64,000 nucleotides of DNA from Romboutsia sp. CE17 (GTDB lineage Bacteria; Bacillota; Clostridia; Peptostreptococcales; Peptostreptococcaceae). The position numbers and the translations under genes are program-made. How positions within the stretch are numbered: position 1 is the first letter of the stretch; each line of letters begins with the position of its first letter. Of this stretch, positions 1 through 64,000 are shown piece after piece. The stretch covers positions 682,001-746,000 of the forward strand of contig NZ_CP051144.1 in assembly GCF_012317385.1 (NCBI RefSeq), given 5' to 3'. The notes under the pieces are model-generated. The model searched no databases and was not told the origin of the DNA. It was given only the letters and a program-made list of their open reading frames with translations.

Positions 1-2028
1 ATATTTATCATTTTTCCAAATACCAAACTTACAATTGATATAGTTTGAACATAAATATCCTTTTTCTGATTCGATGACATCATTTTGACATACAGGACAT
101 TTACCTAAAGAATCATTTTTAGTGGATTTTTTCTTAGAACTATTTTCATCAGATGAATTTTTTGAATTAGATTTCCTTGATGCAACAGCTGATTCTTTAA
201 CATATTTTTTTGTTTTAGCATTATAAGTATAATTTTCAGTATTTATATTCTTTTTATCATCATGTTTTATTAAATTAACATTTTGATATATAAATTTCAT
301 TATGTTTGTTAGATATTCTTTTCTAGTAAATTGTCCTTTTTGTATATCGCTTAAGCTTCTTTCTAGCTTACCAGTATAGTCAACATCAAATAGATCTTTA
401 ACTGGGAATATTTCAACTAAGTTTTTTCCTAAATCAGTTATGGAATATGATTTTCCTTTTTTCTTAACATATCCAACTTGTCCGACTTTTTTCAAAACAT
501 CAGCACGAGTAGCAGATGTTCCAATTGAATACCCAGATAGAACTGTTGTATCATCTTCTGATACATTCTTTCCACAATTTTTCATTGCTTTAAGTAAAGT
601 ATCCTCAGTATATGGCTTAGGAGGAGTTGTTTGTTTAGTCAATGTTTTTATATCTAAGATGTCTACAACTTCTAGTTTATTTACTAGAGGAAGTAAGTCG
701 TCTTTTTCTTCTTTATTGTACACCTCTAAATATCCCTTTACTTTTAAAACTTTTCCCTTTGTCAAAAATAAGTTTTTATCGACTTCTGTTTTAATTTCTG
801 TATTTTCATATTCAGCAGGAGGCATAAAGTTTGCAATAAATCTATCTTTTATAGCGTTATAAACAATCTGTTCATCTGGTGTTAAGTTAGTAGGAACTAT
901 ATAAGTTGGTATTATTGCACTATGGCTGTCGACTTTAGAAGAGTCAAATATTCTTTTACTTTTAGTAAATACTATTTTACTTTCATAAGGAAGACCAGCT
1001 TTTATTTTATCTAATGTTTGAGAAACTTTATTAACCAAACTTTCTTCTAAATAAATAGAATCAGTTCTAGGATAAGTTATATATCCTCCCTTACCTTTTC
1101 CCTCATAAAGAGACTGACATACGTTTAAAACCTTATCTGAAGTGAAATTTGAGTACTTCGAAGTAATAAATCCTTGAAGAGATGTTAAACTAAATAGTTT
1201 AGGTGCATACTCTTTAGAAGTAGATACTTTTTTATCTATTATAGTTCCAGTATTTGATGATATACTAGAAATAATTTTATTAGCTTCATCTATAGTATCA
1301 AATTTACTTTCTTTACCTTTTATTAGTTTTCCTTTATATTCTCCATTAGAACTTTTAAAATTACCTTCTATTTCAAAATAATTCTTAGGTATAAAATTTG
1401 TTATTTCCATATCCCTATCATAAACTAGTTTTACTGTTGGAAGTATTACACGACCTATATTTAGTAATTTACCATTGCCATATTTTAAAGTTGCAACAGA
1501 AGTAAAGTTAATTCCTATTAACCAATCTGTAATCAATCTAGTATAACCTGCTGCTTGTAAATTTATCATATCAGAGTTATCTTTTAAGTTATTTAGACCT
1601 CTTGTTATGTCTTCTGGAGTCCATTCATTTACTAGAATTCTTTTAACAGGTTTTTTATTCTTTGCCAATAAAAAAATTAAAAAAGAAATTAATTCACCTT
1701 CTCTATCATTATCTGTAGCGTTTATTACATACTCTATATCATCTCTATGTAAAAGTCTTTTTACAGTATCAAATTGCTTTTTCTTTGAGCTATCGACTTT
1801 AAATTTGAATTTATCACTAGGTATAAATGGAAAATTATCCATTTTCCAAGATCCTGAGTATTTATCTTTATCATAGTCTTTCATATCAAATAAGGAAACT
1901 AGATGACCAACGGCATAAGTAACTATGTAATCATTTCCTTCAAAGTAACCATCATGCCTAGTTCTTGCGCCTAAAAAGGTAGCTATAGTTTTAGCAACAG
2001 ATGGTTTTTCTGCAAGTATAAGCTTCAT
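1..2028 (-). CDS. topB: DNA topoisomerase III, first copy, C-terminus cut by window edge
   Basis: Type IA topoisomerase that passes single strands to resolve recombination and replication intermediates. The frame is open from the ATG at 2028 to the window edge (676 codons). The N-terminus reads MKLILAEKPSVAKTIA, a typical Toprim start, and TYPRTDS near residues 318-324 carries the active-site tyrosine (about Y319). The last visible residues are a zinc ribbon (CPVC ... C-x5-C), so only a few residues should be missing. A good AAGGAGAT ribosome site precedes the ATG. A second complete topoisomerase III lies at 49073-51193, so the genome has at least two. No mobile-element genes are visible beside this copy. 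Confidence 0.93.
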   Translation of the reverse strand, partial: MKLILAEKPSVAKTIATFLGARTRHDGYFEGNDYIVTYAVGHLVSLFDMKDYDKDKYSGSWKMDNFPFIPSDKFKFKVDSSKKKQFDTVKRLLHRDDIEYVINATDNDREGELISFLIFLLAKNKKPVKRILVNEWTPEDITRGLNNLKDNSDMINLQAAGYTRLITDWLIGINFTSVATLKYGNGKLLNIGRVILPTVKLVYDRDMEITNFIPKNYFEIEGNFKSSNGEYKGKLIKGKESKFDTIDEANKIISSISSNTGTIIDKKVSTSKEYAPKLFSLTSLQGFITSKYSNFTSDKVLNVCQSLYEGKGKGGYITYPRTDSIYLEESLVNKVSQTLDKIKAGLPYESKIVFTKSKRIFDSSKVDSHSAIIPTYIVPTNLTPDEQIVYNAIKDRFIANFMPPAEYENTEIKTEVDKNLFLTKGKVLKVKGYLEVYNKEEKDDLLPLVNKLEVVDILDIKTLTKQTTPPKPYTEDTLLKAMKNCGKNVSEDDTTVLSGYSIGTSATRADVLKKVGQVGYVKKKGKSYSITDLGKNLVEIFPVKDLFDVDYTGKLERSLSDIQKGQFTRKEYLTNIMKFIYQNVNLIKHDDKKNINTENYTYNAKTKKYVKESAVASRKSNSKNSSDENSSKKKSTKNDSLGKCPVCQNDVIESEKGYLCSNYINCKFGIWKNDKY

Positions 2029-2069
2029 ATAAATCTCCTTTCAAATACTATTTATATTATCATATAAAA

Positions 2070-2091
2070 AGAAAAGACTGCAAGGCAGTCT
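2070..2091 (-). terminator. Rho-independent terminator of the 2090-2734 gene
   Basis: Perfect 7-bp stem (2075-2081 with 2085-2091, loop of 3). On the minus strand it is followed by a T-rich tract. The stem overlaps the stop codon of the gene that ends at 2090, and it separates that gene from topB. Confidence 0.75.
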
Positions 2092-2734
2092 AGAAATTAA
2101 AATTGAAATTATTGTTTTTATTAGTTAATCCTTTTATATAATAATCAACAAATTCAGATGAACTTTCGTCTATTAATTTTACGAAAGAAATATGCGTTAT
2201 ACTATTAGAGCTAGGATGATTTATATTATAATTAAAAGCTGGTCCAGATATTGTACAAGAAGATTCTGGTTTTATATTTATTCTTTGGGTGTCTGATAAA
2301 GAAGTAAATATTTCAAATGATTTGGAACTATCTATAAGATATGAAAATTCAATATTATCCTTAAGCTCAGGGTAAACAGAGTATATATTTGCTATACAGT
2401 TAACCTCATTAAAATTAGGATAATATTCTTTGTAGCCAGCAAGGATTATATATGAATGGTTAGGTAAAATTGATTTTATTGCAAGTATCAAATTCCGAAT
2501 TAAATTATCAACCTCAATTGGAAAATAGAAATATATAGGATGAGTATGATCTATAATAATATTATATCGATCTAATAAATCTATGATATTACGATAATTA
2601 ATATATTCGCTTGAGCCGAATTCATTATATATTAAGAATAAATTGCCATTTATGCTTTTTTCATAAATGCTTTCTAATTTTTGTTTCATCCAAGGTATAG
2701 GTAATAAGCTTATCTTATTGAAATTATTTCCCAT
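2090..2734 (-). CDS. hypothetical protein, 214 aa
   Basis: No family recognised. The start is supported by GGAGGAA just upstream of the ATG on the minus strand. The protein is soluble in appearance: no signal peptide, no clear membrane segment, rich in Asn, Ile, Tyr and Ser. It has an early proline/aromatic stretch (LLPIPWMKQK) and an Asn-rich C-terminus. A central stretch with DHTHPIYFYFP near residues 62-72 is the most distinctive feature. It is a single-gene unit: its own terminator follows, and topB lies downstream on the same strand. Function unknown. Confidence 0.7.
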   Translation of the reverse strand: MGNNFNKISLLPIPWMKQKLESIYEKSINGNLFLIYNEFGSSEYINYRNIIDLLDRYNIIIDHTHPIYFYFPIEVDNLIRNLILAIKSILPNHSYIILAGYKEYYPNFNEVNCIANIYSVYPELKDNIEFSYLIDSSKSFEIFTSLSDTQRINIKPESSCTISGPAFNYNINHPSSNSITHISFVKLIDESSSEFVDYYIKGLTNKNNNFNFNF

Positions 2735-2876
2735 AAAATTCCTCCCTAAAATAATAACAGTTTATATATCAATAAATTGTATTCTATAATAAATAAATTT
2801 ATTCCTTTAAAGCATACATAGAAAATACTGGTAAATCCCTATATTTATAGACAAAAAGTTACATATTTGTAATAAT

Positions 2877-2893
2877 ATTATTAAAACGCATCT
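2877..2893 (+). promoter_or_regulatory. WalR-like box (one mismatch) upstream of NlpC/P60 gene
   Basis: AGTTAC-N5-TGTAAT. The WalR (YycF) consensus is TGT(A/T)A(A/T/C)-N5-TGT(A/T)A(A/T/C); the only deviation is the first base. It sits about 105 bases before the start codon of a cell-wall hydrolase, a classic WalR target class. The regulator itself is not in the window. Confidence 0.4.
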
Positions 2894-2968
2894 AAATTTA
2901 GATAAAAATAGACTAATTAAAACTATTAGAAGTAATACATACTTATTTATAGGGAGGAGTTGAATAAG

Positions 2969-2989
2969 ATTATAGTTAAATACTATAAT
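2969..2989 (+). promoter_or_regulatory. Hairpin between Shine-Dalgarno and start codon of NlpC/P60 gene
   Basis: Perfect 8-bp inverted repeat (2969-2976 with 2982-2989, loop of 5). It lies between the only good ribosome-binding sequence (AGGGAGGAG, 2951-2959) and the first usable ATG (2998). Without the hairpin the spacing is about 40 bases, far too long. With the stem formed, the effective spacing drops to about 17. Confidence 0.5.
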
Positions 2990-2997
2990 TGTTAGTT

Positions 2998-4119
2998 ATG
3001 AATTTTAATAAAAAACATATAATATCAAGTGTTATAGCTACATCTGTAATTGTGCCAGTATGTACCTCTATATCAAATGCAGATGAAGTAGAATATAGGA
3101 TGATAACAGCAAATTCAGTTAATTTTAGAACAGGCCCAGGTACAAATTATTCATCTATGGGTAAATTAAATAAAGGATATAAAGTTGAGTACATAGGAAC
3201 TAGTGGTTCTTGGATAAAGATAAAATATAATGGAAAAACAGGATATGCACATAGTGATTATGTAGGTCCCTATAGCAATTCTAATCAAAGTTCAAGTATA
3301 AAAGTAGTTACTGCTTCTAGCCTTAATGTTAGAAGTGGTGCAGGAACTAATTACTCAAGAATAGGAAGCTTATCAAAAGGTACAGAGGTAAGTGTAATAT
3401 CAGAGTCAAATGGTTGGGCTAAAATAAATTATAATGGAAAAATAGGATATGTATCTACTGATTATTTAGCAACTAAATCTAGTGGAGGTTCTAGTTCTAC
3501 TACAGAAACTATAAAATATAAAAAAATAGTAAATGCAACAAGCTTAAACTTTAGAACTGGGCCAGGAACAAACTATTCTAAAATATCTACTTTAAAATAT
3601 GGAACAGAAGTTGGAGTAATATCGGAGTCAAATGGTTGGGCTAAAATAAGTTATAATGGAAAAATAGGATATGTATCAAGTCAATATCTATCTGATAAAT
3701 CAAGTAGTTCAACAGGAAGTGATTCTTCAACATCTAGCTCAAAAGCAGATAAAGTAATAAGTTTTGCAAAAACTTTATTAGGAAAAGATTACTCTTGGGG
3801 GGCAGAAGGACCGAATTCATTTGATTGCTCAGGATACACATACTATGTATTTAAGAAAAGTGCAGGAATCACTTTACCAAGGGTATCTAAAGAACAAAGT
3901 AAGTATGGAACTTATGTTAGTAGAAGTGATGTCAAAAAAGGAGACTTAGTATTTTTTGATACAGATGGATCTAATAATGGCGTAGTAAGTCATGTTGGAA
4001 TATATATGGGCGATGGTAAATTTATACATGCTTCATCAAGTAAAGATGAAGTAGTTATATCAGATTTTAATAGTAGTTATTATAAAGGAGCATTTGTCAA
4101 TGCACGTAGAGTTTTATAA
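2998..4119 (+). CDS. Secreted cell-wall hydrolase: three SH3b domains plus NlpC/P60 peptidase
   Basis: Predicted D,L-endopeptidase that cuts peptidoglycan stem peptides outside the cell. Signal peptide of about 29 residues (cleavage near SNA-DE), then three bacterial SH3 repeats each with a R(T/S)GxGTNYS motif, separated by Ser/Thr-rich linkers, then a C-terminal NlpC/P60 domain of about 120 residues. The catalytic triad is visible: Cys in DCSGY, His in SHVGIY and a polar third residue in FIHA. Start: ATG at 2998 gives MNFNKKHI; an in-frame TTG at 2989 lies in the hairpin. Monocistronic, with terminator at 4121. A WalR-like box upstream fits wall-stress control (inference). Confidence 0.93.
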   Translation: MNFNKKHIISSVIATSVIVPVCTSISNADEVEYRMITANSVNFRTGPGTNYSSMGKLNKGYKVEYIGTSGSWIKIKYNGKTGYAHSDYVGPYSNSNQSSSIKVVTASSLNVRSGAGTNYSRIGSLSKGTEVSVISESNGWAKINYNGKIGYVSTDYLATKSSGGSSSTTETIKYKKIVNATSLNFRTGPGTNYSKISTLKYGTEVGVISESNGWAKISYNGKIGYVSSQYLSDKSSSSTGSDSSTSSSKADKVISFAKTLLGKDYSWGAEGPNSFDCSGYTYYVFKKSAGITLPRVSKEQSKYGTYVSRSDVKKGDLVFFDTDGSNNGVVSHVGIYMGDGKFIHASSSKDEVVISDFNSSYYKGAFVNARRVL

Positions 4120-4120
4120 G

Positions 4121-4151
4121 AAATAGAGCTAATTAAGGCTCTATTTTTTAT
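4121..4151 (+). terminator. Rho-independent terminator after NlpC/P60 gene
   Basis: Perfect 9-bp stem (4121-4129 with 4138-4146) followed by a T run. Confidence 0.85.
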
Positions 4152-4257
4152 TTATGCATAATATTTTGAAATATATTATGTATAAATAGAAGCTAATATT
4201 GAAAATAATATATAGTATATGATTGAGAAGTTAAATAAGTATATAAGGAGAGTAGAT

Positions 4258-4665
4258 ATGACTGTTATAACTGATTTTTATCAATTTAAATATAGCCGCA
4301 ATAATTATTATTTGGAATTACTTATAAACAGAACAGCTCTTTTATATATAGAAAAAGCATTGGATGAAAGTTTAAGTAATATGTATTTAAGTAAAGATTC
4401 AGAATGCGCTTATATGAGACTAAAAGAATTATTTTATAATTCAAGAGTAGAAAGTGATTCATTATATGTAGAACTTAGAATAAATAAATGCTATTTAAAG
4501 TATATGCAAAATTTGAGTTGTTATTTTTATAATAGAAATGAGTATGAGGCAGTAAAAGTATTAAGCGATTATATGCAGTACTTCTCAACATCTGATATAG
4601 ATGAAATTTCAACCTTTTGTGAATTAAATGAAGATATAAAAGTTAGAGTTTTATCTAATGTATGA
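4258..4665 (+). CDS. hypothetical protein, 135 aa
   Basis: No family recognised. An upstream in-frame ATG exists at 4219, but AAGGAG sits 7 bases before the ATG at 4258, so that start (MTVITDFYQF) is preferred. The protein looks soluble and mostly alpha-helical, rich in Tyr, Leu and Glu, with no signal peptide or metal motif. It stands alone between the NlpC/P60 gene and the convergent cotJ operon. The stop codon touches a strong bidirectional terminator. Confidence 0.7.
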   Translation: MTVITDFYQFKYSRNNYYLELLINRTALLYIEKALDESLSNMYLSKDSECAYMRLKELFYNSRVESDSLYVELRINKCYLKYMQNLSCYFYNRNEYEAVKVLSDYMQYFSTSDIDEISTFCELNEDIKVRVLSNV

Positions 4666-4704
4666 AAAAGAGCTCTTCCTATGAAAAGAAGAGCCCTTTT
4701 TATT
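4665..4704. terminator. Bidirectional terminator between 4258 gene and cotJC
   Basis: Stem of about 13 bp with one mismatch (around AAGAGCTCTTC and GAAGAGCCCTT). It is flanked by A runs on the left and T runs on the right, so it works for both convergent units. Confidence 0.85.
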
Positions 4705-4714
4705 TAATTAAAAC

Positions 4715-5287
4715 TTAAAAATATTTTTTAGTTTCTGCAAAATCATATACGTCCATTAATGCTTCTCCAAATCTTTGATAATGAACTATTTCTCTTTCGC
4801 CTAAAAATCTTAATACATTTATTATATCAACATTGTCAGTTAAGTTTATAAGTTGATAATATGTTGCTAGTGCTTTTTGTTCTGCAGCCATATCTTCATG
4901 TAAATCAGTTACAGCATCGCCGAAAACATTTATATAAGAAGCAGTCCAAGGTACTCCATTAGGATCTGATGGGAATATTCCATGTCCCCAAACTGCATAA
5001 TTAGATCCTAGGCCAGCAGCCTTTAACTCTTCAGGTGTAGCATCTTCAGTTAGTTGATATAGCATACTAGAAATTATTTCAACATGAGCCAGTTCTTCTG
5101 TACCTATATCAGTTAAAAGTGCACGTGACTTTCCTGTAGGCATAGTATATCGTTGTTGTAAATATCTTATTGCAGCAGCTAATTCACCATTTGGCCCACC
5201 TAATTGAGCAATTATATACTTAGCCATGTTTAAATCTTTACATCTTAAATTAACTGGAAATTCTAATGTTTTTTGGTAAATCCACAT
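4715..5287 (-). CDS. cotJC: Spore coat protein CotJC, manganese-catalase family
   Basis: Last gene of the cotJABC operon, which encodes an inner spore-coat layer component made in the mother cell. 190 residues, the usual CotJC length. Ferritin-like di-metal ligands typical of manganese catalases are visible: E35 in GELAA, E65 and H68 in GTEELAHVE, a Glu in DMAAEQKA, and Glu/His in EREIVHYQRF. Catalase activity is a family inference. GGGAGGTTAG precedes the ATG on the minus strand. Expression is expected from a sporulation sigma factor, but I could not identify the promoter confidently. Confidence 0.95.
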   Translation of the reverse strand: MWIYQKTLEFPVNLRCKDLNMAKYIIAQLGGPNGELAAAIRYLQQRYTMPTGKSRALLTDIGTEELAHVEIISSMLYQLTEDATPEELKAAGLGSNYAVWGHGIFPSDPNGVPWTASYINVFGDAVTDLHEDMAAEQKALATYYQLINLTDNVDIINVLRFLGEREIVHYQRFGEALMDVYDFAETKKYF

Positions 5288-5315
5288 AGATGTCTAACCT
5301 CCCTATAAATAATAT

Positions 5316-5585
5316 CTATTTGTTAAATTCTCTGTCCCATGGCCAAGGGTCACATATCCATTGCCAAGGATATTGGCTTGGAGCATACCCAAAGTTAGTT
5401 AAAGGACCGTATTTACTTTCATAAGCACATCTTGCTTGTTTAAATTGAGCAACTAATGAATTATATATATTGATAGCATTTTTGTCTTCTGGATGATTAT
5501 CTAAATATAAATTTAGTTCTACACATGCAAATCCTGTTTCTTGAACATTTCTCAATAATTCACTTCTAGTACATGATTGTTTCAT
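5316..5585 (-). CDS. cotJB: Spore coat protein CotJB
   Basis: Small coat protein that assembles with CotJC. 89 residues, with the family's helical N-terminus (ELLRNVQETGFACVELNLYLD) and the Trp/Pro-rich C-terminus (PWQWICDPWPWD). Its start codon overlaps the stop of cotJA by one base, so the two are translationally coupled. cotJC follows after 28 bases. Confidence 0.94.
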   Translation of the reverse strand: MKQSCTRSELLRNVQETGFACVELNLYLDNHPEDKNAINIYNSLVAQFKQARCAYESKYGPLTNFGYAPSQYPWQWICDPWPWDREFNK

Positions 5586-5794
5586 TATCTTTTCCCCCTA
5601 ACTCTGTTTTTAGGATTTTTATATAAATCTGCATTATACATTTCAGAGTCTATTAAAAATAATTCAGGGAATAATGTTCCCTTACTCAATGCAGTTGAAA
5701 GATTATACATTTTTGTAAGCACTTGATCGTTAACATATGGTCTAGCTAAATCACAACCACAGTTTTGAGAAATGCCTCTACTGTTTTTTTCCAT
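5585..5794 (-). CDS. cotJA: Spore coat associated protein CotJA
   Basis: First gene of the operon; CotJA is needed for stable coat assembly of CotJC. 69 residues. The recognisable family segment is ARPYVNDQVLTKMY followed by SKGTLFPEL. The C-terminus is basic (KNRVRGKR). An AAGGAGG ribosome site precedes the start. The region upstream, shared with the divergent tRNA-thiolation gene, holds a 12-bp palindrome. Confidence 0.92.
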   Translation of the reverse strand: MEKNSRGISQNCGCDLARPYVNDQVLTKMYNLSTALSKGTLFPELFLIDSEMYNADLYKNPKNRVRGKR

Positions 5795-5878
5795 AGATGA
5801 AAAACCTCCTTGTCAGAACCTATAGTCAAGCTATGTAATTATATTATATTTAGATAAGCTTAAAATGGTTACATATCC

Positions 5879-5915
5879 AAGATAAATAATTAAAAACTAT
5901 TTGATTATTTATCTT
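5879..5915. repeat. 12-bp perfect inverted repeat between cotJA and the TtcA-like gene
   Basis: AAGATAAATAAT (5879-5890) is mirrored at 5904-5915 with a 13-base loop, between two divergent genes. No T run follows on either strand, so it does not look like a terminator. It could be an operator. Such AT-only palindromes also arise by chance in this base composition. Confidence 0.35.
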
Positions 5916-6028
5916 AATTAATAAGGTTAAGTTAAATTTTATGTTAGTATTAATTTTGTATATCTTGAATTAATGATACAGTTTATGATAAAATAAATTT
6001 CATGTTCACATAAAAATGAGGTGATTTA

Positions 6029-6889
6029 ATGAGCGAATTAGCAGGAAAAGGCTGTGAAATAATAGTACCTTTTGATGAAAGACAACCACTAAAAGATATA
6101 GAAAGAAGTATAATAAAAAAGTATAGAAAGCATTTATGGTCTAAGTTTATTAAAGCGATAAGAGATTATAATCTAGTAGAAGAGGGTGACAAGATAGGTG
6201 TTGCTATATCTGGAGGGAAAGATAGTCTTCTTATGGCAAAAATGTTCCAGGAGTTAAAAAAGCATGGACAAGTTAATTTTGAAGTTGAATTTATAGCTAT
6301 GGACCCTGGATATCATAAAGATATAAGACAATTATTAATAGATAACTGTGAATACTTAAATATACCTATACATTTATTTGATTCTAGAATATTTGAAATT
6401 GCGGATGAAATAGCAAAGGACTATCCATGCTATATGTGTGCAAGAATGAGAAGAGGGGCTCTATACTCTAAGGCGGAAGAATTAGGATGTAATAAACTGG
6501 CATTGGGACATCATTATGATGATGTTATAGAAACAACAATGCTTAATTTATTATGTGCAGGAAACTTTAAAACAATGTTACCAAAGCTTGACTCTACAAA
6601 TTTTGATGGAATACAAATAATAAGGCCACTTTATTATATAAGAGAAGAGCATATAATAAGATTTATACAAAATAGTGGAATTTGGCCGCTTAATTGTGCT
6701 TGTATGGTAGCAGCTAAAAAAACAGGAAACAAAAGATATGAGATAAAAGACCTTATAAAGAGTTTAGGTGAAAACTTTAAAGATGTTGAAAAATCAATCT
6801 TCAAGGCTGCAGAAAATGTTAATATCGACTCTGTCTTAGGATGGCAACAAGATGGAGTTAAGCACTCTTTCTTAGAAAAGTATGAGTAA
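6029..6889 (+). CDS. TtcA-family ATP-pyrophosphatase (tRNA thiolation)
   Basis: Adenylates a tRNA base and transfers sulfur, probably making 2-thiocytidine-32 or a related thio-base. The PP-loop motif SGGKDS is at residues 61-66. Cys134 and Cys137 (CYMC) plus Cys223/Cys225 (CAC) are candidate ligands for the iron-sulfur cluster of TtcA-type enzymes, and GHHYDDVIET near 160-169 matches the family. 286 residues, without the extra C-terminal domain of TilS lysidine synthases. GAGGTGA lies just before the ATG. Monocistronic. The exact base modified cannot be read from sequence. Confidence 0.85.
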   Translation: MSELAGKGCEIIVPFDERQPLKDIERSIIKKYRKHLWSKFIKAIRDYNLVEEGDKIGVAISGGKDSLLMAKMFQELKKHGQVNFEVEFIAMDPGYHKDIRQLLIDNCEYLNIPIHLFDSRIFEIADEIAKDYPCYMCARMRRGALYSKAEELGCNKLALGHHYDDVIETTMLNLLCAGNFKTMLPKLDSTNFDGIQIIRPLYYIREEHIIRFIQNSGIWPLNCACMVAAKKTGNKRYEIKDLIKSLGENFKDVEKSIFKAAENVNIDSVLGWQQDGVKHSFLEKYE

Positions 6890-6898
6890 TATAAAATA

Positions 6899-6935
6899 AA
6901 ACCGTTGATTAGTAGATAGTCAACGGTTTTTTATT
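6899..6935 (+). terminator. Rho-independent terminator after TtcA-like gene
   Basis: Perfect 10-bp stem (6899-6908 with 6920-6929) around CCGTTGA/TCAACGG, followed by T6. Confidence 0.9.
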
Positions 6936-6988
6936 GCAAAACAAAATGATAGAATATATACATACATATTTAGAGAGGGGATTTTATA

Positions 6989-8002
6989 TTGAAAAAAGTA
7001 TATATAGACTTTGAAATGAACATGCCAAATAATAAAGGTAAAAAGGATATGTTAAATGCAGATATAATAGCTATTGGTGCTATTAAATATGACGAGTGTA
7101 CTGGTGAAGTAGAAAAATTTAAATCTTTAATAAAACCTATAATAAAGAAAGAAGTGTATCCTCATATAGAAGAATTGACTAAAATAACTTCACATGATTT
7201 ATATAAGGCCCCCACGTATGAGGAAGTAATGAGGGATTTTAAATGTTGGTTAGGGATATTCTCCGAAATTAAGGGTATATATACATTTGGAAATTTAGAT
7301 TTAGCTTGTTTTAGTAATATAGATAAAATAAGTTCACAAAAAAATAAACATCCAAGATTTTTAAATAATATAAAAGATTTATTTGTAGATATTAAAGATA
7401 AGTATGTAGATTATGGTATAAGATGCATGAATTATATATCTCTGAAAAATCTTTTAAGTATAGCGAATGTAGAATTTAGTGGAGAAGTTCATGATCCACT
7501 AGATGATGCGTACAATTTATACTTATTAGACTCTATATTAGATGAGAATGAAAGTATACGAGATTTACTAATTATAAAAGACATAATTAAGCCACCATTT
7601 AATACTATAGATGAAAATTTAGAGACTAAATTTGAAATGTATAAAGAATATTTTTATAAAAAGGAAGGTAGTTATGATATAAACTTTATATCTATAGAAA
7701 TAATCAAAGTAGTTAGAAAGTATATTTTATCATTAAAAAATATTGAAATAAACAATATAGAGATATTAAAAGATATTAGTAAAAAACTTATAAGTATAGA
7801 AAAATTATCTAATATAGAAGAAGGGTATTTTTATATTCTAGAAAATCTTTGCTTAGATATGAAGGATCTACTAGATGATTTAATGCTTTATAAATTAAAT
7901 TTAGAAGAGTATAAAAATGAAATAACAAATATCATAGAACTTTTTGATGAAGATTTAGAAGCTGAAGAAATAAATATTAGAACAGACAATATATTAATTT
8001 AA
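6989..8002 (+). CDS. DEDDh-family 3'-5' exonuclease domain protein
   Basis: Likely nucleic-acid 3'-5' exonuclease of the RNase T/DnaQ fold. Catalytic residues can be placed: D7 and E9 in YIDFEMN, D104 in GNLDLA, H168 and D172/173 in HDPLDDA. The exonuclease domain covers about residues 1-182. The remaining 155 residues are helical, charged and not recognised. Start is TTG at 6989 with AGAGAGGGG 8 bases upstream. Monocistronic between two terminators. Substrate (DNA or RNA) unknown. It is not closely similar to the second DEDDh protein at 13287. Confidence 0.82.
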   Translation: MKKVYIDFEMNMPNNKGKKDMLNADIIAIGAIKYDECTGEVEKFKSLIKPIIKKEVYPHIEELTKITSHDLYKAPTYEEVMRDFKCWLGIFSEIKGIYTFGNLDLACFSNIDKISSQKNKHPRFLNNIKDLFVDIKDKYVDYGIRCMNYISLKNLLSIANVEFSGEVHDPLDDAYNLYLLDSILDENESIRDLLIIKDIIKPPFNTIDENLETKFEMYKEYFYKKEGSYDINFISIEIIKVVRKYILSLKNIEINNIEILKDISKKLISIEKLSNIEEGYFYILENLCLDMKDLLDDLMLYKLNLEEYKNEITNIIELFDEDLEAEEINIRTDNILI

Positions 8003-8033
8003 AGATTTCTGCATAAGTAGAAATCTTTTTTTG
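8001..8033 (+). terminator. Rho-independent terminator after exonuclease gene
   Basis: Perfect 10-bp stem AAAGATTTCT with its mirror (8001-8010 with 8019-8028), followed by a T7 run. Confidence 0.88.
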
Positions 8034-8103
8034 TATAAAATACTAATTTATAAAATATACATAAGTATGGAATTTGATTAATATTTAGAGGAGATGTTTT
8101 GCT

Positions 8104-9330
8104 ATGTCTAGTATTTTAAGTTATATTTTTACGGTATTATCAGTATTTGCATTTTTATCCTCGGTATATATTATGTATTTATTATTCAGATTTATGGTTG
8201 AGAGAAGGCATAATAAAAAAAGAAAAAATAAATATGTAAGAAGTAATAGATTTAGCAGTAAAGTGTCTAATAATGTATCAAAAATAGAAAGGAAAATTCA
8301 AAAAAATAGAAATGTAGTTTTTGAAGAAAGAGATAGAAAACAGAATTTAAAAGGAGAAGAAGTTGTAAAGTACAATAATGGTGACTTATATAAAGGCGAA
8401 TTTATAGATGGTAAAAGAAATGGGTTTGGTATTTGTATATTTTCAAATAAAGAAAAATATGAAGGTTTGTGGAAGAATGATGAAATGTATGGAGTAGGAA
8501 AATATACATTTTTAGATGGGTCCACATATACTGGAGACTTTAAGCATGGAGTTATAGAAGGAATAGGTACTTACACATATGCAAATAAGAACTTATACAA
8601 GGGAGAATTTTTAAGTGGAAAGAAAAATGGTAAGGGTACTTTGTATTATAATGATGGAAGTAAGTACATAGGTATGTGGAAAGATGATAAAAAAAGTGGT
8701 AAAGGAAAATTTAAAAATAAAAATGATGACATTTATGAAGGCGAGTTTGAAGATGATAAATTTAATGGTAGAGGAACTTATAAAAGTAAGGATGGATGTG
8801 TTTATATAGGAGAATTTAAAAATAATGTATATCATGGATATGGATGTTATACAAGTGATAAAGGTGATATTTATGAAGGTTACTATAAGTATGGACTAAA
8901 AAAGGGTAGTGGAAAACTAAAGCTTAGAAATGGAGAATCTTACTACGGTGACTTTAAAGATGATCTATTTAATGGAATTGGTAAGTATAGCTATAGTGAT
9001 AATAGTATGTATGAAGGAGATTTTAAAGATGGTAAAAAGGATGGTATAGGGACTTATAATTGCCAGCTATATAAATATATTGGTGAATGGAAAAATAACA
9101 CAAAAAATAAAACCGGAACTTATTATCTTAATTCAGGAAATATTTTAGAAGTTTTTATAGAAAACAATTCTATAAAGGAAGGGGTTTATAAAGTTAAAGG
9201 ATCAGATGATATGTATTTACAGAATGTTGATATAAGTAATGAAAAAGAAGTACTTGAAAATTTAAGCTATTATTTAAAGAATGAAAATTGTAATGAAATC
9301 ACATTAAATACTCCAAGTTTATATAATTAA
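8104..9330 (+). CDS. Membrane-anchored protein with about 11 MORN repeats
   Basis: An N-terminal hydrophobic segment (about residues 5-30) is followed by a very basic stretch (RRHNKKRKNK), which predicts a cytoplasmic body. From about residue 90 to 350 there are 11 consecutive MORN-type repeats of about 23 residues, each starting with Y-x-G-(E/D/x)-(F/W) and containing GxGxY. MORN repeats form extended beta-hairpin scaffolds that bind lipids or proteins. The last 50 residues are unrepetitive and acidic. GAGGAG precedes the ATG. The intracellular subtilisin gene begins 28 bases downstream with no terminator between, so the two are probably co-transcribed. Role unknown; a membrane scaffold for the protease is inference. 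Confidence 0.85.
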   Translation: MSSILSYIFTVLSVFAFLSSVYIMYLLFRFMVERRHNKKRKNKYVRSNRFSSKVSNNVSKIERKIQKNRNVVFEERDRKQNLKGEEVVKYNNGDLYKGEFIDGKRNGFGICIFSNKEKYEGLWKNDEMYGVGKYTFLDGSTYTGDFKHGVIEGIGTYTYANKNLYKGEFLSGKKNGKGTLYYNDGSKYIGMWKDDKKSGKGKFKNKNDDIYEGEFEDDKFNGRGTYKSKDGCVYIGEFKNNVYHGYGCYTSDKGDIYEGYYKYGLKKGSGKLKLRNGESYYGDFKDDLFNGIGKYSYSDNSMYEGDFKDGKKDGIGTYNCQLYKYIGEWKNNTKNKTGTYYLNSGNILEVFIENNSIKEGVYKVKGSDDMYLQNVDISNEKEVLENLSYYLKNENCNEITLNTPSLYN

Positions 9331-9358
9331 GTATAATGTAAAATTTGGAGTGATATGT

Positions 9359-10315
9359 ATGAAAATTAAAGAAAATGATATAGACTTAAATGTCAAATTA
9401 ATACCATATATAAAAAATGATGAGTTTAGAGGTGTTTCCCTAGGCAGAATATATGGAATAAATATGATACAAGCAAAAAGTTTTTGGCAAAAGTCTCTAA
9501 AGGGAGAAGGAATAAATATTGCTGTAATAGATTCAGGTTGCGATATAAATCATATAAATTTAAAAGATAGAATAGTTGGAGTAAGAAATTTTACAGATGA
9601 GGATGGTAAAAATCCTAATATTGTTATTGATAGGGTTGGTCATGGTACTCATGTTACAGGTATAATTGCAGCAAATGGAGCTAACGGTATAGTAGGGGTA
9701 GCACCAAATGCAAATATATATGTTTTAAAGGCTATAAATAAAACTGGTTCAGGAAAACTAAGCTGGGTAGTTAATGCTATATATTATGCTATAGAAAAAA
9801 AGGTAGATATAATATCAATGTCGCTTGGAATGTCAGCAAATAATGAAAAATTAGAAAGAGCAGTAAAGGAAGCTATAAGTAAAAATATATTAGTAGTATG
9901 TGCAGCAGGAAATGAAGGAGATGGAAATGCAACGGATTTTCAATACTCATACCCAGCTGCATATATTGATGTAATATCAGTAGGTGCAGTTGATAAAAAA
10001 GGAGAACCAGCATATTTTAGTAGCGCTAATCTTGTAATAGATGTTGTAGCACCTGGTGTAGATATAATATCGACATATCCTAATAATAGTTATGCAAGTC
10101 TAAGTGGAACTAGTATGGCAACTCCCTATGTAAGTGGAAGCTTAGCCCTTTTAAAAAATTGGTCACAAGAAGAATTTCAAAGAAGTTTAACAGAACAAGA
10201 GCTATATGCTCAATTAATAAAGCATACTAAGACTTTAAATTATTCTAGAGCAGTCCAAGGGAATGGATTAGTATACCTAAAAGAAGAAAAAATAATAAAA
10301 AAAATAAAGTATTAA
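9359..10315 (+). CDS. Intracellular subtilisin-like serine protease (ISP type, LIPY pro-sequence)
   Basis: Peptidase family S8. Catalytic triad D58 (DSGCD), H95 (GHGTHV) and S252 (GTSMATP), with oxyanion Asn N185 (AGNEG). There is no signal peptide. The N-terminus carries LIPY at residues 14-17, the short inhibitory propeptide motif known from Bacillus intracellular subtilisins, where it blocks the active site until removed. Start: a GTG at 9350 is in frame, but TTGGAG sits 8 bases before the ATG at 9359, giving MKIKEND and 318 residues, the ISP size. Follows the MORN gene, probably in one transcript. Expected cytoplasmic protein turnover, for example during sporulation. Confidence 0.92.
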   Translation: MKIKENDIDLNVKLIPYIKNDEFRGVSLGRIYGINMIQAKSFWQKSLKGEGINIAVIDSGCDINHINLKDRIVGVRNFTDEDGKNPNIVIDRVGHGTHVTGIIAANGANGIVGVAPNANIYVLKAINKTGSGKLSWVVNAIYYAIEKKVDIISMSLGMSANNEKLERAVKEAISKNILVVCAAGNEGDGNATDFQYSYPAAYIDVISVGAVDKKGEPAYFSSANLVIDVVAPGVDIISTYPNNSYASLSGTSMATPYVSGSLALLKNWSQEEFQRSLTEQELYAQLIKHTKTLNYSRAVQGNGLVYLKEEKIIKKIKY

Positions 10316-10316
10316 A

Positions 10317-10363
10317 AAATAAACTGTCTTAATTAATGAATTATTAAGACAGTTTATTTTTTT
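10317..10363 (+). terminator. Rho-independent terminator after subtilisin gene
   Basis: Perfect 17-bp stem (10317-10333 with 10343-10359) followed by a T run; one of the longest terminator stems in the window. Confidence 0.9.
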
Positions 10364-10441
10364 AATATTATTAGTCAATTTTTGGTGAATTATGATTAAG
10401 ATTTGACTAAAATCGAAATTTTAGATAATATATAGTAAGAG

Positions 10442-10458
10442 GTTACAATAAAGTTACA
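10442..10458 (-). promoter_or_regulatory. WalR-like box upstream of ftsEX operon
   Basis: On the minus strand this reads TGTAAC-TTTAT-TGTAAC, an exact match to TGT(A/T)A(A/T/C)-N5-TGT(A/T)A(A/T/C). It is about 80 bases before ftsE. In Bacillus, WalRK controls the FtsEX-dependent hydrolase CwlO, so the location is functionally plausible. Confidence 0.5.
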
Positions 10459-10536
10459 AAAAATGATATTATTATCAATGATTGAAACATAGTTTGTAAA
10501 TATAAATAGTAAAATCGAATTAAATGGAGTGATAGG

Positions 10537-11223
10537 ATGATAAAATTTACATGCGTAGACAAAATGTATCCTGATGGCAACAAAACTCTAAAAAATATAA
10601 ACTTGAAAATCGACAAAGGAGAGTTTGTATTTTTAGTAGGTCGATCAGGCGCAGGAAAATCTACTTTACTTAAGTTAATAACAAGAGAAGAAAAGGCTTC
10701 AAAAGGAAGCGTATCTATATTAGGTGAAGATATAACAAATATAAAAGTAAATAAGATACATAAATATAGAAGAAGATTAGGTATAGTATTTCAAGATTAT
10801 AAGTTATTAAAAGATAAGACCGTTTATGAAAATGTAGAACTTGCTATGAGAGTAGTTGGAGCAAATCCAAAAGAAATAAAGACTAGAGTAATGGAAGTAT
10901 TACAAAAAGTAGGAATTTATCATAAATGTAATAAATATCCGGATGAATTATCAGGTGGTGAGTGTCAAAGAGTTGGTATAGCAAGAGCTATAGTTAATAA
11001 ACCATCTATAATAATTGCTGATGAATGTACAGGAAACTTAGATATAGAAAACTCTAGAAAGATTGTAGATTTATTACAAAGTATAAATGAAGAGGGTGTT
11101 ACTATAGTAATGGCTACTCATGATACAGAAATATTAAAGCAGTATAACAAAAGAATTATAGCAATAGATGCTGGAAAAATAATAAAAGATACAAAGAGGG
11201 AACAACATGAAGCTATTGTCTAA
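10537..11223 (+). CDS. ftsE: Cell division ATP-binding protein FtsE
   Basis: ABC-type ATPase that with FtsX forms a transmembrane switch activating peptidoglycan hydrolases at division or elongation sites. 228 residues, typical length. Walker A GRSGAGKST near residues 35-43, signature LSGGECQR, Walker B IIIADECTGNLD, and the switch His in ATHDTE. The atypical A-D-E-C-T segment has Cys where most ABC ATPases have Pro. The ATG has GGAGTGAT upstream. It overlaps ftsX by 17 bases. An M23 hydrolase gene follows, making a complete FtsEX-effector operon. Confidence 0.96.
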   Translation: MIKFTCVDKMYPDGNKTLKNINLKIDKGEFVFLVGRSGAGKSTLLKLITREEKASKGSVSILGEDITNIKVNKIHKYRRRLGIVFQDYKLLKDKTVYENVELAMRVVGANPKEIKTRVMEVLQKVGIYHKCNKYPDELSGGECQRVGIARAIVNKPSIIIADECTGNLDIENSRKIVDLLQSINEEGVTIVMATHDTEILKQYNKRIIAIDAGKIIKDTKREQHEAIV

Positions 11224-12103
11224 CTTAACATATAATTTAAAGCAAGGTCTAAATGGGCTAATAAAAAATAAAACAATGAGTTTGATTTCTATAATATCTG
11301 TTACTTCTGCCTTGATTATTTTAGGAATAATCTTAACTATGGTTTTAAATATAAATCAATTTATAGAAATAACAAAAGATGAAATAAATGAAATCAGAGT
11401 TTCATCTATTGACAATCTAGAAACTGATCAAAGAGATACTTTAAAAGCAGAACTAGAGAAAATACTAGGTGTTAAATCTGTAGAATATAAGTCAAAAGAA
11501 GAGTTATTTAATTCAATGAAAGAAAGCTGGGGAGAAGATGGATATTTATTAGAAGGAATAGATAATCCTTTAGATGATACATTTATAGTTACTCTTGAGA
11601 ATTCTGAAAAAATGAATTATGTAGTAAATTTAGTACAAGGAATTGAAAATGTAAAAGAAGTTAAGTATCAACAAGATATAGTACAAAACTTCTTAAACTT
11701 GTCAAATACAGTTAAAAAGTTTGGTGGAATATTAATGGGAGCCTTACTTTTGATATGCTTAATAATAATATCGAATACTATAAAAAGCCGAGTTTATAGT
11801 AAAAAAGAAGAAATTGAAATAATTAAATATGTTGGAGCAAGTAATGCATTTGTAGTAGGACCTTTTATAGTAGAAGGTTTTGTAATAGGATTTTTAGGCG
11901 CACTTTTATCAGTAGGTGTTTGTACAAGTATGTATGGATATATAGTAGAAAAAGTTAGTGGAGCATTATCTAATATGATGGGAAGTGTGGTTCTTCCGCT
12001 TACAAGTGTCTCTACATCTCTTATACTAACTTTATTTGCTACAGGTATAGCAATTGGAGTTTTAGGAAGTGCATTTTCAGTTAGAAAACATTTGAAAGTA
12101 TAA
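11207..12103 (+). CDS. ftsX: Cell division protein FtsX
   Basis: Integral membrane partner of FtsE. 298 residues with the family layout: a short cytoplasmic N-terminus, TM1 (about 22-44), a large extracellular domain (about 45-165) that contacts the hydrolase, then three more TM segments (about 168-190, 215-240, 262-288). The ATG lies inside the end of ftsE, giving translational coupling. The next gene encodes a secreted coiled-coil M23 protein, the expected effector. Confidence 0.95.
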   Translation: MKLLSNLTYNLKQGLNGLIKNKTMSLISIISVTSALIILGIILTMVLNINQFIEITKDEINEIRVSSIDNLETDQRDTLKAELEKILGVKSVEYKSKEELFNSMKESWGEDGYLLEGIDNPLDDTFIVTLENSEKMNYVVNLVQGIENVKEVKYQQDIVQNFLNLSNTVKKFGGILMGALLLICLIIISNTIKSRVYSKKEEIEIIKYVGASNAFVVGPFIVEGFVIGFLGALLSVGVCTSMYGYIVEKVSGALSNMMGSVVLPLTSVSTSLILTLFATGIAIGVLGSAFSVRKHLKV

Positions 12104-12137
12104 AATAAATATAAATATAACGTTGGGGGACAATTGA

Positions 12138-13235
12138 ATGAAGAAGGTAGTATCAATAGTAGCAGTTTGTTCTATTCTAGCTAGTTCGGGTGTTGTGTAT
12201 GCGCAAGATTCAAAGTCAGAGTTAAATAGTAAATTAAGTAAAAATAGAGAGGCTCAACAAGAGTTAGGAGAAAGAATAAAAAGCTTAGATTCTCAAATAG
12301 AAAAAGTTGAAGAAAATATAAAGTTAACTGAGAAAAAAATATCAGAATTGAATTCAGAAACTGAAAAAACTAAAGAGGAAATTAAATTATTAGAAAATAA
12401 AATAGAAGAAAATGAAGACGTTCTAGGTCAAAGATTAAGAGTTATTGATAATAATTATTCAATGGGTTATATAAAAGTAATATTAAGTAGTACTTCATTA
12501 TCAGATTTCTTTAATAATATATATATGGTTAAAGAAATTGTAGAGCAAGATAGAGTTCTATTAAAAGAATTAGATGAGAATAAAGTAACTATAGAAGAAA
12601 AGAAAAAAGAATTAGAAGACAAGACTAAAGAGCAAGAGTTACTTAAATCTGATTTAGAAAAAGACAGTTCTAAATTGGAATCAGATAAAGAAGAAGTAGA
12701 AGCTTTAAAGAAAGAGTTAGTACAAGAGGAAGAGAACTTAGAGTCTGAAATAGAAGCTATAATAGCTAAAGAGCAAGCGGCTATTGAGTCTAATAAAAAT
12801 AATTCATCGAGTACTTCAGCTTCAAACTCAGGATCAAGTGAAATTGTAACAAGTGGATCATGGCCTGTACCAGGATATAGTAGAATAAGCTCTCCTTATG
12901 GCAATAGAGTACACCCTGTTTTAGGTACAGTTAGATTCCATACTGGTATAGATATACCAGCTCCAACAGGGACTCCTGTTACTGCATATGATAGTGGTAC
13001 AGTTATATATTCTGGAGTTCAAGGAAGTTATGGAAATACTGTTATGATTAGACATGATGATGGGAAAGTAACTTTATATGCTCATAACAGTGCATTGACT
13101 GTTTCTGTAGGACAAAGAGTTCAAAAAGGACAAGTTGTGGCTAAAGTAGGTTCGACTGGTAGATCTACAGGACCACATTTACATTTTGAAGTTAGAGTAA
13201 ATGGAAAGCATACTAACCCAATGAATTACTTATAA
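12138..13235 (+). CDS. FtsEX-linked coiled-coil M23 peptidoglycan hydrolase
   Basis: Secreted murein hydrolase of the EnvC/CwlO/PcsB functional class. Signal peptide about 1-22 (cleavage near VYA-QD), long Glu/Lys coiled coil about 26-215 that should dock on FtsX, Ser-rich linker, and a C-terminal M23 (LytM) domain about 240-365. All zinc and catalytic residues are present: H268 and D272 (FHTGID), H316 (YAHN), H347 and H349 (PHLHF). So, unlike E. coli EnvC, which has a degenerate domain, this effector should be an active endopeptidase itself. GGGGGA precedes the ATG, 34 bases after ftsX. Confidence 0.93.
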
Positions 13236-13286
13236 GATAAATATAAAATAATAAATATGTTTATCTTATAGATAAGGAGAAAACAT

Positions 13287-13793
13287 ATGGAAGAATATGT
13301 AGTAGTTGACTTAGAAACTACAGGTTTAGATCCTTATAAAGGTTGTGAAATAATAGAAATAGGTGTTACAGAAATTGTTAATAATGAGATTATAAGAAAT
13401 TATTCAAGATTTGTTAAACCTAAAAAAGAAATACCAACTTTTATAACGGAAATAACTAATATAAGTAACGAAATGGTAGCACATGAAGATTATATAGAAG
13501 AGGTTTTACCTAGATTTCGAAAATATATCGGCGACAGAACTATAATTGCCCATAATGCTAAATTTGATTTAAAGTTTTTAAATTTTTATTTAAAAGAATT
13601 AAATTTAGAACCTATAAAAAATCATATATGTACATTAGAGCTACTGAAGAAAAATAAATCTTATAAAGGTAAGAATAAAAAGCTTGAAACAGCATGTGCA
13701 TACTATAATATAGAAAATAAAAATGCTCATAGAGCAGATAGCGATACACTAGCAACAGCTAAGTTATTTCTAATAATAAAAGATGAAGTTTAA
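13287..13793 (+). CDS. DEDDh 3'-5' exonuclease, DnaQ/PolC-epsilon type
   Basis: Stand-alone proofreading-type exonuclease domain of 168 residues. Catalytic residues: D8 and E10 (DLETTG), D94 (HNAKFD), H148 and D153 (HRADSD). It covers the whole epsilon-like domain with no extra module. AAGGAGA precedes the ATG. It is 51 bases after the M23 gene with no clear terminator between, so it may ride on the ftsEX transcript. Specific role (repair, RNA trimming) unknown. Confidence 0.9.
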   Translation: MEEYVVVDLETTGLDPYKGCEIIEIGVTEIVNNEIIRNYSRFVKPKKEIPTFITEITNISNEMVAHEDYIEEVLPRFRKYIGDRTIIAHNAKFDLKFLNFYLKELNLEPIKNHICTLELLKKNKSYKGKNKKLETACAYYNIENKNAHRADSDTLATAKLFLIIKDEV

Positions 13794-13823
13794 AATAAGC
13801 GTTAATCAACGCTTATTTTTTTA
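13793..13823 (+). terminator. Rho-independent terminator after DEDDh exonuclease
   Basis: Perfect 11-bp stem around AAGCGTT/AACGCTT (13793-13803 with 13808-13818), followed by T7. A weaker A/T hairpin follows near 13828-13861. Confidence 0.88.
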
Positions 13824-13918
13824 TGTAAAAATAATAAAACTAACCGTATTAGTTATTTTTTTATATCGATTTTGCATAGTATATAACAATAAACTAGTAT
13901 TTACTAGGGGGAGTCTTT

Positions 13919-14218
13919 ATGGGATTTATGAATATAAATATTTTTATTAATAAAGTAGAATTTGGAATTTACAAGATAATAAATAAAAAAACTAAGTATA
14001 TATTAGAAGATGAAATTATAATACCTAAATCTTTTAGTATAGGAGAGAGACTAAGTTATATAAGGAAAATGGTTAGTATATTAGTTAAAGAGTATGGAGT
14101 TAGAAAAGCATACATGTATGTAGAAGAAGATATAGGAGTAGAGATAATAGATGCTGTAAAAGTAGAAGGTATAATTGAAGAGTTATTTTCTAGTTGTGGG
14201 GTAGAATTATGCAAATAA
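13919..14218 (+). CDS. Small RuvC/RNase-H-fold-like protein overlapping a kinase gene
   Basis: 99 residues, not recognised as a named family. By eye it resembles the first two-thirds of RuvC: a beta-rich start, then ERLSYIRKMVSILVKEY, a strand ending in VEED (where RuvC has its second catalytic Glu), and a helix VKVEGIIEELFSSCGVEL like RuvC's ARGV helix. The first-strand catalytic Asp appears replaced (FINKV) and the C-terminal catalytic part is absent, so nuclease activity is unlikely. AGGGGGAG precedes the ATG at 13919; a second ATG is at 13928. It overlaps the following kinase gene by 10 bases, so the two are coupled. Confidence 0.7.
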   Translation: MGFMNINIFINKVEFGIYKIINKKTKYILEDEIIIPKSFSIGERLSYIRKMVSILVKEYGVRKAYMYVEEDIGVEIIDAVKVEGIIEELFSSCGVELCK

Positions 14219-15219
14219 GTACACGAATAAACTTAAAAATACTGAAAAAAATTGATTCAGAGGGAGTAAATTCAGCATTGTATATAGTTGAAGATACTCA
14301 ATTAGGCTCCAAATTTATATTAAAGCAAATAGATAAAAAAAATCTTAAAGAGTATGAGAAATATTTTGAAGAATCTAAAAAAATATGTAGTCTAAATCAT
14401 CCAAATATAATATCAATAAAGCATGCTTCATATGATGATAAATATATATATATTGTAATGCCTTATTTTAAAAAGGGGTCTTTATATAATTTATTACAAA
14501 ATGAAAGTCTAACAATAAGGGAAATAATAAAATATGCTTTAGATTTTCTGCAAGCAGTATATTACATCCACAAAAATAATATGCTTCATTGTGATATAAA
14601 GCCTAATAATATACTTATAAGCGATGAAAATAAAGCTATATTGACTGATTTTGGTTCTGCACTATATCTAAACGAGGATGGAAATGCTAAATTAAAAAAT
14701 GTTTATTACAAACATATAGCTCCAGAGCAATGTTTAAATTCTACTATAAACAAAAAAATAGATATATATCAAATTGGAACTACGCTATATAGAATGTGTA
14801 ATGGAAATGAAGAATATAATAAACAAGTAAGAAGGTATAAGGATTTAAATAGTTTAAAAATAGCATGTGCTAATGGAAAATTTCCTGTAAGAAAAAAATA
14901 CTTACCTCATATACCTAAATCAATGATTTTGATTATTGAAAAGTGTTTGAAAGTAAATAAAGATGAACGATATAATAATGTTTTAGAAATAATGAATGAT
15001 TTATCATTGATAAATGAAAATTTAGATTGGCGTTATCAAAAAATTGATAAAGAAAATTACTCTTGGACATTTAATGAAAAGTATATATATTTATATAAAG
15101 AAACGGGATATTGGAACATTAAACATAATATAAATAAAGATATAGAATATTCACAAGTAAAATCTTTAGAAACAAAAGCTCAAGGATATAGAGTTATAAG
15201 AAAAATTATAAATATGTAA
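14209..15219 (+). CDS. Soluble Hanks-type Ser/Thr protein kinase with C-terminal extension
   Basis: Eukaryotic-like kinase: K39 (FILK), catalytic loop HCDIKPNN (D129, N134), DFG at 147-149, APE at 171-173. The glycine loop is degenerate (DSEGVNS in place of GxGxxG). There is no transmembrane segment and no PASTA domains, so it is not the wall-sensing PrkC type. After the kinase (about 1-270) comes an aromatic extension of about 65 residues (SWTFNEKYIYLYKETGYW) of unknown fold. Start: ATG 14209 chosen over an upstream TTG at 14194; TGGGGT serves as a weak ribosome site inside the preceding gene. Substrates unknown; the overlapping small protein is the obvious candidate partner. Confidence 0.85.
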   Translation: MQISTRINLKILKKIDSEGVNSALYIVEDTQLGSKFILKQIDKKNLKEYEKYFEESKKICSLNHPNIISIKHASYDDKYIYIVMPYFKKGSLYNLLQNESLTIREIIKYALDFLQAVYYIHKNNMLHCDIKPNNILISDENKAILTDFGSALYLNEDGNAKLKNVYYKHIAPEQCLNSTINKKIDIYQIGTTLYRMCNGNEEYNKQVRRYKDLNSLKIACANGKFPVRKKYLPHIPKSMILIIEKCLKVNKDERYNNVLEIMNDLSLINENLDWRYQKIDKENYSWTFNEKYIYLYKETGYWNIKHNINKDIEYSQVKSLETKAQGYRVIRKIINM

Positions 15220-15223
15220 AAAA

Positions 15224-15257
15224 ATAACCCTACTTTAATCCGATCAAGTAGGGTTAT
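15224..15257. terminator. 12-bp hairpin after kinase gene
   Basis: Perfect stem ATAACCCTACTT (15224-15235) with its mirror (15246-15257). On the plus strand it is followed by AAAAGGGG, not T, so it is a poor terminator for the kinase. The T7 tract is on the minus-strand side. It may be a processing or stability hairpin. Confidence 0.55.
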
Positions 15258-15346
15258 AAAAGGGGTAAAATATATTATAAAAAGGGGTTTATTAGGGAAT
15301 ATATTTTATTTGGGGAGTAAAATAATCGGTTATTAGGGGAATAACC
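15251..15346 (+). repeat. Cluster of six G-runs with repeated TTATTAGGG-GAATA motif and hairpin
   Basis: Runs of 3-4 G occur at 15251, 15262, 15284, 15295, 15312 and 15336 in an otherwise A/T spacer. Two lie in near-repeats (TTTATTAGGGAATA and TTATTAGGGGAATA). The last G-run is the loop of a perfect 7-bp hairpin GGTTATT/AATAACC (15328-15346). No gene was found here. Confidence 0.5.
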
Positions 15347-15366
15347 TTGAATTAATAATAACAAAA

Positions 15367-15396
15367 TTCGACAAAAAATGCAAGTGTTTTGTCGAA
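15367..15396. promoter_or_regulatory. Paired inverted 0A (Spo0A-type) boxes
   Basis: TTCGACA at 15367-15373 and TGTCGAA at 15390-15396 are the two halves of a perfect 10-bp inverted repeat. TGTCGAA is the core Spo0A box. A possible -10 (TATGAT, 15419) lies about 22 bases downstream, so the second box sits next to the -35 position, as in Spo0A-activated promoters. The next gene starts at 15492. Confidence 0.5.
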
Positions 15397-15491
15397 AAAA
15401 ATTTAAAAAATATAAATTTATGATAAAATAATAGTTTTTTAATAAAATACAATAATTTGGATAAACTAATAAAAAACTTATGGAGGGGTTT

Positions 15492-15962
15492 ATGCATAAA
15501 AAAATTTTTATTAGTTTATTAATTATTTTTATATCACTCAATATATCAAATGTTTCTCAATCAATGAATAATATTAATATAAGTAAAATTAATGAAGATA
15601 AAATAAGTGAAGTACTTATTAATAATATAAACAATAAAGACTTAAATATAAGTGTTGAAAATATAGATATTTTTGAAGAGAGTATAGATATAGGAGAAAA
15701 ATATAGTTGTTATGGTGTTTTGACTATTAATATAGAGAATAAGGGAATATATGATATTGAATTATCAAATATAGACATATACCCATATCAAGGAGAGAAT
15801 CCAACAAAATATTTTGTTAAAACATCTGATGATAATATAGATGGATTAATAGGTACTATTAGAAGTAATTCTAATATTAAGGCTAAAGTTGGTATAGCTC
15901 TATATAACAAAACAGAAACTATAAGATTAGATTTAAGAAGTATAGAATATATAAACAAATAA
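15492..15962 (+). CDS. Small exported protein of unknown function, 156 aa
   Basis: Not recognised. It has a signal peptide (MHKKIFISLLIIFISLNISN) and then a body rich in Asn, Ile, Asp and Glu with alternating hydrophobic pattern, suggesting a beta-sandwich. A stretch GVLTINIENKGIYDIELSN resembles the DUF4352/Ig-like 'extracellular beta' type, but this is weak. Start: GGAGGGG is 5 bases before ATG 15492; an ATG at 15480 overlaps the ribosome site and is rejected. Monocistronic, with a terminator at 15962. The paired 0A boxes upstream suggest expression at the onset of sporulation (inference). Confidence 0.75.
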   Translation: MHKKIFISLLIIFISLNISNVSQSMNNINISKINEDKISEVLINNINNKDLNISVENIDIFEESIDIGEKYSCYGVLTINIENKGIYDIELSNIDIYPYQGENPTKYFVKTSDDNIDGLIGTIRSNSNIKAKVGIALYNKTETIRLDLRSIEYINK

Positions 15963-16006
15963 AAACTGTTGCAAATTGGATAAAATCCGATTTACAACAG
16001 TTTTTT
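15962..16006. terminator. Bidirectional terminator between exported protein and ferredoxin
   Basis: AAAACTGTTG (15962-15971) pairs with its mirror (15995-16004), extended by inner A/T pairs, with T7 on the plus side. Confidence 0.85.
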
Positions 16007-16008
16007 TA

Positions 16009-16179
16009 TTATTCTGGTTGAGGAGCATCAACAGGACAAACGCTGTTGCAAGCACCACATTCTATACATACATCAGCATCTATAACATATTTATCATCTC
16101 CAGCTGATATGCAGCTCATTGGACATTCAGCTTCACAAGCACCACAGCTTATGCAAGCATCGTTTATTTGATATGCCAT
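16009..16179 (-). CDS. 2[4Fe-4S] clostridial ferredoxin
   Basis: Low-potential electron carrier. 56 residues with two CxxCxxCxxxCP clusters (CISCGACEAECP and CIECGACNSVCP). Start chosen at 16179 (MAYQIND) because AAGGAGG lies just upstream on the minus strand; an in-frame upstream ATG at 16206 would add nine residues that include the ribosome site. Likely partner of the indolepyruvate oxidoreductase and other ferredoxin enzymes of this anaerobe. Confidence 0.96.
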   Translation of the reverse strand: MAYQINDACISCGACEAECPMSCISAGDDKYVIDADVCIECGACNSVCPVDAPQPE

Positions 16180-16386
16180 AATATTAACCTCCTTAAATAA
16201 ATTCAATTTACATTATACATCAAAATTACATAAAATTACATAAAAAAATATAAAAAATTTAAAAATATGAATAAAAATTAAGTAATCTTATAATTAGATA
16301 AAATATATTAAAACTAATCTTACAATTTTGTTCTTTGATTTATTCTGACAAGGGAGGTATAATAAATTTATATAAAGGAGGTAAAA

Positions 16387-17274
16387 ATGAATTATTATAA
16401 TGAAAATACAAATAAAATAAGACGTAGGAAAGTAAGTTCTAATGATTCCTTATCTAAAACTGCAAAAAGTAGTTCTAAAATTGAAAGAAATGTAAGTGTT
16501 AATAATATAAAAAAAGAAGATTATAGAAAAAAAAGTAGTAGGGTAAAGAAAAAATCTAAGAGATTTGATGTTTATAAATTAATAAAGCCAATAATGTGTA
16601 TATCTTTAGTAGCTCTAATACTTATATCTGTAGTAGGATCAGTATTAACTATATTGTCTTTAAAAGGAGCTCCAAAGGTAACTAGAGAGCTTATAGAAGA
16701 TAATTATATAAGTAGTCAAGTTATTAGTGTAGATAAAATGCCTAGTGATTTAAAGAACGCATTGGTAGCTATTGAGGATGAACGATTTTATGAACATAAA
16801 GGTGTTGATATACAAGCTCTTTTAAGGTCGGTAGTTCACAATATTTTTTCGGAAACAACACAAGGTGGAAGTACAATTGAAATGCAAATTTCAAAAAACT
16901 TGCTAACAAATGATGAAAAAAGTATAAAGAGAAAAATACGAGATATTTACAATGCTTTTCAAATGAATAAGATAATGAGTAAAGAAGAAATACTAGGAGT
17001 ATACTTAAACAATGTATATTTTGGCAAATCATCTTATGGTGTTGCAAAAGCTTCACAAACATATTTTGGGAAGGATGTAGAAGATTTAAGTTTAGCTCAA
17101 TGTGCTATGTTAGTAGGCATAACAAATAATCCAGCTAAATACTTAGATCATAGAGAAGCGAAAAAAAGACAAGAAACTATATTGTACAAAATGCATGAAT
17201 TAGGGTATATTACAGATGAGGAATATAAAGAATCTCTTCGTGAAGAGGTGCCTTTTAAATCAGAAATAGAATAA
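16387..17274 (+). CDS. Monofunctional peptidoglycan glycosyltransferase (GT51)
   Basis: Polymerises lipid II into glycan strands. Residues 1-60 are a basic, disordered cytoplasmic tail, TM about 66-92, and a GT51 domain about 100-280. Catalytic motif EDERFYEHKG with E130, and GGSTIEMQ near 161-168. No transpeptidase domain follows, so this is an MtgA-like enzyme. AAAGGAGG precedes the ATG. Its stop codon overlaps the next frame; the next real start is 12 bases downstream. Confidence 0.93.
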   Translation: MNYYNENTNKIRRRKVSSNDSLSKTAKSSSKIERNVSVNNIKKEDYRKKSSRVKKKSKRFDVYKLIKPIMCISLVALILISVVGSVLTILSLKGAPKVTRELIEDNYISSQVISVDKMPSDLKNALVAIEDERFYEHKGVDIQALLRSVVHNIFSETTQGGSTIEMQISKNLLTNDEKSIKRKIRDIYNAFQMNKIMSKEEILGVYLNNVYFGKSSYGVAKASQTYFGKDVEDLSLAQCAMLVGITNNPAKYLDHREAKKRQETILYKMHELGYITDEEYKESLREEVPFKSEIE

Positions 17275-17285
17275 TGAGGTGTAAT

Positions 17286-17705
17286 ATGAGTGATTATAAG
17301 TTTAACTATGATGAAAAAGAATATTTATTAAATAATGATAATTGTAGTGGTCTAATAAATGATGAAGAAAAAACTGTTAAAGGGATTGATATATCTAAAA
17401 TTATTGATATATTAAAAAACAGTGATAATGTTGATTTCGATGTTGAATATTATCAAGAGGCTTGTCCAGAATGTTTAGACGGAGTAAAAGAAAAACAGAA
17501 ATTCTTTCCATTTTTAGAATATCATTTTTATATATTTACTAAAAATCAAGAGTATGTAATAAGTGATATAAGTAAAGATTATAAAGGGCTATCTTTTAAT
17601 AAGTTATCGAGAGCAAATAAAGTTGATGATAGTTATATTGTAAGTATAATAATATGTAAAAACTGTGGTGATTACATAATTCAAGTGGAAAACTGCATAG
17701 TTTAG
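17286..17705 (+). CDS. Uncharacterised 139-aa protein with two Cys pairs
   Basis: Downstream of, and probably co-transcribed with, the GT51 gene (GAGGTG between the genes is its ribosome site, so ATG 17286 is preferred over 17274). Cys pairs CPEC (about 60-63) and CKNC (about 123-126) could bind zinc. The rest is acidic and aromatic with no membrane segment. It may belong to a clostridial DUF (DUF3785-like by memory, unverified). Function unknown. Confidence 0.72.
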   Translation: MSDYKFNYDEKEYLLNNDNCSGLINDEEKTVKGIDISKIIDILKNSDNVDFDVEYYQEACPECLDGVKEKQKFFPFLEYHFYIFTKNQEYVISDISKDYKGLSFNKLSRANKVDDSYIVSIIICKNCGDYIIQVENCIV

Positions 17706-17710
17706 TTAAG

Positions 17711-17767
17711 AAATATTCTAGGAATGTATATAAATATAGATGCATTTCTAGGATATTTTTTTTTATA
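17711..17767 (+). terminator. Rho-independent terminator after the GT51 operon
   Basis: 16-bp stem with two G-U pairs around ATTCTAG/CTAGGAT, followed by a long T run. Confidence 0.85.
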
Positions 17768-17926
17768 TATCATAAATATTTATAATAGACATAATAAATT
17801 AATTAAAGTGAATAAGTTATATATATATTAATAAATTATGCCTAATTGTAAGAAAAAATATTAATATTTTTAATAGTCATAAGTAGATTGCTAAGGAAGT
17901 AATTTTTCTAAGGAGGAATTAATAAG

Positions 17927-19714
17927 ATGAAGCAATTAATGACAGGTAATGAGGCAATAGCTAGAGGTGCATATGAAGCTGGTGTAAAATTTGCATCTGC
18001 TTATCCAGGAACTCCAAGTACAGAGATACTGGAAAATATAGCTAAATATAAGGAGGATATCGTAGCACAATGGGCAGTAAATGAAAAAGTAGCTCTTGAA
18101 TCTGTAATAGGTGCATCTATTGCAGGAGCAAGGGCTATAGCTGCTATGAAGCAAGTAGGTTTAAATGTAGCCTCAGATCCATTATTTACCTATTCATATA
18201 TAGGAGTAAATGGAGGTACGGTAATAATAACAGCAGATGAACCTGGAATGCACTCATCGCAAAATGAGCAAGATAATAGGAATTATGCTAAATTTGTAAA
18301 AATACCATTGTTAGAACCCTCAACAAGTCAAGAAGCTAAGGATATGATAAAGATAGCTTTTGAAATAAGTGAATTATTTGATACACCTGTATTAGTCAGG
18401 ATGACAACGAGAGTTTGTCATTCTAAAGGAATAGTAGAATGTCACGATAGAAGAGAAGTAGAAATAAAACAGTATGTAAAAAATATTCACAAAACACTTA
18501 CAATACCTGTATTTGGTAGACTAAGAAGAATTGAAATAGAAAAAAGAATGAAAAAGCTAGAAGAGTTTTCTGATTCTACTGATTTGAATTATTATGAAAT
18601 AAATAATAGCAAAATAGGTATAGTAGCATCTGGTATGTGTATAAACTTTGCAAAAGAAGTATTCAAAAATGATGTATCTTATATGAAGTTAGGTTTCACA
18701 AATCCTTTACCAATAAATAAGATAAAAGAATTTTCATCTAAAGTAGAAAAAATATATGTAATAGAAGAAAATGACTCTTTAATTGAAACAGAAATGAAAG
18801 CTAACAATATTGATTGTATAGGAAAAGAAGAAATACCATCATATGGTGAGTTGACACCAGATGTAATTAGAAAAGCTATACTTAAAGAAGAAAAAGAAAC
18901 TGTAGAATATAATGAAAATTTAGTAAAACCAAGGCAACCTGGACTTTGTGTAGGATGTCCACATAGAGGTTTTTTTTATGAATTAGGAAAAAGAAAAAAT
19001 TTAGTGATATCAGGAGACATTGGATGTTATTCTCTTGGTTTTGATAGTCCTTATGATGCAATAGATTTTATTATATGTATGGGTGCAAGTGTAAGTGCAG
19101 GTCATGGTGCACAAACAGTATTTAATATGAAGAAAAATAATAATATTAGATTAATTAGCGTTATAGGTGATTCTACATTCTTCCATAGTGGTATAACTAG
19201 TTTATTAAATACTGTTTATAATAAAGGCAATTCAATAACCGTGATACTAGATAATAGAATAACTGGTATGACAGGTCATCAACAAAATCCAGGAACAGGT
19301 TATACATTACAAGGAGAGATAACTAAAGAAATTGATATTTTTAATTTAGTAAAAGCTTGTGGAGTAGAGCATATAAAAATGGTAAACCCTAATAATTTAG
19401 AAGAAGTAAATAAAGCTATAGACTGGGCGTTATCAATTGAAGATGAACCTTCTGTTATGATAACTAGATGGCCATGTGCACTTAAAAAGTTATCAGTTCA
19501 TGATGAAAAAGAATTCAATAAACCATTTAAAAATAAAGTTGTAGTAAATAGCGATAATTGTATAGGGTGTAAATTATGTACAAAAGTTGGATGCCCAGCT
19601 ATTTCATTTAATAAAGAAATTAAGTTAGCTTATATAGATAAAAATCAATGTGTAGGGTGTGAAGTATGCGCTCAAGTATGTCCTAAAAATGCCATATTAA
19701 AGGAGGATATTTAA
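17927..19714 (+). CDS. iorA: Indolepyruvate:ferredoxin oxidoreductase, alpha subunit
   Basis: Oxidatively decarboxylates aryl-pyruvates from aromatic amino acids to aryl-acetyl-CoA, reducing ferredoxin. 595 residues, full length. N-terminal pyruvate-oxidoreductase domain (GNEAIARGAYEAG, AYPGTPSTEI), TPP-binding half with GDIGCY and GDSTFFHSG, and a C-terminal double 4Fe-4S domain from about residue 543 (CIGCKLC and CVGCEVC). The first cluster has the unusual spacing CxxCxxxxxCP found in this family. AAGGAGG precedes the ATG. iorB starts on the base after its stop. Confidence 0.96.
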   Translation: MKQLMTGNEAIARGAYEAGVKFASAYPGTPSTEILENIAKYKEDIVAQWAVNEKVALESVIGASIAGARAIAAMKQVGLNVASDPLFTYSYIGVNGGTVIITADEPGMHSSQNEQDNRNYAKFVKIPLLEPSTSQEAKDMIKIAFEISELFDTPVLVRMTTRVCHSKGIVECHDRREVEIKQYVKNIHKTLTIPVFGRLRRIEIEKRMKKLEEFSDSTDLNYYEINNSKIGIVASGMCINFAKEVFKNDVSYMKLGFTNPLPINKIKEFSSKVEKIYVIEENDSLIETEMKANNIDCIGKEEIPSYGELTPDVIRKAILKEEKETVEYNENLVKPRQPGLCVGCPHRGFFYELGKRKNLVISGDIGCYSLGFDSPYDAIDFIICMGASVSAGHGAQTVFNMKKNNNIRLISVIGDSTFFHSGITSLLNTVYNKGNSITVILDNRITGMTGHQQNPGTGYTLQGEITKEIDIFNLVKACGVEHIKMVNPNNLEEVNKAIDWALSIEDEPSVMITRWPCALKKLSVHDEKEFNKPFKNKVVVNSDNCIGCKLCTKVGCPAISFNKEIKLAYIDKNQCVGCEVCAQVCPKNAILKEDI

Positions 19715-20284
19715 ATGACTAAGAGCATTCTTTTAGTTGGAGTTGGAGGACAGGGGACTATACTTGTAAGTAAGTTGCTTTCAGAAGGTCTAATGATATA
19801 TGGATATGATGTAAAAACAAGTGAAATACATGGTATGAGTCAAAGGGGAGGTTCAGTTTCTACACATGTGAGATATGGAAAAGAAGTATTTTCTCCTGTT
19901 ATAGAAAAAGGAAGTGCAGACTTATTAATATCTTTTGAAAAGATGGAAGCAGTTAGATGGCTAAAATATTTGAAACCAGGAGGAAATTTAGTTGTAAATA
20001 ATTATAGAGTAAGCCCTTTACCAGTATTAATAGGAAAAGATGAGTATCCGGAAAAAGAAATAGATGAAGAATTAAAATCTTTAAATGCAACAATTATTAA
20101 TGCAATAAATAAAGCTACTGAGTTAGGGGATATAAAAGTAATGAATATAATTTTATTAGGTACAGTTATAAAAATGATGAATTTAGATAATATAGATTGG
20201 AAAAGTATCATAAAGAAAAATATAAAAGAAAAATTTATTGATATAAATATAAAAGCATTTAATGAAGGTATGAAATTAGTATAA
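19715..20284 (+). CDS. iorB: Indolepyruvate:ferredoxin oxidoreductase, beta subunit
   Basis: Gamma-type subunit of the 2-oxoacid oxidoreductase. 189 residues, typical. N-terminal GVGGQGTILVSKLL and SEIHGMSQRGGSV are diagnostic of the family. The ATG abuts the iorA stop and its AAAGGAGG site lies within iorA, so the subunits are translated together. A bidirectional terminator follows at about 20381. Confidence 0.96.
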   Translation: MTKSILLVGVGGQGTILVSKLLSEGLMIYGYDVKTSEIHGMSQRGGSVSTHVRYGKEVFSPVIEKGSADLLISFEKMEAVRWLKYLKPGGNLVVNNYRVSPLPVLIGKDEYPEKEIDEELKSLNATIINAINKATELGDIKVMNIILLGTVIKMMNLDNIDWKSIIKKNIKEKFIDINIKAFNEGMKLV

Positions 20285-20380
20285 GAAAAGGGAAGTCATA
20301 TGATTTATAGAATTTAGCGGGAACTAATATATAAAGCATAATTTATATTATAGAATATTTAGAATGTATAATTATAAATT

Positions 20381-20434
20381 AAAAATAAGAAGGTGCAAGA
20401 TAGATTATATAAAATCTTACACCTTCTTATTTTA
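20381..20434. terminator. Bidirectional terminator between iorB and DUF1540 gene
   Basis: About 19-bp stem (AATAAGAAGGTG...CACCTTCTTATT) with one mismatch; A-rich left flank and T-rich right flank. Confidence 0.88.
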
Positions 20435-20734
20435 ATTACATGAGAAAGTTTCGCAGCTTTCATTATGAGCATTTATTTTAACAAAGTTTGCATCACATAA
20501 TTCGGATTTATTAAAGCGACACTTAACTGCCTTACATTCTATATTTAAAGTACTTACTATGTTAGTAGCATTAAGTACATTTTTCATTGATGATTTTGTT
20601 TTTGGCTCAAATGATATGCAACGAGTATTACAAGTTGTAGTTGCATTTTTTCCATCAATTCTTATTCCGCCAGCATAACAATCTCCATTACTATTATATG
20701 TGCAATTTTCAGCAGCGCATTTTAAATTAGACAT
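20432..20734 (-). CDS. Cys-rich protein with two DUF1540 domains
   Basis: 100 residues with two copies of a four-Cys module: CAAENCTYNSNGDCYAG...C and CKAVKCRFNKSELCDA...C. DUF1540 proteins are common in clostridia and presumably bind a metal; their role is not established. Start at 20734 (MSNLKC) is chosen because GGAGGTAATT precedes it; an upstream in-frame ATG at 20746 is within the ribosome site. Next to the HNH-like gene on the same strand, but separated by about 65 bases. Confidence 0.9.
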   Translation of the reverse strand: MSNLKCAAENCTYNSNGDCYAGGIRIDGKNATTTCNTRCISFEPKTKSSMKNVLNATNIVSTLNIECKAVKCRFNKSELCDANFVKINAHNESCETFSCN

Positions 20735-20799
20735 AATTACCTCCAAAATAATAAATTTACTATACTTATTATTTGGATTTATAAAAAAAATATTCTAAT

Positions 20800-21243
20800 T
20801 TAAAGTGTATTGTTATGTTCTATGAAACATTTGTCACACATAACGGTAACGTCTTTTAATGATTCTCGTCCTAAATTTTTATTTATATGATATACATTGA
20901 TATTTTCAGATGAATTACAAGTAGAGCATTTATAGTTAGATTCTTTTAAAACTTTTTCTCTGAAAAGTTTCCAATATATAGAATTTAAGTAATCATCATA
21001 TTTAATTCTTAAGCAAGTCTCTAAAAAAGTCATATATAAGTTATCAAGGTCATTCATATTGAGATTAGTATGTTCTTGTTCAAAGTATTCACAATATTGA
21101 TTTGGTTTTGGTTTATTATTTGATAAGACACATTTTATATCGTATAAGTAATTTTCGTTAGGTCCCTCAAGAGTAAGATGAGAACAAAAAGAGCATGAGT
21201 TTTTAGGTAGGATATCTTCTATATTTTTTAAATTATTGTTCAT
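20800..21243 (-). CDS. Cys-rich protein with degenerate HNH-like domain
   Basis: 147 residues. The N-terminal half has a Cys cluster (CSFC ... C ... YCEYF). The C-terminal half (about 103-147) follows the HNH pattern: CSTC, a central YHINKN where HNH nucleases have the first catalytic His, then MCDKCF. The final His of the HNH triad and the conserved Asn are replaced, so nuclease activity is doubtful. AAAGGAGG precedes the ATG. It lies beside a divergent channel gene. Function unknown; a zinc-binding nucleic-acid protein is the best guess. Confidence 0.75.
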   Translation of the reverse strand: MNNNLKNIEDILPKNSCSFCSHLTLEGPNENYLYDIKCVLSNNKPKPNQYCEYFEQEHTNLNMNDLDNLYMTFLETCLRIKYDDYLNSIYWKLFREKVLKESNYKCSTCNSSENINVYHINKNLGRESLKDVTVMCDKCFIEHNNTL

Positions 21244-21436
21244 TAGAACCTCCTTTTTCTTATAAATCTATATTAGAAATATATACTGATAATAATTTCA
21301 TATTACTATATATATATTAACTTTTGTAAAGGACTATTCTAAATATAATTGCTTGTACATATAGATAATTATTAGAAATTATATTTAAATAAGTTAAAAA
21401 TGATATTTAGAATAAACTTTAATTTAAGGTGATAAG

Positions 21437-22510
21437 ATGTTATTAGATAATTTAAATAAAACTAGAGATAATATAAATTTACAACTAAAACAGAGGATAA
21501 ATAATAGCGAAGAATACGATAAAGAAAAAATATTTATAAATAAGATAATTATTACAAATTTTACATATAGAAATATAAAAATGAATAATAAGTTTTTCAT
21601 TGATTGTAAGTATAAAAATGTGAGATTTATAGATTGCGATTTATCTAAAAGTAAATTTATGGAATGTATTTTTGAGAATGTTAGTTTTGAAAATTGTAAC
21701 TTTTATAATGGTAGTGAAAATATAGTAGTGTTTGATAATAACATATTTTCAAACTGTACTTTTATAAAGTGTAATTTAAAGAAAGCTATATTTATGAATA
21801 CGAGTATATTTGATAATAAATATATTTTAAGTGATATGAGAAATATAATTATAAGTATGTCCTATATTGAAAGTATATATTTTAAGGACTGTGATTGCAG
21901 TAGTTTTAAAACTATAAATACAGTTATAAAAAAAATAGAGTTTGAAGACAATCATATAACTAAATTTAATGAAGATACATTTATAGATAAGATGGAAATT
22001 AATAAATTAGATGAAATGTCTTGTGAAAACTTATTCAGAGTGTATAAGAGTTTAGAAAATAAATTTGAAGGAAATAGATTGTTTAATATTTCTAGAGAAT
22101 ATTATTACTTAGCTAAGTGTGCGGAACGTAAACTTTTAAAAGGAGTAAACAAGATAAAGTCATATGTATTTTGGTTATTATGTGGATATGGAGAAAGACC
22201 TATGTATGCATTAATAACATCTTTAGAAATCTTATTATTTTTTACGTTAATTTATATGTTTTCTGGACTTTATGTAGATGGACAAGTAATAAAATATAGT
22301 AGTAATTTTATTTTAAATTTGCCTATAGATAATTTATTTAAAGATTTTTTTTATTCCTTGTATTTTAGTATCGTTACTTTTACTGCAGTGGGATATGGAG
22401 ATATTACGCCTACAGGGACGAGCATAGTTTTTTCAGCAGTTGAAATGATTTTAGGGGTTACAATGGTTGGTATATGGACAGCAACTTTAGCAAGAAAAAT
22501 AACAAGATAA
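21437..22510 (+). CDS. Pentapeptide-repeat protein fused to a two-TM potassium channel pore
   Basis: 357 residues. Residues about 35-180 show degenerate pentapeptide-repeat texture (FIDCDLSKSKFMECIFENVSF), expected to form a right-handed quadrilateral beta-helix in the cytoplasm. A short helical linker follows, then two TM helices (about 245-270 and 330-352) flanking a pore loop with the K+ selectivity filter TAVGYGD at 316-322. Thus a gated channel with a pentapeptide sensor or anchor domain. AAGGTGA precedes the ATG. Single gene, divergent from the HNH-like gene. Ion selectivity is a family inference; what the repeat domain senses is unknown. Confidence 0.9.
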   Translation: MLLDNLNKTRDNINLQLKQRINNSEEYDKEKIFINKIIITNFTYRNIKMNNKFFIDCKYKNVRFIDCDLSKSKFMECIFENVSFENCNFYNGSENIVVFDNNIFSNCTFIKCNLKKAIFMNTSIFDNKYILSDMRNIIISMSYIESIYFKDCDCSSFKTINTVIKKIEFEDNHITKFNEDTFIDKMEINKLDEMSCENLFRVYKSLENKFEGNRLFNISREYYYLAKCAERKLLKGVNKIKSYVFWLLCGYGERPMYALITSLEILLFFTLIYMFSGLYVDGQVIKYSSNFILNLPIDNLFKDFFYSLYFSIVTFTAVGYGDITPTGTSIVFSAVEMILGVTMVGIWTATLARKITR

Positions 22511-22640
22511 AATTCTGAAAAAATCTAAATAAAATTAAAAAAATATAAAGATATAACAAAAAGCTATCATTGAAAATAGTTATCAAATAATATAAAATAT
22601 TAATTAGTAGATAAATAGAGATTACTCATGGAGGAACAAA

Positions 22641-23030
22641 ATGGTTAATATTAAAAAAATTATTTATATAACTATAGGAATGATAGCTTTTTTATTAGGA
22701 GCGATAGGTGTAATTTTACCAGTGCTTCCAACAACTCCTTTCTTATTATTAGCATCGTTTTGCTTTGTAAGAGGGTCTAAAAAGTTTGATATATGGTTTA
22801 AAAATACAAAGATTTACAAAAAACATTTAGAAAGTTTTGTAGAAGAAAAGGCAATGACTTTAAAACAAAAGGTTACTTTAGTCTTGTTTGCTGATTTTAT
22901 GATGTTAATACCATTTATTATGGTTGACAATATGTATATGAGAATCACTTTAATATCTGTAGCTTTATTTAAATTATATTATTTTACATTTAAAATTAAA
23001 ACTATTAAAAGTGAATCAATGACAAATTAA
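22641..23030 (+). CDS. DUF454 (YbaN-type) small membrane protein
   Basis: 129 residues. The family signature GVILPVLPTTPFLLLASFCF is at about 22-41, with three to four hydrophobic segments. It is the first gene of a tight cluster with a heterodimeric ABC exporter (17 bases downstream) and a YgbA_NO protein. The molecular role of DUF454 is not established. TGGAGG precedes the ATG. Confidence 0.92.
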   Translation: MVNIKKIIYITIGMIAFLLGAIGVILPVLPTTPFLLLASFCFVRGSKKFDIWFKNTKIYKKHLESFVEEKAMTLKQKVTLVLFADFMMLIPFIMVDNMYMRITLISVALFKLYYFTFKIKTIKSESMTN

Positions 23031-23047
23031 ATAAAAGGAGAAAAGAA

Positions 23048-24826
23048 ATGGTAGACAAAAGGTTATTATCTATTTGTAAAGAACCTAAAAAATACATATT
23101 TTTAACTGTATTAGCTAACTGGATTTCAGTTATTTGCAATATAGGAATAATATTATTTGTTGGATCAATAATAGATAAGTTATACAACAAAGATTTAAAC
23201 TTTAATATGGGAGCATACATAGCATATTTAGTAATTTTAATAATAATAAGATTTATTGCTAACTATATGGCAGGTAAGTTCTCACATCACTCTTCTGGAA
23301 AAGTTAGAAATATACTAAGAGAGAAAATATATCAAAAATTATTAGACTTAGGAGTGGACTATAACGATGCAATATCAACTTCTTCTACTGTTCAAATAAC
23401 AGTTGATGGTGTAGAGCAATTAGAAATATATTTTGGAAAATTCTTACCTCAATTATTCTATTCTTTAGTAGGACCATTAACATTATTTGCAGTAATGGCA
23501 ACAATAAGCTTAAAGGCAGCATTAGTATTATTAGTGTGTATACCACTAATACCAATATCAATAGCATCTGTAATGAAATTTGCCAAAAGACTTTTAAGTA
23601 AATATTGGGGAATATACACTAACTTAGGTGATTCATTCTTAGAAAATCTTCAAGGTTTAACTACTTTAAAGATTTTTGATTTAGATGAAGAAAAAAATAA
23701 AGAAATGAATGAAGAATCAGAGTTATTTAGAAGAATTACTATGAAGGTTCTTACTATGCAACTAAGTTCTATAAGTATAATGGATTTAATAGCTTTTGGT
23801 GGAGCTGGAATTGGTATACTAATAGCTGTAAATGAATTATCAATGGGAACTGTAAGTGTAGGTGGAGCAGTTATAATAATATTACTTTCTTCAGAATTCT
23901 TTATACCACTAAGACTTTTAGGTTCATTCTTCCATGTTGCTACTAATGGTATGGCAGCAGCTGATAAAATGTTTAAGTTATTAGATACAAAAATTGAAGA
24001 AGAACCAACTTTATCTAAGAGGGATATAGATAAGTTAAGTGATATATCTATAAATGTTAACAATGTTAACTTTAGTTATGATAAAGAAAGACAAATACTT
24101 AAAAATGTTAATGTAGAAATAAAAAATAAATCTATGGTAGCCTTAGTTGGTGAAAGTGGATGTGGTAAAAGTACTATAACAAATCTACTATTAAAACTTA
24201 AAAAGGTAGATAGTGGAGAAGTAACTTTAAATGGAATAAATATAAATGATATACCATTTGATGTTCTTAGAGAAAAAGTAAGCTTTATAAGTCATAACTC
24301 TTATATATTCAATGATACAATAGAAGCAAACTTAAGAATGGCTAAAAAAGATGCAAGTGAGAGAGAATTACACGATGCATTAAAGAGTGCTAATTTATAT
24401 GACTTTGTAATGAATCTTGATAACAAACTTCAAACAAATGTTGGAGAAGGTGGATCTTTATTATCAGGTGGACAAAAGCAAAGATTAGCTTTAGCTAGAA
24501 TGATACTTACTAATCCTGAAGTTTATATATTTGATGAAGCAACATCAAATATAGATGTTGAAAGTGAAGATAGTATACTAAAAACAATATATGATTTATC
24601 AAAAGAAAAAACTGTTGTAGTAATATCACATAGATTAGCAAATATAGAAAATGCAGATGTAATATATGTATTAGATAAAGGTCAAATAGCAGAATTCGGG
24701 AAGCATAATGAGCTTATGAATAATAAGTCTACTTACTACAACCTATATACAAAGCAAAGTAGTTTAGAAGATGTATATGAAGAAGATATAAATGACGTAG
24801 ACTTGGAGGTGGCTATAAGTGAATAA
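23048..24826 (+). CDS. ABC exporter half-transporter, CydD-like
   Basis: 592 residues: six TM segments in residues 1-320 and a nucleotide-binding domain from about 340. Walker A GESGCGKST, signature LSGGQKQR, Walker B VYIFDEATSN, switch His in ISHRL. It overlaps the next half-transporter by eight bases, so the two form a heterodimer. CydDC exporters move cysteine/glutathione or heme-related compounds, but no cytochrome bd genes are nearby, so the substrate is open. AAAAGGAGA precedes the ATG. Confidence 0.88.
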   Translation: MVDKRLLSICKEPKKYIFLTVLANWISVICNIGIILFVGSIIDKLYNKDLNFNMGAYIAYLVILIIIRFIANYMAGKFSHHSSGKVRNILREKIYQKLLDLGVDYNDAISTSSTVQITVDGVEQLEIYFGKFLPQLFYSLVGPLTLFAVMATISLKAALVLLVCIPLIPISIASVMKFAKRLLSKYWGIYTNLGDSFLENLQGLTTLKIFDLDEEKNKEMNEESELFRRITMKVLTMQLSSISIMDLIAFGGAGIGILIAVNELSMGTVSVGGAVIIILLSSEFFIPLRLLGSFFHVATNGMAAADKMFKLLDTKIEEEPTLSKRDIDKLSDISINVNNVNFSYDKERQILKNVNVEIKNKSMVALVGESGCGKSTITNLLLKLKKVDSGEVTLNGININDIPFDVLREKVSFISHNSYIFNDTIEANLRMAKKDASERELHDALKSANLYDFVMNLDNKLQTNVGEGGSLLSGGQKQRLALARMILTNPEVYIFDEATSNIDVESEDSILKTIYDLSKEKTVVVISHRLANIENADVIYVLDKGQIAEFGKHNELMNNKSTYYNLYTKQSSLEDVYEEDINDVDLEVAISE

Positions 24827-26501
24827 TGAAGAAAAAAGAATGTCTGGAATAAAAATAATGGCAAGATTAATAAAAATACTAAAGCCACTTGCTCCAATAA
24901 TGATGATAACAATAACTTTTGGAGTTTTAGGATTTTTAGCAGCAACTGCTGTAACTACATTTGGGGCAGTTGCAATAGGAGATATATTAGGAATAGATAT
25001 GTATTTTAGTTTAAGTGATACAGTTAAACTAATAATAGCTTGTGCAATACTTAGAGGTATATTAAGATCAGTTGAGCAATATTCAGGTCATTATATAGCA
25101 TTTAGAATACTTGCAATATTAAGAGACATAGTTTTTAAAGCTTTAAGAAAATTAGCACCGGCAAAGTTAGAAACTAAAGAAAAAGGAAATCTTATATCAG
25201 TTATAACTAGCGATATAGAGTTACTTGAAGTATTTTATGCACATACAATAGCTCCAATAGCTATAGCAATATTAACTTCATCTATAACAGCAGCTATACT
25301 ATACTTTATAAATCCATATTTTGGATTAATAGGAGTAGTATTCTACCTAATTATAGGATGCGCTATACCTGTTATGTCGTCAAAATTTGCTAATCAAGCA
25401 GGTCTTGAGTATAGAAATGAATTTGGTAGAACTAATAGTTTCTTATTAGATTCATTAAAAGGTATAAAAGAAGTTTTATTATTTAATGTAGGTGAAGAAC
25501 GTATTCAAGCTATAAATGAAAATAGTGAAAAATTAAATGATAAAATGGCAGTTATAAAAGAGCATGAAGGTATAATAAGAGCATTTACTGATGTGACTAT
25601 AATGGTTGCTATACTTATAACTTTATTTACAGGAGTTAAGTTATTTGAAGTAGGTACTATAAACTTAGGACAAGTAATACTTGCAGTAGTTCTTTTAGCA
25701 AGTTCATTTGGACCAACTGTTGCTCTAAGTAACTTATCTAATAACTTAATGCATACTTTTGCTTGTGCACAAAGATTATTTAATATATTAGACGAAGTTC
25801 CAGCAGTTAAAGAAGTTGCCGGAGAAGAAAACTTAAATACAGATTCTATAAGTATAGAAAATGTTGATTTTAAATATGATGGAAGAAGTGAAAACTTACT
25901 AAAAAATCTAAACCTTAAGATTAATAAAGGTGATAAGGTTGCAATAATTGGACCAAGTGGATGTGGGAAAAGTACATTACTTAAGCTTATAATGAGATTT
26001 TGGGATGTAGATAATGGAGAAATAAAGATAGATAATAAAAACATTAAAAACATACCTACAAAATCATTAAGAAAGAAGCAATCTTTAGTAAGTCAAGAAA
26101 CATTCTTATTTAATGATACTATAGAAAATAATATAAAAATAGGTAAGTATGATGCAACTGAAGAAGAAGTAATAGAGGCAGCTAAAAAAGCATCTATACA
26201 TGAGTTTATAACTACATTACCTAATGGATATAAGACTAATGTAGGTGAAATAGGTTCAAACCTTTCTTCTGGAGAAAGACAAAGATTAGGTATAGCTAGA
26301 GCTTTCTTACATAATCCAGATGTGCTTATATTAGATGAACCAACGAGCAACTTAGATACTTTAAATGAGGCTGAGATATTAAAGAGCATTAAGTCTGAGT
26401 CTAAAGATAAAACTATTATAATGGTATCTCATAGAAAGTCTAGTACAGCAATTTGTGATAAAAAGATTTATGTTAGAAATAATAGATTAGAGTTAAGTTA
26501 A
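24819..26501 (+). CDS. ABC exporter half-transporter, CydC-like
   Basis: 560 residues, TM domain about 1-310 and ATPase domain about 335-560: Walker A GPSGCGKST, signature LSSGERQR (Ser in place of the second residue), Walker B VLILDEPTSN, switch His in VSHRK. GTG start at 24819 with TGGAGG nine bases upstream, inside the end of the first half-transporter. The next gene (YgbA_NO) starts 10 bases downstream, so all four genes are one operon. Confidence 0.88.
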   Translation: MNNEEKRMSGIKIMARLIKILKPLAPIMMITITFGVLGFLAATAVTTFGAVAIGDILGIDMYFSLSDTVKLIIACAILRGILRSVEQYSGHYIAFRILAILRDIVFKALRKLAPAKLETKEKGNLISVITSDIELLEVFYAHTIAPIAIAILTSSITAAILYFINPYFGLIGVVFYLIIGCAIPVMSSKFANQAGLEYRNEFGRTNSFLLDSLKGIKEVLLFNVGEERIQAINENSEKLNDKMAVIKEHEGIIRAFTDVTIMVAILITLFTGVKLFEVGTINLGQVILAVVLLASSFGPTVALSNLSNNLMHTFACAQRLFNILDEVPAVKEVAGEENLNTDSISIENVDFKYDGRSENLLKNLNLKINKGDKVAIIGPSGCGKSTLLKLIMRFWDVDNGEIKIDNKNIKNIPTKSLRKKQSLVSQETFLFNDTIENNIKIGKYDATEEEVIEAAKKASIHEFITTLPNGYKTNVGEIGSNLSSGERQRLGIARAFLHNPDVLILDEPTSNLDTLNEAEILKSIKSESKDKTIIMVSHRKSSTAICDKKIYVRNNRLELS

Positions 26502-26511
26502 AGAGGATATT

Positions 26512-26811
26512 ATGAGTAGAATACAAAGAGAAAAAGAAATTATAGATCTAATGATAAAAATATATTGCAATAAAAAACATAAGACTAAAAAAGATGAATT
26601 ATGTGATGAATGCAAAGAACTCTTAGAATATGCTCATAAAAGGCTAGATTTTTGTAAATTTGGTGAGGAAAAGAAATTTTGTAGTAAATGTCCAATACAT
26701 TGCTATAAAAAGGACATGAAAATTAAAATTAAAGAGGTTATGAAGTTTTCAGGCCCTAGATTACTTTTTTATAATCCTGTAGAAGTTATAAAGCATATAC
26801 TTGAAAAATAG
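26512..26811 (+). CDS. YgbA_NO (nitrous oxide-stimulated promoter) family protein
   Basis: 99 residues with conserved Cys pattern CDECKELLEYAHKRLDFCKFG and CSKCPIHCY, the signature of the YgbA family. In enterobacteria the homologue is induced by NO and helps recovery from nitrosative stress and iron limitation. The Cys set suggests an iron-sulfur or zinc site. It ends the DUF454-ABC-ABC operon, hinting that the exporter serves redox or iron homeostasis (inference). Confidence 0.9.
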   Translation: MSRIQREKEIIDLMIKIYCNKKHKTKKDELCDECKELLEYAHKRLDFCKFGEEKKFCSKCPIHCYKKDMKIKIKEVMKFSGPRLLFYNPVEVIKHILEK

Positions 26812-26826
26812 AATAGACTATAAGAG

Positions 26827-26876
26827 ATAAATGGTGAATATTATTTTGAAATAAAAGTAATATTCACCATTTATTA
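26827..26876. terminator. Bidirectional terminator between YgbA_NO and HAD genes
   Basis: Perfect 17-bp stem (26827-26843 with 26858-26874) around AATGGTGAATATT, loop of 14. Confidence 0.8.
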
Positions 26877-26885
26877 TTTAAAAAA

Positions 26886-27701
26886 TTATTTATTTAATAT
26901 GAATTTATTAATGACATTAGCAACTCCGTGATCATTGTTGCTAGTAGTTATAAAGTCTGCTATATCTTTTATGCTTTCACGTGCATTTGCCATAGCAACT
27001 CCAAGACCTGCATATTTAATCATATGCTGATCATTTTCTTCATCCCCAACAGCAATGGCTTTTTCTATAGGGATGTCTATACTTTTACATAAAGATTTAA
27101 GAGCATTTCCTTTATTAGCATCTTTATTTAAAAATTCTAAGAAGAAAGGTGCAGACCTAACTATAGTATATTTATCATAAAAATAATCAGGTATATTTTT
27201 CATTATAAGCTCAAGCTTTTCAGGATTATCAGTAATCATTACCTTACAGAATTTAATATTGTCATTTATATGTTCTATAGGAATATGTTCTATAGGAATT
27301 TGATTGATTTTAGCTTCTAGTTTAGTGTATTCACCAGGTGTTTCATTTGGAGTAACTAGACTAGTAGGAGTATTTATATGAATAAAAGTATCATGTTTTT
27401 TGTATATTTCATTATAAATTAAATTAAAATCATCAAATTTCATTTCTAAATTACATAAAACTTTTTTACTTTTTACTTCCTGAACAACAGCTCCATTAAA
27501 ACAAATCACATAATCTCCGTCATCTGTAAGGTTTAGTTCTTGTAAAAGAGGAGTTACCCCTGGTAAAGGTCTACCTGTAGATAAAACAACTTTAGTACCT
27601 TGTTTTTTCGCTTCTTGTATAGAATTGAAAACTTCAGGTGTTATTTTTTTTTCAGTATTTAATAAAGTTCCATCAATATCTAATGCAATTAGTTTATACA
27701 T
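26886..27701 (-). CDS. Cof-type HAD-IIB phosphatase
   Basis: Sugar-phosphate or nucleotide phosphatase of the YidA/Cof class. 271 residues. HAD motif I DIDGTLLN at 8-15 (nucleophile D8), motif II STGRP near 41-45, motif III Lys, motif IV GDEENDQHMI near 218-227 and VAMANA. Ribosome site GGAGGTAGT before the ATG on the minus strand. Monocistronic, divergent from the M3 peptidase. Physiological substrate not predictable. Confidence 0.92.
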   Translation of the reverse strand: MYKLIALDIDGTLLNTEKKITPEVFNSIQEAKKQGTKVVLSTGRPLPGVTPLLQELNLTDDGDYVICFNGAVVQEVKSKKVLCNLEMKFDDFNLIYNEIYKKHDTFIHINTPTSLVTPNETPGEYTKLEAKINQIPIEHIPIEHINDNIKFCKVMITDNPEKLELIMKNIPDYFYDKYTIVRSAPFFLEFLNKDANKGNALKSLCKSIDIPIEKAIAVGDEENDQHMIKYAGLGVAMANARESIKDIADFITTSNNDHGVANVINKFILNK

Positions 27702-27829
27702 ACTACCTCCAAATAATATATATTTATTATAATTTAGATTATATCAATATATATATAAATTGTGTGTAGAAAATATTTATTATATTGTATAATTTAATTA
27801 TGAAACTATGGAATAAAAGGAGATAAAAA

Positions 27830-29524
27830 ATGAAATTTTCAGAATTTGAATATAAAAGACCAAATTATAATGAGATAAAAGAAGTATTTAAAGAAAAAGT
27901 AAGTAATATAGAAAAATCTTTTACATATGAAGAACAAAAAAAGCATATAGATGATTTAAATGTAATTAGAAATAATATAGAAAGCATGTCTACCATAGCA
28001 TCTATAAGACATAGCATAAACACTGAAGATGAAATTTATGATAAAGAAAATATTTACTGGGATGAATACTCACCATTATTTGAAGAGTTAAACTCTTTAT
28101 TTTATAAAGCTATAGTAAATTCTAAATTTAAAAAAGATATTATTAGTGATTATGGAAGACAATTTTACAAAATAGTTGAATATTCATTAAAGTCATTTTC
28201 TAGTGAAATTATACAAGAGTTACAAGAGGAAAATAAACTTTGTTCAGAATATACAAAACTATTGTCAACTGCAAAAATTAATTTTGAAGGGGAGGAAAGG
28301 AATTTATCAGGTCTAGGTTCATTTATGCTTTCAAAGGATAGAAGTATGAGAGAAAAAGCATCAAAAGCTTATTATGGATATTTTGAAGATAATGAAGATA
28401 AATTTGATGAAGTTTTTGATAAACTTGTTAAAGTTAGAAGTAAAATAGCTGATAAATTAGGCTTTAAAAACTTTGTTGAAGTTGGATATATAAGAATGAT
28501 GAGAACTGATTATAATTCAGACATGGTATCTAACTTTAGAAAGCAAGTTTTAAATTATATAGTACCCTTAGCAAATGAGCTTTATAATAGACAAGAAAAA
28601 AGACTTAATTTAGATAAGTTGACTTATATAGATGAGAATTTTGAATTTATGAGTGGGAATGCAGTTCCAAAAGGATCACCTGAGTATATTATTGAAAATG
28701 GTAAAAAAATGTACTCTGAATTATCAAAAGAAACTAAAGAATTTTTTGAGTTTATGCTAGAAAATGAATTGATGGACTTAGTAACTAAGAAAGGTAAGGC
28801 TGCAGGAGGATATTGTACATATATACCTAATTATAAATCTCCATTTATATTTTCAAACTTTAATCAAACTTCTGATGATATAGATGTTCTTACTCATGAA
28901 GCTGGTCATGCATTTCAATTATATATGTCTAGAGATATAGAAATGCCAGAAATAAATTTCCCTACTTTTGAGAGTTGTGAAATTCACTCAATGAGTATGG
29001 AGTTTATAACATGGCCATGGATGGAGTTATTTTTTAAAGAAGATACTGAGAAGTATAAATTTACTCATATGTCAGCTGCAATTAAATTTATACCATATGG
29101 GGTATTAGTTGATGAATTTCAACATTATATATACGAAAATCCTAATATGGATAAGAATGAAAGAAAAAGTATTTGGAGAAAGTTAGAAAAAAAATATTTA
29201 CCTCATAAAAATTATGAAGGATGTGATTTCTTAGAAAGAGGAACTTGGTGGTTTAAACAAGGTCATATATTTAAGAATCCATTCTACTATATAGACTATA
29301 CTCTAGCACAAATATGTTCTCTTCAATTTTGGAAAAAAATAAGGGAAAATAAAGATGAGACTTGGAATGATTACTTAAATATATGTAAAGTAGGGGGGAG
29401 AAAATCATTCTTAGAAATAGTGGAAATAGGTAACTTAAAATCTCCATTTGAAGATGGTTGTGTAGAAAGTGTAATCAATAATATACAAGACTGGCTAAAT
29501 AGTGTAGATGATACTAGATTATAA
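27830..29524 (+). CDS. M3 family oligoendopeptidase (PepF-like)
   Basis: Cytoplasmic zinc metallopeptidase that degrades short peptides. 564 residues, typical for clostridial M3B enzymes. HEAGH at 356-360 supplies two zinc ligands and the catalytic Glu, and ESCEIHSMSMEF supplies the third ligand region. No signal peptide. AAAGGAG precedes the ATG. It is 38 bases before a thioredoxin-reductase gene and could be co-transcribed with it. Confidence 0.92.
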   Translation: MKFSEFEYKRPNYNEIKEVFKEKVSNIEKSFTYEEQKKHIDDLNVIRNNIESMSTIASIRHSINTEDEIYDKENIYWDEYSPLFEELNSLFYKAIVNSKFKKDIISDYGRQFYKIVEYSLKSFSSEIIQELQEENKLCSEYTKLLSTAKINFEGEERNLSGLGSFMLSKDRSMREKASKAYYGYFEDNEDKFDEVFDKLVKVRSKIADKLGFKNFVEVGYIRMMRTDYNSDMVSNFRKQVLNYIVPLANELYNRQEKRLNLDKLTYIDENFEFMSGNAVPKGSPEYIIENGKKMYSELSKETKEFFEFMLENELMDLVTKKGKAAGGYCTYIPNYKSPFIFSNFNQTSDDIDVLTHEAGHAFQLYMSRDIEMPEINFPTFESCEIHSMSMEFITWPWMELFFKEDTEKYKFTHMSAAIKFIPYGVLVDEFQHYIYENPNMDKNERKSIWRKLEKKYLPHKNYEGCDFLERGTWWFKQGHIFKNPFYYIDYTLAQICSLQFWKKIRENKDETWNDYLNICKVGGRKSFLEIVEIGNLKSPFEDGCVESVINNIQDWLNSVDDTRL

Positions 29525-29562
29525 TATATTAGGGGTAGGAAGGGTTTTAAAGGGAAAGAGAT

Positions 29563-30507
29563 ATGAAAGAAATATATGATTTAATAATTTTAGGAGGAGG
29601 GCCAGCAGGCCTTTCTTCTGGTATATATGCTTCTAGATCAAAACTTAATACTTTAATAATAGAAAAAAAGAAAAATGGTGGATCTATAGTAAACACATAT
29701 GATATTGAAAACTATCCAGGAGCCATAGATGGGGAAACAGGAATAAGCTTGATTAGTAGAATGAAAAATCAATGTATAGAATTTGGATGTAAATTTGTGC
29801 AAGATGAGATAGTAAGTGTTGAATTAGAATCAAAAATAAAGTCATTAAGAGGTAAATGTTTTCAGTACAAGTGTAAGTCTTTAATAATAGCAACTGGATC
29901 AAAACCTAAGGAATTAAATATAGACAATGAAAAAGAATTTATAGGTAAAGGGATATCTTACTGCTCTATATGTGATGGTCATTTATTTGAAAGTTTAGAT
30001 ATTGTTTTAATAGGTTCGGGAGAAAGTGCTGCCAAGGAAGGGTTATATTTAACTAAATATGCTAATAAGGTTAATATAGTTTCTAGGAGTAATGACTTAA
30101 AATGCTCTAAGCTAATGAAAGAAAAGTTAGATAATAATATTAAAATTAATATGTTTTTTAATAAAATTGTTAGTGAATTAAATGGAGATGGAATTTTAGA
30201 AAAAATAGTTTTTAAAGATATAAATACTAATGAATATATTGAATTTGAAGCAAAAGAAGAAGATGGTGTAATAGGTCTATTTATATTTATAGGTCTTAAT
30301 CCAGAAACAAAAATATTTGAAGGAATACTTAATATAGATGATAATGGATATATAGTTACTGACGAAAGTATGAAAACCAATATACAGGGTGTTTTTGCTG
30401 CGGGAGATTGTAGATATAAAAAATTAAGACAGGTTGTAACGGCGACCAGTGATGGTGCAATAGCATCCATGTCAGCAGAAGAGTATATAAAGGAGATATT
30501 TGTGTAG
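29563..30507 (+). CDS. trxB: Thioredoxin reductase-family flavoprotein
   Basis: Reduces thioredoxin via FAD and a CSIC redox disulfide (C134, C137). FAD motif GGGPAG at 11-16 and a second GSGESA at 151-156. The NADPH-specificity motif HRRxxFR is not present (the region reads VSRSNDLK), so the electron donor may not be NADPH. Clostridia also have ferredoxin-linked versions; that is a hypothesis here. 314 residues. The thioredoxin gene follows 18 bases downstream. Confidence 0.9.
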   Translation: MKEIYDLIILGGGPAGLSSGIYASRSKLNTLIIEKKKNGGSIVNTYDIENYPGAIDGETGISLISRMKNQCIEFGCKFVQDEIVSVELESKIKSLRGKCFQYKCKSLIIATGSKPKELNIDNEKEFIGKGISYCSICDGHLFESLDIVLIGSGESAAKEGLYLTKYANKVNIVSRSNDLKCSKLMKEKLDNNIKINMFFNKIVSELNGDGILEKIVFKDINTNEYIEFEAKEEDGVIGLFIFIGLNPETKIFEGILNIDDNGYIVTDESMKTNIQGVFAAGDCRYKKLRQVVTATSDGAIASMSAEEYIKEIFV

Positions 30508-30525
30508 ATTTTAATGGAGGTTTAT

Positions 30526-30843
30526 ATGGTAACTGTAGATAAAAATACTTTTGAGAATGAGGTTTTAAGCTATAAAGGTACAGTTGTAGTAGAATTTTGG
30601 AGCCAAATGTGTGAACCTTGTAAAGAACTTTTACCGGTTATAGAAAAACTAGATGAAAAATATGGACATAGAATAAAATTTTGTGAGATAGATACAAAAA
30701 AAGCTACACGATTAGCCATAAAAGAAAAAATCATTGGCCTTCCAGCAATTGCAGTTTATCAAAATGGAGAGAAAATTGATGAAATTATAAAAGAAAAAGC
30801 TACAAAAGAGAATATAGAAGAAATGATAAAAAAATATATATAG
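30526..30843 (+). CDS. trxA: Thioredoxin with CEPC active site
   Basis: 105-residue thioredoxin fold. Active site C29-E-P-C32, preceded by Met in place of the usual Trp (WCGPC), so its redox potential probably differs from classical thioredoxin. The cis-Pro is in GLPAI. Start at 30526 is chosen since GGAGG lies at 30516-30520; the ATG at 30514 overlaps that site. Operon with the reductase. Confidence 0.92.
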   Translation: MVTVDKNTFENEVLSYKGTVVVEFWSQMCEPCKELLPVIEKLDEKYGHRIKFCEIDTKKATRLAIKEKIIGLPAIAVYQNGEKIDEIIKEKATKENIEEMIKKYI

Positions 30844-30865
30844 TATATAGAGATGTATGTTTATG

Positions 30866-30894
30866 TTGAATTAAATAAAAATATAATATATAAT
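30866..30894 (+). promoter_or_regulatory. Sigma-A-type promoter of xpt riboswitch leader
   Basis: TTGAAT (30866-30871), 17-base spacer, TATAAT (30889-30894). Transcription would start near 30901, just before the aptamer. Confidence 0.7.
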
Positions 30895-30909
30895 ATAAGA
30901 AAATTGAAT

Positions 30910-30988
30910 ATATTTCCTGTATATTTTTGATGATAGGGTTCAAATGTTTCTACCAAGCTACCGTAAATTGCTTGACTACAGGAGTTTA
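30910..30988 (+). ncRNA. Purine (guanine-type) riboswitch aptamer
   Basis: P1 is TCCTGTA (30915) with TACAGGA (30977-30983). P2 is TTTGA/TCAAA with a GATAGGG-type loop, J2/3 is GTTTCTACC, and P3 is AAGC/GCTT with loop ACCGTAAATT. The ligand-selecting base in GACTA is C, which specifies guanine/hypoxanthine (U would mean adenine). It precedes xpt, its classical target. Confidence 0.93.
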
Positions 30989-31070
30989 AAATATAATTAC
31001 TTAAGAAAATCTACATATAAATAAAGTTAAGTATAAGTATAAAATTAGATTTGATAAGCGTAATAGATTA

Positions 31071-31105
31071 AAAACTCCTGTCTAAAATTAGGCAGGAGTT
31101 TTTTA
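31071..31105 (+). terminator. Riboswitch-controlled terminator of xpt
   Basis: 15-bp stem AAAACTCCTG... with its mirror (31071-31085 with 31088-31102) followed by T6. ACAGGAGTTT at the 3' side of aptamer P1 is complementary to AAACTCCTGT of this stem, giving an antiterminator. So bound purine should stop transcription (OFF switch). Confidence 0.88.
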
Positions 31106-31134
31106 CAAATTTTTATATCTAGGAGGAGAATTGC

Positions 31135-31707
31135 ATGAAGTTATTACAAGAAAAAATATTAAATGAAGGTAGTATATCTGGTAAAGATATACTTAAGGTT
31201 GATAGTTTCTTAAATCATCAACTAGATGTAGCTTTTTTAAATGAGATAGGTAAAGAGTTTAAAAATAGATTTGAAGATAAGAAGATCGATAAAATTCTAA
31301 CTATAGAAGCCTCAGGAATAGCTATAGCATCAATTGCATCTCAGCATTTTGGTAATGTACCTGTAGTATTTGCTAAAAAAGTGGAATCTAAGAATTTAGA
31401 TAAAGATGTATATGAAACTAAGGTATACTCATTTACTAAAGGTAAAGAGTATAGTGTAAAGGTATCAAAAAGATACTTAAATGAAGGTGAAAACATACTA
31501 GTGATAGATGACTTCTTAGCTAATGGAAGGGCAGCTTTAGGTCTTAAAGATCTAGTAGAACAAGCTAATGCTAATTTAGCTGGTATAGGAATTGTAATAG
31601 AGAAAGGATTCCAAGAAGGAAGAGATCTTTTAGAAGAAGCTGGAGTTAATTTACAATCTTTAGCAATAATAGACTCTATAGAAGATGGAACTATAAAATT
31701 TAGATAA
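31135..31707 (+). CDS. xpt: Xanthine phosphoribosyltransferase
   Basis: Salvages xanthine to XMP using PRPP. 190 residues, the usual length. The PRPP loop reads [13 protein letters not shown] (about 121-133). [11 protein letters not shown] near 60-70 is the family's pyrophosphate-loop region. AGGAGGAG precedes the ATG. Controlled by the guanine riboswitch upstream; no second gene is in the unit, and a terminator follows at 31719. Confidence 0.96.
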
Positions 31708-31718
31708 ATTATTATATA

Positions 31719-31753
31719 AACTTGGATGAAATTATATACATCCGAGTTTTTTA
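31719..31753 (+). terminator. Rho-independent terminator after xpt
   Basis: 10-bp stem AACTTGGATG with CATCCGAGTT (G-U pair), followed by T6. Confidence 0.85.
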
Positions 31754-31844
31754 TTTATAAAAAAAGATAATTTATTTTCAGTGTTAAAATTTTATTTATA
31801 TACTAATTTTTAGGAAAAAATGCTATACTATTTAAAAACTAATA

Positions 31845-31906
31845 ATATTTTGTCTATTACTTATATTAATATTATAAATATTATATATAAGTAATAGACA
31901 AAATAT
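31845..31906. promoter_or_regulatory. 22-bp perfect palindrome containing a sigma-A-like promoter, upstream of transaldolase
   Basis: Arms 31845-31866 and 31885-31906 are perfectly complementary over 22 bases with an 18-base centre. TTGTCT (31850) and TATAAA (31873) with 17-base spacing form a plausible promoter: the -35 lies inside the left arm and the -10 in the centre. There is no T run after the right arm, so it is not a standard terminator. It looks like an operator for a dimeric regulator, or a leader hairpin. Confidence 0.55.
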
Positions 31907-31975
31907 AAATAATGTTGATTAAAATTTATTATGTTGAATTCAAAGAATTTAATTAGTTTCATAGGAGGTATATAA

Positions 31976-32626
31976 ATGAAATTTTTTATAGATACAGCTA
32001 ATGTTGAAGAAATAAAGCAAGCCAATGAATTAGGTGTAATATGCGGAGTAACTACAAATCCATCATTAATAGTTAAAGAAGGTAGAGACTTTATTGAAGT
32101 TATAAAAGAGATTTCTTCTATAGTAGATGGACCAATAAGTGCAGAAGTAATAAGCTTAGACCACGAAGGTATGGTAAAAGAAGCTGAAAAGTTATGCAAA
32201 ATACACAAGAATATAGTGATAAAAATACCAATGACAGAAGAAGGTTTAAAAGCCGTAAATATACTATCTAAAAAAGGAATAAAAACAAATGTTACATTAA
32301 TATTCTCAGCAGCTCAAGCGTTATTAGCATCTAGAGCAGGTGCTACATATGTAAGTCCTTTTGTTGGAAGACTAGATGATATTGGTAAGGATGGTATAGA
32401 ATTAATAGCAGAAATAGCAGAAATATTTGATGTAAATGCAATAGAAACTGAAATAATAGTTGCAAGCGTAAGAAATCCTATACATGTACTACAAGCAGCT
32501 AAAATAGGAGCTCATATAGCTACAGTTCCATTTAAAGTTATAAAACAAATGTTATTACACCCTTTAACAGATAAAGGTATAGCACAGTTTATGAAAGACT
32601 GGGAAGGATCGGAGCTAAAACTATAA
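31976..32626 (+). CDS. tal: Transaldolase, small (Fsa/TalC-like) type
   Basis: Pentose-phosphate enzyme of the 215-residue class I aldolase subfamily. Schiff-base K83 (VIKIPMT). Position 57 is Glu (SAEVIS) and 129 is Phe (SPFVGR). In true fructose-6-phosphate aldolase the matching residues are Gln59 and Tyr131, so transaldolase activity is more likely. AGGAGG precedes the ATG. Monocistronic, with a palindromic promoter upstream and a terminator downstream. Confidence 0.93.
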
Positions 32627-32646
32627 TTAAACTAAATTTAGTATTT

Positions 32647-32685
32647 TAAAAGGCTAATCTACAATTAATAGATTAGCCTTTTAAT
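32647..32685 (+). terminator. Rho-independent terminator after transaldolase
   Basis: Perfect 15-bp stem TAAAAGGCTAATCTA with its mirror (32647-32661 with 32669-32683); moderate T tract. Confidence 0.82.
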
Positions 32686-33006
32686 TTTTACTCTAGAAAG
32701 TAATATAGATTATTTATAATTCATTTCCTTATCTAATTTATTTTTATATTTGCTTTATGTTTAAGTCTTGGTCATAGAAAATAAAATTTATTGTTCATAA
32801 TTATAAAAAATAATCATATAAAAATAAAGAATGAAATTAGATACTTAAAATATTAAAACTTATAAATAGAATAGGATTTGAACAGTGTGATCTATTAATG
32901 GAAAAATCAACGTTACTATAATTGAATAAAAAAGTGAAAATAAGTCATAATCTAAAAATAAGAATGTGAATCTAAGAAAAATAAAAATATGTATTAAATT
33001 AATATT
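32686..33006. other. Gene-free AT-rich spacer
   Basis: About 320 bases between the transaldolase terminator and the WalR-like boxes. I see no open frame with a ribosome site, no stable hairpin and no repeat. It may hold the far upstream part of the promoter for the gene at 33154. Confidence 0.5.
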
Positions 33007-33044
33007 TGTTACTTATTTGTAATCATAAGTAACAGAGATGTAAC
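33007..33044 (+). promoter_or_regulatory. Two WalR-like boxes upstream of secreted acidic protein
   Basis: TGTTAC-TTATT-TGTAAT (33007-33023) is an exact WalR-type direct repeat. AGTAAC-AGAGA-TGTAAC (33028-33044) matches with one deviation. The same stretch holds a 9-bp inverted repeat GTTACTTAT/ATAAGTAAC (33008-33033). It is 110-150 bases before the start codon. Confidence 0.5.
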
Positions 33045-33153
33045 TGTTATTTAATCATTTCCAGTGGTAATATTAAAGTATAGAAAAACAAAGGAATTAT
33101 ACAAAAATTTATAAAAATAAGTAATAATTATTTAGTAGAAGAGGGTGTATATT

Positions 33154-33744
33154 ATGAAAAAAGGAATCATAGCATTATCTATTTTATGTACAGGTTTATT
33201 ATTATTAGACCCATTAAAAAATATAAGTTTTGCAAGTAAGGATGAAAATTTAGAAGATAAAATTAATTCAAATGTTGTTACTAATATAGAAGAAAATAAC
33301 GATAAAACAAATAATGAAAATAATAAAGAAGAAAATATATACTATGAAAATGATGATAATATATCAAATGAAAAAGAAGAAGTAAGTGAATCAAAAGTTG
33401 AAAAAGAAAATATAGAAAAAGATATTTACGAAGAAAATAAAAAAGAGGATGTAAAAGTTTTTGAAGAAAATGAATATATAGAAACTTCTAAAGAAGATAA
33501 AGAAGTTGAATACAATGCAGTTTTAGATAAAGATGAAGCTGAAAGTATATTAAAAGGAATAAATCCAGAATTAGAATATATATATCAAGGAGATGAAAAT
33601 AATTTTTCTGCATTAAAAGAAAAAAATCTTACAGGATATGTGTTTTTACCAGATGTAGAAACTGATATTGGTTATTTTATAGATAAAACTAATTCAAATG
33701 TATATTTCTTCCATCCAAGTGGATATTTAGAATTAGTAAAGTAG
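33154..33744 (+). CDS. Secreted acidic protein of unknown function, 196 aa
   Basis: Signal peptide 1-27 (LLLLDPLKNISFAS), then about 90 residues of low-complexity Glu/Lys/Asn sequence (disordered spacer), then a compact C-terminal domain of about 70 residues (DEAESILKGINPELEYIYQG...VFFHPSGYLE type, aromatic-rich) not assigned to a family. GAGGGTG precedes ATG 33154; a GTG at 33145 overlaps that site. Monocistronic with terminator. The WalR-like boxes upstream and the exported, charged spacer suggest a wall-associated protein. Confidence 0.78.
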   Translation: MKKGIIALSILCTGLLLLDPLKNISFASKDENLEDKINSNVVTNIEENNDKTNNENNKEENIYYENDDNISNEKEEVSESKVEKENIEKDIYEENKKEDVKVFEENEYIETSKEDKEVEYNAVLDKDEAESILKGINPELEYIYQGDENNFSALKEKNLTGYVFLPDVETDIGYFIDKTNSNVYFFHPSGYLELVK

Positions 33745-33747
33745 ATT

Positions 33748-33778
33748 AAAAAACAAGCAACTATGCTTGTTTTTTTTT
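33748..33778 (+). terminator. Rho-independent terminator after secreted acidic protein
   Basis: AACAAGCA (33752-33759) pairs with TGCTTGTT (33764-33771), extended by A/T pairs, followed by a T run. Confidence 0.9.
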
Positions 33779-33780
33779 AT

Positions 33781-33797
33781 TGTAAGGAATTTGTAAG
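33781..33797 (+). promoter_or_regulatory. 11-bp-phased direct repeat TGTAAG-N5-TGTAAG upstream of response regulator
   Basis: Direct repeats with the spacing used by OmpR-family regulators, 135-150 bases before the regulator gene at 33932. It may be an autoregulatory site. An inverted repeat TAACAAT/ATTGTTA (33817-33843) and a TATAAT (33871) follow. Confidence 0.35.
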
Positions 33798-33931
33798 AAT
33801 TATATAAACTTTTTATTAACAATTATTTATTACAATATTGTTAGAAAGGGAAAAAGGGGTAAATATATTGTATAATAATTATGAAGGAACTTTAAAATAG
33901 TGATGGATTTTATAAGTAAGGAAGGTAAAAT

Positions 33932-34633
33932 ATGCATAATATACTAATTGTTGATGATGATAAAGAAATAGTTGATTCTATAAGTATATATCTTAAAAAT
34001 GAAGGATATAACATCTTTAAAGCTTATGATGGTATGCAAGCTTTAGATACAATTATGAATGAAGAAATACATCTAATATTGATGGATATAATGATGCCAA
34101 AATTAGATGGAATAAATGCAACTGTTAAAATTAGAGAAGAGAAAAATATACCTATTATATTAGTATCAGCAAAAAGTGAAGATACAGATAAGATAATAGG
34201 CTTAAATATAGGTGCAGATGATTATATAACAAAACCATTTAATTTACTTGAACTTGTTGCTAGGGTTAAATCAAATTTGAGAAGATATATTAATTTAGGA
34301 AACTATACTAGTGAAAATACTTTTAGTAAAGAAGTAATAAAAAGTGGAGGTCTTGAACTTAATATTTATACTAAAGAAGTAAGGGTCGATGGAGAGATGA
34401 TAAAAGTAACTCCTATTGAATACAAAATATTAGAATTACTATTATCTAATAAAGGAAGAGTATTCTCTATTGACGAAATATATGAGAGAGTATGGAAAGA
34501 AGAGAGTTTTAATGTTGAAAATACCGTAGCGGTTCATGTAAGAAGGATAAGAGAAAAAATTGAGATAAATCCTAGAGAACCAAAATATTTAAAAGTTGTG
34601 TGGGGAGTTGGATATAAAATTGAAAAACTATAG
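33932..34633 (+). CDS. OmpR-family two-component response regulator
   Basis: 233 residues: receiver domain 1-120 with phospho-acceptor D52 (LMDIMMPK), acidic pair at 8-10 and the Lys of KPF near 103, then a winged-helix DNA-binding domain about 133-232 (GYKIEKL end). GGAAGG precedes the ATG. First gene of a three-gene operon: a 67-aa two-TM protein overlaps its 3' end, and the histidine kinase follows. The signal is not predictable from sequence. Confidence 0.94.
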   Translation: MHNILIVDDDKEIVDSISIYLKNEGYNIFKAYDGMQALDTIMNEEIHLILMDIMMPKLDGINATVKIREEKNIPIILVSAKSEDTDKIIGLNIGADDYITKPFNLLELVARVKSNLRRYINLGNYTSENTFSKEVIKSGGLELNIYTKEVRVDGEMIKVTPIEYKILELLLSNKGRVFSIDEIYERVWKEESFNVENTVAVHVRRIREKIEINPREPKYLKVVWGVGYKIEKL

Positions 34634-34823
34634 TTGGAAGATAATTAAAAGTAGAAGTTTAATATTTAATTGTATATTAATACTATCTTTATATATAATA
34701 GCGCAGGTTGCAGGTATATTACTCTGTTATAAATTTTTTAGCGAGAATGTACTAGCTACAATTTCAATAATGATATTATCAAATTTAATACTATACAGGA
34801 TATTAGTTATAGAAAATAACTAG
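34620..34823 (+). CDS. Small two-TM protein between response regulator and kinase
   Basis: About 67 residues starting at TTG 34620 (an earlier TTG at 34596 is possible). GGGGAG at 34602-34607 inside the regulator gene is the likely ribosome site. Two hydrophobic helices (about 15-35 and 42-60) with a basic N-terminus; no known family. Overlaps the regulator by 14 bases and ends 13 bases before the kinase, so co-translation with both is likely. A modulator of the kinase is an inference from position. Confidence 0.65.
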   Translation: MKNYSWKIIKSRSLIFNCILILSLYIIAQVAGILLCYKFFSENVLATISIMILSNLILYRILVIENN

Positions 34824-34836
34824 AAGAGGTGACTGA

Positions 34837-36795
34837 ATGAAGAAAAATAAAAATATAAAGTGCACCTTCTTAATGATAGCAATTATATCTTTATCATTAT
34901 TAATAACTTCAGCTATTATTGTATCAAGAGCAGGAGATAACAGTTTAAGGACAAGCTATATCAATAAAGATGAATGGAGCTTTATAGAAACAGATTTTTA
35001 TAAAAGTTATAGGTTTGATGAGATTATTTTACCAAATATTCTTAAGGCAATTGAAGTAGAGTTGTATGGTGAAAATGATGAATCAAATGACATATATTAT
35101 TATACAAAAGAGGATTTATCTAATATAAAATATATAGGAGTAGATAAAAATACAGGAAAGTATATTACTAACACATCTTATAATAATATTAAAGACTTTG
35201 AAAAAAATATAGATGGATATGTAAATATAAGTTTTAATAAAACTGAAGATACTTATATAAAAGAGGTTGGAAATAAAGAAAATAAAATAAATACAAATTA
35301 TTATTATGGTTATATTCCTGATATAAATAAAAATATGGAATTATGCTTATCAATTCCTAAAAACTTAGAAAATACAGGTGTAGTTTATTCTGAATATGAT
35401 TATTATAATACAGAAATTAAAGTTATAAAGGCCTATGTATTTGTTGCTATACTATCAGCTATTGTTTTTATAGCTTCTACTATTTTATATAAATTTACAA
35501 AAGGAGAAGCTATAAAAAAAGATAGTAAAATACTGAAATTATATAATAAAATTCCAGTAGAGGTATTAATAATAGTTTTATTGTTTTTATTATGTGGTAT
35601 GTGGGATTGGAGTAGTTATGGCTATATGGATACTTTTGTAGTATTTTTACTTGAATTCTCAACATTTATTTGGATAATATCAATTGTACTATTTATTAAA
35701 AAAATAAAATACTTAGACCATAAAATAGAAATCATAAAATCAAGTATATTGCTAACGTCTATTCTAAGAATAAGAGAAACTATAGCTGAAAGTTTAAAAG
35801 CAAGCAAAAAAATACTTTTAATTAAGAGAATATTTTTTATCGGCGTATGCTGTATTGCTATGAATATATTATCCTATATATTATTTGGTGGTTTAAGTCT
35901 TATAGTTTCTTGCTTGATTATAGCTGGATTTACTTCATATATATTAAAAAGACTAGCTTATTTAAGTGAAATTATAGAAGGAGCAGAAAAAATAAAATCA
36001 GGAAATCTAGATTATAAAATACCGGTTAGATCTAATGATAATTTTACTGCATTAGCAGAGAATATAAATAATATTGGTCAAGGTCTTGAAAAGTCAATAG
36101 AAGGAGCCTTGAAAAGTGAGAGAATGAAAGCGGAACTTATAACTAATGTTTCCCATGACTTAAAAACACCTTTAACTTCTATAATTAATTACGTACAGTT
36201 AATTAAGAAAGATGATAATATAGAGCCAGAATATATAAAAGATTATATAAAGGTACTGGATTTGAAATCTAGAAGACTTAAAATTTTAATAGAAGATTTA
36301 TTTGAAGCTAGTAAAGCTAGTAGTGGAAATATAGAACTTAATATGGAAAAGATAGAACTTAGACAGTTATTAAGACAATGTATAGGAGAAATGGAAGAAA
36401 AGCTACTTGAGACAAGGCTAGAAATAAAATTAAATATGCCTGATAATAATGTATATATATATGCTGATGGAAGAAGGATGTTTAGAGTTCTAGAAAATCT
36501 CCTATCAAATATAATTAAGTATTCTTTAAATGGAACTAGGGTGTATATTGACTTAAGTGTTAATGATGGTAAGGTACTATTAATCATGAAGAATATATCA
36601 TCATATGAACTAAATTTTGATCCAGTAGAAATAATGGAAAGATTTAAAAGAGCCGATAAATCTAGAAATACAGAAGGTAGTGGACTAGGTCTTGCCATAG
36701 CAAAAGACTTAGTTAGTTTGCAAGGTGGAATATTTAATATAGAAATAGATGGAGATTTATTTAAATCCATATTAGAATTTAATGAAATGAATTAA
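34837..36795 (+). CDS. Membrane sensor histidine kinase
   Basis: 652 residues: TM about 10-30, extracellular domain about 31-205, further TM segments between 210 and 375 (several: about 208-228, 245-262, 270-292, 335-375), a HAMP-like linker, HisKA with phospho-acceptor H440 (NVSHDLKTP), and HATPase_c with N box ENLLSNIIKY and G box GSGLGLAI. The multi-TM central part is larger than in simple sensors. AGAGGTGA precedes the ATG. Partner of the regulator at 33932. Confidence 0.92.
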   Translation: MKKNKNIKCTFLMIAIISLSLLITSAIIVSRAGDNSLRTSYINKDEWSFIETDFYKSYRFDEIILPNILKAIEVELYGENDESNDIYYYTKEDLSNIKYIGVDKNTGKYITNTSYNNIKDFEKNIDGYVNISFNKTEDTYIKEVGNKENKINTNYYYGYIPDINKNMELCLSIPKNLENTGVVYSEYDYYNTEIKVIKAYVFVAILSAIVFIASTILYKFTKGEAIKKDSKILKLYNKIPVEVLIIVLLFLLCGMWDWSSYGYMDTFVVFLLEFSTFIWIISIVLFIKKIKYLDHKIEIIKSSILLTSILRIRETIAESLKASKKILLIKRIFFIGVCCIAMNILSYILFGGLSLIVSCLIIAGFTSYILKRLAYLSEIIEGAEKIKSGNLDYKIPVRSNDNFTALAENINNIGQGLEKSIEGALKSERMKAELITNVSHDLKTPLTSIINYVQLIKKDDNIEPEYIKDYIKVLDLKSRRLKILIEDLFEASKASSGNIELNMEKIELRQLLRQCIGEMEEKLLETRLEIKLNMPDNNVYIYADGRRMFRVLENLLSNIIKYSLNGTRVYIDLSVNDGKVLLIMKNISSYELNFDPVEIMERFKRADKSRNTEGSGLGLAIAKDLVSLQGGIFNIEIDGDLFKSILEFNEMN

Positions 36796-36797
36796 AA

Positions 36798-36838
36798 AAA
36801 CTAAGATGTGTTTTATGAAACACATCTTAGTTTTTTTA
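36798..36838. terminator. Bidirectional terminator between histidine kinase and AraC-type regulator
   Basis: Perfect 16-bp stem (36798-36813 with 36818-36833) with A and T tracts on both sides. Confidence 0.92.
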
Positions 36839-36847
36839 TAAAAGTTA

Positions 36848-37582
36848 TTATTTAGATAATATAGCAGAGGCTCTATATTGAGATGGTGTTTGTTTTGTAA
36901 ATTTTTTAAATATTATACTAAAGTATGTTTGGTTATTAAAACCAACTGAAAATGCAACTTCTAATAGACTTAAATTAGTATTACTTAAAAGCTCTTTACT
37001 TTTTTCTACTCTAAAATTATTTAAAAAGTATGAAAAAGTATTTCCTGTATACTTTTTAAATAAACTGCAAAAATAGCACTTATTTATTTCTAACTCTTCA
37101 CATATAGAATCTATTGAAATATCATTTTTATAATTTGAATGGACATATCCAATAGCCTTACGTATGTAAGGGCTCATTATAGGATTTGGAGTACTTTGTT
37201 TAAGTTTATCCTCATATATATTTAAGATTAGATTACAAAGATAGTTAGAACAATTTAATGGTCTATATGTAATATCTTGATTTATTAAATTCGTAAGGAT
37301 ATTAGTTCTAAATGGGCCTATAATAAAGTATCCAGCTTTTTTATTATACCTAGACATATCTACTATTTTATAATTAATGTCATTACTCAAACTTAAATGG
37401 AGATTTATTACTTTATCTTCATTTTTTTTTATTTCTAAATTTATTTTGTCAAAAGGATAAATCCTGTCAAAATAATCCGTATATCCAACTTTACATATAT
37501 CCTCAAACTCAGAGCTTATTAGTTTTATTGGAACGTTGCAACAGTCATAAAAATCCTTTAATAATATATACTCAAAGTTCAT
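36848..37582 (-). CDS. AraC-family transcriptional regulator
   Basis: 244 residues. The C-terminal double helix-turn-helix (about 143-240) has the family signature around VAFSVGFNNQTYFSIIFKKF and TPSQYR. The N-terminal 140 residues are a ligand or sensor domain, not recognised. Start at 37582 (MNFEY) with AGGAG six bases upstream; the TTG at 37588 is within that spacing. Divergent from the heme-uptake operon, so it may regulate it or respond to the same signal; that is position only. Confidence 0.9.
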   Translation of the reverse strand: MNFEYILLKDFYDCCNVPIKLISSEFEDICKVGYTDYFDRIYPFDKINLEIKKNEDKVINLHLSLSNDINYKIVDMSRYNKKAGYFIIGPFRTNILTNLINQDITYRPLNCSNYLCNLILNIYEDKLKQSTPNPIMSPYIRKAIGYVHSNYKNDISIDSICEELEINKCYFCSLFKKYTGNTFSYFLNNFRVEKSKELLSNTNLSLLEVAFSVGFNNQTYFSIIFKKFTKQTPSQYRASAILSK

Positions 37583-37631
37583 GTTCAACTCCTAAAATTT
37601 ATTTTAAGTTATTTAAATATATTAATAAATT

Positions 37632-37655
37632 AGAAATATATTTAAAAATATTTCT
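37632..37655. repeat. 8-bp inverted repeat between AraC-type gene and heme operon
   Basis: AGAAATAT (37632-37639) is mirrored at 37648-37655. Possible operator for the divergent regulator; short and A/T-rich, so weak. Confidence 0.3.
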
Positions 37656-37680
37656 CAGGTTTTAATATATACTAACAATA

Positions 37681-37699
37681 GTTAATGAAAATCAATATC
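37681..37699. promoter_or_regulatory. Fur box upstream of heme-uptake operon
   Basis: GTTAATGAAAATCAATATC matches 16 of 19 positions of the Fur consensus GATAATGATAATCATTATC. It is 74 bases before the first NEAT gene. Predicts repression by iron. Confidence 0.75.
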
Positions 37700-37772
37700 A
37701 CTTAATAAATAATACAAGGAATAATAATAAAAGTCAATATATAAACAGGCTTAAGATAATTGGAGGGAATAC

Positions 37773-39746
37773 ATGATATTTAGAAAGAAAGCATTAAAAA
37801 CAACAGCAGCGGCAATTGCAATGTTTTCAATGGTAGTTACGGGATCAATGAGTTATGTTCATGCAGATGGTAATTTAAATGGGGGCAGTATTGCTGTAGA
37901 AAGAGCATTAGAAGATAATTCTTATACAGTAAAAAATAAAATAGAGTATGTAAAAGATGGAGAAATAATAACTTCTGGACATGGATATCAGTCTTTAAGA
38001 GATGCACTTTCAGAAAACACTGTAATAGAAGTTAAAAATAATAAAATATACATGACACTTGAATTTACTGAATCTAACTATACGCTTATAGATAATATAG
38101 TAATAACAGTAGATGGAACTGATTATAAATTAGAAAAATCAGACGACAGAAAATATACAGTAGAATTAAATAGTGTAGATTCAGATATAAAATTAAACTA
38201 TGATGTAAATGTACCTATACCAAATGTTACACCACATAACTTTACAGTAAATGTAAAATTAGTAGATGCACCAGAACTTGAAGAAGTTACTTCTTATACA
38301 TTAAAAAATAAAATAGAGTATGTAAAAGATGGGGAAATAATAACTTCTGGACATGGATATCAGTCTTTGAGAGATTCATTATCAGAAGATGCTTTAATAG
38401 AAGTTAAAAATAATAAAACATACATGACGCTTGAATTTACTGAATCTAACTATGCACTTATAGATAATGTAGTAATAACAGTAGATGGGACTGATTATAA
38501 ATTAGAAAAATCAGACGACAGAAAATATACAGTAGAAATAAATGGTGTAGATTCAGATATAAAATTAAACTATGACGTAAATGTACCTGTGCCAAATGTA
38601 CCACCACATAACTTTACAGTAAACGTAAAATTAGTAGATACACCAGAGGTAGAGCAACCTGAAACAGAGCAAAAACCTGAAACAGAACAAAAACCTGAAA
38701 CAGAACAAAAACCTGAAACAGAACAAAAACCTGAAACAGAACAAAAACCTGAAACAGAACAAACAGATAAAATAAAAAATGGTACTTATACAGTTTCAAA
38801 TAAGGTAGAATATGTAGGCGATGGAAATTCTGAAATAGGAAATCAAATGGCTCGTAATGCAGTGGCTGAAGAATCTAAATTAGTAGTTAAAGATGGTAAG
38901 ATAACTGCTACATTAAATTTTACAGCAGATTTATATGAGTACATAAGTAACTTTAGAGTAAGTGTTGATGGAAAAAATGTAACTGTAAATGTTGATAAAA
39001 CAAATAAATCAATAAGCTTTGAAATGCCATCTATAGATTCAGAAGTAATAGTTACAATGAATGTATCTATGATGGGAAGAGATGTTAGCTTTAAGACTAT
39101 ATTCGATAAAAGTACATTAGAATATGGAGATAACGCTACAAACAACGAAAATACAAACAACGGAAATACAAACAACGGAAATACAAACAACAATACTTCA
39201 AACAATGGAAATACAAACAATAACACAAACAATTCTACTGATAGTGAAACTAAAGTAGAAAGTACAGTTAAAAAAGGTAAATTATATACTATACAAAATA
39301 CAGTATCTCACTCTAGTGAAACAGGAAAGCAAATGGCTAGAAAATATTTAAATTCTACATCTAAAGTAGAGATAGTAGATGGAGAAACTTATGTAACATT
39401 AACTTTTACAGGGGCAAGCTTTATGCAAAATCATGCTATATATGTAAATGGAAGTAAGGTATCTCATACAGTTGTATCAAAATCAAGAGATGGCATAAGC
39501 TTAAGATTTAAAGTATCTGAATTAAGTGATTCTATAAAAGTTGGAATGTACGTAATACCAATGTCTAGAAATATAGAATTTGGAGTTAATTTATTAGAAG
39601 ATACATTAACATTTGTAAAAGATTTTGATTTAAATGCAGATGGAAGCTTACCACAAACAGGTTCAGCTATTGACTCTAGTGTAGTTATGGGAGCTGGAGC
39701 TATGATGATGGCTGCTGGTGTTTTAGGAAGAAGAAAAAGAAAGTAG
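37773..39746 (+). CDS. Sortase-anchored surface protein with four NEAT (heme-binding) domains
   Basis: 657 residues. Signal peptide 1-31, NEAT1 about 49-165, NEAT2 about 173-290, six PETEQK repeats (about 296-331), NEAT3 about 336-450, an Asn/Thr spacer (about 455-490), NEAT4 about 500-620, sorting signal LPQTG at 626-630, hydrophobic helix and RRKRK tail. NEAT domains capture heme and pass it inwards. NEAT1 and NEAT2 are near-identical, a recent duplication; NEAT3 and NEAT4 carry the MAR motif of the second type. First gene of a Fur-box-controlled operon with its own sortase and transporter. Confidence 0.95.
   Translation: MIFRKKALKTTAAAIAMFSMVVTGSMSYVHADGNLNGGSIAVERALEDNSYTVKNKIEYVKDGEIITSGHGYQSLRDALSENTVIEVKNNKIYMTLEFTESNYTLIDNIVITVDGTDYKLEKSDDRKYTVELNSVDSDIKLNYDVNVPIPNVTPHNFTVNVKLVDAPELEEVTSYTLKNKIEYVKDGEIITSGHGYQSLRDSLSEDALIEVKNNKTYMTLEFTESNYALIDNVVITVDGTDYKLEKSDDRKYTVEINGVDSDIKLNYDVNVPVPNVPPHNFTVNVKLVDTPEVEQPETEQKPETEQKPETEQKPETEQKPETEQKPETEQTDKIKNGTYTVSNKVEYVGDGNSEIGNQMARNAVAEESKLVVKDGKITATLNFTADLYEYISNFRVSVDGKNVTVNVDKTNKSISFEMPSIDSEVIVTMNVSMMGRDVSFKTIFDKSTLEYGDNATNNENTNNGNTNNGNTNNNTSNNGNTNNNTNNSTDSETKVESTVKKGKLYTIQNTVSHSSETGKQMARKYLNSTSKVEIVDGETYVTLTFTGASFMQNHAIYVNGSKVSHTVVSKSRDGISLRFKVSELSDSIKVGMYVIPMSRNIEFGVNLLEDTLTFVKDFDLNADGSLPQTGSAIDSSVVMGAGAMMMAAGVLGRRKRK
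37920..38663 (+). repeat. 372-bp tandem duplication encoding NEAT1 and NEAT2
   Basis: The segment from 37920 recurs from 38292 with only scattered substitutions, an offset of exactly 124 codons. This is recent in-frame domain duplication. Confidence 0.9.
38658..38765 (+). repeat. Six 18-bp repeats encoding PETEQK
   Basis: Unit CCTGAAACAGAACAAAAA, six tandem copies, nearly identical. Codes a rigid Pro/Glu spacer that may vary in copy number between strains. Confidence 0.95.
39137..39235 (+). repeat. Imperfect 15-bp repeats encoding an Asn/Thr/Gly spacer
   Basis: Repeats of the type GGAAATACAAACAAC coding GNTNN, between NEAT3 and NEAT4. Low-complexity linker, also likely to vary in length. 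Confidence 0.85.
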
Positions 39747-39754
39747 GAATTTAA

Positions 39755-40420
39755 ATGAAATCATTTAAATATATATCAAAAAGTAAAATAAGCAAATTGT
39801 TTTCATTATTTTTAATAGGAATAATGGCTTTAACTTCAAATTTTGCTTATGCAGACAATAATAATGAAATAGCAAGTGGAATATACACGTTAGCTAATGA
39901 AACAAAGTATTTAGACGGGAATGAAATAGGGGATTCTATGGCAAGGTCATATACAGATGAAAATATGACTCTTGAAAAGAGAGATGGAAAGATCTATTAT
40001 ACAGTAGGTCTTTCTGGAGCTCAATATATGGATAATCATAGAATTTTTATTAATGATGAAAGCGTAGAATTTGAAAAAGTAGAAGAAAATTCAGAAGAAG
40101 GAACGATAAAGTTAAGATTTGAAGTGACAAGTCCTGATGATAATATACTTATACAAATGTACGTAGATGCTATGGGTAGAGATGTTGAATATCAATTAAT
40201 ACCTAATTTAGATTCACTAGAGTTAGTTGAGGCTTTTGAAGAATCTACACCTGAAGAAACTAAAGAAGTTGAAACTTCAAGTGAAGATACAGAAAGTGAA
40301 AATACCGAAACTCAAGTTAAAGAATCTTCTCAAAATAATTCAAGTAACGTAATGATAATTGGTGTAGTAGTTATTTTAGCGATAGTAATAATATTTGTAT
40401 TATTTAAGAGAAAGAAGTAA
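39755..40420 (+). CDS. Membrane-anchored single-NEAT protein
   Basis: 221 residues: signal peptide 1-33, one NEAT domain about 38-155 (with DSMARSY and YVDAMGRDVEY), an acidic Thr/Glu spacer about 160-190, and a C-terminal TM helix with KRKK stop-transfer. No LPXTG, so it stays in the membrane and could hand heme from the wall-linked NEAT protein to the lipoprotein, as IsdC-like relays do (inference). 8 bases after the first NEAT gene; the sortase gene starts on the base after its stop. Confidence 0.93.
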   Translation: MKSFKYISKSKISKLFSLFLIGIMALTSNFAYADNNNEIASGIYTLANETKYLDGNEIGDSMARSYTDENMTLEKRDGKIYYTVGLSGAQYMDNHRIFINDESVEFEKVEENSEEGTIKLRFEVTSPDDNILIQMYVDAMGRDVEYQLIPNLDSLELVEAFEESTPEETKEVETSSEDTESENTETQVKESSQNNSSNVMIIGVVVILAIVIIFVLFKRKK

Positions 40421-40966
40421 ATGAAAAAAATATCTAAAATTTTATTTACACTGGGTCTAGTATTAGTATTAGGCTCAGTGTCTTTAAATATTTATACGAA
40501 GTATAAACAAGAACAAGCTAAAAATAACTTTACACAAAAAATTAATGAAGAAGATAATGAGAATATGGAGATCAATCTTGGTGATGAAATTGGATTAATT
40601 GATATACCAAGCGTTAATATAAGCTCAGTTATAGTAAGCGGAACTGGAAAAGAGCAAATAAGATATTATGTAGGACATTTTGAAGATACTCCTATGCCAG
40701 GAGAAAATGGGAATTTTTGTATAGCTGGACATAGTAGTACAGTTTATAATAATGTTTTTAACAATTTAAAAAAGATAAAATTAAATGATGAAATAAAAAT
40801 AACAACTTCAAAGGGTGAATTTACTTATATAGTAAGCGATATTTTTGAGACAGAGCCAACCAATATGAGTGTTTTAAATCAAGATAATGATTTAAAAGAA
40901 TTAACTATTGTTACTTGTACTAATCAAGGAAAAGATAGGTTGATAGTAAAAGGAATTTTAAAGTAA
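40421..40966 (+). CDS. Sortase in heme-uptake operon
   Basis: 181 residues with an N-terminal membrane anchor and the sortase fold. Catalytic H104 (IAGHSS), C166 (TIVTC) and R173 (KDRLIV) are all present. The GNFCIAGHSS pattern resembles class D sortases more than the class B enzymes usual in Isd loci, but class assignment is by eye. It should attach the LPQTG protein two genes upstream. ATG directly follows the preceding stop codon. Confidence 0.9.
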   Translation: MKKISKILFTLGLVLVLGSVSLNIYTKYKQEQAKNNFTQKINEEDNENMEINLGDEIGLIDIPSVNISSVIVSGTGKEQIRYYVGHFEDTPMPGENGNFCIAGHSSTVYNNVFNNLKKIKLNDEIKITTSKGEFTYIVSDIFETEPTNMSVLNQDNDLKELTIVTCTNQGKDRLIVKGILK

Positions 40967-40979
40967 GTAGGAGACAATC

Positions 40980-41873
40980 ATGAAATTAAAAAAATGCTTA
41001 ATAAATACGTGCGCATTAATATCAATGATGACAATGATAGGATGTTCAAATAATGATACTAAAGAAAATGATACAGTTGAAGCAGAAAATAAAACTTATG
41101 GTGATGATTCTATAGTAATTGCAACATCAGTTGCAGTTACGGAAATACTAGATGAATTAGGAGTTAAGATAAGTGGAGTGCCAAAAACATCATATGAATT
41201 ACCAGAAAGTACAAAAGATGCTGTTGAAGTTGGAACTCCAATGAATCCAGACTTAGAGATAATAAAATCATTAAATCCAGACCTTGTGGTATCAGTAGAT
41301 ACTTTAGGTCAAGATTTTATAGACAATTTTACTGAAAATAATATACCAAGTGAATTTGTGAATTTAAGTAGTTATGAAGGATTAAAAGAAAGTATAGTTA
41401 CTTTAGGAAATAAATTTGATAAAGTTGATAAAGCTAATGAAATATTAGATGAATTAACAGCAAAAGAAGAAAACTTAAAATCAAAGTTTGAAAATGAAGA
41501 AAAGCCAAGAGTTTTAGTTATATTTGGAGCTCCAGGAACAATGATGTTAGGAACTAGTAAATCTTATGTAGGAAATCTAGTAGATTTAGCAGGTGGAGAT
41601 AATGTATTAGAAGATGCAAATTCTTCATTTGTACAAATTAATAAAGAAGAATTATTAAATTTAAATCCAGATAAAATTGTGGTAATGACACATGCAGACC
41701 CAGAAACAACAAAAGCTCAAGTTCAAGAAACTTTAGAGACTGATACTGCATGGAAGAATTTAGAAGCTGTAAAAAATGGCGAAGTAGTATACTTAGAAAA
41801 TGATTATTTTGGAATGAGCGCAAATTTAAAGGTAATAGAGGCATTAGATATTATGCATGATATTCTTTATTAA
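40980..41873 (+). CDS. Heme/siderophore-type ABC substrate-binding lipoprotein (IsdE-like)
   Basis: 297 residues, class III binding protein. Lipobox MTMIGC with acylated Cys at 22, then two lobes joined by a long helix. VEVGTPMNPDLEIIKSLNPDLVV is typical of IsdE/FepB-type proteins. GTAGGAGA precedes the ATG. Receives heme from the NEAT proteins and delivers it to the permease that follows. Heme as substrate is inferred from the operon. Confidence 0.92.
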   Translation: MKLKKCLINTCALISMMTMIGCSNNDTKENDTVEAENKTYGDDSIVIATSVAVTEILDELGVKISGVPKTSYELPESTKDAVEVGTPMNPDLEIIKSLNPDLVVSVDTLGQDFIDNFTENNIPSEFVNLSSYEGLKESIVTLGNKFDKVDKANEILDELTAKEENLKSKFENEEKPRVLVIFGAPGTMMLGTSKSYVGNLVDLAGGDNVLEDANSSFVQINKEELLNLNPDKIVVMTHADPETTKAQVQETLETDTAWKNLEAVKNGEVVYLENDYFGMSANLKVIEALDIMHDILY

Positions 41874-41891
41874 GAAAATGAGGTTATAGAC

Positions 41892-42881
41892 ATGAATATA
41901 GATTCTAAACGAAAAAAACATCTATTGATGCTGCTATCTATTGTAGTAGTTTTAATATTATTTTTATTATCTATTAATTTAGGAAGTATTAAGCTAGAAA
42001 TTAGTGAACTTTTAAAGGGATTATTATTTAATAGCAATGATCCTAAAATAAATATAATAAGAGATATAAGGATACCAAGGGTATTAGCTGCAATTATAAT
42101 AGGTGGTAATTTGGCAGTATCAGGGGTACTATTACAAGCAATAATAAGAAATCCATTAGCAGAGCCATCTATCGTAGGTATATCATCTGGAGCATCTTTA
42201 GTATCGGTGATTATATTATTGTTTTTACCAAAGTTAAATTATATAAGACCATTATTTGGATTTATAGGTGGATTAATAGGGTGTATGATGGTATTTCTAT
42301 TAGCATATAAAAAAAATTTATCTCCTATAAGGATTGTACTAGCTGGAGTAGCAGTTAATGCTATGCTTACAGCTCTAACAAATATAACTACTCAGTTTGG
42401 AGCAGGTGCAGTAAGTAGTATACAAAGTTGGTTAACAGGAAGCTTAGCTAATATAACATGGATGGATATAAAGTTACTACTAGTATATTCTATATTTGGA
42501 TATATTGGAGCATTTTTACTTTATAAATCATGTGATTTAATTTCTCTTGGAGAAAAAAATGCAAAGAGTTTAGGATTAAATTATGATTTACATACCATAT
42601 TAATATGTATTGTAGCAGTATTTTTAAGTTCGACAGCTACATCTATAGGAGGTATAATTGCATTTGTTGGTCTTATTGTTCCACATATATGTAGGATTAT
42701 AATTGGATCTTCGCATAAATATTTAATACCATTTAGTACCATTATAGGAGGGATGCTTCTTTTAATAGCCGATACTATAGGTAGAATATGCTTTAATCCT
42801 TTAGAAATTCCAGTAGGGGTAGTTATGGCTGTAATTGGAGGTCCTGTATTCTTATATTTACTTAGAAGGAGCGGAATTTAA
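41892..42881 (+). CDS. FecCD-type heme/iron ABC permease
   Basis: 329 residues, about nine to ten TM segments. FecCD signatures include RIPRVLAAIIIGGNLAVSG, NPLAEPSIVGISSGA and GLIVPHICR. AATGAGG precedes the ATG. Its stop overlaps the ATPase start (TAATG). Confidence 0.94.
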   Translation: MNIDSKRKKHLLMLLSIVVVLILFLLSINLGSIKLEISELLKGLLFNSNDPKINIIRDIRIPRVLAAIIIGGNLAVSGVLLQAIIRNPLAEPSIVGISSGASLVSVIILLFLPKLNYIRPLFGFIGGLIGCMMVFLLAYKKNLSPIRIVLAGVAVNAMLTALTNITTQFGAGAVSSIQSWLTGSLANITWMDIKLLLVYSIFGYIGAFLLYKSCDLISLGEKNAKSLGLNYDLHTILICIVAVFLSSTATSIGGIIAFVGLIVPHICRIIIGSSHKYLIPFSTIIGGMLLLIADTIGRICFNPLEIPVGVVMAVIGGPVFLYLLRRSGI

Positions 42882-43660
42882 TGATATTAGGTAAAAATAT
42901 AGAATTTTCGTACAATGAAGATAAAGATTTTATAAAAGAATTAAATATAACTATTCCAAAAGGCAAAATCACTACTATATTAGGCCCAAATGGAAGTGGT
43001 AAATCTACATTACTTAGCTTATTATGTGGAGTTAACAAAGTTAAAAATGGTGAGATATTAATTGATAATTTAAACATTAATAAGATGAAATTTAAAGATA
43101 TAGCTAGAAAAGTCGCAACTGTGCATCAACAAAACTCTGTTCCACAAGATATAAGTGTAGGAGATTTAATTTCATATGGAAGAATACCTCATAAGAAGCT
43201 TTTTGAAAAAGAAAATCAAAAAGACGTAGAAATAATAGAGTGGGCTATTGAATGTACTAATATAAATAAATATAAAGATTATAAGGTTATGGATTTATCA
43301 GGAGGCGAAAGACAAAGAGTTTTTATATCAATGGCCTTAGCTCAAATGCCAGAAGTTCTTTTTCTAGATGAGCCTACAACTTACTTAGACATATATCATC
43401 AAATAGAAATTTTAGAGTTAGTTAAAAAAATTAATAAGGATCTTAATATGACAATTGTCATGGTACTACATGATATAAACCAGGCTATAAAATATAGTGA
43501 TAATATAATAGTAATGAAAGAAGGTAAGTTAATAAATTCTGGAGATGCTAAAAATATAATAACCAAAGAATTGCTTAAAGAAGTTTATAAAGTAGATGGA
43601 ATAATAAATACAATAGAAAATGAAACTTACTTTATACCTACTAAATCTTTTACAGCTTAA
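42881..43660 (+). CDS. Heme/iron ABC transporter ATP-binding protein
   Basis: 259 residues, FepC/HmuV type. Walker A GPNGSGKST, signature LSGGERQR, Walker B VLFLDEPTTYLD, switch His in LHDINQA. Last gene of the core heme operon; translationally coupled to the permease. No clear terminator follows before the DUF4405 gene, which has its own Fur box. Confidence 0.95.
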   Translation: MILGKNIEFSYNEDKDFIKELNITIPKGKITTILGPNGSGKSTLLSLLCGVNKVKNGEILIDNLNINKMKFKDIARKVATVHQQNSVPQDISVGDLISYGRIPHKKLFEKENQKDVEIIEWAIECTNINKYKDYKVMDLSGGERQRVFISMALAQMPEVLFLDEPTTYLDIYHQIEILELVKKINKDLNMTIVMVLHDINQAIKYSDNIIVMKEGKLINSGDAKNIITKELLKEVYKVDGIINTIENETYFIPTKSFTA

Positions 43661-43734
43661 AAAAAATATAAAAATTTATAAAAAATCTAAATATATTTAA
43701 AATTAAATTTTGAAATAAGTATAAAATATTAATT

Positions 43735-43753
43735 GAAAATGAAAATAAGTATC
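43735..43753. promoter_or_regulatory. Second Fur box, upstream of DUF4405 gene
   Basis: GAAAATGAAAATAAGTATC matches 15 of 19 positions of the Fur consensus, about 18 bases before the start codon. It suggests a separate iron-repressed promoter for this gene. Confidence 0.6.
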
Positions 43754-43771
43754 AATTAATAGGATTGGAAA

Positions 43772-44518
43772 ATGAAAAATAGAAATAATGTAAAATTAAT
43801 TTTAGATATAGTAATGGCTGTATTATTTATAACTTTTTTCAAAAAGAATTTAACAAGTTTTAGATTCCATATAATAAGTGGATTAGTGTTTGGAGTATTT
43901 ATATTATCGCACTTAATATTAAATAGAAAATGGATAGTAAATATAAGTAAAAGATTATTTGATAAAAGTATAAAAATTAGAACAAAGATATCTTATATAT
44001 TAAGTGTAATATTATTAATATCAATAATATCAATAATAGCAAGTGGTATGTTGATAATGAAGTCTAAAACTTATGATAGAGTAATGTTTTGGAAGATGCT
44101 TCACTTTGGGGCTTCTTACTTATCATTAGGATTAATAGGTATTCATATAGGTATGTATTGGAACTGGGTAATTAATATGTTTAAAAAAACTATTAAATTT
44201 AAATCTAATAATATAAGTAAGAGTATATCAACTATAATTGTATTAGTTATATTAATCTTTGGATCTTACACAATATACAAAGAGAATTATTTTAGCAAAA
44301 CTTATTCATGCTTAAAATATGTTGCTGAACATATACAGCCTGAAGATATAGAATCAAATGGTAATTATTATGGTGAATTAGAAAAGCCTTCATTTATACA
44401 GGTAGCAACTACATATGGTTCTATAATTTCTATTTTTTCAATTGTTGCGTATTATGGAGATAAAAGATTTAAAAAAACAAATTCTAAAAAAATTAATACC
44501 ACAGAAAATATAGCATAG
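43772..44518 (+). CDS. DUF4405-type membrane protein, possible heme/cytochrome-b-like
   Basis: 248 residues with five or more hydrophobic segments. The family signature is RFHIISGLVFGVFILSHLILN with His residues, and MLHFGASYLSLGLIGIHIGMYW with spaced His (HFG..., GIHIG) suited to bind heme. DUF4405 proteins resemble the cytochrome-b fold and often accompany flavin/redox membrane systems. Downstream of heme uptake and with its own Fur box, it may receive or reduce heme or iron (inference). Confidence 0.8.
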   Translation: MKNRNNVKLILDIVMAVLFITFFKKNLTSFRFHIISGLVFGVFILSHLILNRKWIVNISKRLFDKSIKIRTKISYILSVILLISIISIIASGMLIMKSKTYDRVMFWKMLHFGASYLSLGLIGIHIGMYWNWVINMFKKTIKFKSNNISKSISTIIVLVILIFGSYTIYKENYFSKTYSCLKYVAEHIQPEDIESNGNYYGELEKPSFIQVATTYGSIISIFSIVAYYGDKRFKKTNSKKINTTENIA

Positions 44519-44552
44519 TATTTACAGGGAAATAGCTTATTTAAAAATAATA

Positions 44553-44596
44553 TAAAAGGTATGTGTCTAAATAAATTTAGATACATACCTTTTATT
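44553..44596. terminator. Bidirectional terminator between DUF4405 and AGCS genes
   Basis: About 18-bp stem AAAAGGTATGTGTCTAAA with its mirror (one G-T mismatch), loop TAAA. Confidence 0.88.
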
Positions 44597-44621
44597 ATTT
44601 GAAGGTCATATTATGCTTTTG

Positions 44622-45986
44622 TTATATTACTTTTTCAAATTTAGATTTTTTATCTAGATGGTCTAGGTATAGCTTAGTTTCAGCAACTACTACAGATGAT
44701 AAAGCAAGTAATGCGATTAAGTTTGGTAATGCCATAAGACCGTTAACTATATCAGCAATTATCCAAACAACCTCCAATTTTAAGAATGCTCCAAGTAAAA
44801 CCATCATAACAAATAAAGCTCTATATCCATTTATACATTTTACACCAAATAAAAATTCAAAACATCTTTCTCCATAATAGCTCCATCCAAGTATTGTAGT
44901 AAATGCAAATAAACTTAAACTAAGAGTTAAGAATAAAGGGCCTACTGTAGGTAAAATACTTCCAAAAGCAGCTTGAGTCATAACTGCACCATTTAAATTG
45001 CTTTGCCAAACGCCAGTTAATATAATTGATAAACCTGTAAGTGTGCATATTATTAAGCTATCTATAAAAGTACCAGTCATTGATATAAGTCCTTGCTCGG
45101 CTGGCCAATTAGTTTTAGCAGCAGCAGCAGCTATAGGAGCACTACCAAGTCCAGATTCATTTGAAAATACACCACGAGCAATACCATTTCTAATTGCCAT
45201 AGATACTGTTGAACCTAAAAAACCACCAAATGCAGCTGTAGGAGTAAATGCACCTTTAACTATTAATGAAAGTGCTTCTGGTATTTCGCTAAATGAAGAT
45301 ACAAGAATAATAGCACATAAACCTATATAAACAACTGACATGAATGGGACTATTTTTGTAGCAACTTTAGATATACTTTGTAGGCCACCAAATACAATTA
45401 AACCAACTAATATAGCAAGTATTATACCTGTTATTTTGGGATTAATACCAAAACTACTATTAATTGCATCAGTAATGGCATTTACTTGAGTAAAAGTACC
45501 TATACCAAGTAAAGCAACTAATATACCGCTAAAAGAAAAGAATATAGCCAAAGGTTTATATTTTTCGCCCATACCATTAAGTATATAATGCATCGGTCCA
45601 CCTGATATCTGACCATTTTCATCTTTAGTTCTATATTTTATAGCAAGAACACCTTCGGCATATTTTGTTGCCATACCGAAAAATGCTGCAATCCACATCC
45701 AAAATAATGCACCTGGACCACCAGCTTTTATGGCAGTAGCCACACCAACTATATTTCCAGTACCAACAGTAGCAGCAAGTGCAGTACATAAGGCACCAAA
45801 ACTTGATATATCGCCACTACCATTATTTTCTGCACAGAAAATTAATTTAAGAGCCTTAGGTAATTTTGTAAGTTGTAAAAAACCTAATTTAAAAGTAAAG
45901 AATATTCCTGTACCTACTAAAAGTATAAGTAAAGGTGGACCCCATATAAATGAGTCAATATTGTTTAGTACATCAATTAAATTCAT
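44622..45986 (-). CDS. Sodium:alanine/glycine symporter (AGCS family)
   Basis: 454 residues, about 10-11 TM helices. AGCS signatures GTGNIVGVATAI and GGPGALFWMWIAAFFGMATKYAE, plus NESGLGSAPIAAAAA, are visible. A GGAGTG ribosome site precedes the ATG on the minus strand. It is preceded by a 5' leader with a tandem glycine riboswitch, so glycine is the likely sensed and transported substrate. Confidence 0.95.
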   Translation of the reverse strand: MNLIDVLNNIDSFIWGPPLLILLVGTGIFFTFKLGFLQLTKLPKALKLIFCAENNGSGDISSFGALCTALAATVGTGNIVGVATAIKAGGPGALFWMWIAAFFGMATKYAEGVLAIKYRTKDENGQISGGPMHYILNGMGEKYKPLAIFFSFSGILVALLGIGTFTQVNAITDAINSSFGINPKITGIILAILVGLIVFGGLQSISKVATKIVPFMSVVYIGLCAIILVSSFSEIPEALSLIVKGAFTPTAAFGGFLGSTVSMAIRNGIARGVFSNESGLGSAPIAAAAAKTNWPAEQGLISMTGTFIDSLIICTLTGLSIILTGVWQSNLNGAVMTQAAFGSILPTVGPLFLTLSLSLFAFTTILGWSYYGERCFEFLFGVKCINGYRALFVMMVLLGAFLKLEVVWIIADIVNGLMALPNLIALLALSSVVVAETKLYLDHLDKKSKFEKVI

Positions 45987-46092
45987 AAAAACACTCCTCC
46001 ATAATTATTATTTATGCTTTACAAAATCAATGAAGTTTTAAATGAATTAATTGACAGGAATTTAATATAAAATATTAATGATTTTAATGCAA

Positions 46093-46124
46093 TAAAAAAA
46101 GCTAAATCTATTTGACTTAGCTCT
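46093..46124 (-). terminator. Leader terminator between glycine riboswitch and symporter gene
   Basis: On the minus strand AGCTAA (46122-46117) pairs with TTAGCT (46105-46100), extendable by a few pairs, followed by T7. It is the likely expression platform of the glycine riboswitch. The rest of the leader between 45987 and 46260 shows no gene. Confidence 0.65.
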
Positions 46125-46261
46125 GGATATGCATATTAACTAAAATTTAGTAATTATAATAAAAAATTAAAAACTATAAACAATACCTAATAAAATTAAA
46201 AATTAGGTTAATAAATTTATAATAATATAATTTTAAATTATAATTTAAATAATAGTATAAT

Positions 46262-46435
46262 CCCTGTCCTTTTGCCTGAGAGATTGAGCATAAGCCTTGC
46301 CCCTTCGGCGCCCATAACGGGTCTCTCCAGAGTTTCCTAAGCTTTACAGTCCTACCTTAAATTAAAGTACCTGAGAGTGTTACTCCTTCGGCGTATCTTA
46401 AATAGATAACTCTTCTATAAAGCTTCAACGGATAT
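46262..46435 (-). ncRNA. Tandem glycine riboswitch
   Basis: Read on the minus strand there are two consecutive aptamers. The first (about 46435-46337) has GCCGAAGGAGTAAC and CTCTCAGGTA; the second (about 46330-46262) has CTGGAGAGACCCG, GCGCCGAAGGGGCAA and CTCTCAGGCAAAAGGACAGGG. These are the conserved cores of the glycine aptamer. Both share the usual short linker. It lies ahead of the AGCS symporter. Confidence 0.95.
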
Positions 46436-46464
46436 TGATTTGTTATAGCACTTATTTAATAGTT

Positions 46465-46493
46465 ATCGTATACAAAATTTTAGAATATGTCAA
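46465..46493 (-). promoter_or_regulatory. Sigma-A promoter of glycine riboswitch leader
   Basis: On the minus strand TTGACA (46493-46488), 17-base spacer, TACGAT (46470-46465). Transcription would begin near 46458, just ahead of the first aptamer. Confidence 0.8.
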
Positions 46494-46681
46494 CCATAAT
46501 TTGGAAAAAATAAGATAATGTTTAAAGCAAATAATTCACAAAAATAGCAAAAAAATAATCTATTAAAAGTAAGAGGCTAGAAAGTTATAAATATAATTTA
46601 TTTTTTCTTGATAAGGTAGAATAGGTATAGTAACATATTTCATATGTAAAATATATAAGTTAAAAGTTAGGAGATTGTAAA

Positions 46682-47500
46682 ATGGGCTTTCGTAGTAGAT
46701 TAAAAGAGGCAAAAAGAATTGTCGTAAAGGTAGGTACATCTACTCTTACTTATGACAATGGAAACATCAATTTAAGAAGAATTGAAAAATTAACAAGGGT
46801 ACTATCAGATATAGTAAACTCTGGAAAAGAAGTTACACTTGTAAGTTCTGGAGCTATTGGAGTGGGAGTAAGTAAATTAAATTTAAAAGAGAAGCCCAAA
46901 GATATAAGAGAAAAGCAAGCTTTGTCAGCTGTTGGACAATGTGAATTAATGCATATATATAGTAAATTCTTTGGAGAATATAGTCATACTGTAGGTCAAG
47001 TTTTACTTACTAGAGATGTAATAGAAGATGAGCGTATAAAAAATAATGTTTGTAACACATTTGAAATACTATTAGATAAAAAGATAATACCTATAGTTAA
47101 TGAAAATGACACAATATCTATAGATGAAATAGAAAATATAGCTAATTTTGGAGATAATGATAATTTATCAGCCATAGTTTCACAATTAATAAATGCAGAT
47201 TTATTAATAATTTTGTCTGATATAGATGGTTTTTATGATAGTGATCCAAGAAACAATAAAGATGCAAAGTTACTTAATGAAATAGAAATAATAACAGAAG
47301 AATTAGAAGCTTGTGCTGGTGGGGCTGGAAGTAATTTAGGTACTGGAGGAATGGCAACAAAATTAATCGCTGCTAAAAGAGCAATAGAACAAGGTATAGA
47401 TATGGTTCTTGCAAATGGAAAAGATCCAGAAATTATACTAGATATACTAGATGGAAATGATATTGGAACTTTATTTGTAGGAAAAAGAAAATCTATATAA
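46682..47500 (+). CDS. proB: Glutamate 5-kinase, short form without PUA domain
   Basis: First step of proline synthesis: phosphorylates glutamate. Amino-acid-kinase fold with KVGTSTLT near the N-terminus, SSGAIGVG, NENDTISIDE and GTGGMATK. 272 residues, so the C-terminal PUA domain of longer ProB enzymes is absent. TTAGGAGAT precedes the ATG. proA follows after 97 bases with no strong terminator. Confidence 0.96.
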   Translation: MGFRSRLKEAKRIVVKVGTSTLTYDNGNINLRRIEKLTRVLSDIVNSGKEVTLVSSGAIGVGVSKLNLKEKPKDIREKQALSAVGQCELMHIYSKFFGEYSHTVGQVLLTRDVIEDERIKNNVCNTFEILLDKKIIPIVNENDTISIDEIENIANFGDNDNLSAIVSQLINADLLIILSDIDGFYDSDPRNNKDAKLLNEIEIITEELEACAGGAGSNLGTGGMATKLIAAKRAIEQGIDMVLANGKDPEIILDILDGNDIGTLFVGKRKSI

Positions 47501-47597
47501 CAAACTAAGAATATTAGACTTAAGATTTTTACTTTTATTATAGCTAAATTATTATTAGAATTAGTGATAAGAATATTTTATATAAGGGGGAAAATAT

Positions 47598-48842
47598 ATG
47601 AGTTATTTATTATCTATAGGTAAAAATGCAAAAGAAGCATCTTATGAACTGGGTATTTTATCGACAGAAGAAAAAGATAATGCATTATTTTTAATGGCAG
47701 AAGAACTTATTAATTATAAAAAAGAAATACTAGAAGCAAATAATATAGATTTAGAAAATGCAAAAGAAAAAGGTATATCAGATGCCTTATTAGATAGGCT
47801 ATCGTTAAGCAATGATAGAATAGAAGACATGGCAAATGGTCTTAGGGATATTGCAAAGTTACAAGATCCAGTAGGCGAGGTTGTTTCTATGTGGCAAAGA
47901 CCAAATGGTATACAAATAGGTCAAAAAAGAGTGCCTATAGGTGTTGTAGGAATAATATACGAGTCTAGACCTAATGTTACTTGTGATGCAGCAGGACTTT
48001 GTCTAAAAACAGGTAATGCATCTATATTAAGAGGAGGGAGCGATGCCATAAACTCTAATAAGGCTATAGTTAAAGCTTTAAAAAAAGGTATACAAAGAGC
48101 AGGGCTTCCTATTAACGCTGTTCAGCTAGTTGAAGACACTTCTAGAGAAGTAGCAACTGAAATGATGAGGTTAAATAAATTTATAGATGTATTAATTCCT
48201 AGAGGTGGTGCAGGACTTATACAATCTGTAGTTAAAAATTCTACAGTACCAGTTATAGAAACTGGAACAGGGAACTGTCATATATATATAGATGAGAATG
48301 CAGATTTTGAAATGGCAAGAAATATAGTTATAAATGCAAAAGCATCTAGACCTGGAGTATGTAATGCAGCAGAAAAACTAATAGTAAATGAAAAAATAGC
48401 TAAAGAATTTTTACCAATTATAGTTGAATCATTAAGAGAAAACAACATTTTAGTAAAAGGCGATGAAAAGGTAAAATCTATAATAAATGATATAGAAAAA
48501 GTTAATGATGAAGAATGGGGAGTAGAATACTTAGATTATATAATAGCTATTAAAATTGTATCTAATGTAGATGAGGCTATAAATCATATAAATAATTATG
48601 GAACTGGACACTCAGAATGTATAGTAACAGAAAGTTATAAAAACTCTCAAAAATTCTTACAAAGAGTAGACGCAGCAGCAGTGTATGTAAATGCATCGAC
48701 TAGATTTACTGATGGTGGAGAATTTGGTTTTGGAGCTGAAATTGGTATAAGTACACAAAAACTTCATGCCAGAGGGCCTATGGGTCTAAAAGAGTTAACT
48801 ACAATAAAGTATATAATATATGGTAATGGACAAATAAGATAA
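47598..48842 (+). CDS. proA: Gamma-glutamyl phosphate reductase
   Basis: Second step of proline synthesis; NADPH-dependent aldehyde-dehydrogenase fold. 414 residues. VGIIYESRPNVTCDAAGLCLKTGNA and the catalytic Cys in SRPGVCNAAEKL identify ProA. AAGGGGGA precedes the ATG. proBA operon. Confidence 0.97.
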   Translation: MSYLLSIGKNAKEASYELGILSTEEKDNALFLMAEELINYKKEILEANNIDLENAKEKGISDALLDRLSLSNDRIEDMANGLRDIAKLQDPVGEVVSMWQRPNGIQIGQKRVPIGVVGIIYESRPNVTCDAAGLCLKTGNASILRGGSDAINSNKAIVKALKKGIQRAGLPINAVQLVEDTSREVATEMMRLNKFIDVLIPRGGAGLIQSVVKNSTVPVIETGTGNCHIYIDENADFEMARNIVINAKASRPGVCNAAEKLIVNEKIAKEFLPIIVESLRENNILVKGDEKVKSIINDIEKVNDEEWGVEYLDYIIAIKIVSNVDEAINHINNYGTGHSECIVTESYKNSQKFLQRVDAAAVYVNASTRFTDGGEFGFGAEIGISTQKLHARGPMGLKELTTIKYIIYGNGQIR

Positions 48843-48844
48843 TA

Positions 48845-48887
48845 TAAAGGCATAATCAGAATAATAATATTTTGATTATGCCTTTAC
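48845..48887 (+). terminator. Hairpin terminator after proA
   Basis: Perfect 14-bp stem TAAAGGCATAATCA with its mirror (48845-48858 with 48873-48886). The T tract is weak. Confidence 0.75.
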
Positions 48888-49072
48888 TTATACATAGTAA
48901 AATAAGTAGCTATTTTCTATAAGTGTGTATATTAGGTTGATTTTTTTATACTATTTATTAAAAGTATAATTTTATTTTATATGTAAAAAAATAATTAGCT
49001 GATTTTAAATATTATGATAATATTATAGATAGTATATAAGCGAAAACAAGAAAGGTATAGAAAGGAAAACTT

Positions 49073-51193
49073 ATGAATAAAGTATTAGTTTTAGCAGAAA
49101 AACCTTCAGTAGGTAGAGATATTGCTAGAGTATTAGGATGTAATATTGATAGAAATGGATATCTAGAAGGTAATAAATATATAGTTACATGGGCTTTAGG
49201 TCATTTAGTAACACTAGCAGATCCAGAAAGTTACAATGAAAAATATAAAAGTTGGAATATAGAAGATTTGCCTATTTTACCTAAATATTTAAAAACTGTA
49301 GTAATAAAAAAGACAAGTAAACAGTTTAATATAGTAAAATCTCAAATAAATAGGAATGATGTGAGTGAAATAGTAATAGCTACTGATGCTGGTAGAGAAG
49401 GAGAGTTAGTTGCAAGGTGGATACTAGAAAAATCTAAGGCAAATAAGCCTTTAAAAAGGCTTTGGATTTCATCAAATACAGATAAGGCTATAAAAGAAGG
49501 TTTTAGAAAATTAAAAGATGGAAAGGAATATGATAATTTATATTATTCAGCTATAGCAAGATCAGAGGCTGATTGGGTAGTTGGTATAAATGCAACAAGA
49601 GCATTAACTACAAAGTACAATGCTCAACTTTCATGTGGTAGAGTTCAAACACCAACCTTAGGCATGATATTAAAAAGAGAAGATGAAATAAGAAATTTTA
49701 AAGCTAAAGATTATTATGGTATAGAAATTATATCATCAAAAGGTAATATAAATTTAAAGTTTAAATGGCAAGATTGTAAAAATAAGAGTGAATCAACATT
49801 TAATGAAGAAAAAATTAATTCAATAATAAAAAATATAAAAGATAAAAAATTAAAAGTAGTTAAAGTAAATGAAGTTTCTAAGAAAAAGTATTCTCCTCAA
49901 CTGTATGACTTAACTGAGCTTCAAAGAGATGCTAATAAAATCTTTGGATATTCTGCTAAGGAAACTTTATCTATAATGCAAAAGTTATATGAACATCATA
50001 AGGTACTAACATATCCTAGAACGGATTCAAGATATTTGACTGAGGATATTGTTGATACATTAAAAGATAGAGTAAAAGCTGTTAATGTTAGTGATTATAC
50101 AAGAGTTTGTACAAAGTTATTAAAAACAAATATAAAAGGAAATAAATCATTTGTAGATAACTCAAAAGTAAGTGATCATCATGCTATAATACCAACAGAA
50201 GAAAGAGTATTTTTAGGAGATCTGAGCGATAAGGAAAGAAAAATTTATGACTTAGTTGTAAAAAGATTTTTGAGTGTATTATGTAAACCATATGAATATA
50301 TTCAAACTACAGTTATAGGTGAAGTAGAAAATAATGAATTCATATTAAAAGGAAATAAAGTAATATCTTTAGGATGGAAAGAAAATTACAGAGATTTAGA
50401 AGATGAAGATGAACATGATAGTATTCCAAACTTACATGAAAATGAAATATTAAGCATAGATAAAGTAAATAAAATAAATGGAAAAACTAATCCACCACCT
50501 TACTTGAGTGAAGGAACTCTTCTTAGTGCTATGGAAAAAAATAATTTGGGAACTGTTGCAACAAGGGCAGATATAATAGAAAAACTATTTAACTCTTTCT
50601 TAATCGAGAAAAAAGGAAAAGATATACATATAACATCTAAGGGAAGACAATTATTAGACTTAGCACCTAGAGATTTAAAAACACCAGAGCTAACAGCTAA
50701 GTGGGAAAATAAACTTTTAGATATATCTAAAGGAATATTAAATAAGGATATTTTTATAAAAGAAATAAAAGAATATTCTAAAAATGTAGTTAAAGAAATT
50801 AAAAATAGTGATAATAAATTTAAACATGATAATTTAACTAAAAATAGATGTCCAGAGTGTGGGAAATATATGCTTGAAGTGAATGGTAAAAAGGGTAAGA
50901 TACTAGTTTGTGAGGATAGAGAATGTAATACTAGAAAAGTTATATCTCAAGTAACAAATTCAAGATGCCCAAATTGCCATAAAAAGTTAGAACTTAGAGG
51001 TGAAGGTGAAGGAAGAATTTTCGTATGCAAATGTGGACATAGAGAAAAGTTATCAGCATTTAATAATAGAAAAAAAGAAGAAAAAAATAAAGCTTCTAAA
51101 AAAGATATAAATAAATATTTAAAGAATCAAAATAAAAATCAAGATAATTTTAATAATCCATTTGCAGAAGCTCTTTTAAAACTAAAAAAATAA
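49073..51193 (+). CDS. topB: DNA topoisomerase III, second copy
   Basis: 706 residues, complete. Toprim domain (LAEKPSVGRDIA, ATDAGREGELVARW), active-site tyrosine Y314 in LTYPRTDSRYL, SCGRVQTPTLG, and two C-terminal zinc ribbons (CPECGKYM...CEDRECNTRK and CPNCHKKL...CKCGHREK). Ends with a Lys/Asn tail. AAAGGAAAA precedes the ATG. It is a paralogue of the copy at 1-2028: same domain order, but diverged sequence and somewhat longer C-terminus. Which is the housekeeping enzyme is not clear. Confidence 0.95.
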   Translation: MNKVLVLAEKPSVGRDIARVLGCNIDRNGYLEGNKYIVTWALGHLVTLADPESYNEKYKSWNIEDLPILPKYLKTVVIKKTSKQFNIVKSQINRNDVSEIVIATDAGREGELVARWILEKSKANKPLKRLWISSNTDKAIKEGFRKLKDGKEYDNLYYSAIARSEADWVVGINATRALTTKYNAQLSCGRVQTPTLGMILKREDEIRNFKAKDYYGIEIISSKGNINLKFKWQDCKNKSESTFNEEKINSIIKNIKDKKLKVVKVNEVSKKKYSPQLYDLTELQRDANKIFGYSAKETLSIMQKLYEHHKVLTYPRTDSRYLTEDIVDTLKDRVKAVNVSDYTRVCTKLLKTNIKGNKSFVDNSKVSDHHAIIPTEERVFLGDLSDKERKIYDLVVKRFLSVLCKPYEYIQTTVIGEVENNEFILKGNKVISLGWKENYRDLEDEDEHDSIPNLHENEILSIDKVNKINGKTNPPPYLSEGTLLSAMEKNNLGTVATRADIIEKLFNSFLIEKKGKDIHITSKGRQLLDLAPRDLKTPELTAKWENKLLDISKGILNKDIFIKEIKEYSKNVVKEIKNSDNKFKHDNLTKNRCPECGKYMLEVNGKKGKILVCEDRECNTRKVISQVTNSRCPNCHKKLELRGEGEGRIFVCKCGHREKLSAFNNRKKEEKNKASKKDINKYLKNQNKNQDNFNNPFAEALLKLKK

Positions 51194-51197
51194 TGTA

Positions 51198-51250
51198 AAA
51201 AAGATAGCTATAAATACGTATTAATTATATATTTATAGCTATCTTTTTTT
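51198..51250 (+). terminator. Rho-independent terminator after second topB
   Basis: Perfect 18-bp stem (51198-51215 with 51231-51248) around GATAGCTATAAAT, followed by T7. Confidence 0.92.
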
Positions 51251-51352
51251 ATATATAAGCTATAACTAAATTTTAATAAATTATAACCAACTTAATAATA
51301 AATAGTTATTTGGGGAAAAATATACTATTAATAATTATAAGGAGAAAAAAAC

Positions 51353-52879
51353 ATGAAAGAATCATATTGGATTTTAAGTTCAGAGTCTAAGAAATATAAA
51401 ATATTACATGAGAACATAGAAACTTCATATTTAGTAGTTGGAGGAGGTATAACAGGACTTACTACTGCATTTTTATTAGCAAAAGAAAACTTAAATGTGA
51501 CCTTAGTTGATGCAGATAGAATTGGATATGGAGCAACAGGTAGAAGTACAGGAAAAATTACAACTCAGCATAACTCTTATGCAAAGATTGAAAGAAAATA
51601 TGGTTTAAATAAAGCTAAGCAATATTATGAAGCTAACAATAAGGCTTTGAAGTTTATTGAAAGTATCATTGATGAATATAATATAGATTGTGACTTTGAA
51701 AAAGTACCTGCATTTACATATACATCAGATGAAAATTATATTGAAGAGTTAAGAGAAGAATATGAAGCTTGTATAAGAATAGGTATACCTTGTGATTATT
51801 ATGACAATATAGAAGGATTACCTATTGAAGTAAAAGGGGCAATATCATTTCCAAATCAAGGACAATTCAATCCGAAGAAGTATATTAACGCTTTAGGTGA
51901 AATATGTAAGAAGTTGGGAGTAAATATATATGAAAAAACAGCAGTAACAGACTTAGAAGAAGATGACAAATATAAAGTTAAAACTGCTAGTGGAAATATA
52001 ATAACTACAAAAAATCTAATTATAGCTTCTCATGTACCGTGGCATGATGGAGGATTAAAACTATATTTTGGAAGAGAAGAAGCAAATAAGTCATATTTAA
52101 TAGCATCCGATTTAAATGTAAATTTACCAAAAGGTATGTTTTTAAGTATAGATAACACTTCAAGAACATTTAAAATTTATAATGATGGAGTAAAAAAAGT
52201 ATTGATTATAGGTGGATATGATTTTAAAGTTGGAAAAGAAGATGTTAGTTATAGTATTTATGATGAAATAGAAGATTTTGCAAAGAATAACTTTAATTCA
52301 TCAAAAACTTATACAAAATGGATGACTCAAGATTATATGAGCTTTGATGATATACCATATATAGGAAACATTAATTCTAAAGATAAAGGTATATATGTAG
52401 CTACAGGATTTTGTAAATGGGGAAATACAAATGGTACAATAGCAGGAATTATTATAAAAGATTTAATTATAAATAATAAATCTGAATTTAAAGAATTATT
52501 TAACCCGACTAGAAGTGGAAGTTATTTAAATTTAAAATTTATATCAAAAAATTTAGAGGTAGCATATGATTATATAAAAGGAAAACTAGATTTAGGTGAT
52601 GATAATATTCCTATTGAAAAAGGAGAAGGTGGCATAGTTAATATAGATGGAAAAAAATATGGAGCGTTTAGAAATTATGATGGAAAACTTCATATTGTAG
52701 ATATTACTTGCACTCATCTAGGATGTGAATTAAGGTTTAATAAAGAAGAGCATACTTGGGATTGTCCATGTCATGGGTCTAGATTTAATTATGATGGAAA
52801 TATCTTAGTTGGTCCAGCACTTAAACCACTAAAAAAATACGGCCAAGGTGAGAATAAAATAGATCCTAAACTATTTTAA
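51353..52879 (+). CDS. FAD-dependent oxidoreductase (DAO fold) fused to a Rieske [2Fe-2S] domain
   Basis: 508 residues. FAD motif VVGGGITGLTTA near the N-terminus and GYGATGRSTGKIT as in DAO-family oxidases. The C-terminal Rieske domain (about 420-508) has cluster ligands C453-x-H455 and C471-x2-H474 (CTHLGC, CPCHGS). Same architecture as Bacillus YhfW; substrate unknown. Odd for a strict anaerobe only in that Rieske proteins usually serve aerobic chemistry. GGAGAAAA precedes the ATG. Confidence 0.93.
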   Translation: MKESYWILSSESKKYKILHENIETSYLVVGGGITGLTTAFLLAKENLNVTLVDADRIGYGATGRSTGKITTQHNSYAKIERKYGLNKAKQYYEANNKALKFIESIIDEYNIDCDFEKVPAFTYTSDENYIEELREEYEACIRIGIPCDYYDNIEGLPIEVKGAISFPNQGQFNPKKYINALGEICKKLGVNIYEKTAVTDLEEDDKYKVKTASGNIITTKNLIIASHVPWHDGGLKLYFGREEANKSYLIASDLNVNLPKGMFLSIDNTSRTFKIYNDGVKKVLIIGGYDFKVGKEDVSYSIYDEIEDFAKNNFNSSKTYTKWMTQDYMSFDDIPYIGNINSKDKGIYVATGFCKWGNTNGTIAGIIIKDLIINNKSEFKELFNPTRSGSYLNLKFISKNLEVAYDYIKGKLDLGDDNIPIEKGEGGIVNIDGKKYGAFRNYDGKLHIVDITCTHLGCELRFNKEEHTWDCPCHGSRFNYDGNILVGPALKPLKKYGQGENKIDPKLF

Positions 52880-52926
52880 ATATAAAAGTGATGACTAAGT
52901 ATGTATAAATAATTGGAGGACAATAT

Positions 52927-53499
52927 ATGGAGAGCGGAAAAAGAGTAAACTTAATTACTATATTTATTTATATTGTGTATTTAGCTTCAGCAGTTTGGTT
53001 TATTAAAAACAAACAAATGTTTAAAATAGGGATAGTACTTTTTTGTGTAATATCAACTTTTACACTTAGTATATTAAATAAAAAAAATAATAAATTGGTG
53101 GATAATAGTATTTATATAAATATGATTATATTTATATTAGTATCCTCATTATTTGGTACTTGTTTTAATTTTTATAGTATAAATTATTATGATGATTTCT
53201 TGCATTTATATTCTGGAATTTTAGCTTGCAATGTAGCATATTTAATTATAAAGTATTTTAATAGTAAAGATAATATGAAAGACATGAATAAACTATTTGT
53301 AATAATATTTTTATTTATGTTTTCTATGGGAGTAGCAAGCCTTTGGGAAATAATGGAATTTTCTATAGATAATTTATTTGGAATGCATACTCAAATAGGT
53401 GGTTTAAATGATACAATGATAGACATGATAGATGAACTTGTTGGTACTATTATATCTATGCCATTCTTTTTAAAATCATTAAAAAAACTACGCTCATAA
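52927..53499 (+). CDS. DUF2238/YjdF-like membrane protein
   Basis: 190 residues with five to six TM helices. The YDDFLHLYSG and SLWEIMEF motifs are typical of YjdF-type proteins. TTGGAGG precedes the ATG, 47 bases after the Rieske oxidoreductase. Its stop codon lies inside the terminator stem. Function unknown. Confidence 0.85.
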   Translation: MESGKRVNLITIFIYIVYLASAVWFIKNKQMFKIGIVLFCVISTFTLSILNKKNNKLVDNSIYINMIIFILVSSLFGTCFNFYSINYYDDFLHLYSGILACNVAYLIIKYFNSKDNMKDMNKLFVIIFLFMFSMGVASLWEIMEFSIDNLFGMHTQIGGLNDTMIDMIDELVGTIISMPFFLKSLKKLRS

Positions 53500-53522
53500 G
53501 TATTATGAGTGTAGTTTTTTAT
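53484..53522. terminator. Bidirectional terminator between YjdF-like and GltD-like genes
   Basis: 16-bp stem AAAACTACGCTCATAA with its mirror (one G-U), loop of 3, T6 downstream. Confidence 0.9.
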
Positions 53523-53526
53523 AGTA

Positions 53527-54786
53527 TTAAGATGTAAACTCTATTTCTTCCATTAAAGAATTTTGAATATATTCATCTATTGATTTAGAAATTCTTTTAG
53601 CAGCTACAACTGCTTCAATTACTGTACTAGCACCGTGAGCAACGTCTCCACAAGCAAATACACCTTCTCTTGTTGTTTGACCAAACTCATTAGTATATAA
53701 AAGTCCTCCTCTTTTTACATCTAGACCTTTATTATTAATAACTATATTATTTTTAGGTTCTTGACTAACTGCTATTAATACAGAATCACATTCAAATAAT
53801 TTTTCGCTATTTTCTATTGTAATAAGAGAAGTAGAGCCATCTTCATTTGTCACTTTTTTAGTGTCAGCAAGTATTATACCTTCATCCACAATCTCAACAG
53901 GAGATTTAAATGTATTAAATAATACACCTTCATTTTTAGTCTCATTAATTTCATGCTTTGTAGCTGTCATATCTTCAAAATCACGTCTATAAGTTATATA
54001 AACTTTTTTAGCACCATAGTATTTAGCACTTCTAGCTGCATCCATTGCAACATTTCCAGCACCTATAACTACAACCTTTTGGCCTAAATCATAAAGGTGA
54101 GGACTTTTAAGATAATTTATAGCATAATGGCAATGACCGAAAGTTTCACCTTTTATATTTAACTTTTTAGGATTCCATACACCTGTGCCTATAAATATAG
54201 CTTTATATCCATCTTCAAATAGCTTGTCTAAAGTAACTACAGGACCAACTAAAGAATTTATTTTTATTTTTACACCATATTCTTTTAATCTTTGTCCAAT
54301 TAAATTTATTATACTTTCTGGTAATCTAAAGCTTGGTATACCATAAGTTAATACTCCACCTATTTTTTCGTTTTTTTCAAATATAGTAACATCGTAACCT
54401 TTTTTAGCTAAATCTAAAGCAACTGTTATACCAGCAGGACCAGAACCTACTACAGCAACCTTTAAATTATTTGACTTAGGTTTTGTTACTTTCATATTTT
54501 TTAAATAATTTTTAGAAATCTCCTCTTCTATTTCATAGAAATGAACAGGTTCTCCTTTTATACCTTTTATACAATTACCGCTACATTGATTCTCATGAGG
54601 GCATACAATTGCACATATAGCAGATAGCGGATTATTCTCAAATAAAATTTTTCCAGCTTCTTCGATTTTATTTTCTTTAAAAAGTTTTATTATATCAGGT
54701 ATAGGAGTATTTATTGGACAATTTTTTTGACATCTAGCATTTTTACATAGAAGACAATTATTAGCTTCATTTAAAAGATTTTTCAT
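53527..54786 (-). CDS. GltD-like NAD(P)-dependent flavoprotein oxidoreductase
   Basis: 419 residues. N-terminal Cys-rich Fer4_20-type domain (CLLCKNARCQKNCP, CAIVCPHENQCSGNC) that binds two 4Fe-4S clusters, then two nucleotide folds: FAD motif VVGSGPAG and NAD(P)H motif VIGAGNVAMDA. This is the glutamate-synthase small-subunit family, which also includes NfnB, PreT and others; no glutamate synthase large subunit is adjacent, so the partner is open. Monocistronic, divergent from the NUMOD1-like gene. Confidence 0.9.
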   Translation of the reverse strand: MKNLLNEANNCLLCKNARCQKNCPINTPIPDIIKLFKENKIEEAGKILFENNPLSAICAIVCPHENQCSGNCIKGIKGEPVHFYEIEEEISKNYLKNMKVTKPKSNNLKVAVVGSGPAGITVALDLAKKGYDVTIFEKNEKIGGVLTYGIPSFRLPESIINLIGQRLKEYGVKIKINSLVGPVVTLDKLFEDGYKAIFIGTGVWNPKKLNIKGETFGHCHYAINYLKSPHLYDLGQKVVVIGAGNVAMDAARSAKYYGAKKVYITYRRDFEDMTATKHEINETKNEGVLFNTFKSPVEIVDEGIILADTKKVTNEDGSTSLITIENSEKLFECDSVLIAVSQEPKNNIVINNKGLDVKRGGLLYTNEFGQTTREGVFACGDVAHGASTVIEAVVAAKRISKSIDEYIQNSLMEEIEFTS

Positions 54787-54990
54787 AATATCCCCCTTTT
54801 ATACAGTAATATATAATTAACTATTTATATTATACCAAAAAAATAAAAAATAATTTAATTTAAATTTTAACAAAGAAAGAATATAAGTATACCATTATTT
54901 TTTACACCTTAGTTTACTAATAATACATAATTTAGTAATATTATATATGTCATCATAGTAAAAGATAGTAGAACTTAGGAGGAATTGTAA

Positions 54991-55851
54991 TTGTTTAAGA
55001 AACTTTTTAACTTAATTAACAAAAAGAAAGATATAGAATTTGAAAAAAATAAAAATTATTACTTACAAAGTAGTAAAGATATAGAAGAAGTTTCATTTGA
55101 TGAAATCAGTTTAGAGAAGGATATTGACAAATGTAATTTACTAGAAGATTCTATTATAGAACATAATCAAATAAAAGTTGAAAAAGTAGATATCCTAGAA
55201 GATACAGAACAAAAATTAAATGAATTCTTAAGAGAAAACAAAGAGTATATAAATAATATAAAGATAAAAAGAGAAAAAGGAATAAGATCCATAGACTTAT
55301 ATAATGAAGAAGTTTTAGAATTTAAAACGTATAAGGAATGTAGTAAAAAGCTTAAGATACCAGTAGCATATATAAAAGAAAACTTAAAGTACGGTCATAC
55401 AGACTACTTAGGTGGTGCAATTAATTACTTAAGAAGAGAGCTTGGAGAAGTAGTTAAAGATGAGTGTGAATATCTAGATAGTAGCAAAACACCAATTGAA
55501 CTGTTTAATGAATTAAATAATAAAATATTTAGTAGCAGGGTATCAGAAAATAGAAGAAATGATATTTTATCAAGTGATAAAATAGAACCTATAAAAATGC
55601 ACTATAAGTTTGAGTTTATGGATTATGAATATGATGATTATTTTAAAAAGTACGGGGCGATAATTAAAAGAGGCGGTAATAAAAAGATAGAACTACTAAA
55701 TCAAAAAGGAGAAGTTATAGAAGTATTTAAATCTATATCCAGTTGCTCAGAGTACTTAAATAAAGATAAAAATGAAATTACTGAGATATTAAAATACGGA
55801 TATAGTAAGGTTGGGAGATGTGAAATAAGATATAGTCTAAGGAACATTTAA
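54991..55851 (+). CDS. Protein with two NUMOD1-like units, no nuclease domain
   Basis: 286 residues. Two related segments of about 50 residues, 97-150 (IRSIDLYNEEVLEFKTYKEC...ENLKYG) and 231-286 (KKIELLNQKGEVIEVFKSIS...EILKYG). Both follow the NUMOD1 pattern seen in the DNA-binding tails of homing endonucleases. There is no GIY-YIG, HNH or LAGLIDADG motif. N-terminal 95 residues are acidic and helical. TTG start with AGGAGG 8 bases upstream. Possibly a DNA-binding protein of unknown role; the family match is by eye. Confidence 0.72.
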   Translation: MFKKLFNLINKKKDIEFEKNKNYYLQSSKDIEEVSFDEISLEKDIDKCNLLEDSIIEHNQIKVEKVDILEDTEQKLNEFLRENKEYINNIKIKREKGIRSIDLYNEEVLEFKTYKECSKKLKIPVAYIKENLKYGHTDYLGGAINYLRRELGEVVKDECEYLDSSKTPIELFNELNNKIFSSRVSENRRNDILSSDKIEPIKMHYKFEFMDYEYDDYFKKYGAIIKRGGNKKIELLNQKGEVIEVFKSISSCSEYLNKDKNEITEILKYGYSKVGRCEIRYSLRNI

Positions 55852-55852
55852 C

Positions 55853-55891
55853 TTCACATTAACTTCATAATACCTTCACTTTTTATTCACA
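55853..55891 (+). promoter_or_regulatory. Four 11-bp-phased TTCACA-type repeats (Pho-box-like)
   Basis: TTCACA, TTCATA, TTCACT, TTCACA start at 55853, 55864, 55875 and 55886, i.e. exactly every 11 bases. This is the architecture of PhoP/PhoB-type (OmpR-family) binding sites. The last repeat lies about 20 bases before a likely -10 (TAATAT, near 55911), i.e. at the -35 position. Downstream gene is the PrsA-like foldase. Confidence 0.65.
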
Positions 55892-55961
55892 CACTTTGAT
55901 TTCAAATAATGTAATATGATATTAGTTCTAGTATTGGAATAAAATATTAAGGAGGTATATC

Positions 55962-57044
55962 ATGTCAGAAGATAAAGAAATAAAGGATAAACAGTTAAAT
56001 TCTAAAATAGATAATATAGAACAAAAATCTAAAGTTAAGAAAAAAAGAGAAAAATTGAAATTTAGCTATAATAAGAAGAATTTTGTAGTATTTTCTTTAT
56101 TAGGATTTATATTTGCAGGAATAGGATTTGGATTTGGTAAAAATATAGGAAGAGAATTACCTGCAACTGCTAAAAATTATTCAAATACTAAGGTTTATGC
56201 AACTGTTGGAGATATATCTATAACTGGAAAACAACTTCAGAAGAAAATGGATCCGTTATTTTATTTACAAGGTAAAACAAAGTTAACGGATGAAGAAATT
56301 GCTACTTATGAATACAGTATGTTAGATTATATGACAACTGTAGAAGCTATGTACATGGATGCGGTAGAAAATGAAGTTACAGTTACAGATGATGAAGTAA
56401 ATTCAGAGTATGAAACAACAATGAGTTCCATAGAGCAAGATTTTAGCATGGATGAAAAAGAATATTTAAAAAAATTCAAATTAACTAAAGAAGAGCTTAA
56501 AGAAGAGTTAAAGAAAGAACTTATAGCAGTAAAATACATGGGAGAAGTAACCGATGTAACAGAAGAAGAAGCTAAAAACTACTATGATAAAAATAAAGAT
56601 GAGTTTTTAGAAGCTAGTGCTTCTCATATATTAATAAAGACTACAGATGATGAAGGTAACGAATTAAGTGACGATGAAAAGGCTAAAGCAAAAGAAAAGG
56701 CAGAAAAAATACTAGCAAAAGCTAAGTCAGGAGAAGATTTTGCTAGTCTAGCTAAAGAATATTCGGAGGATACAACAGCCTCAGATGGTGGAGATCTAGG
56801 ATTCTTCCAAAAGGGAGAGTTGGTAGAGAGTTTTGAAAATGCAGTGTTCTCTCTAAAAAATAATCAAATATACGATGATGTTGTAGAAAGTGATTATGGT
56901 TATCATATAATTAAGAAAACTGGAGAAGAACAAGCTTCTTTCGATGATAAGAAAGATTCAATAATTGAGCAACTATCTTATAATAAACAAAATATATTAT
57001 TAGATGATGTATTATCTAAGTATGAAGTTGAAATAAAAGAATAA
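55962..57044 (+). CDS. Membrane-anchored PrsA/SurA-like peptidyl-prolyl isomerase
   Basis: 360 residues: basic cytoplasmic N-terminus, TM about 42-60, SurA-N-like helical segment about 75-200, parvulin (PPIC/rotamase) domain about 205-310 (ASHILIKT, SGEDFASLAKEYSED, GGDLGFFQKGELVESFE), helical C-terminus. No lipobox, so it is TM-anchored and not a PrsA lipoprotein. Folds exported proteins outside the membrane. AAGGAGG precedes the ATG. Monocistronic. Confidence 0.92.
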   Translation: MSEDKEIKDKQLNSKIDNIEQKSKVKKKREKLKFSYNKKNFVVFSLLGFIFAGIGFGFGKNIGRELPATAKNYSNTKVYATVGDISITGKQLQKKMDPLFYLQGKTKLTDEEIATYEYSMLDYMTTVEAMYMDAVENEVTVTDDEVNSEYETTMSSIEQDFSMDEKEYLKKFKLTKEELKEELKKELIAVKYMGEVTDVTEEEAKNYYDKNKDEFLEASASHILIKTTDDEGNELSDDEKAKAKEKAEKILAKAKSGEDFASLAKEYSEDTTASDGGDLGFFQKGELVESFENAVFSLKNNQIYDDVVESDYGYHIIKKTGEEQASFDDKKDSIIEQLSYNKQNILLDDVLSKYEVEIKE

Positions 57045-57051
57045 TTAAGTA

Positions 57052-57079
57052 GGGTTAGCTAAATTAGCTAGCCTTTTTT
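57052..57079 (+). terminator. Rho-independent terminator after foldase gene
   Basis: GGTTAGC (57053-57059) pairs with GCTAGCC (57067-57073), loop of 7, T6. Confidence 0.85.
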
Positions 57080-57175
57080 AGAATTAAATCAGGTAAAATT
57101 ATATAGTATATTGCTATATAAAATATAAACTTATATAAGTTGTGTTACTATATTTCTAGGAGGGGGTTGATTATT

Positions 57176-57520
57176 ATGATAAAAAGAAAAGATGAATTAT
57201 TAGTTGAAGAAGGAAATCTTAGAAATGGTAAAGGGAATGTAAAGAGAGAACATATAATTAGTGGAGATGAGTTAAAAGGAAAGGGTAAGTTATTTGCTAA
57301 ATTAACTATTCCTAGAGGGAATTCTATAGGCATGCATGATCATACAGAAGATTTTGAAGTATATTATATATTAAAAGGAACTGGACAAGTATTAGATAAT
57401 GGTGAAATAGTTCAAGTTAATGAGGGTGATGTTGTTTATACAGCAAATGGAAATAAACATTACCTAGAAAATATAGGAGTTTGTGATTTAGAAGTACTAG
57501 CTATAGTTTTATATGAATAG
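57176..57520 (+). CDS. Small cupin-fold protein
   Basis: 114 residues. Metal-binding cupin motif with H54, H56 and E61 (HDHTEDFE) and H95 (NKHYLEN). Single-domain cupins include isomerases and sugar/amino-acid binding proteins; specific role unknown. Start at ATG 57176 with AGGAGGGGG upstream; earlier in-frame starts overlap that site. A 12-bp hairpin follows. Confidence 0.9.
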   Translation: MIKRKDELLVEEGNLRNGKGNVKREHIISGDELKGKGKLFAKLTIPRGNSIGMHDHTEDFEVYYILKGTGQVLDNGEIVQVNEGDVVYTANGNKHYLENIGVCDLEVLAIVLYE

Positions 57521-57523
57521 ATA

Positions 57524-57550
57524 AATGCTCTGGATGTTATCCAGAGCATT
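57524..57550 (+). terminator. Hairpin after cupin gene, no T tract
   Basis: Perfect 12-bp stem AATGCTCTGGAT with its mirror (57524-57535 with 57539-57550), loop of 3. No T run follows on either strand, so termination would be inefficient. It could be an mRNA 3'-end hairpin. The remaining 250 bases to 57802 show nothing else. Confidence 0.5.
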
Positions 57551-57802
57551 ATATAAATAGATTTATCTAAGTATAATTAAGGATAATTAGTTAGATAGAG
57601 GCTAGACCATTTATTATATACATTGATATAAATAATAATTAAACTAATTTTTATAGTACATAATATACTATAGTGGGTGATGTAACATTTATATGGTTAT
57701 CATGATATAGTAAAAATATAGTACTGATTTTACATAGATAAATCTAGTAATTTTATTTTAACCAAACTTGATTTAATTATTATAAATATTAGAGTATAAT
57801 TT

Positions 57803-59359
57803 TTATATTTGGTAATTAGATACTATATCATCTAATTCATTTTTATTTTCTTTTATCCAAGTATAAAAGTCTTTTTTACTATTATTTACTGCTGTCCCTA
57901 TTTCAAATAATACCTTTGGTAAATCAGTAGCTTTAAAATCACCAACAAAATCACCAAGTCTAGTTTCACCAAGATGGAAATTACCATTTACAAACATTCC
58001 AAACGCATCAGTAACTGTACCATCAACTTTTTTCTTTTTACCAGTCAATCCTATTGCACTTATTTGATGTACTGCACAAGAGTTCATACAACCAGATATA
58101 TAAACTCTTGGTATTGCATTTAAAATATCTTCCGTACCATTTTTTCTAAAGTAAGATACTATATCTTGTAACATTTGTTGACTATTTTGAATACCCATTT
58201 GACAAAGTGGAACACCTATACAAGCAACACTTTTTTCTATACTAGTATTTCCACTCATAGATTCGGTAGCTTCAAGTATTTTTTTAGCTTCATTCCCATC
58301 AAGATTTATAACATATAGTCCTTCTGTCATAGCTAATCTCATCATAGGATTTTTACATTTATCTAATTCGTATAATAAAGCTTTTAAATCTTTAAGAGGC
58401 AAAATTCCTCCTATTGGATGTATATATACACTGTATCGACCTGCTTGTTTTTGTTTTATTAATCTAGGATGACGTAAGTCTATTTCAGGACCACCTTCAT
58501 CATATATTATTGGATCAGGATTAAGATCAAGTCCACCTTTTTCTTTTTCTTTAGCTACAAAATCTTTAAATATTCTTAAGAATTCATTTTCTCCTAAATT
58601 ACTAACCATATATCTAACTCTTGCTCTACCATGGTTTTTATAGTCACCATACTCCATATACATTTTAGTAAGACCCTCAACATAGTAAAGTACATCAGAT
58701 GGCTTTACAAGTTCGTCAAGTTCTAAAGCAACAGCTGGATTTTGACCTAGTCCACCACCTACAAAGACTTTAAAATAAGGTTCATTATTTTTAAGTGTAG
58801 CGATAAATCCTAAATCTTGAACGGTACAATGTGCAGTATCAGAACTGCAACTAGAATAAGATACTTTTAATTTTCTAGGTAAATGGTAAGTTGTAATTTT
58901 ACTCATAAAGTGATTGTCTGTAGCTATTGAATAAGGAGCTACATCAAATGCTTCATCTGGGTCAACTCCTGATAGAGGAGATAAACCAACATTTCTAGGG
59001 AAATTTCCTCCGCCACCTCTAGTAAATATATTATTTTTTATTCCTTGTTCCATAATATCGCAAACCGATTCAACATTTATACCATGAAGTTGTATAGCTT
59101 GTCTAGTTGTAAAATGAATGTGGCTTATATTATGCTTATTTGCCAATTGATAGATTGTATGAAGTTGAGAACGAGATAGAACACCGGAAGATACTCTCAA
59201 TCTTATCATAAAAGATTTTTGATCTCTTTGAGCATAAACTCCATATGCTCCAGAAAATCTTTTGTATTCCATTTTGGATATTTCACCATTATAAAATTTT
59301 AATGAAAAATCTTTAAAATTAGGTATTTCATTTAACAAAGTTTCTTTTAAGTTTGTCAT
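57803..59359 (-). CDS. Siroheme [4Fe-4S] sulfite/nitrite reductase
   Basis: 518 residues, the NirA/CysI-like family with two ferredoxin-type half domains. N-terminal half-domain RLRVSSGVLSRSQL and HFTTRQAIQLHGI; siroheme/4Fe-4S ligands in CIGVPLCQMG and CMNSCAVH. A six-electron reductase for sulfite or nitrite; which substrate cannot be told. Ferredoxin could be the donor. Monocistronic, divergent from the Ig-like protein. Confidence 0.92.
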   Translation of the reverse strand: MTNLKETLLNEIPNFKDFSLKFYNGEISKMEYKRFSGAYGVYAQRDQKSFMIRLRVSSGVLSRSQLHTIYQLANKHNISHIHFTTRQAIQLHGINVESVCDIMEQGIKNNIFTRGGGGNFPRNVGLSPLSGVDPDEAFDVAPYSIATDNHFMSKITTYHLPRKLKVSYSSCSSDTAHCTVQDLGFIATLKNNEPYFKVFVGGGLGQNPAVALELDELVKPSDVLYYVEGLTKMYMEYGDYKNHGRARVRYMVSNLGENEFLRIFKDFVAKEKEKGGLDLNPDPIIYDEGGPEIDLRHPRLIKQKQAGRYSVYIHPIGGILPLKDLKALLYELDKCKNPMMRLAMTEGLYVINLDGNEAKKILEATESMSGNTSIEKSVACIGVPLCQMGIQNSQQMLQDIVSYFRKNGTEDILNAIPRVYISGCMNSCAVHQISAIGLTGKKKKVDGTVTDAFGMFVNGNFHLGETRLGDFVGDFKATDLPKVLFEIGTAVNNSKKDFYTWIKENKNELDDIVSNYQI

Positions 59360-59602
59360 ATTTGCACCTCAATAATGTATTTATTTAAATATATTATTGA
59401 CTTTATAAGGGATAAATATAATAATCATATGAATCAAAGCTAAAATAATTTTTAATGTATAAAAATAGTGTTATAATTTATATATAAAGTAATGTGATTT
59501 TGTTTTAACTTTCTATTTTATGGTTTATAATTAATAAAAGGCAATATTGAAATTAGGTTACTTAGGGTAACAAATATAACGATAACTAAAGGAAGTGAAT
59601 TT

Positions 59603-61153
59603 GTGAGGATAAGTGATAAAGATAAAATAAAAAAATTGACTATAATATTTCTAATTCCTCTATTACTTGTGTCTCAGTACTACCTTTTTAAATTTGGTAT
59701 CCTAAAGCCAATGATAAAAGGTGTTGATATTAATATTATTAATGGAGAATACATACAAGATATAGACAAGTATGTAATAAGATTAGGAGAAGAAGTTACT
59801 TTATCAAGCGGAGATTATATAAAAATACCTAAGTATGCAAAAAATCCAGATATAAAATTTAGAGTATTGGATGATAGTAAGGTAATACAAATAATAGATA
59901 ATGATTCTAAAGAAAAAAATACTGCAACAATGATAGGATTGAAAGAAGGATATTCGTCTATAGCAGTAGTAAAAAACTCACGTGTAATTAAGAAAGCTAC
60001 AGTATTAGTTGTTGACCCGAAAGTAGAAAATTTAGATCTAAATATAGATAGAGATTTAGTTTTTGTTGGAGATAGTGCTAAATTAGATAGTGTCATAGAA
60101 GTAGATTTTAAAAGGTTTAAAGATGATTATGAAGTAACATATGAAAGTTCTGATGAAAGTGTATTAAGAATTGTAGGCAATGAGGTAAAAGCCATTGGAG
60201 TTGGAAGTGCAACAATATATGCTAAATCAGGAGATAAAGTAGACTCTATTAGATATAAAATAAATGCTAAAGTAGCAAGTTTAGATGTAGATAAGTCTAT
60301 AGAAGTTGAAGTCGGAGCTTCAAAAAAAATAGATCCTAAAATTATAACAAGTCCAAATGGATTAAAACACCCTCCTGTAGAATATCAACTAGTTGAATCT
60401 AAACTACCAATAGAAAGAGCAATAAGACTAGATAGAAATGGTAATGTAGTCGGTCTTAGAGAAGGTGAAGAGAAAGTTTTAGTTTCTTGCGGAATTGGAG
60501 AAAATAAAAAATCACAAATTGTAACAGTTAAAGTGATTAAGGAATCTCTATTAAATCAATTAATTGATGATTTAATTTCAAAATATGAAATAATTGATAA
60601 TAGGATAGTAATAAATCTAACTTGGAGTAGTTTAAAAGACATATACAAATATGATATATATATGAGAAATAATTCTTTAGGAGATACTAATTATAAAGTA
60701 GTTGAGTCTATATTAATGGACAAAATAGATTTAGATAGTCAAAATAAAATAAAAACTACTATAGAGTTAGATATAGGAGATTTGAAAGGTATAAATTTAG
60801 ATTTCTATGTTGTGGGAGTTACTGATAATGGAAATACAGATGCTAGTAACTTAGTAAACATACAACATTCTACAGAATTAGAAGAAAATGATGATTTAAA
60901 TGTTTCTGCATCTTTAGATACAGAGAATAAAAGAATAATTCTATCTTGGAATTCTATAGACAATTGTAAATATAATGTTTATGTAAAAGATATATCTAAA
61001 GGAAATCAAGAATTTATGCTAGTTGGAGAAGATTTAAGTGAAACTAACTATATCATTGATTTAAATGAAGATGAAGTTAATTTAGAGATTTATGTATTTG
61101 CTATAAAGGATGGAAAAGAAGTTGCGAGAAGTGATGTAAAAGCTTTTAAATAA
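59603..61153 (+). CDS. Membrane-anchored Ig-like (BIG2) and FN3-like surface protein
   Basis: 516 residues, GTG start with AAGGAAG upstream. One N-terminal TM or signal anchor (about 13-32). Residues about 60-320 contain beta-sandwich units; the clearest BIG2 match is VTYESSDESVLRIVGNEVKAIGVGSATIYA. The C-terminal half has two FN3-like units (about 330-425 and 430-516). No LPXTG, no enzyme domain. Extracellular adhesion or scaffold protein by architecture. Confidence 0.85.
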   Translation: MRISDKDKIKKLTIIFLIPLLLVSQYYLFKFGILKPMIKGVDINIINGEYIQDIDKYVIRLGEEVTLSSGDYIKIPKYAKNPDIKFRVLDDSKVIQIIDNDSKEKNTATMIGLKEGYSSIAVVKNSRVIKKATVLVVDPKVENLDLNIDRDLVFVGDSAKLDSVIEVDFKRFKDDYEVTYESSDESVLRIVGNEVKAIGVGSATIYAKSGDKVDSIRYKINAKVASLDVDKSIEVEVGASKKIDPKIITSPNGLKHPPVEYQLVESKLPIERAIRLDRNGNVVGLREGEEKVLVSCGIGENKKSQIVTVKVIKESLLNQLIDDLISKYEIIDNRIVINLTWSSLKDIYKYDIYMRNNSLGDTNYKVVESILMDKIDLDSQNKIKTTIELDIGDLKGINLDFYVVGVTDNGNTDASNLVNIQHSTELEENDDLNVSASLDTENKRIILSWNSIDNCKYNVYVKDISKGNQEFMLVGEDLSETNYIIDLNEDEVNLEIYVFAIKDGKEVARSDVKAFK

Positions 61154-61184
61154 TATTGAGTTTATATGAAAAGGAAAATTATAA

Positions 61185-61236
61185 AGTCAGATTAAAATAC
61201 TATAATATTTTAGTATTTTAATCTGATTTTTTTATA
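61185..61236 (+). terminator. Rho-independent terminator after Ig-like surface protein
   Basis: Perfect 16-bp stem TCAGATTAAAATACTA with its mirror (61187-61202 with 61211-61226), T7. Confidence 0.9.
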
Positions 61237-61393
61237 ATGTTAATTAATTAAAACAGAGTAATGGATATGGTCGTTATGATATAAGCAATGCAAAATTTTT
61301 ATTTACATCTTCTTTAGTTTGTATTTGTAATATGTTTAATTTAAAAATAATAAAATTCTTAATAAGAATACTATTATTTAGGAGAGATGAAAA

Positions 61394-61600
61394 TTGAAAA
61401 GAAGATTTGATAGAATAAGCATTGCATCAAAAGAATTATCACAAGAAGCTTATAAAGCTTATACAGGAAAAAGAGATTATAAAAGAGCAATAGAGATTTA
61501 TGTTTTATTAGCAGAATCTATGTGTGTTCCTGATGATATATCTAATTTTTCTAAAAATATGATGGGAAGATTAAGTAAAAAAATTGATGAAAATACTTAG
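61394..61600 (+). CDS. Small basic helical protein, 68 aa
   Basis: TTG start with GGAGAG 8 bases upstream. Basic N-terminus (MKRRFDR) and helical, with a repeat-like AYKAYTGKRDYKRAIEIYVLLAESM resembling a single TPR-like hairpin. Not recognised. About 115 bases upstream of glutamate 2,3-aminomutase on the same strand with no strong terminator, so co-transcription is possible. Confidence 0.65.
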   Translation: MKRRFDRISIASKELSQEAYKAYTGKRDYKRAIEIYVLLAESMCVPDDISNFSKNMMGRLSKKIDENT

Positions 61601-61714
61601 ATTATGTGATTTTTGATATGATTCTTTGATATTTGTTGGAAAAATATTTGTTGTGTGCTAAAATTATCCCAAGGTATAAAATACAAAGAATTACTAAAGA
61701 GGGGGGATAATTTT

Positions 61715-63061
61715 ATGAATGAAAGCACAAAAATCTCACTAGAGAGAGCATCACAATTAAAATCAAGAATAGAAGATTATATTAAAATTAGAAAACAAAT
61801 ACCAAAAGGTTTAGAATTGGAAAATGAGATAAGTGAGAGAAAAAAGCTTATATTAAGTGTTTTAGGTGGAACTGAAGAAAATTGGGATGACTACAAATGG
61901 CAATTATCAAATAGAATTACAGATGTTGAAATACTATCAAAAATATTAAAATTAAAAGACAAAGAAATTGAGCAAATAAGACAGGTTGAAGGTCAATTTA
62001 GATGGGCGATATCTCCATACTATTTAAGTTTAATTAATCCAGATGATATTGTGGACCCTATAAAATTGATGTCTATACCATCTATAGTAGAATTAGGCGA
62101 TGAGCAAAATGACTTAGATCCAATGGGAGAAGAATTTACTAATCCAGCAGGAAGCATAACTAGAAGATACCCAGATAGATTAATAATAAATGTAACAAAT
62201 GAATGTGCCATGTACTGCAGACATTGTCAGAGAAGAAGAAATATAGGTCAAAAAGATTGTCATCAACCTAGAGAGTTATTACAAGAGTCAATTGATTATA
62301 TCAGGGATAATGAAGAAATAAGAGATGTATTAATAACAGGAGGGGATCCATTAACTTTAAGTGACAATATGTTAGAATGGTTAATTAGCGAATTAAGAAA
62401 AATACCTCATGTTGATTATATAAGACTAGGGAGTAGAACACTAGTTACTATGCCTCAAAGGGTAACTGATGAACTTTGCGATATATTAAAAAAATATCAT
62501 CCGATATATATAAATACACATTTTAACCATCCAATGGAGATTACTAAAGAGTCAAAATTGGCTTGTGAAAAATTAGCAAATGCAGGTATACCATTAGGTA
62601 ATCAAGCTGTTTTATTAAATGGAGTAAATAATAATAAGTTTGTTATGAGATGTTTAAATCATGAATTATTAAAAATAAGAGTAAAGCCGTATTATATATT
62701 CCATAGTAAGCATGTAAAAGGAACTAAACACTTTAATACATCTATTGATGATGGTATGGAGATTATGGAATATTTAAGAGGATATACTTCTGGAATGGCA
62801 ATACCAACATATATAATAAACGCACCAAAAGGTAAGGGGAAAACTCCTTTACTTCCACAATATCTAATATCAAAAGGAACTGATTATATTATGATAAGAA
62901 CGTGGGAAGGAGAAGTTGTAAAAGTTGAAGATAAGCCAGCAGTAGATATAAAAGCTTTAATAACAAACTCATTTAAGGAAGAAAATGAGAAATTAAAAAG
63001 TTTAGAAGATAAAGAAGTATATTTAAAAGATTTAGAGTGTGAATTAATTCCAAGTTATTAA
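61715..63061 (+). CDS. eam: Glutamate 2,3-aminomutase (radical SAM, PLP)
   Basis: Converts L-glutamate to L-beta-glutamate. Radical SAM motif CRH/CxxxCxxC: C164, C168, C171 (ECAMYCRHC). PLP Lys is K376 in GKGKTP. In lysine 2,3-aminomutase two Asp residues (D293, D330) bind the substrate epsilon-amino group; here the aligned positions are K332 (FHSKHVKG) and N369 (INAPKG), the glutamate-specific pair known from the clostridial enzyme. 448 residues from ATG 61715 (GAGGGGGGA upstream); an earlier in-frame start at 61655 is not supported. Monocistronic or with the 68-aa gene. Confidence 0.93.
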   Translation: MNESTKISLERASQLKSRIEDYIKIRKQIPKGLELENEISERKKLILSVLGGTEENWDDYKWQLSNRITDVEILSKILKLKDKEIEQIRQVEGQFRWAISPYYLSLINPDDIVDPIKLMSIPSIVELGDEQNDLDPMGEEFTNPAGSITRRYPDRLIINVTNECAMYCRHCQRRRNIGQKDCHQPRELLQESIDYIRDNEEIRDVLITGGDPLTLSDNMLEWLISELRKIPHVDYIRLGSRTLVTMPQRVTDELCDILKKYHPIYINTHFNHPMEITKESKLACEKLANAGIPLGNQAVLLNGVNNNKFVMRCLNHELLKIRVKPYYIFHSKHVKGTKHFNTSIDDGMEIMEYLRGYTSGMAIPTYIINAPKGKGKTPLLPQYLISKGTDYIMIRTWEGEVVKVEDKPAVDIKALITNSFKEENEKLKSLEDKEVYLKDLECELIPSY

Positions 63062-63067
63062 TATAGA

Positions 63068-63097
63068 AAAAGCGATGAGAAAACTCATCGCTTTTAA
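63068..63097. terminator. Bidirectional terminator between eam and MFS gene
   Basis: Perfect 12-bp stem AAAAGCGATGAG with its mirror (63068-63079 with 63084-63095), loop AAAA. Confidence 0.9.
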
Positions 63098-63128
63098 ATT
63101 TATAAATAAGAAAATTCTAAAGTTAATA

Positions 63129-64000
63129 TTACATAGCTTCTTTTAAGTTAGAATTTTGCATATTTTCGATTCTTTTTTTGTTTAACTTACTCATTCCTAT
63201 AGATGCAACTATTAATGAAGCATAACATATTCCTATGAATACTAATATAGTTGTCCAAGCAGCTCCGTAACCAGCTTTATCAACTAATAAAGCGAATACT
63301 GAAGAACCTGCTGCGAATCCTACAGCGAAGAATATTTGAACAACACCAAGTATAGCACCGAATTCTTTTTTGCCGAAGAATGAACCTGTTAGTAAAGATG
63401 GTCCCATCATGTATGCAAAAACAGATAATCCTTTTAGTGCAGCGAATACTTGTGCAAGTATAGGCATTTGACCAGAGAATATTAATGCTAAACAAGATGC
63501 AGCAGCTAATACTGCAGCAACCATAAGTCCTTTAGTAATACCTAATTTATCAAATATTATACCACCAAATAAGTTTCCGCCTAATGAACATAAAGCAAAT
63601 ATAGAACCAACCATACCAACTATCATAGGATCTAATTTTAAGTGTAACTTTAAGTAAGCTGGATATTGAACTGCTAATGCAGAAACGTACATTCCTAAGA
63701 AGAATAATCCTAGGGCAAATACCCAGAAGAATTTTAAGCTCTTAGCTTCTTTTAAAGAATATCCCCAATCTACATCGTTAGACTCAGCTTTAGCTTTAAC
63801 TTCACCTTCTTTTTTCTTACCCTTAACTATTTCAGAACTATCTTTAGGCATTCTTAAGAATAATAATGTAACAGGTATACCAACAGCTAATGAAAGTAAA
63901 CCAAACATTAAGTAAGATTTAGATGCACCATTATTAGCTAACGAGAAAGCTGTCATTTGTTGAAGGAATATATTACCTATAGAACCACCTGCAAATGCAA
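63129..64000 (-). CDS. MFS transporter, N-terminus beyond window edge
   Basis: The frame stays open to the window end (AFAGGSIGNIFLQQM precedes the internal Met at 63956), so the gene starts further on. About 290 residues are visible: end of the first six-helix bundle, a charged central loop (KGKKKEGEVKAKAESNDVDW) and the second bundle (GMVGSIFALCSLGGNLFGGIIFDKLG motif A-like). It resembles the OFA/oxalate-formate antiporter branch of MFS, but substrate is unknown. Confidence 0.9.
   Translation of the reverse strand, partial: AFAGGSIGNIFLQQMTAFSLANNGASKSYLMFGLLSLAVGIPVTLLFLRMPKDSSEIVKGKKKEGEVKAKAESNDVDWGYSLKEAKSLKFFWVFALGLFFLGMYVSALAVQYPAYLKLHLKLDPMIVGMVGSIFALCSLGGNLFGGIIFDKLGITKGLMVAAVLAAASCLALIFSGQMPILAQVFAALKGLSVFAYMMGPSLLTGSFFGKKEFGAILGVVQIFFAVGFAAGSSVFALLVDKAGYGAAWTTILVFIGICYASLIVASIGMSKLNKKRIENMQNSNLKEAM

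Follow-up and report, generated by a model that had tools for sequence, protein, structure and literature searches.

The two-gene unit and its products

The window (the whole 64,000-nt stretch of DNA analysed) holds a gene for a MORN-repeat membrane protein followed by one for an intracellular subtilisin (ISP), with T-run stem-loops both before the MORN gene and after the ISP gene. Features of the locus are as follows:

8001..8028, + strand: intrinsic terminator after the upstream exonuclease gene (EXO), -13.1 kcal/mol, z -5.2; start of the two-gene unit
8104..9330, + strand: MORN membrane protein of 408 aa, made up of a membrane helix, a linker modelled with low confidence, a solenoid of 12 hairpins and a C-terminal tail
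8107..8217, + strand: predicted N-terminal membrane helix of the MORN protein, residues 2-38, positive charges C-terminal to the helix
9091..9327, + strand: C-terminal tail of the MORN protein, about residues 330-408, kept with ISP at the locus and absent without it
9297..9364, + strand: conserved junction element (covariance model R1)
9298..9327, + strand: promoter-like site ATCACA-18-TATAAT, 10/12 score, overlapping the junction
9309..9320, + strand: hairpin 5' arm in the last MORN codons (predicted fold)
9341..9352, + strand: hairpin 3' arm covering the ISP Shine-Dalgarno (predicted fold; helix rank 1)
9347..9350, + strand: GGAG, the Shine-Dalgarno of ISP (predicted pairing probability 1.00)
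9359..10315, + strand: ISP, 318 aa, intracellular subtilisin
9398..9409, + strand: LIPY inhibitory motif, ISP residues 14-17 (motif according to PMC6220982)
9530..9532, + strand: ISP catalytic Asp58 (sequence and alignment)
9641..9643, + strand: ISP catalytic His95 (sequence and alignment)
10112..10114, + strand: ISP catalytic Ser252 (sequence and alignment)
10314..10362, + strand: stem-loop terminator after ISP, -20.5 kcal/mol, z -7.3

The repeats of the first protein match the MORN family (PF02493, 166.9 bits), the sole Pfam family found in it at E <= 0.001. An AlphaFold2 model (17-row alignment, mean pLDDT 84.9) places a helix at residues 2-38, low confidence at 36-82, and 12 beta hairpins by our own count, of which 10 keep a 23-residue register. 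Pfam, the model and Foldseek all indicate tandem MORN hairpins of about 23 residues, and the "about 11" repeats of a first-pass annotation made from the sequence alone were a fair count. That annotation's N-terminal membrane anchor is likewise borne out by a hydrophobic segment at residues 8-28, with no K/R before it and eight in the following 15 residues. Given this charge distribution on its C-terminal side, the MORN part should face the cytosol; the protein would be a single-pass membrane protein with a cytosolic solenoid.

For the second gene, a mechanical list of open reading frames gave the start as GTG 9350; this start is not preferred, and translation likely begins at ATG 9359 behind the GGAG Shine-Dalgarno, which leaves the 28-nt gap after the MORN end (9330) that had been reported at first. 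The earlier description of a full-length S8 protease holds (PF00082 Peptidase_S8, 199.6 bits), its triad D58/H95/S252 being invariant and P16 of LIPY nearly so among 14 aligned ISPs. The LIPY motif at residues 14-17 and a polar N-terminus with no apparent signal peptide (by eye) were also read from the sequence as first described. The six top PDB matches (7xr8, 7y6m, 6f9m, 2wv7, 2x8j, 2xrm) scored 260-322 bits, above the 185 bits of the best subtilisin BPN'-type chain; five carry the name of an intracellular protease or subtilisin, whereas 6f9m is called simply "Serine protease". By sequence, the window's S8 protease is thus placed closer to ISPs than to secreted subtilisins. About 11-13 residues precede LIPY in MORN-adjacent ISPs compared with 5-6 in most others (comparison rows: g12, g18, ISP2 and Bacilli ISPs with a clear start). 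This extension was considered as a contact for MORN and rejected, as g10 genomes, which are without MORN, have an even longer one.

The strong terminator first noted behind the protease corresponds to the stem-loop at 10314-10362 (0 of 200 shuffles as good). It was not listed by a consensus terminator scan, which we put down to its 9-nt loop being beyond the limit of that scan. No T-run lies between the two genes, in agreement with the earlier statement that they are not separated by a terminator, but a stable hairpin predicted over the ISP Shine-Dalgarno had been missed.

Conservation of the pair and of the MORN tail

ISP is present at this locus in 30 of 71 family genomes and is accompanied by MORN in 27, directly adjacent in 22 and with NfeD and SPFH genes between in five. 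Adjacency confined to this strain would have spoken against the first-pass annotation; it proved not to be strain-specific. The intervening NfeD and SPFH (Band 7) genes of g12 were identified by Pfam at one locus (L079), and the other four g12 loci have the same ORF sizes; the window's own genome carries an SPFH homologue at another site. Among the best 80 of 347 ISP relatives (flanks examined up to 5 kb, some ended by contig ends), MORN occurred near ISP in 18 and at no Bacilli locus. The 18 loci came from Romboutsia, Terrisporobacter, Asaccharospora, Faecalimicrobium, Paraclostridium, [Eubacterium] tenue and records titled Peptostreptococcaceae or Clostridium sp., these last two carrying the same ISP type. 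In an even sample of the order, 23 of 198 genomes had an ISP at E <= 1e-80, all 23 in the window's family. A limited search of the literature, by titles and the openings of abstracts, returned no published MORN-ISP pair.

Adjacency lends weak support to a functional link, because TtcA-EXO, for which no link is expected, is equally conserved (34/34) and the whole block is syntenic, FtsX-M23 (19/19) and others included. That MORN and ISP are neighbours only through this conserved chromosomal block is nevertheless improbable, given their short, operon-like gap (median 22.5 nt, versus medians of 101-158 nt for TtcA-EXO, EXO-MORN and ISP-FtsE), the survival of the pair in one genome (G004) whose block has lost EXO, FtsE, FtsX and M23, and the conserved junction element described below.

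Each gene also occurs alone: MORN without ISP at the locus in 12 genomes, and ISP without MORN in three. Values of dN/dS were 0.11-0.25 for MORN without ISP at the locus (seven pairs tried), indicating purifying selection, and 0.11-0.18 for ISP without MORN (three pairs); these pairs share genomes and are not independent, and g12 was counted as linked. Since MORN is under selection without ISP and ISP persists without MORN, each can do without its neighbour in some genomes. This ISP therefore does not require MORN as a tether, and MORN, because it persists without this ISP, must have a second role.

These observations bear on the first-pass proposal in its strict form, namely that MORN exists to tether or inhibit ISP at the membrane. 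We consider it rather unlikely: MORN is retained in the 12 genomes that lack ISP at the locus, and the pairs examined show it to be under selection; in four of the 12 (g11) no match to ISP was obtained at E <= 1e-70; no MORN neighbour occurs at six ISP2 loci or at the fetched Bacilli loci; and two genes separate MORN from ISP in g12. A tether would fit the expected cytosolic side of the solenoid, the conserved short-gap pairing, a tail found only with ISP at the locus, and a view of MORN repeats as modules for dimerisation and protein contacts (PMC7725318). By that view, the lipid binding ascribed to MORN repeats is in doubt. What stands of the proposed link is a pair conserved across the family, a MORN domain that should face the cytosol and a conserved junction that suggests coupling; a mutual requirement does not, as each gene persists without the other.

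The tail model matched 26 of 27 MORN proteins at ISP loci, 19 of these 26 being in its own training set, versus 0 of 12 without ISP. Two genomes (G020 and G023) were left out of both tail models, and g15 also of the second. In the resulting independent tests, six g15 proteins and G020 all matched, and G023, which has masked bases, did not. We considered two independent losses of ISP and tail, as FastTree split g11 from g18, and rejected this reading because a mixture-model quick tree (one row left out) joins them as one clade with support of 84. With g11 and g18 as one clade, the association between tail and ISP counts as one evolutionary event. It is possible, if rather doubtful, that this tail also brings the two proteins together at the membrane.

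The predicted junction hairpin across genomes

In the window, the predicted junction hairpin has an energy of -14.9 kcal/mol, which 1 of 200 dinucleotide shuffles matched (z -3.3). When a ribosome footprint at the MORN stop was held unpaired, the fold weakened from -14.9 to -4.8 kcal/mol, with the ISP Shine-Dalgarno still 0.74 paired, elsewhere. The arrangement predicted here is the one expected of a translationally coupled pair, with a short gap and a ribosome-binding site (RBS) masked by structure reaching into MORN.

In 13 of 22 adjacent junctions, from eight genera, the shared helix was the structure of lowest predicted energy. Three g13 junctions keep the pairing potential (9/10) and fold in a shifted register, with two of four Shine-Dalgarno bases paired (pairing 0.51; z -1.4 to -1.7). 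Six g15 junctions, all from one genus, keep the adjacency without the shared helix (3-7 of 7-11 pairs), with Shine-Dalgarno pairing of 0.01-0.60 in the five that were scored. Over all 22 junctions, unselected, the shared helix ranked first of 1021 possible 11-bp helices with 85% of cells paired; without g15 (16 junctions) it was the best of 1081 with 96% paired. The six g15 junctions were left out of alignment A4, model R1 and the nine-genus identity profile, whereas Shine-Dalgarno pairing and the ranking over all 22 include them. In A4, a chosen set of 16 whose figures, the 96% and the ranking among 1081 included, are inflated by the choice, a 15-bp helix had 85.2% of cells paired versus 40-55% when slid, a covariation score of 0.262 versus 0.207 shuffled (2 of 500 as high), and five pairs with two-sided change versus 3.2 shuffled (34 of 500 as high). 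Within the 11-bp core, two-sided change was confined to one cell at one pair. Support comes mostly from one-sided C/U and A/G change because the 3' arm is a Shine-Dalgarno.

Of the 71 family genomes, 16 gave a match to model R1 (E <= 1.1e-10), always at the MORN-ISP junction, in a search with stricter filters by which weak matches can be lost. Between-genus nucleotide identity (nine genera, masked G023 set aside) was 0.72/0.84/0.75 across 9297-9356, versus 0.30-0.70 in the preceding MORN end and 0.49-0.70 in the following ISP. The distance from the MORN stop to the Shine-Dalgarno varies from 16 to 39 nt, and identity still peaks at the junction; in the two g8 genomes the distance is 39 nt, which places the stop upstream of the 5' arm. 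Shine-Dalgarno pairing exceeded 0.8 in 9 of 20 ISP junctions versus 20 of 212 (9.4%) other short junctions (the G000 copy, L258, was left out of the background, and G093, with no recognised Shine-Dalgarno, was unscored). Mean pairing was 0.71 for MORN-ISP, but it was also fairly high at two further junctions of the block, 0.68 for M23-DnaQ (3/10 above 0.8) and 0.60 for CotJB-CotJC (3/12). The conserved junction element suggests translational coupling of ISP to MORN.

The main rival to coupling is that the junction is conserved as an overlapping internal promoter of vegetative type for ISP (ATCACA/ATCACC, 18 nt, TATAAT), with the hairpin as a by-product or acting only on read-through mRNA. TATAAT is present in 20 of the 22 junction segments extracted, those of helix-less g15 genomes among them, and the best-conserved bin is the one holding the hairpin loop. 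However, TATAAT arises easily in AT-rich DNA, and the region holds no excess of promoter-like sites of this kind (34 versus 42.2 in shuffles). Moreover, the 5' arm would be promoter spacer, in which pairing should be irrelevant, yet 96% of its cells are paired in the 16 junctions, and G004, without TATAAT, keeps the helix with a compensatory pair. We regard the promoter as unlikely to explain the conservation. Upstream of MORN, a sigma-E pattern (ATA at -35, CATAnnWT at -10) of the mother-cell type matched 0 of 39 regions (2.3 expected from shuffling) and neither of two g18 isp regions used as positive controls, and a loose sigma-E/K -10 matched 3 of 39 (shuffle mean 7.0) and one of the two controls; with the controls failing the full pattern, its absence upstream of MORN carries little weight.

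A further alternative is that the hairpin is a sensor, either a fourU-type RNA thermometer or a regulator site. Several genera have UUU or UUUU opposite the GGAG in U-rich 5' arms, a facing U-run that resembles the fourU class (PMC10586365), and the folds of the 16 junctions without g15 are of moderate energy (-9.2 to -14.9 kcal/mol). Against this, most genomes have the 5' arm reaching into the upstream gene's end, as coupling would have it, and a scan of 8000-10600 gave no Rfam match at the gathering score (at E up to 1, two matches of 21.6 and 21.3 bits versus gathering scores of 45 and 41.5). A sensor is, in our judgement, very improbable.

Proposed coupling and comparison with known systems

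Restraint of a cytosolic subtilisin in bacteria is only partly understood, in terms of a propeptide and a disputed inhibitor. Our preferred reading, at a probability of about 0.47, is a two-gene operon of spore-forming Peptostreptococcaceae in which a membrane MORN protein precedes an autoinhibited ISP whose translation is coupled to it via the hairpin. The product of the first gene would span the membrane once, with its MORN solenoid in the cytosol, and that of the second would be the autoinhibited ISP. On the operon mRNA the hairpin would hide the ISP Shine-Dalgarno, leaving ISP poorly translated, until ribosomes finishing MORN opened it (the RNA-unfolding mode of translational coupling). 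Protease output would then follow scaffold output, and ISP would probably be made only after MORN. It is quite unlikely, though conceivable, that the scheme extends to an ISP locked twice, by the LIPY propeptide and by a hairpin that opens only through MORN translation, each ISP molecule being made beside newly inserted MORN and passed to its tail at the membrane. If coupling is true, a conserved RNA element linking the amount of protease made to a membrane protein would add a new layer of control. To our knowledge, function is known for few bacterial MORN proteins, and a conserved partner gene would provide a first handle on it.

The window's ISP resembles Bacillus-type ISPs (closest solved chain 7xr8, "Major intracellular serine protease") in its S8 domain, its triad, the lack of an apparent signal peptide and the LIPY/F inhibitory motif, given as [LVI]-[IFLV]-P-[YFH] (PMC6220982). 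It differs in being encoded downstream of a MORN gene, with a hairpin predicted to cover its Shine-Dalgarno. MORN recalls BsuPI/IPI (PF12690), the intracellular proteinase inhibitor of Isp1, in that both have been put forward as a separate protein restraining an ISP (PMC3901451 for IPI), but PF12690 was not matched in the MORN protein at E <= 0.001 (Pfam). In the complete genomes examined, no IPI gene is reported to be close to a subtilisin gene (PMC3901451), unlike the MORN gene, which adjoins that of ISP. The NfeD-SPFH membrane modules found between MORN and ISP in g12 are absent from the window's locus. The solenoid fold is shared with the eukaryotic MORN1 proteins of T. gondii (6t6q, E 3e-20) and T. 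brucei (6t4r, E 2e-18, target TM-score 0.90; Foldseek), from which the window's protein differs in being bacterial and in carrying, besides the solenoid, a predicted membrane helix at its N-terminus and a distinct tail at its C-terminus. Finally, in gene pairs coupled by RNA unfolding, a structure masking the RBS is modelled as being opened by upstream translation (PMC12548453); the MORN-ISP junction has a like short gap and predicted RBS-masking structure, whereas its partners are a membrane MORN protein and a protease, with coupling that is here predicted.

The MORN–ISP gene pair and its distribution

The window carries a gene for a membrane protein with MORN repeats (MORN) and, downstream, one for an intracellular subtilisin (ISP):

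8104-9330, + strand: ORF of the MORN membrane protein, 408 aa
start ATG 9359, + strand: ORF of the ISP, 318 aa, after a gap of 28 nt

MORN repeats and Peptidase_S8 were the sole Pfam matches (E <= 0.001) of the respective proteins, the best solved relatives of the protease were ISPs, and across 14 aligned ISPs the D58/H95/S252 triad was invariant and the LIPY Pro16 nearly so; by the testable criteria of the family, it is an ISP. The pair described in the first-pass annotation, with its 28-nt gap, triad and LIPY motif, is thus borne out by ORFs, Pfam and the ISP alignment, and the strong terminator placed after the protease corresponds to a strong stem-loop 3' of ISP; a terminator also lies upstream of MORN. 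The MORN structure model (17 aligned rows, mean pLDDT 84.9) comprised a membrane helix (residues 2-38), a low-confidence stretch (36-82), a solenoid of 12 hairpins and a short tail, its nearest structures by Foldseek being protozoan MORN1 proteins, and the charge distribution at the membrane helix would place the solenoid in the cytosol.

Among 71 family genomes from 23 genera, a locus-type ISP was found in 30 and MORN at the locus in 39 (both in 27, MORN only in 12, ISP only in 3). Adjacency extends beyond this strain: in 22 of the 27 pairs no gene intervenes, and the gap there has a median of 22.5 nt. Romboutsia, Terrisporobacter, Asaccharospora, Faecalimicrobium and Paraclostridium are among the named loci where MORN lies close to ISP. 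The other five pairs, all from genus g12, have two genes between MORN and ISP, identified by Pfam at one locus (L079:8997-10379) as NfeD and SPFH/Band 7. ORFs of equal size occupy the same place at the g12 loci L080, L242, L243 and L244, and the SPFH homologue of the window's own genome stands elsewhere (G000:C1:421939-422910). The association is real and conserved; no report of a MORN–ISP pair was found in the literature searched.

Adjacency alone is weak evidence for a link, because the surrounding chromosomal block is syntenic and TtcA and the exonuclease gene EXO, with no expected link, are equally kept (adjacent in 34/34, and the known pair FtsE–FtsX in 21/21). Better signs are the close spacing of the two genes and their joint retention in genome G004, whose block has lost EXO, FtsE, FtsX and M23. 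Locus ISPs formed a single clade (support 88), outside which fell the paralogs of a second ISP lineage (ISP2), two ISPs of genus g18 and the Bacilli rows used. Since sigG was matched in all 42 genomes with MORN or ISP at the locus (41 above the curated cut-off), the unit is confined, in the set examined, to genomes with this spore sigma factor, which relatedness may explain; among the other 29 genomes, 13 had a match and 16 had none.

ISP2 copies lie at other places (L089, L090, L091, L092, L093, L177 and L188), none with a MORN match beside it, and the first five are ~52-57% identical to the locus ISP. At L094:7647-8565, one genome has an ISP2 copy split into two overlapping frames, which is a single frame in its relative L093. 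A second MORN protein of 269 aa (L257, G000:C1:1648377-1649084), with no membrane helix apparent by eye, adjoins a gene for a 288-aa protein that Pfam assigns to the YitT type (L257, L261), and L259 and L260 have a 288-aa ORF in that position. Within the window, a 148-aa ORF (4219-4665) without a Pfam match (E <= 0.001) recurs in many block loci at roughly 37-68% identity, and at 13919-15219 a 99-aa ORF has a 25-nt overlap with the listed start of a Ser/Thr protein kinase ORF, the two being adjacent in 19 of 20 genomes having both.

A predicted hairpin at the junction

A check for a terminator between the two genes brought up a predicted fold of the junction (MORN 3' end, gap and ISP start) over the ISP Shine-Dalgarno (-14.9 kcal/mol, z -3.3, equalled by 1 of 200 shuffles):

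9309-9320, + strand: 5' arm of the predicted hairpin, in the last MORN codons
between the arms, + strand: loop, containing the MORN stop
9341-9352, + strand: 3' arm, covering GGAG 9347-9350

The GGAG was predicted to be paired with probability 1.00, likewise in 210- and 370-nt contexts. The conserved stem (shared helix) was the lowest-energy fold in 13 of the 22 adjacent junctions (8 genera); three g13 junctions kept 9/10 pairs as potential and folded in a shifted register with 2/4 Shine-Dalgarno bases paired, and all six g15 junctions lacked the helix. It ranked first of 1021 possible 11-bp helices in an unselected alignment of all 22 junctions (85% of cells paired) and first of 1081 in the 16 without g15 (96%), where ranks two to ten went to this helix in registers shifted along its axis. 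A 15-bp version paired 85.2% of cells, and shifting it by 1-3 lowered this to 40-55%; 2/500 shuffles reached its covariation score and 34/500 its number of two-sided pairs. The signal is mostly one-sided (C/U facing G, A/G facing U) because the 3' arm is fixed as Shine-Dalgarno. Of the 71 family genomes, a covariance model picked out 16 (E <= 1.1e-10), each at this junction, with no other match better than 8.8e-4; as these 16 are its own training set, it speaks to the element's uniqueness, not to predictive power.

Shine-Dalgarno pairing exceeded 0.8 in 9/20 ISP junctions (g15 included) versus 20/212 other short junctions, with means of 0.71 for MORN–ISP and, at two junctions nearby in the block, 0.68 for M23–DnaQ and 0.60 for CotJB–CotJC. 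Nine-genus nucleotide identity was highest at the junction (0.72, 0.84 and 0.75 in 20-nt bins; coding flanks 0.30-0.70 on the MORN side and 0.49-0.70 on the ISP side), while MORN C-termini vary (...SLYN*, ...FEFI*, ...NYS*, ...QSP*) and the distance from the end of the stop to the Shine-Dalgarno ranges from 16 to 39 nt (masked G023 left aside). Constraint therefore looks to fall on nucleic acid more than on protein.

Proposed translational coupling and its rivals

The junction is best read as a translational coupling device that works by RNA unfolding. In this model, which a review (PMC12548453) sets beside one other, structure masks a downstream ribosome-binding site until it is opened by ribosomes translating the upstream gene. 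Here, the hairpin would mask the ISP site until ribosomes translating MORN open it. Beside the demonstrated anatomy, conservation and predicted structure of the pair, we infer that ISP translation depends on MORN translation. The prediction is not clean, because in a rough check that kept the region under a ribosome on the MORN stop unpaired, the fold weakened to -4.8 kcal/mol and Shine-Dalgarno pairing of 0.74 remained.

Coupling competes chiefly with an internal promoter: the window has ATCACA-18-TATAAT at 9298-9327, and TATAAT occurs in the extracted segment of 20/22 junctions. However, a promoter leaves the kept pairing of its would-be spacer with the Shine-Dalgarno unexplained, and G004 is without TATAAT yet retains the helix. 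Coupling and promoter may both be true; transcripts from the latter would be without the 5' arm. Thirdly, the hairpin may act as a thermometer-like sensor.

MORN and ISP apart, and known systems

The first-pass annotation proposed that MORN tethers or controls ISP at the inner membrane. In strict form this is contradicted by the 12 genomes (genera g11 and g18) that keep MORN without a locus ISP; a membrane tether is possible as a hypothesis, and the junction element offers a stronger link between the genes, and one easier to test. Solo MORN proteins measure 207-272 aa, the lower value coming from a protein truncated at a contig end. A tail model found the C-terminal tail in 0/12 of them and in 26/27 with a locus ISP; the one missed has masked bases, and 19 of the 26 matches belong to the model's own training set. 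As the g11+g18 change is a single event on the tree (support 84), this counts as one evolutionary observation. The short g15 MORN (231-232 aa), beside ISP, retains a membrane helix, a few repeats and the tail. All eight g18 genomes have another ISP elsewhere, and g11 genomes had none at E <= 1e-70. Judging from dN/dS, MORN without a locus ISP is still under purifying selection (0.11-0.25 in 7 pairs vs 0.095-0.16 linked, 10 pairs); with solo ISP of the three g10 genomes without MORN at 0.11-0.18 (3 pairs vs 0.05-0.13 linked, 10 pairs), each partner seems to be under slightly looser constraint where it lacks the other, though the ranges overlap and the pairs share genomes.

A C. difficile isp gene, CD2000, is described as under sigma-E (PMC3789822); no sigma-E site was found before MORN with a pattern that two g18 isp controls also failed. 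The intracellular proteinase inhibitor IPI possibly also controls ISP in other bacteria; its gene reportedly does not lie close to a subtilisin gene in the complete genomes of that study (PMC3901451). Control of ISP elsewhere is ascribed to the LIPY propeptide (PMC6220982), and MORN repeats are presented as modules for protein contacts, with doubt cast on their binding of lipids (PMC7725318).
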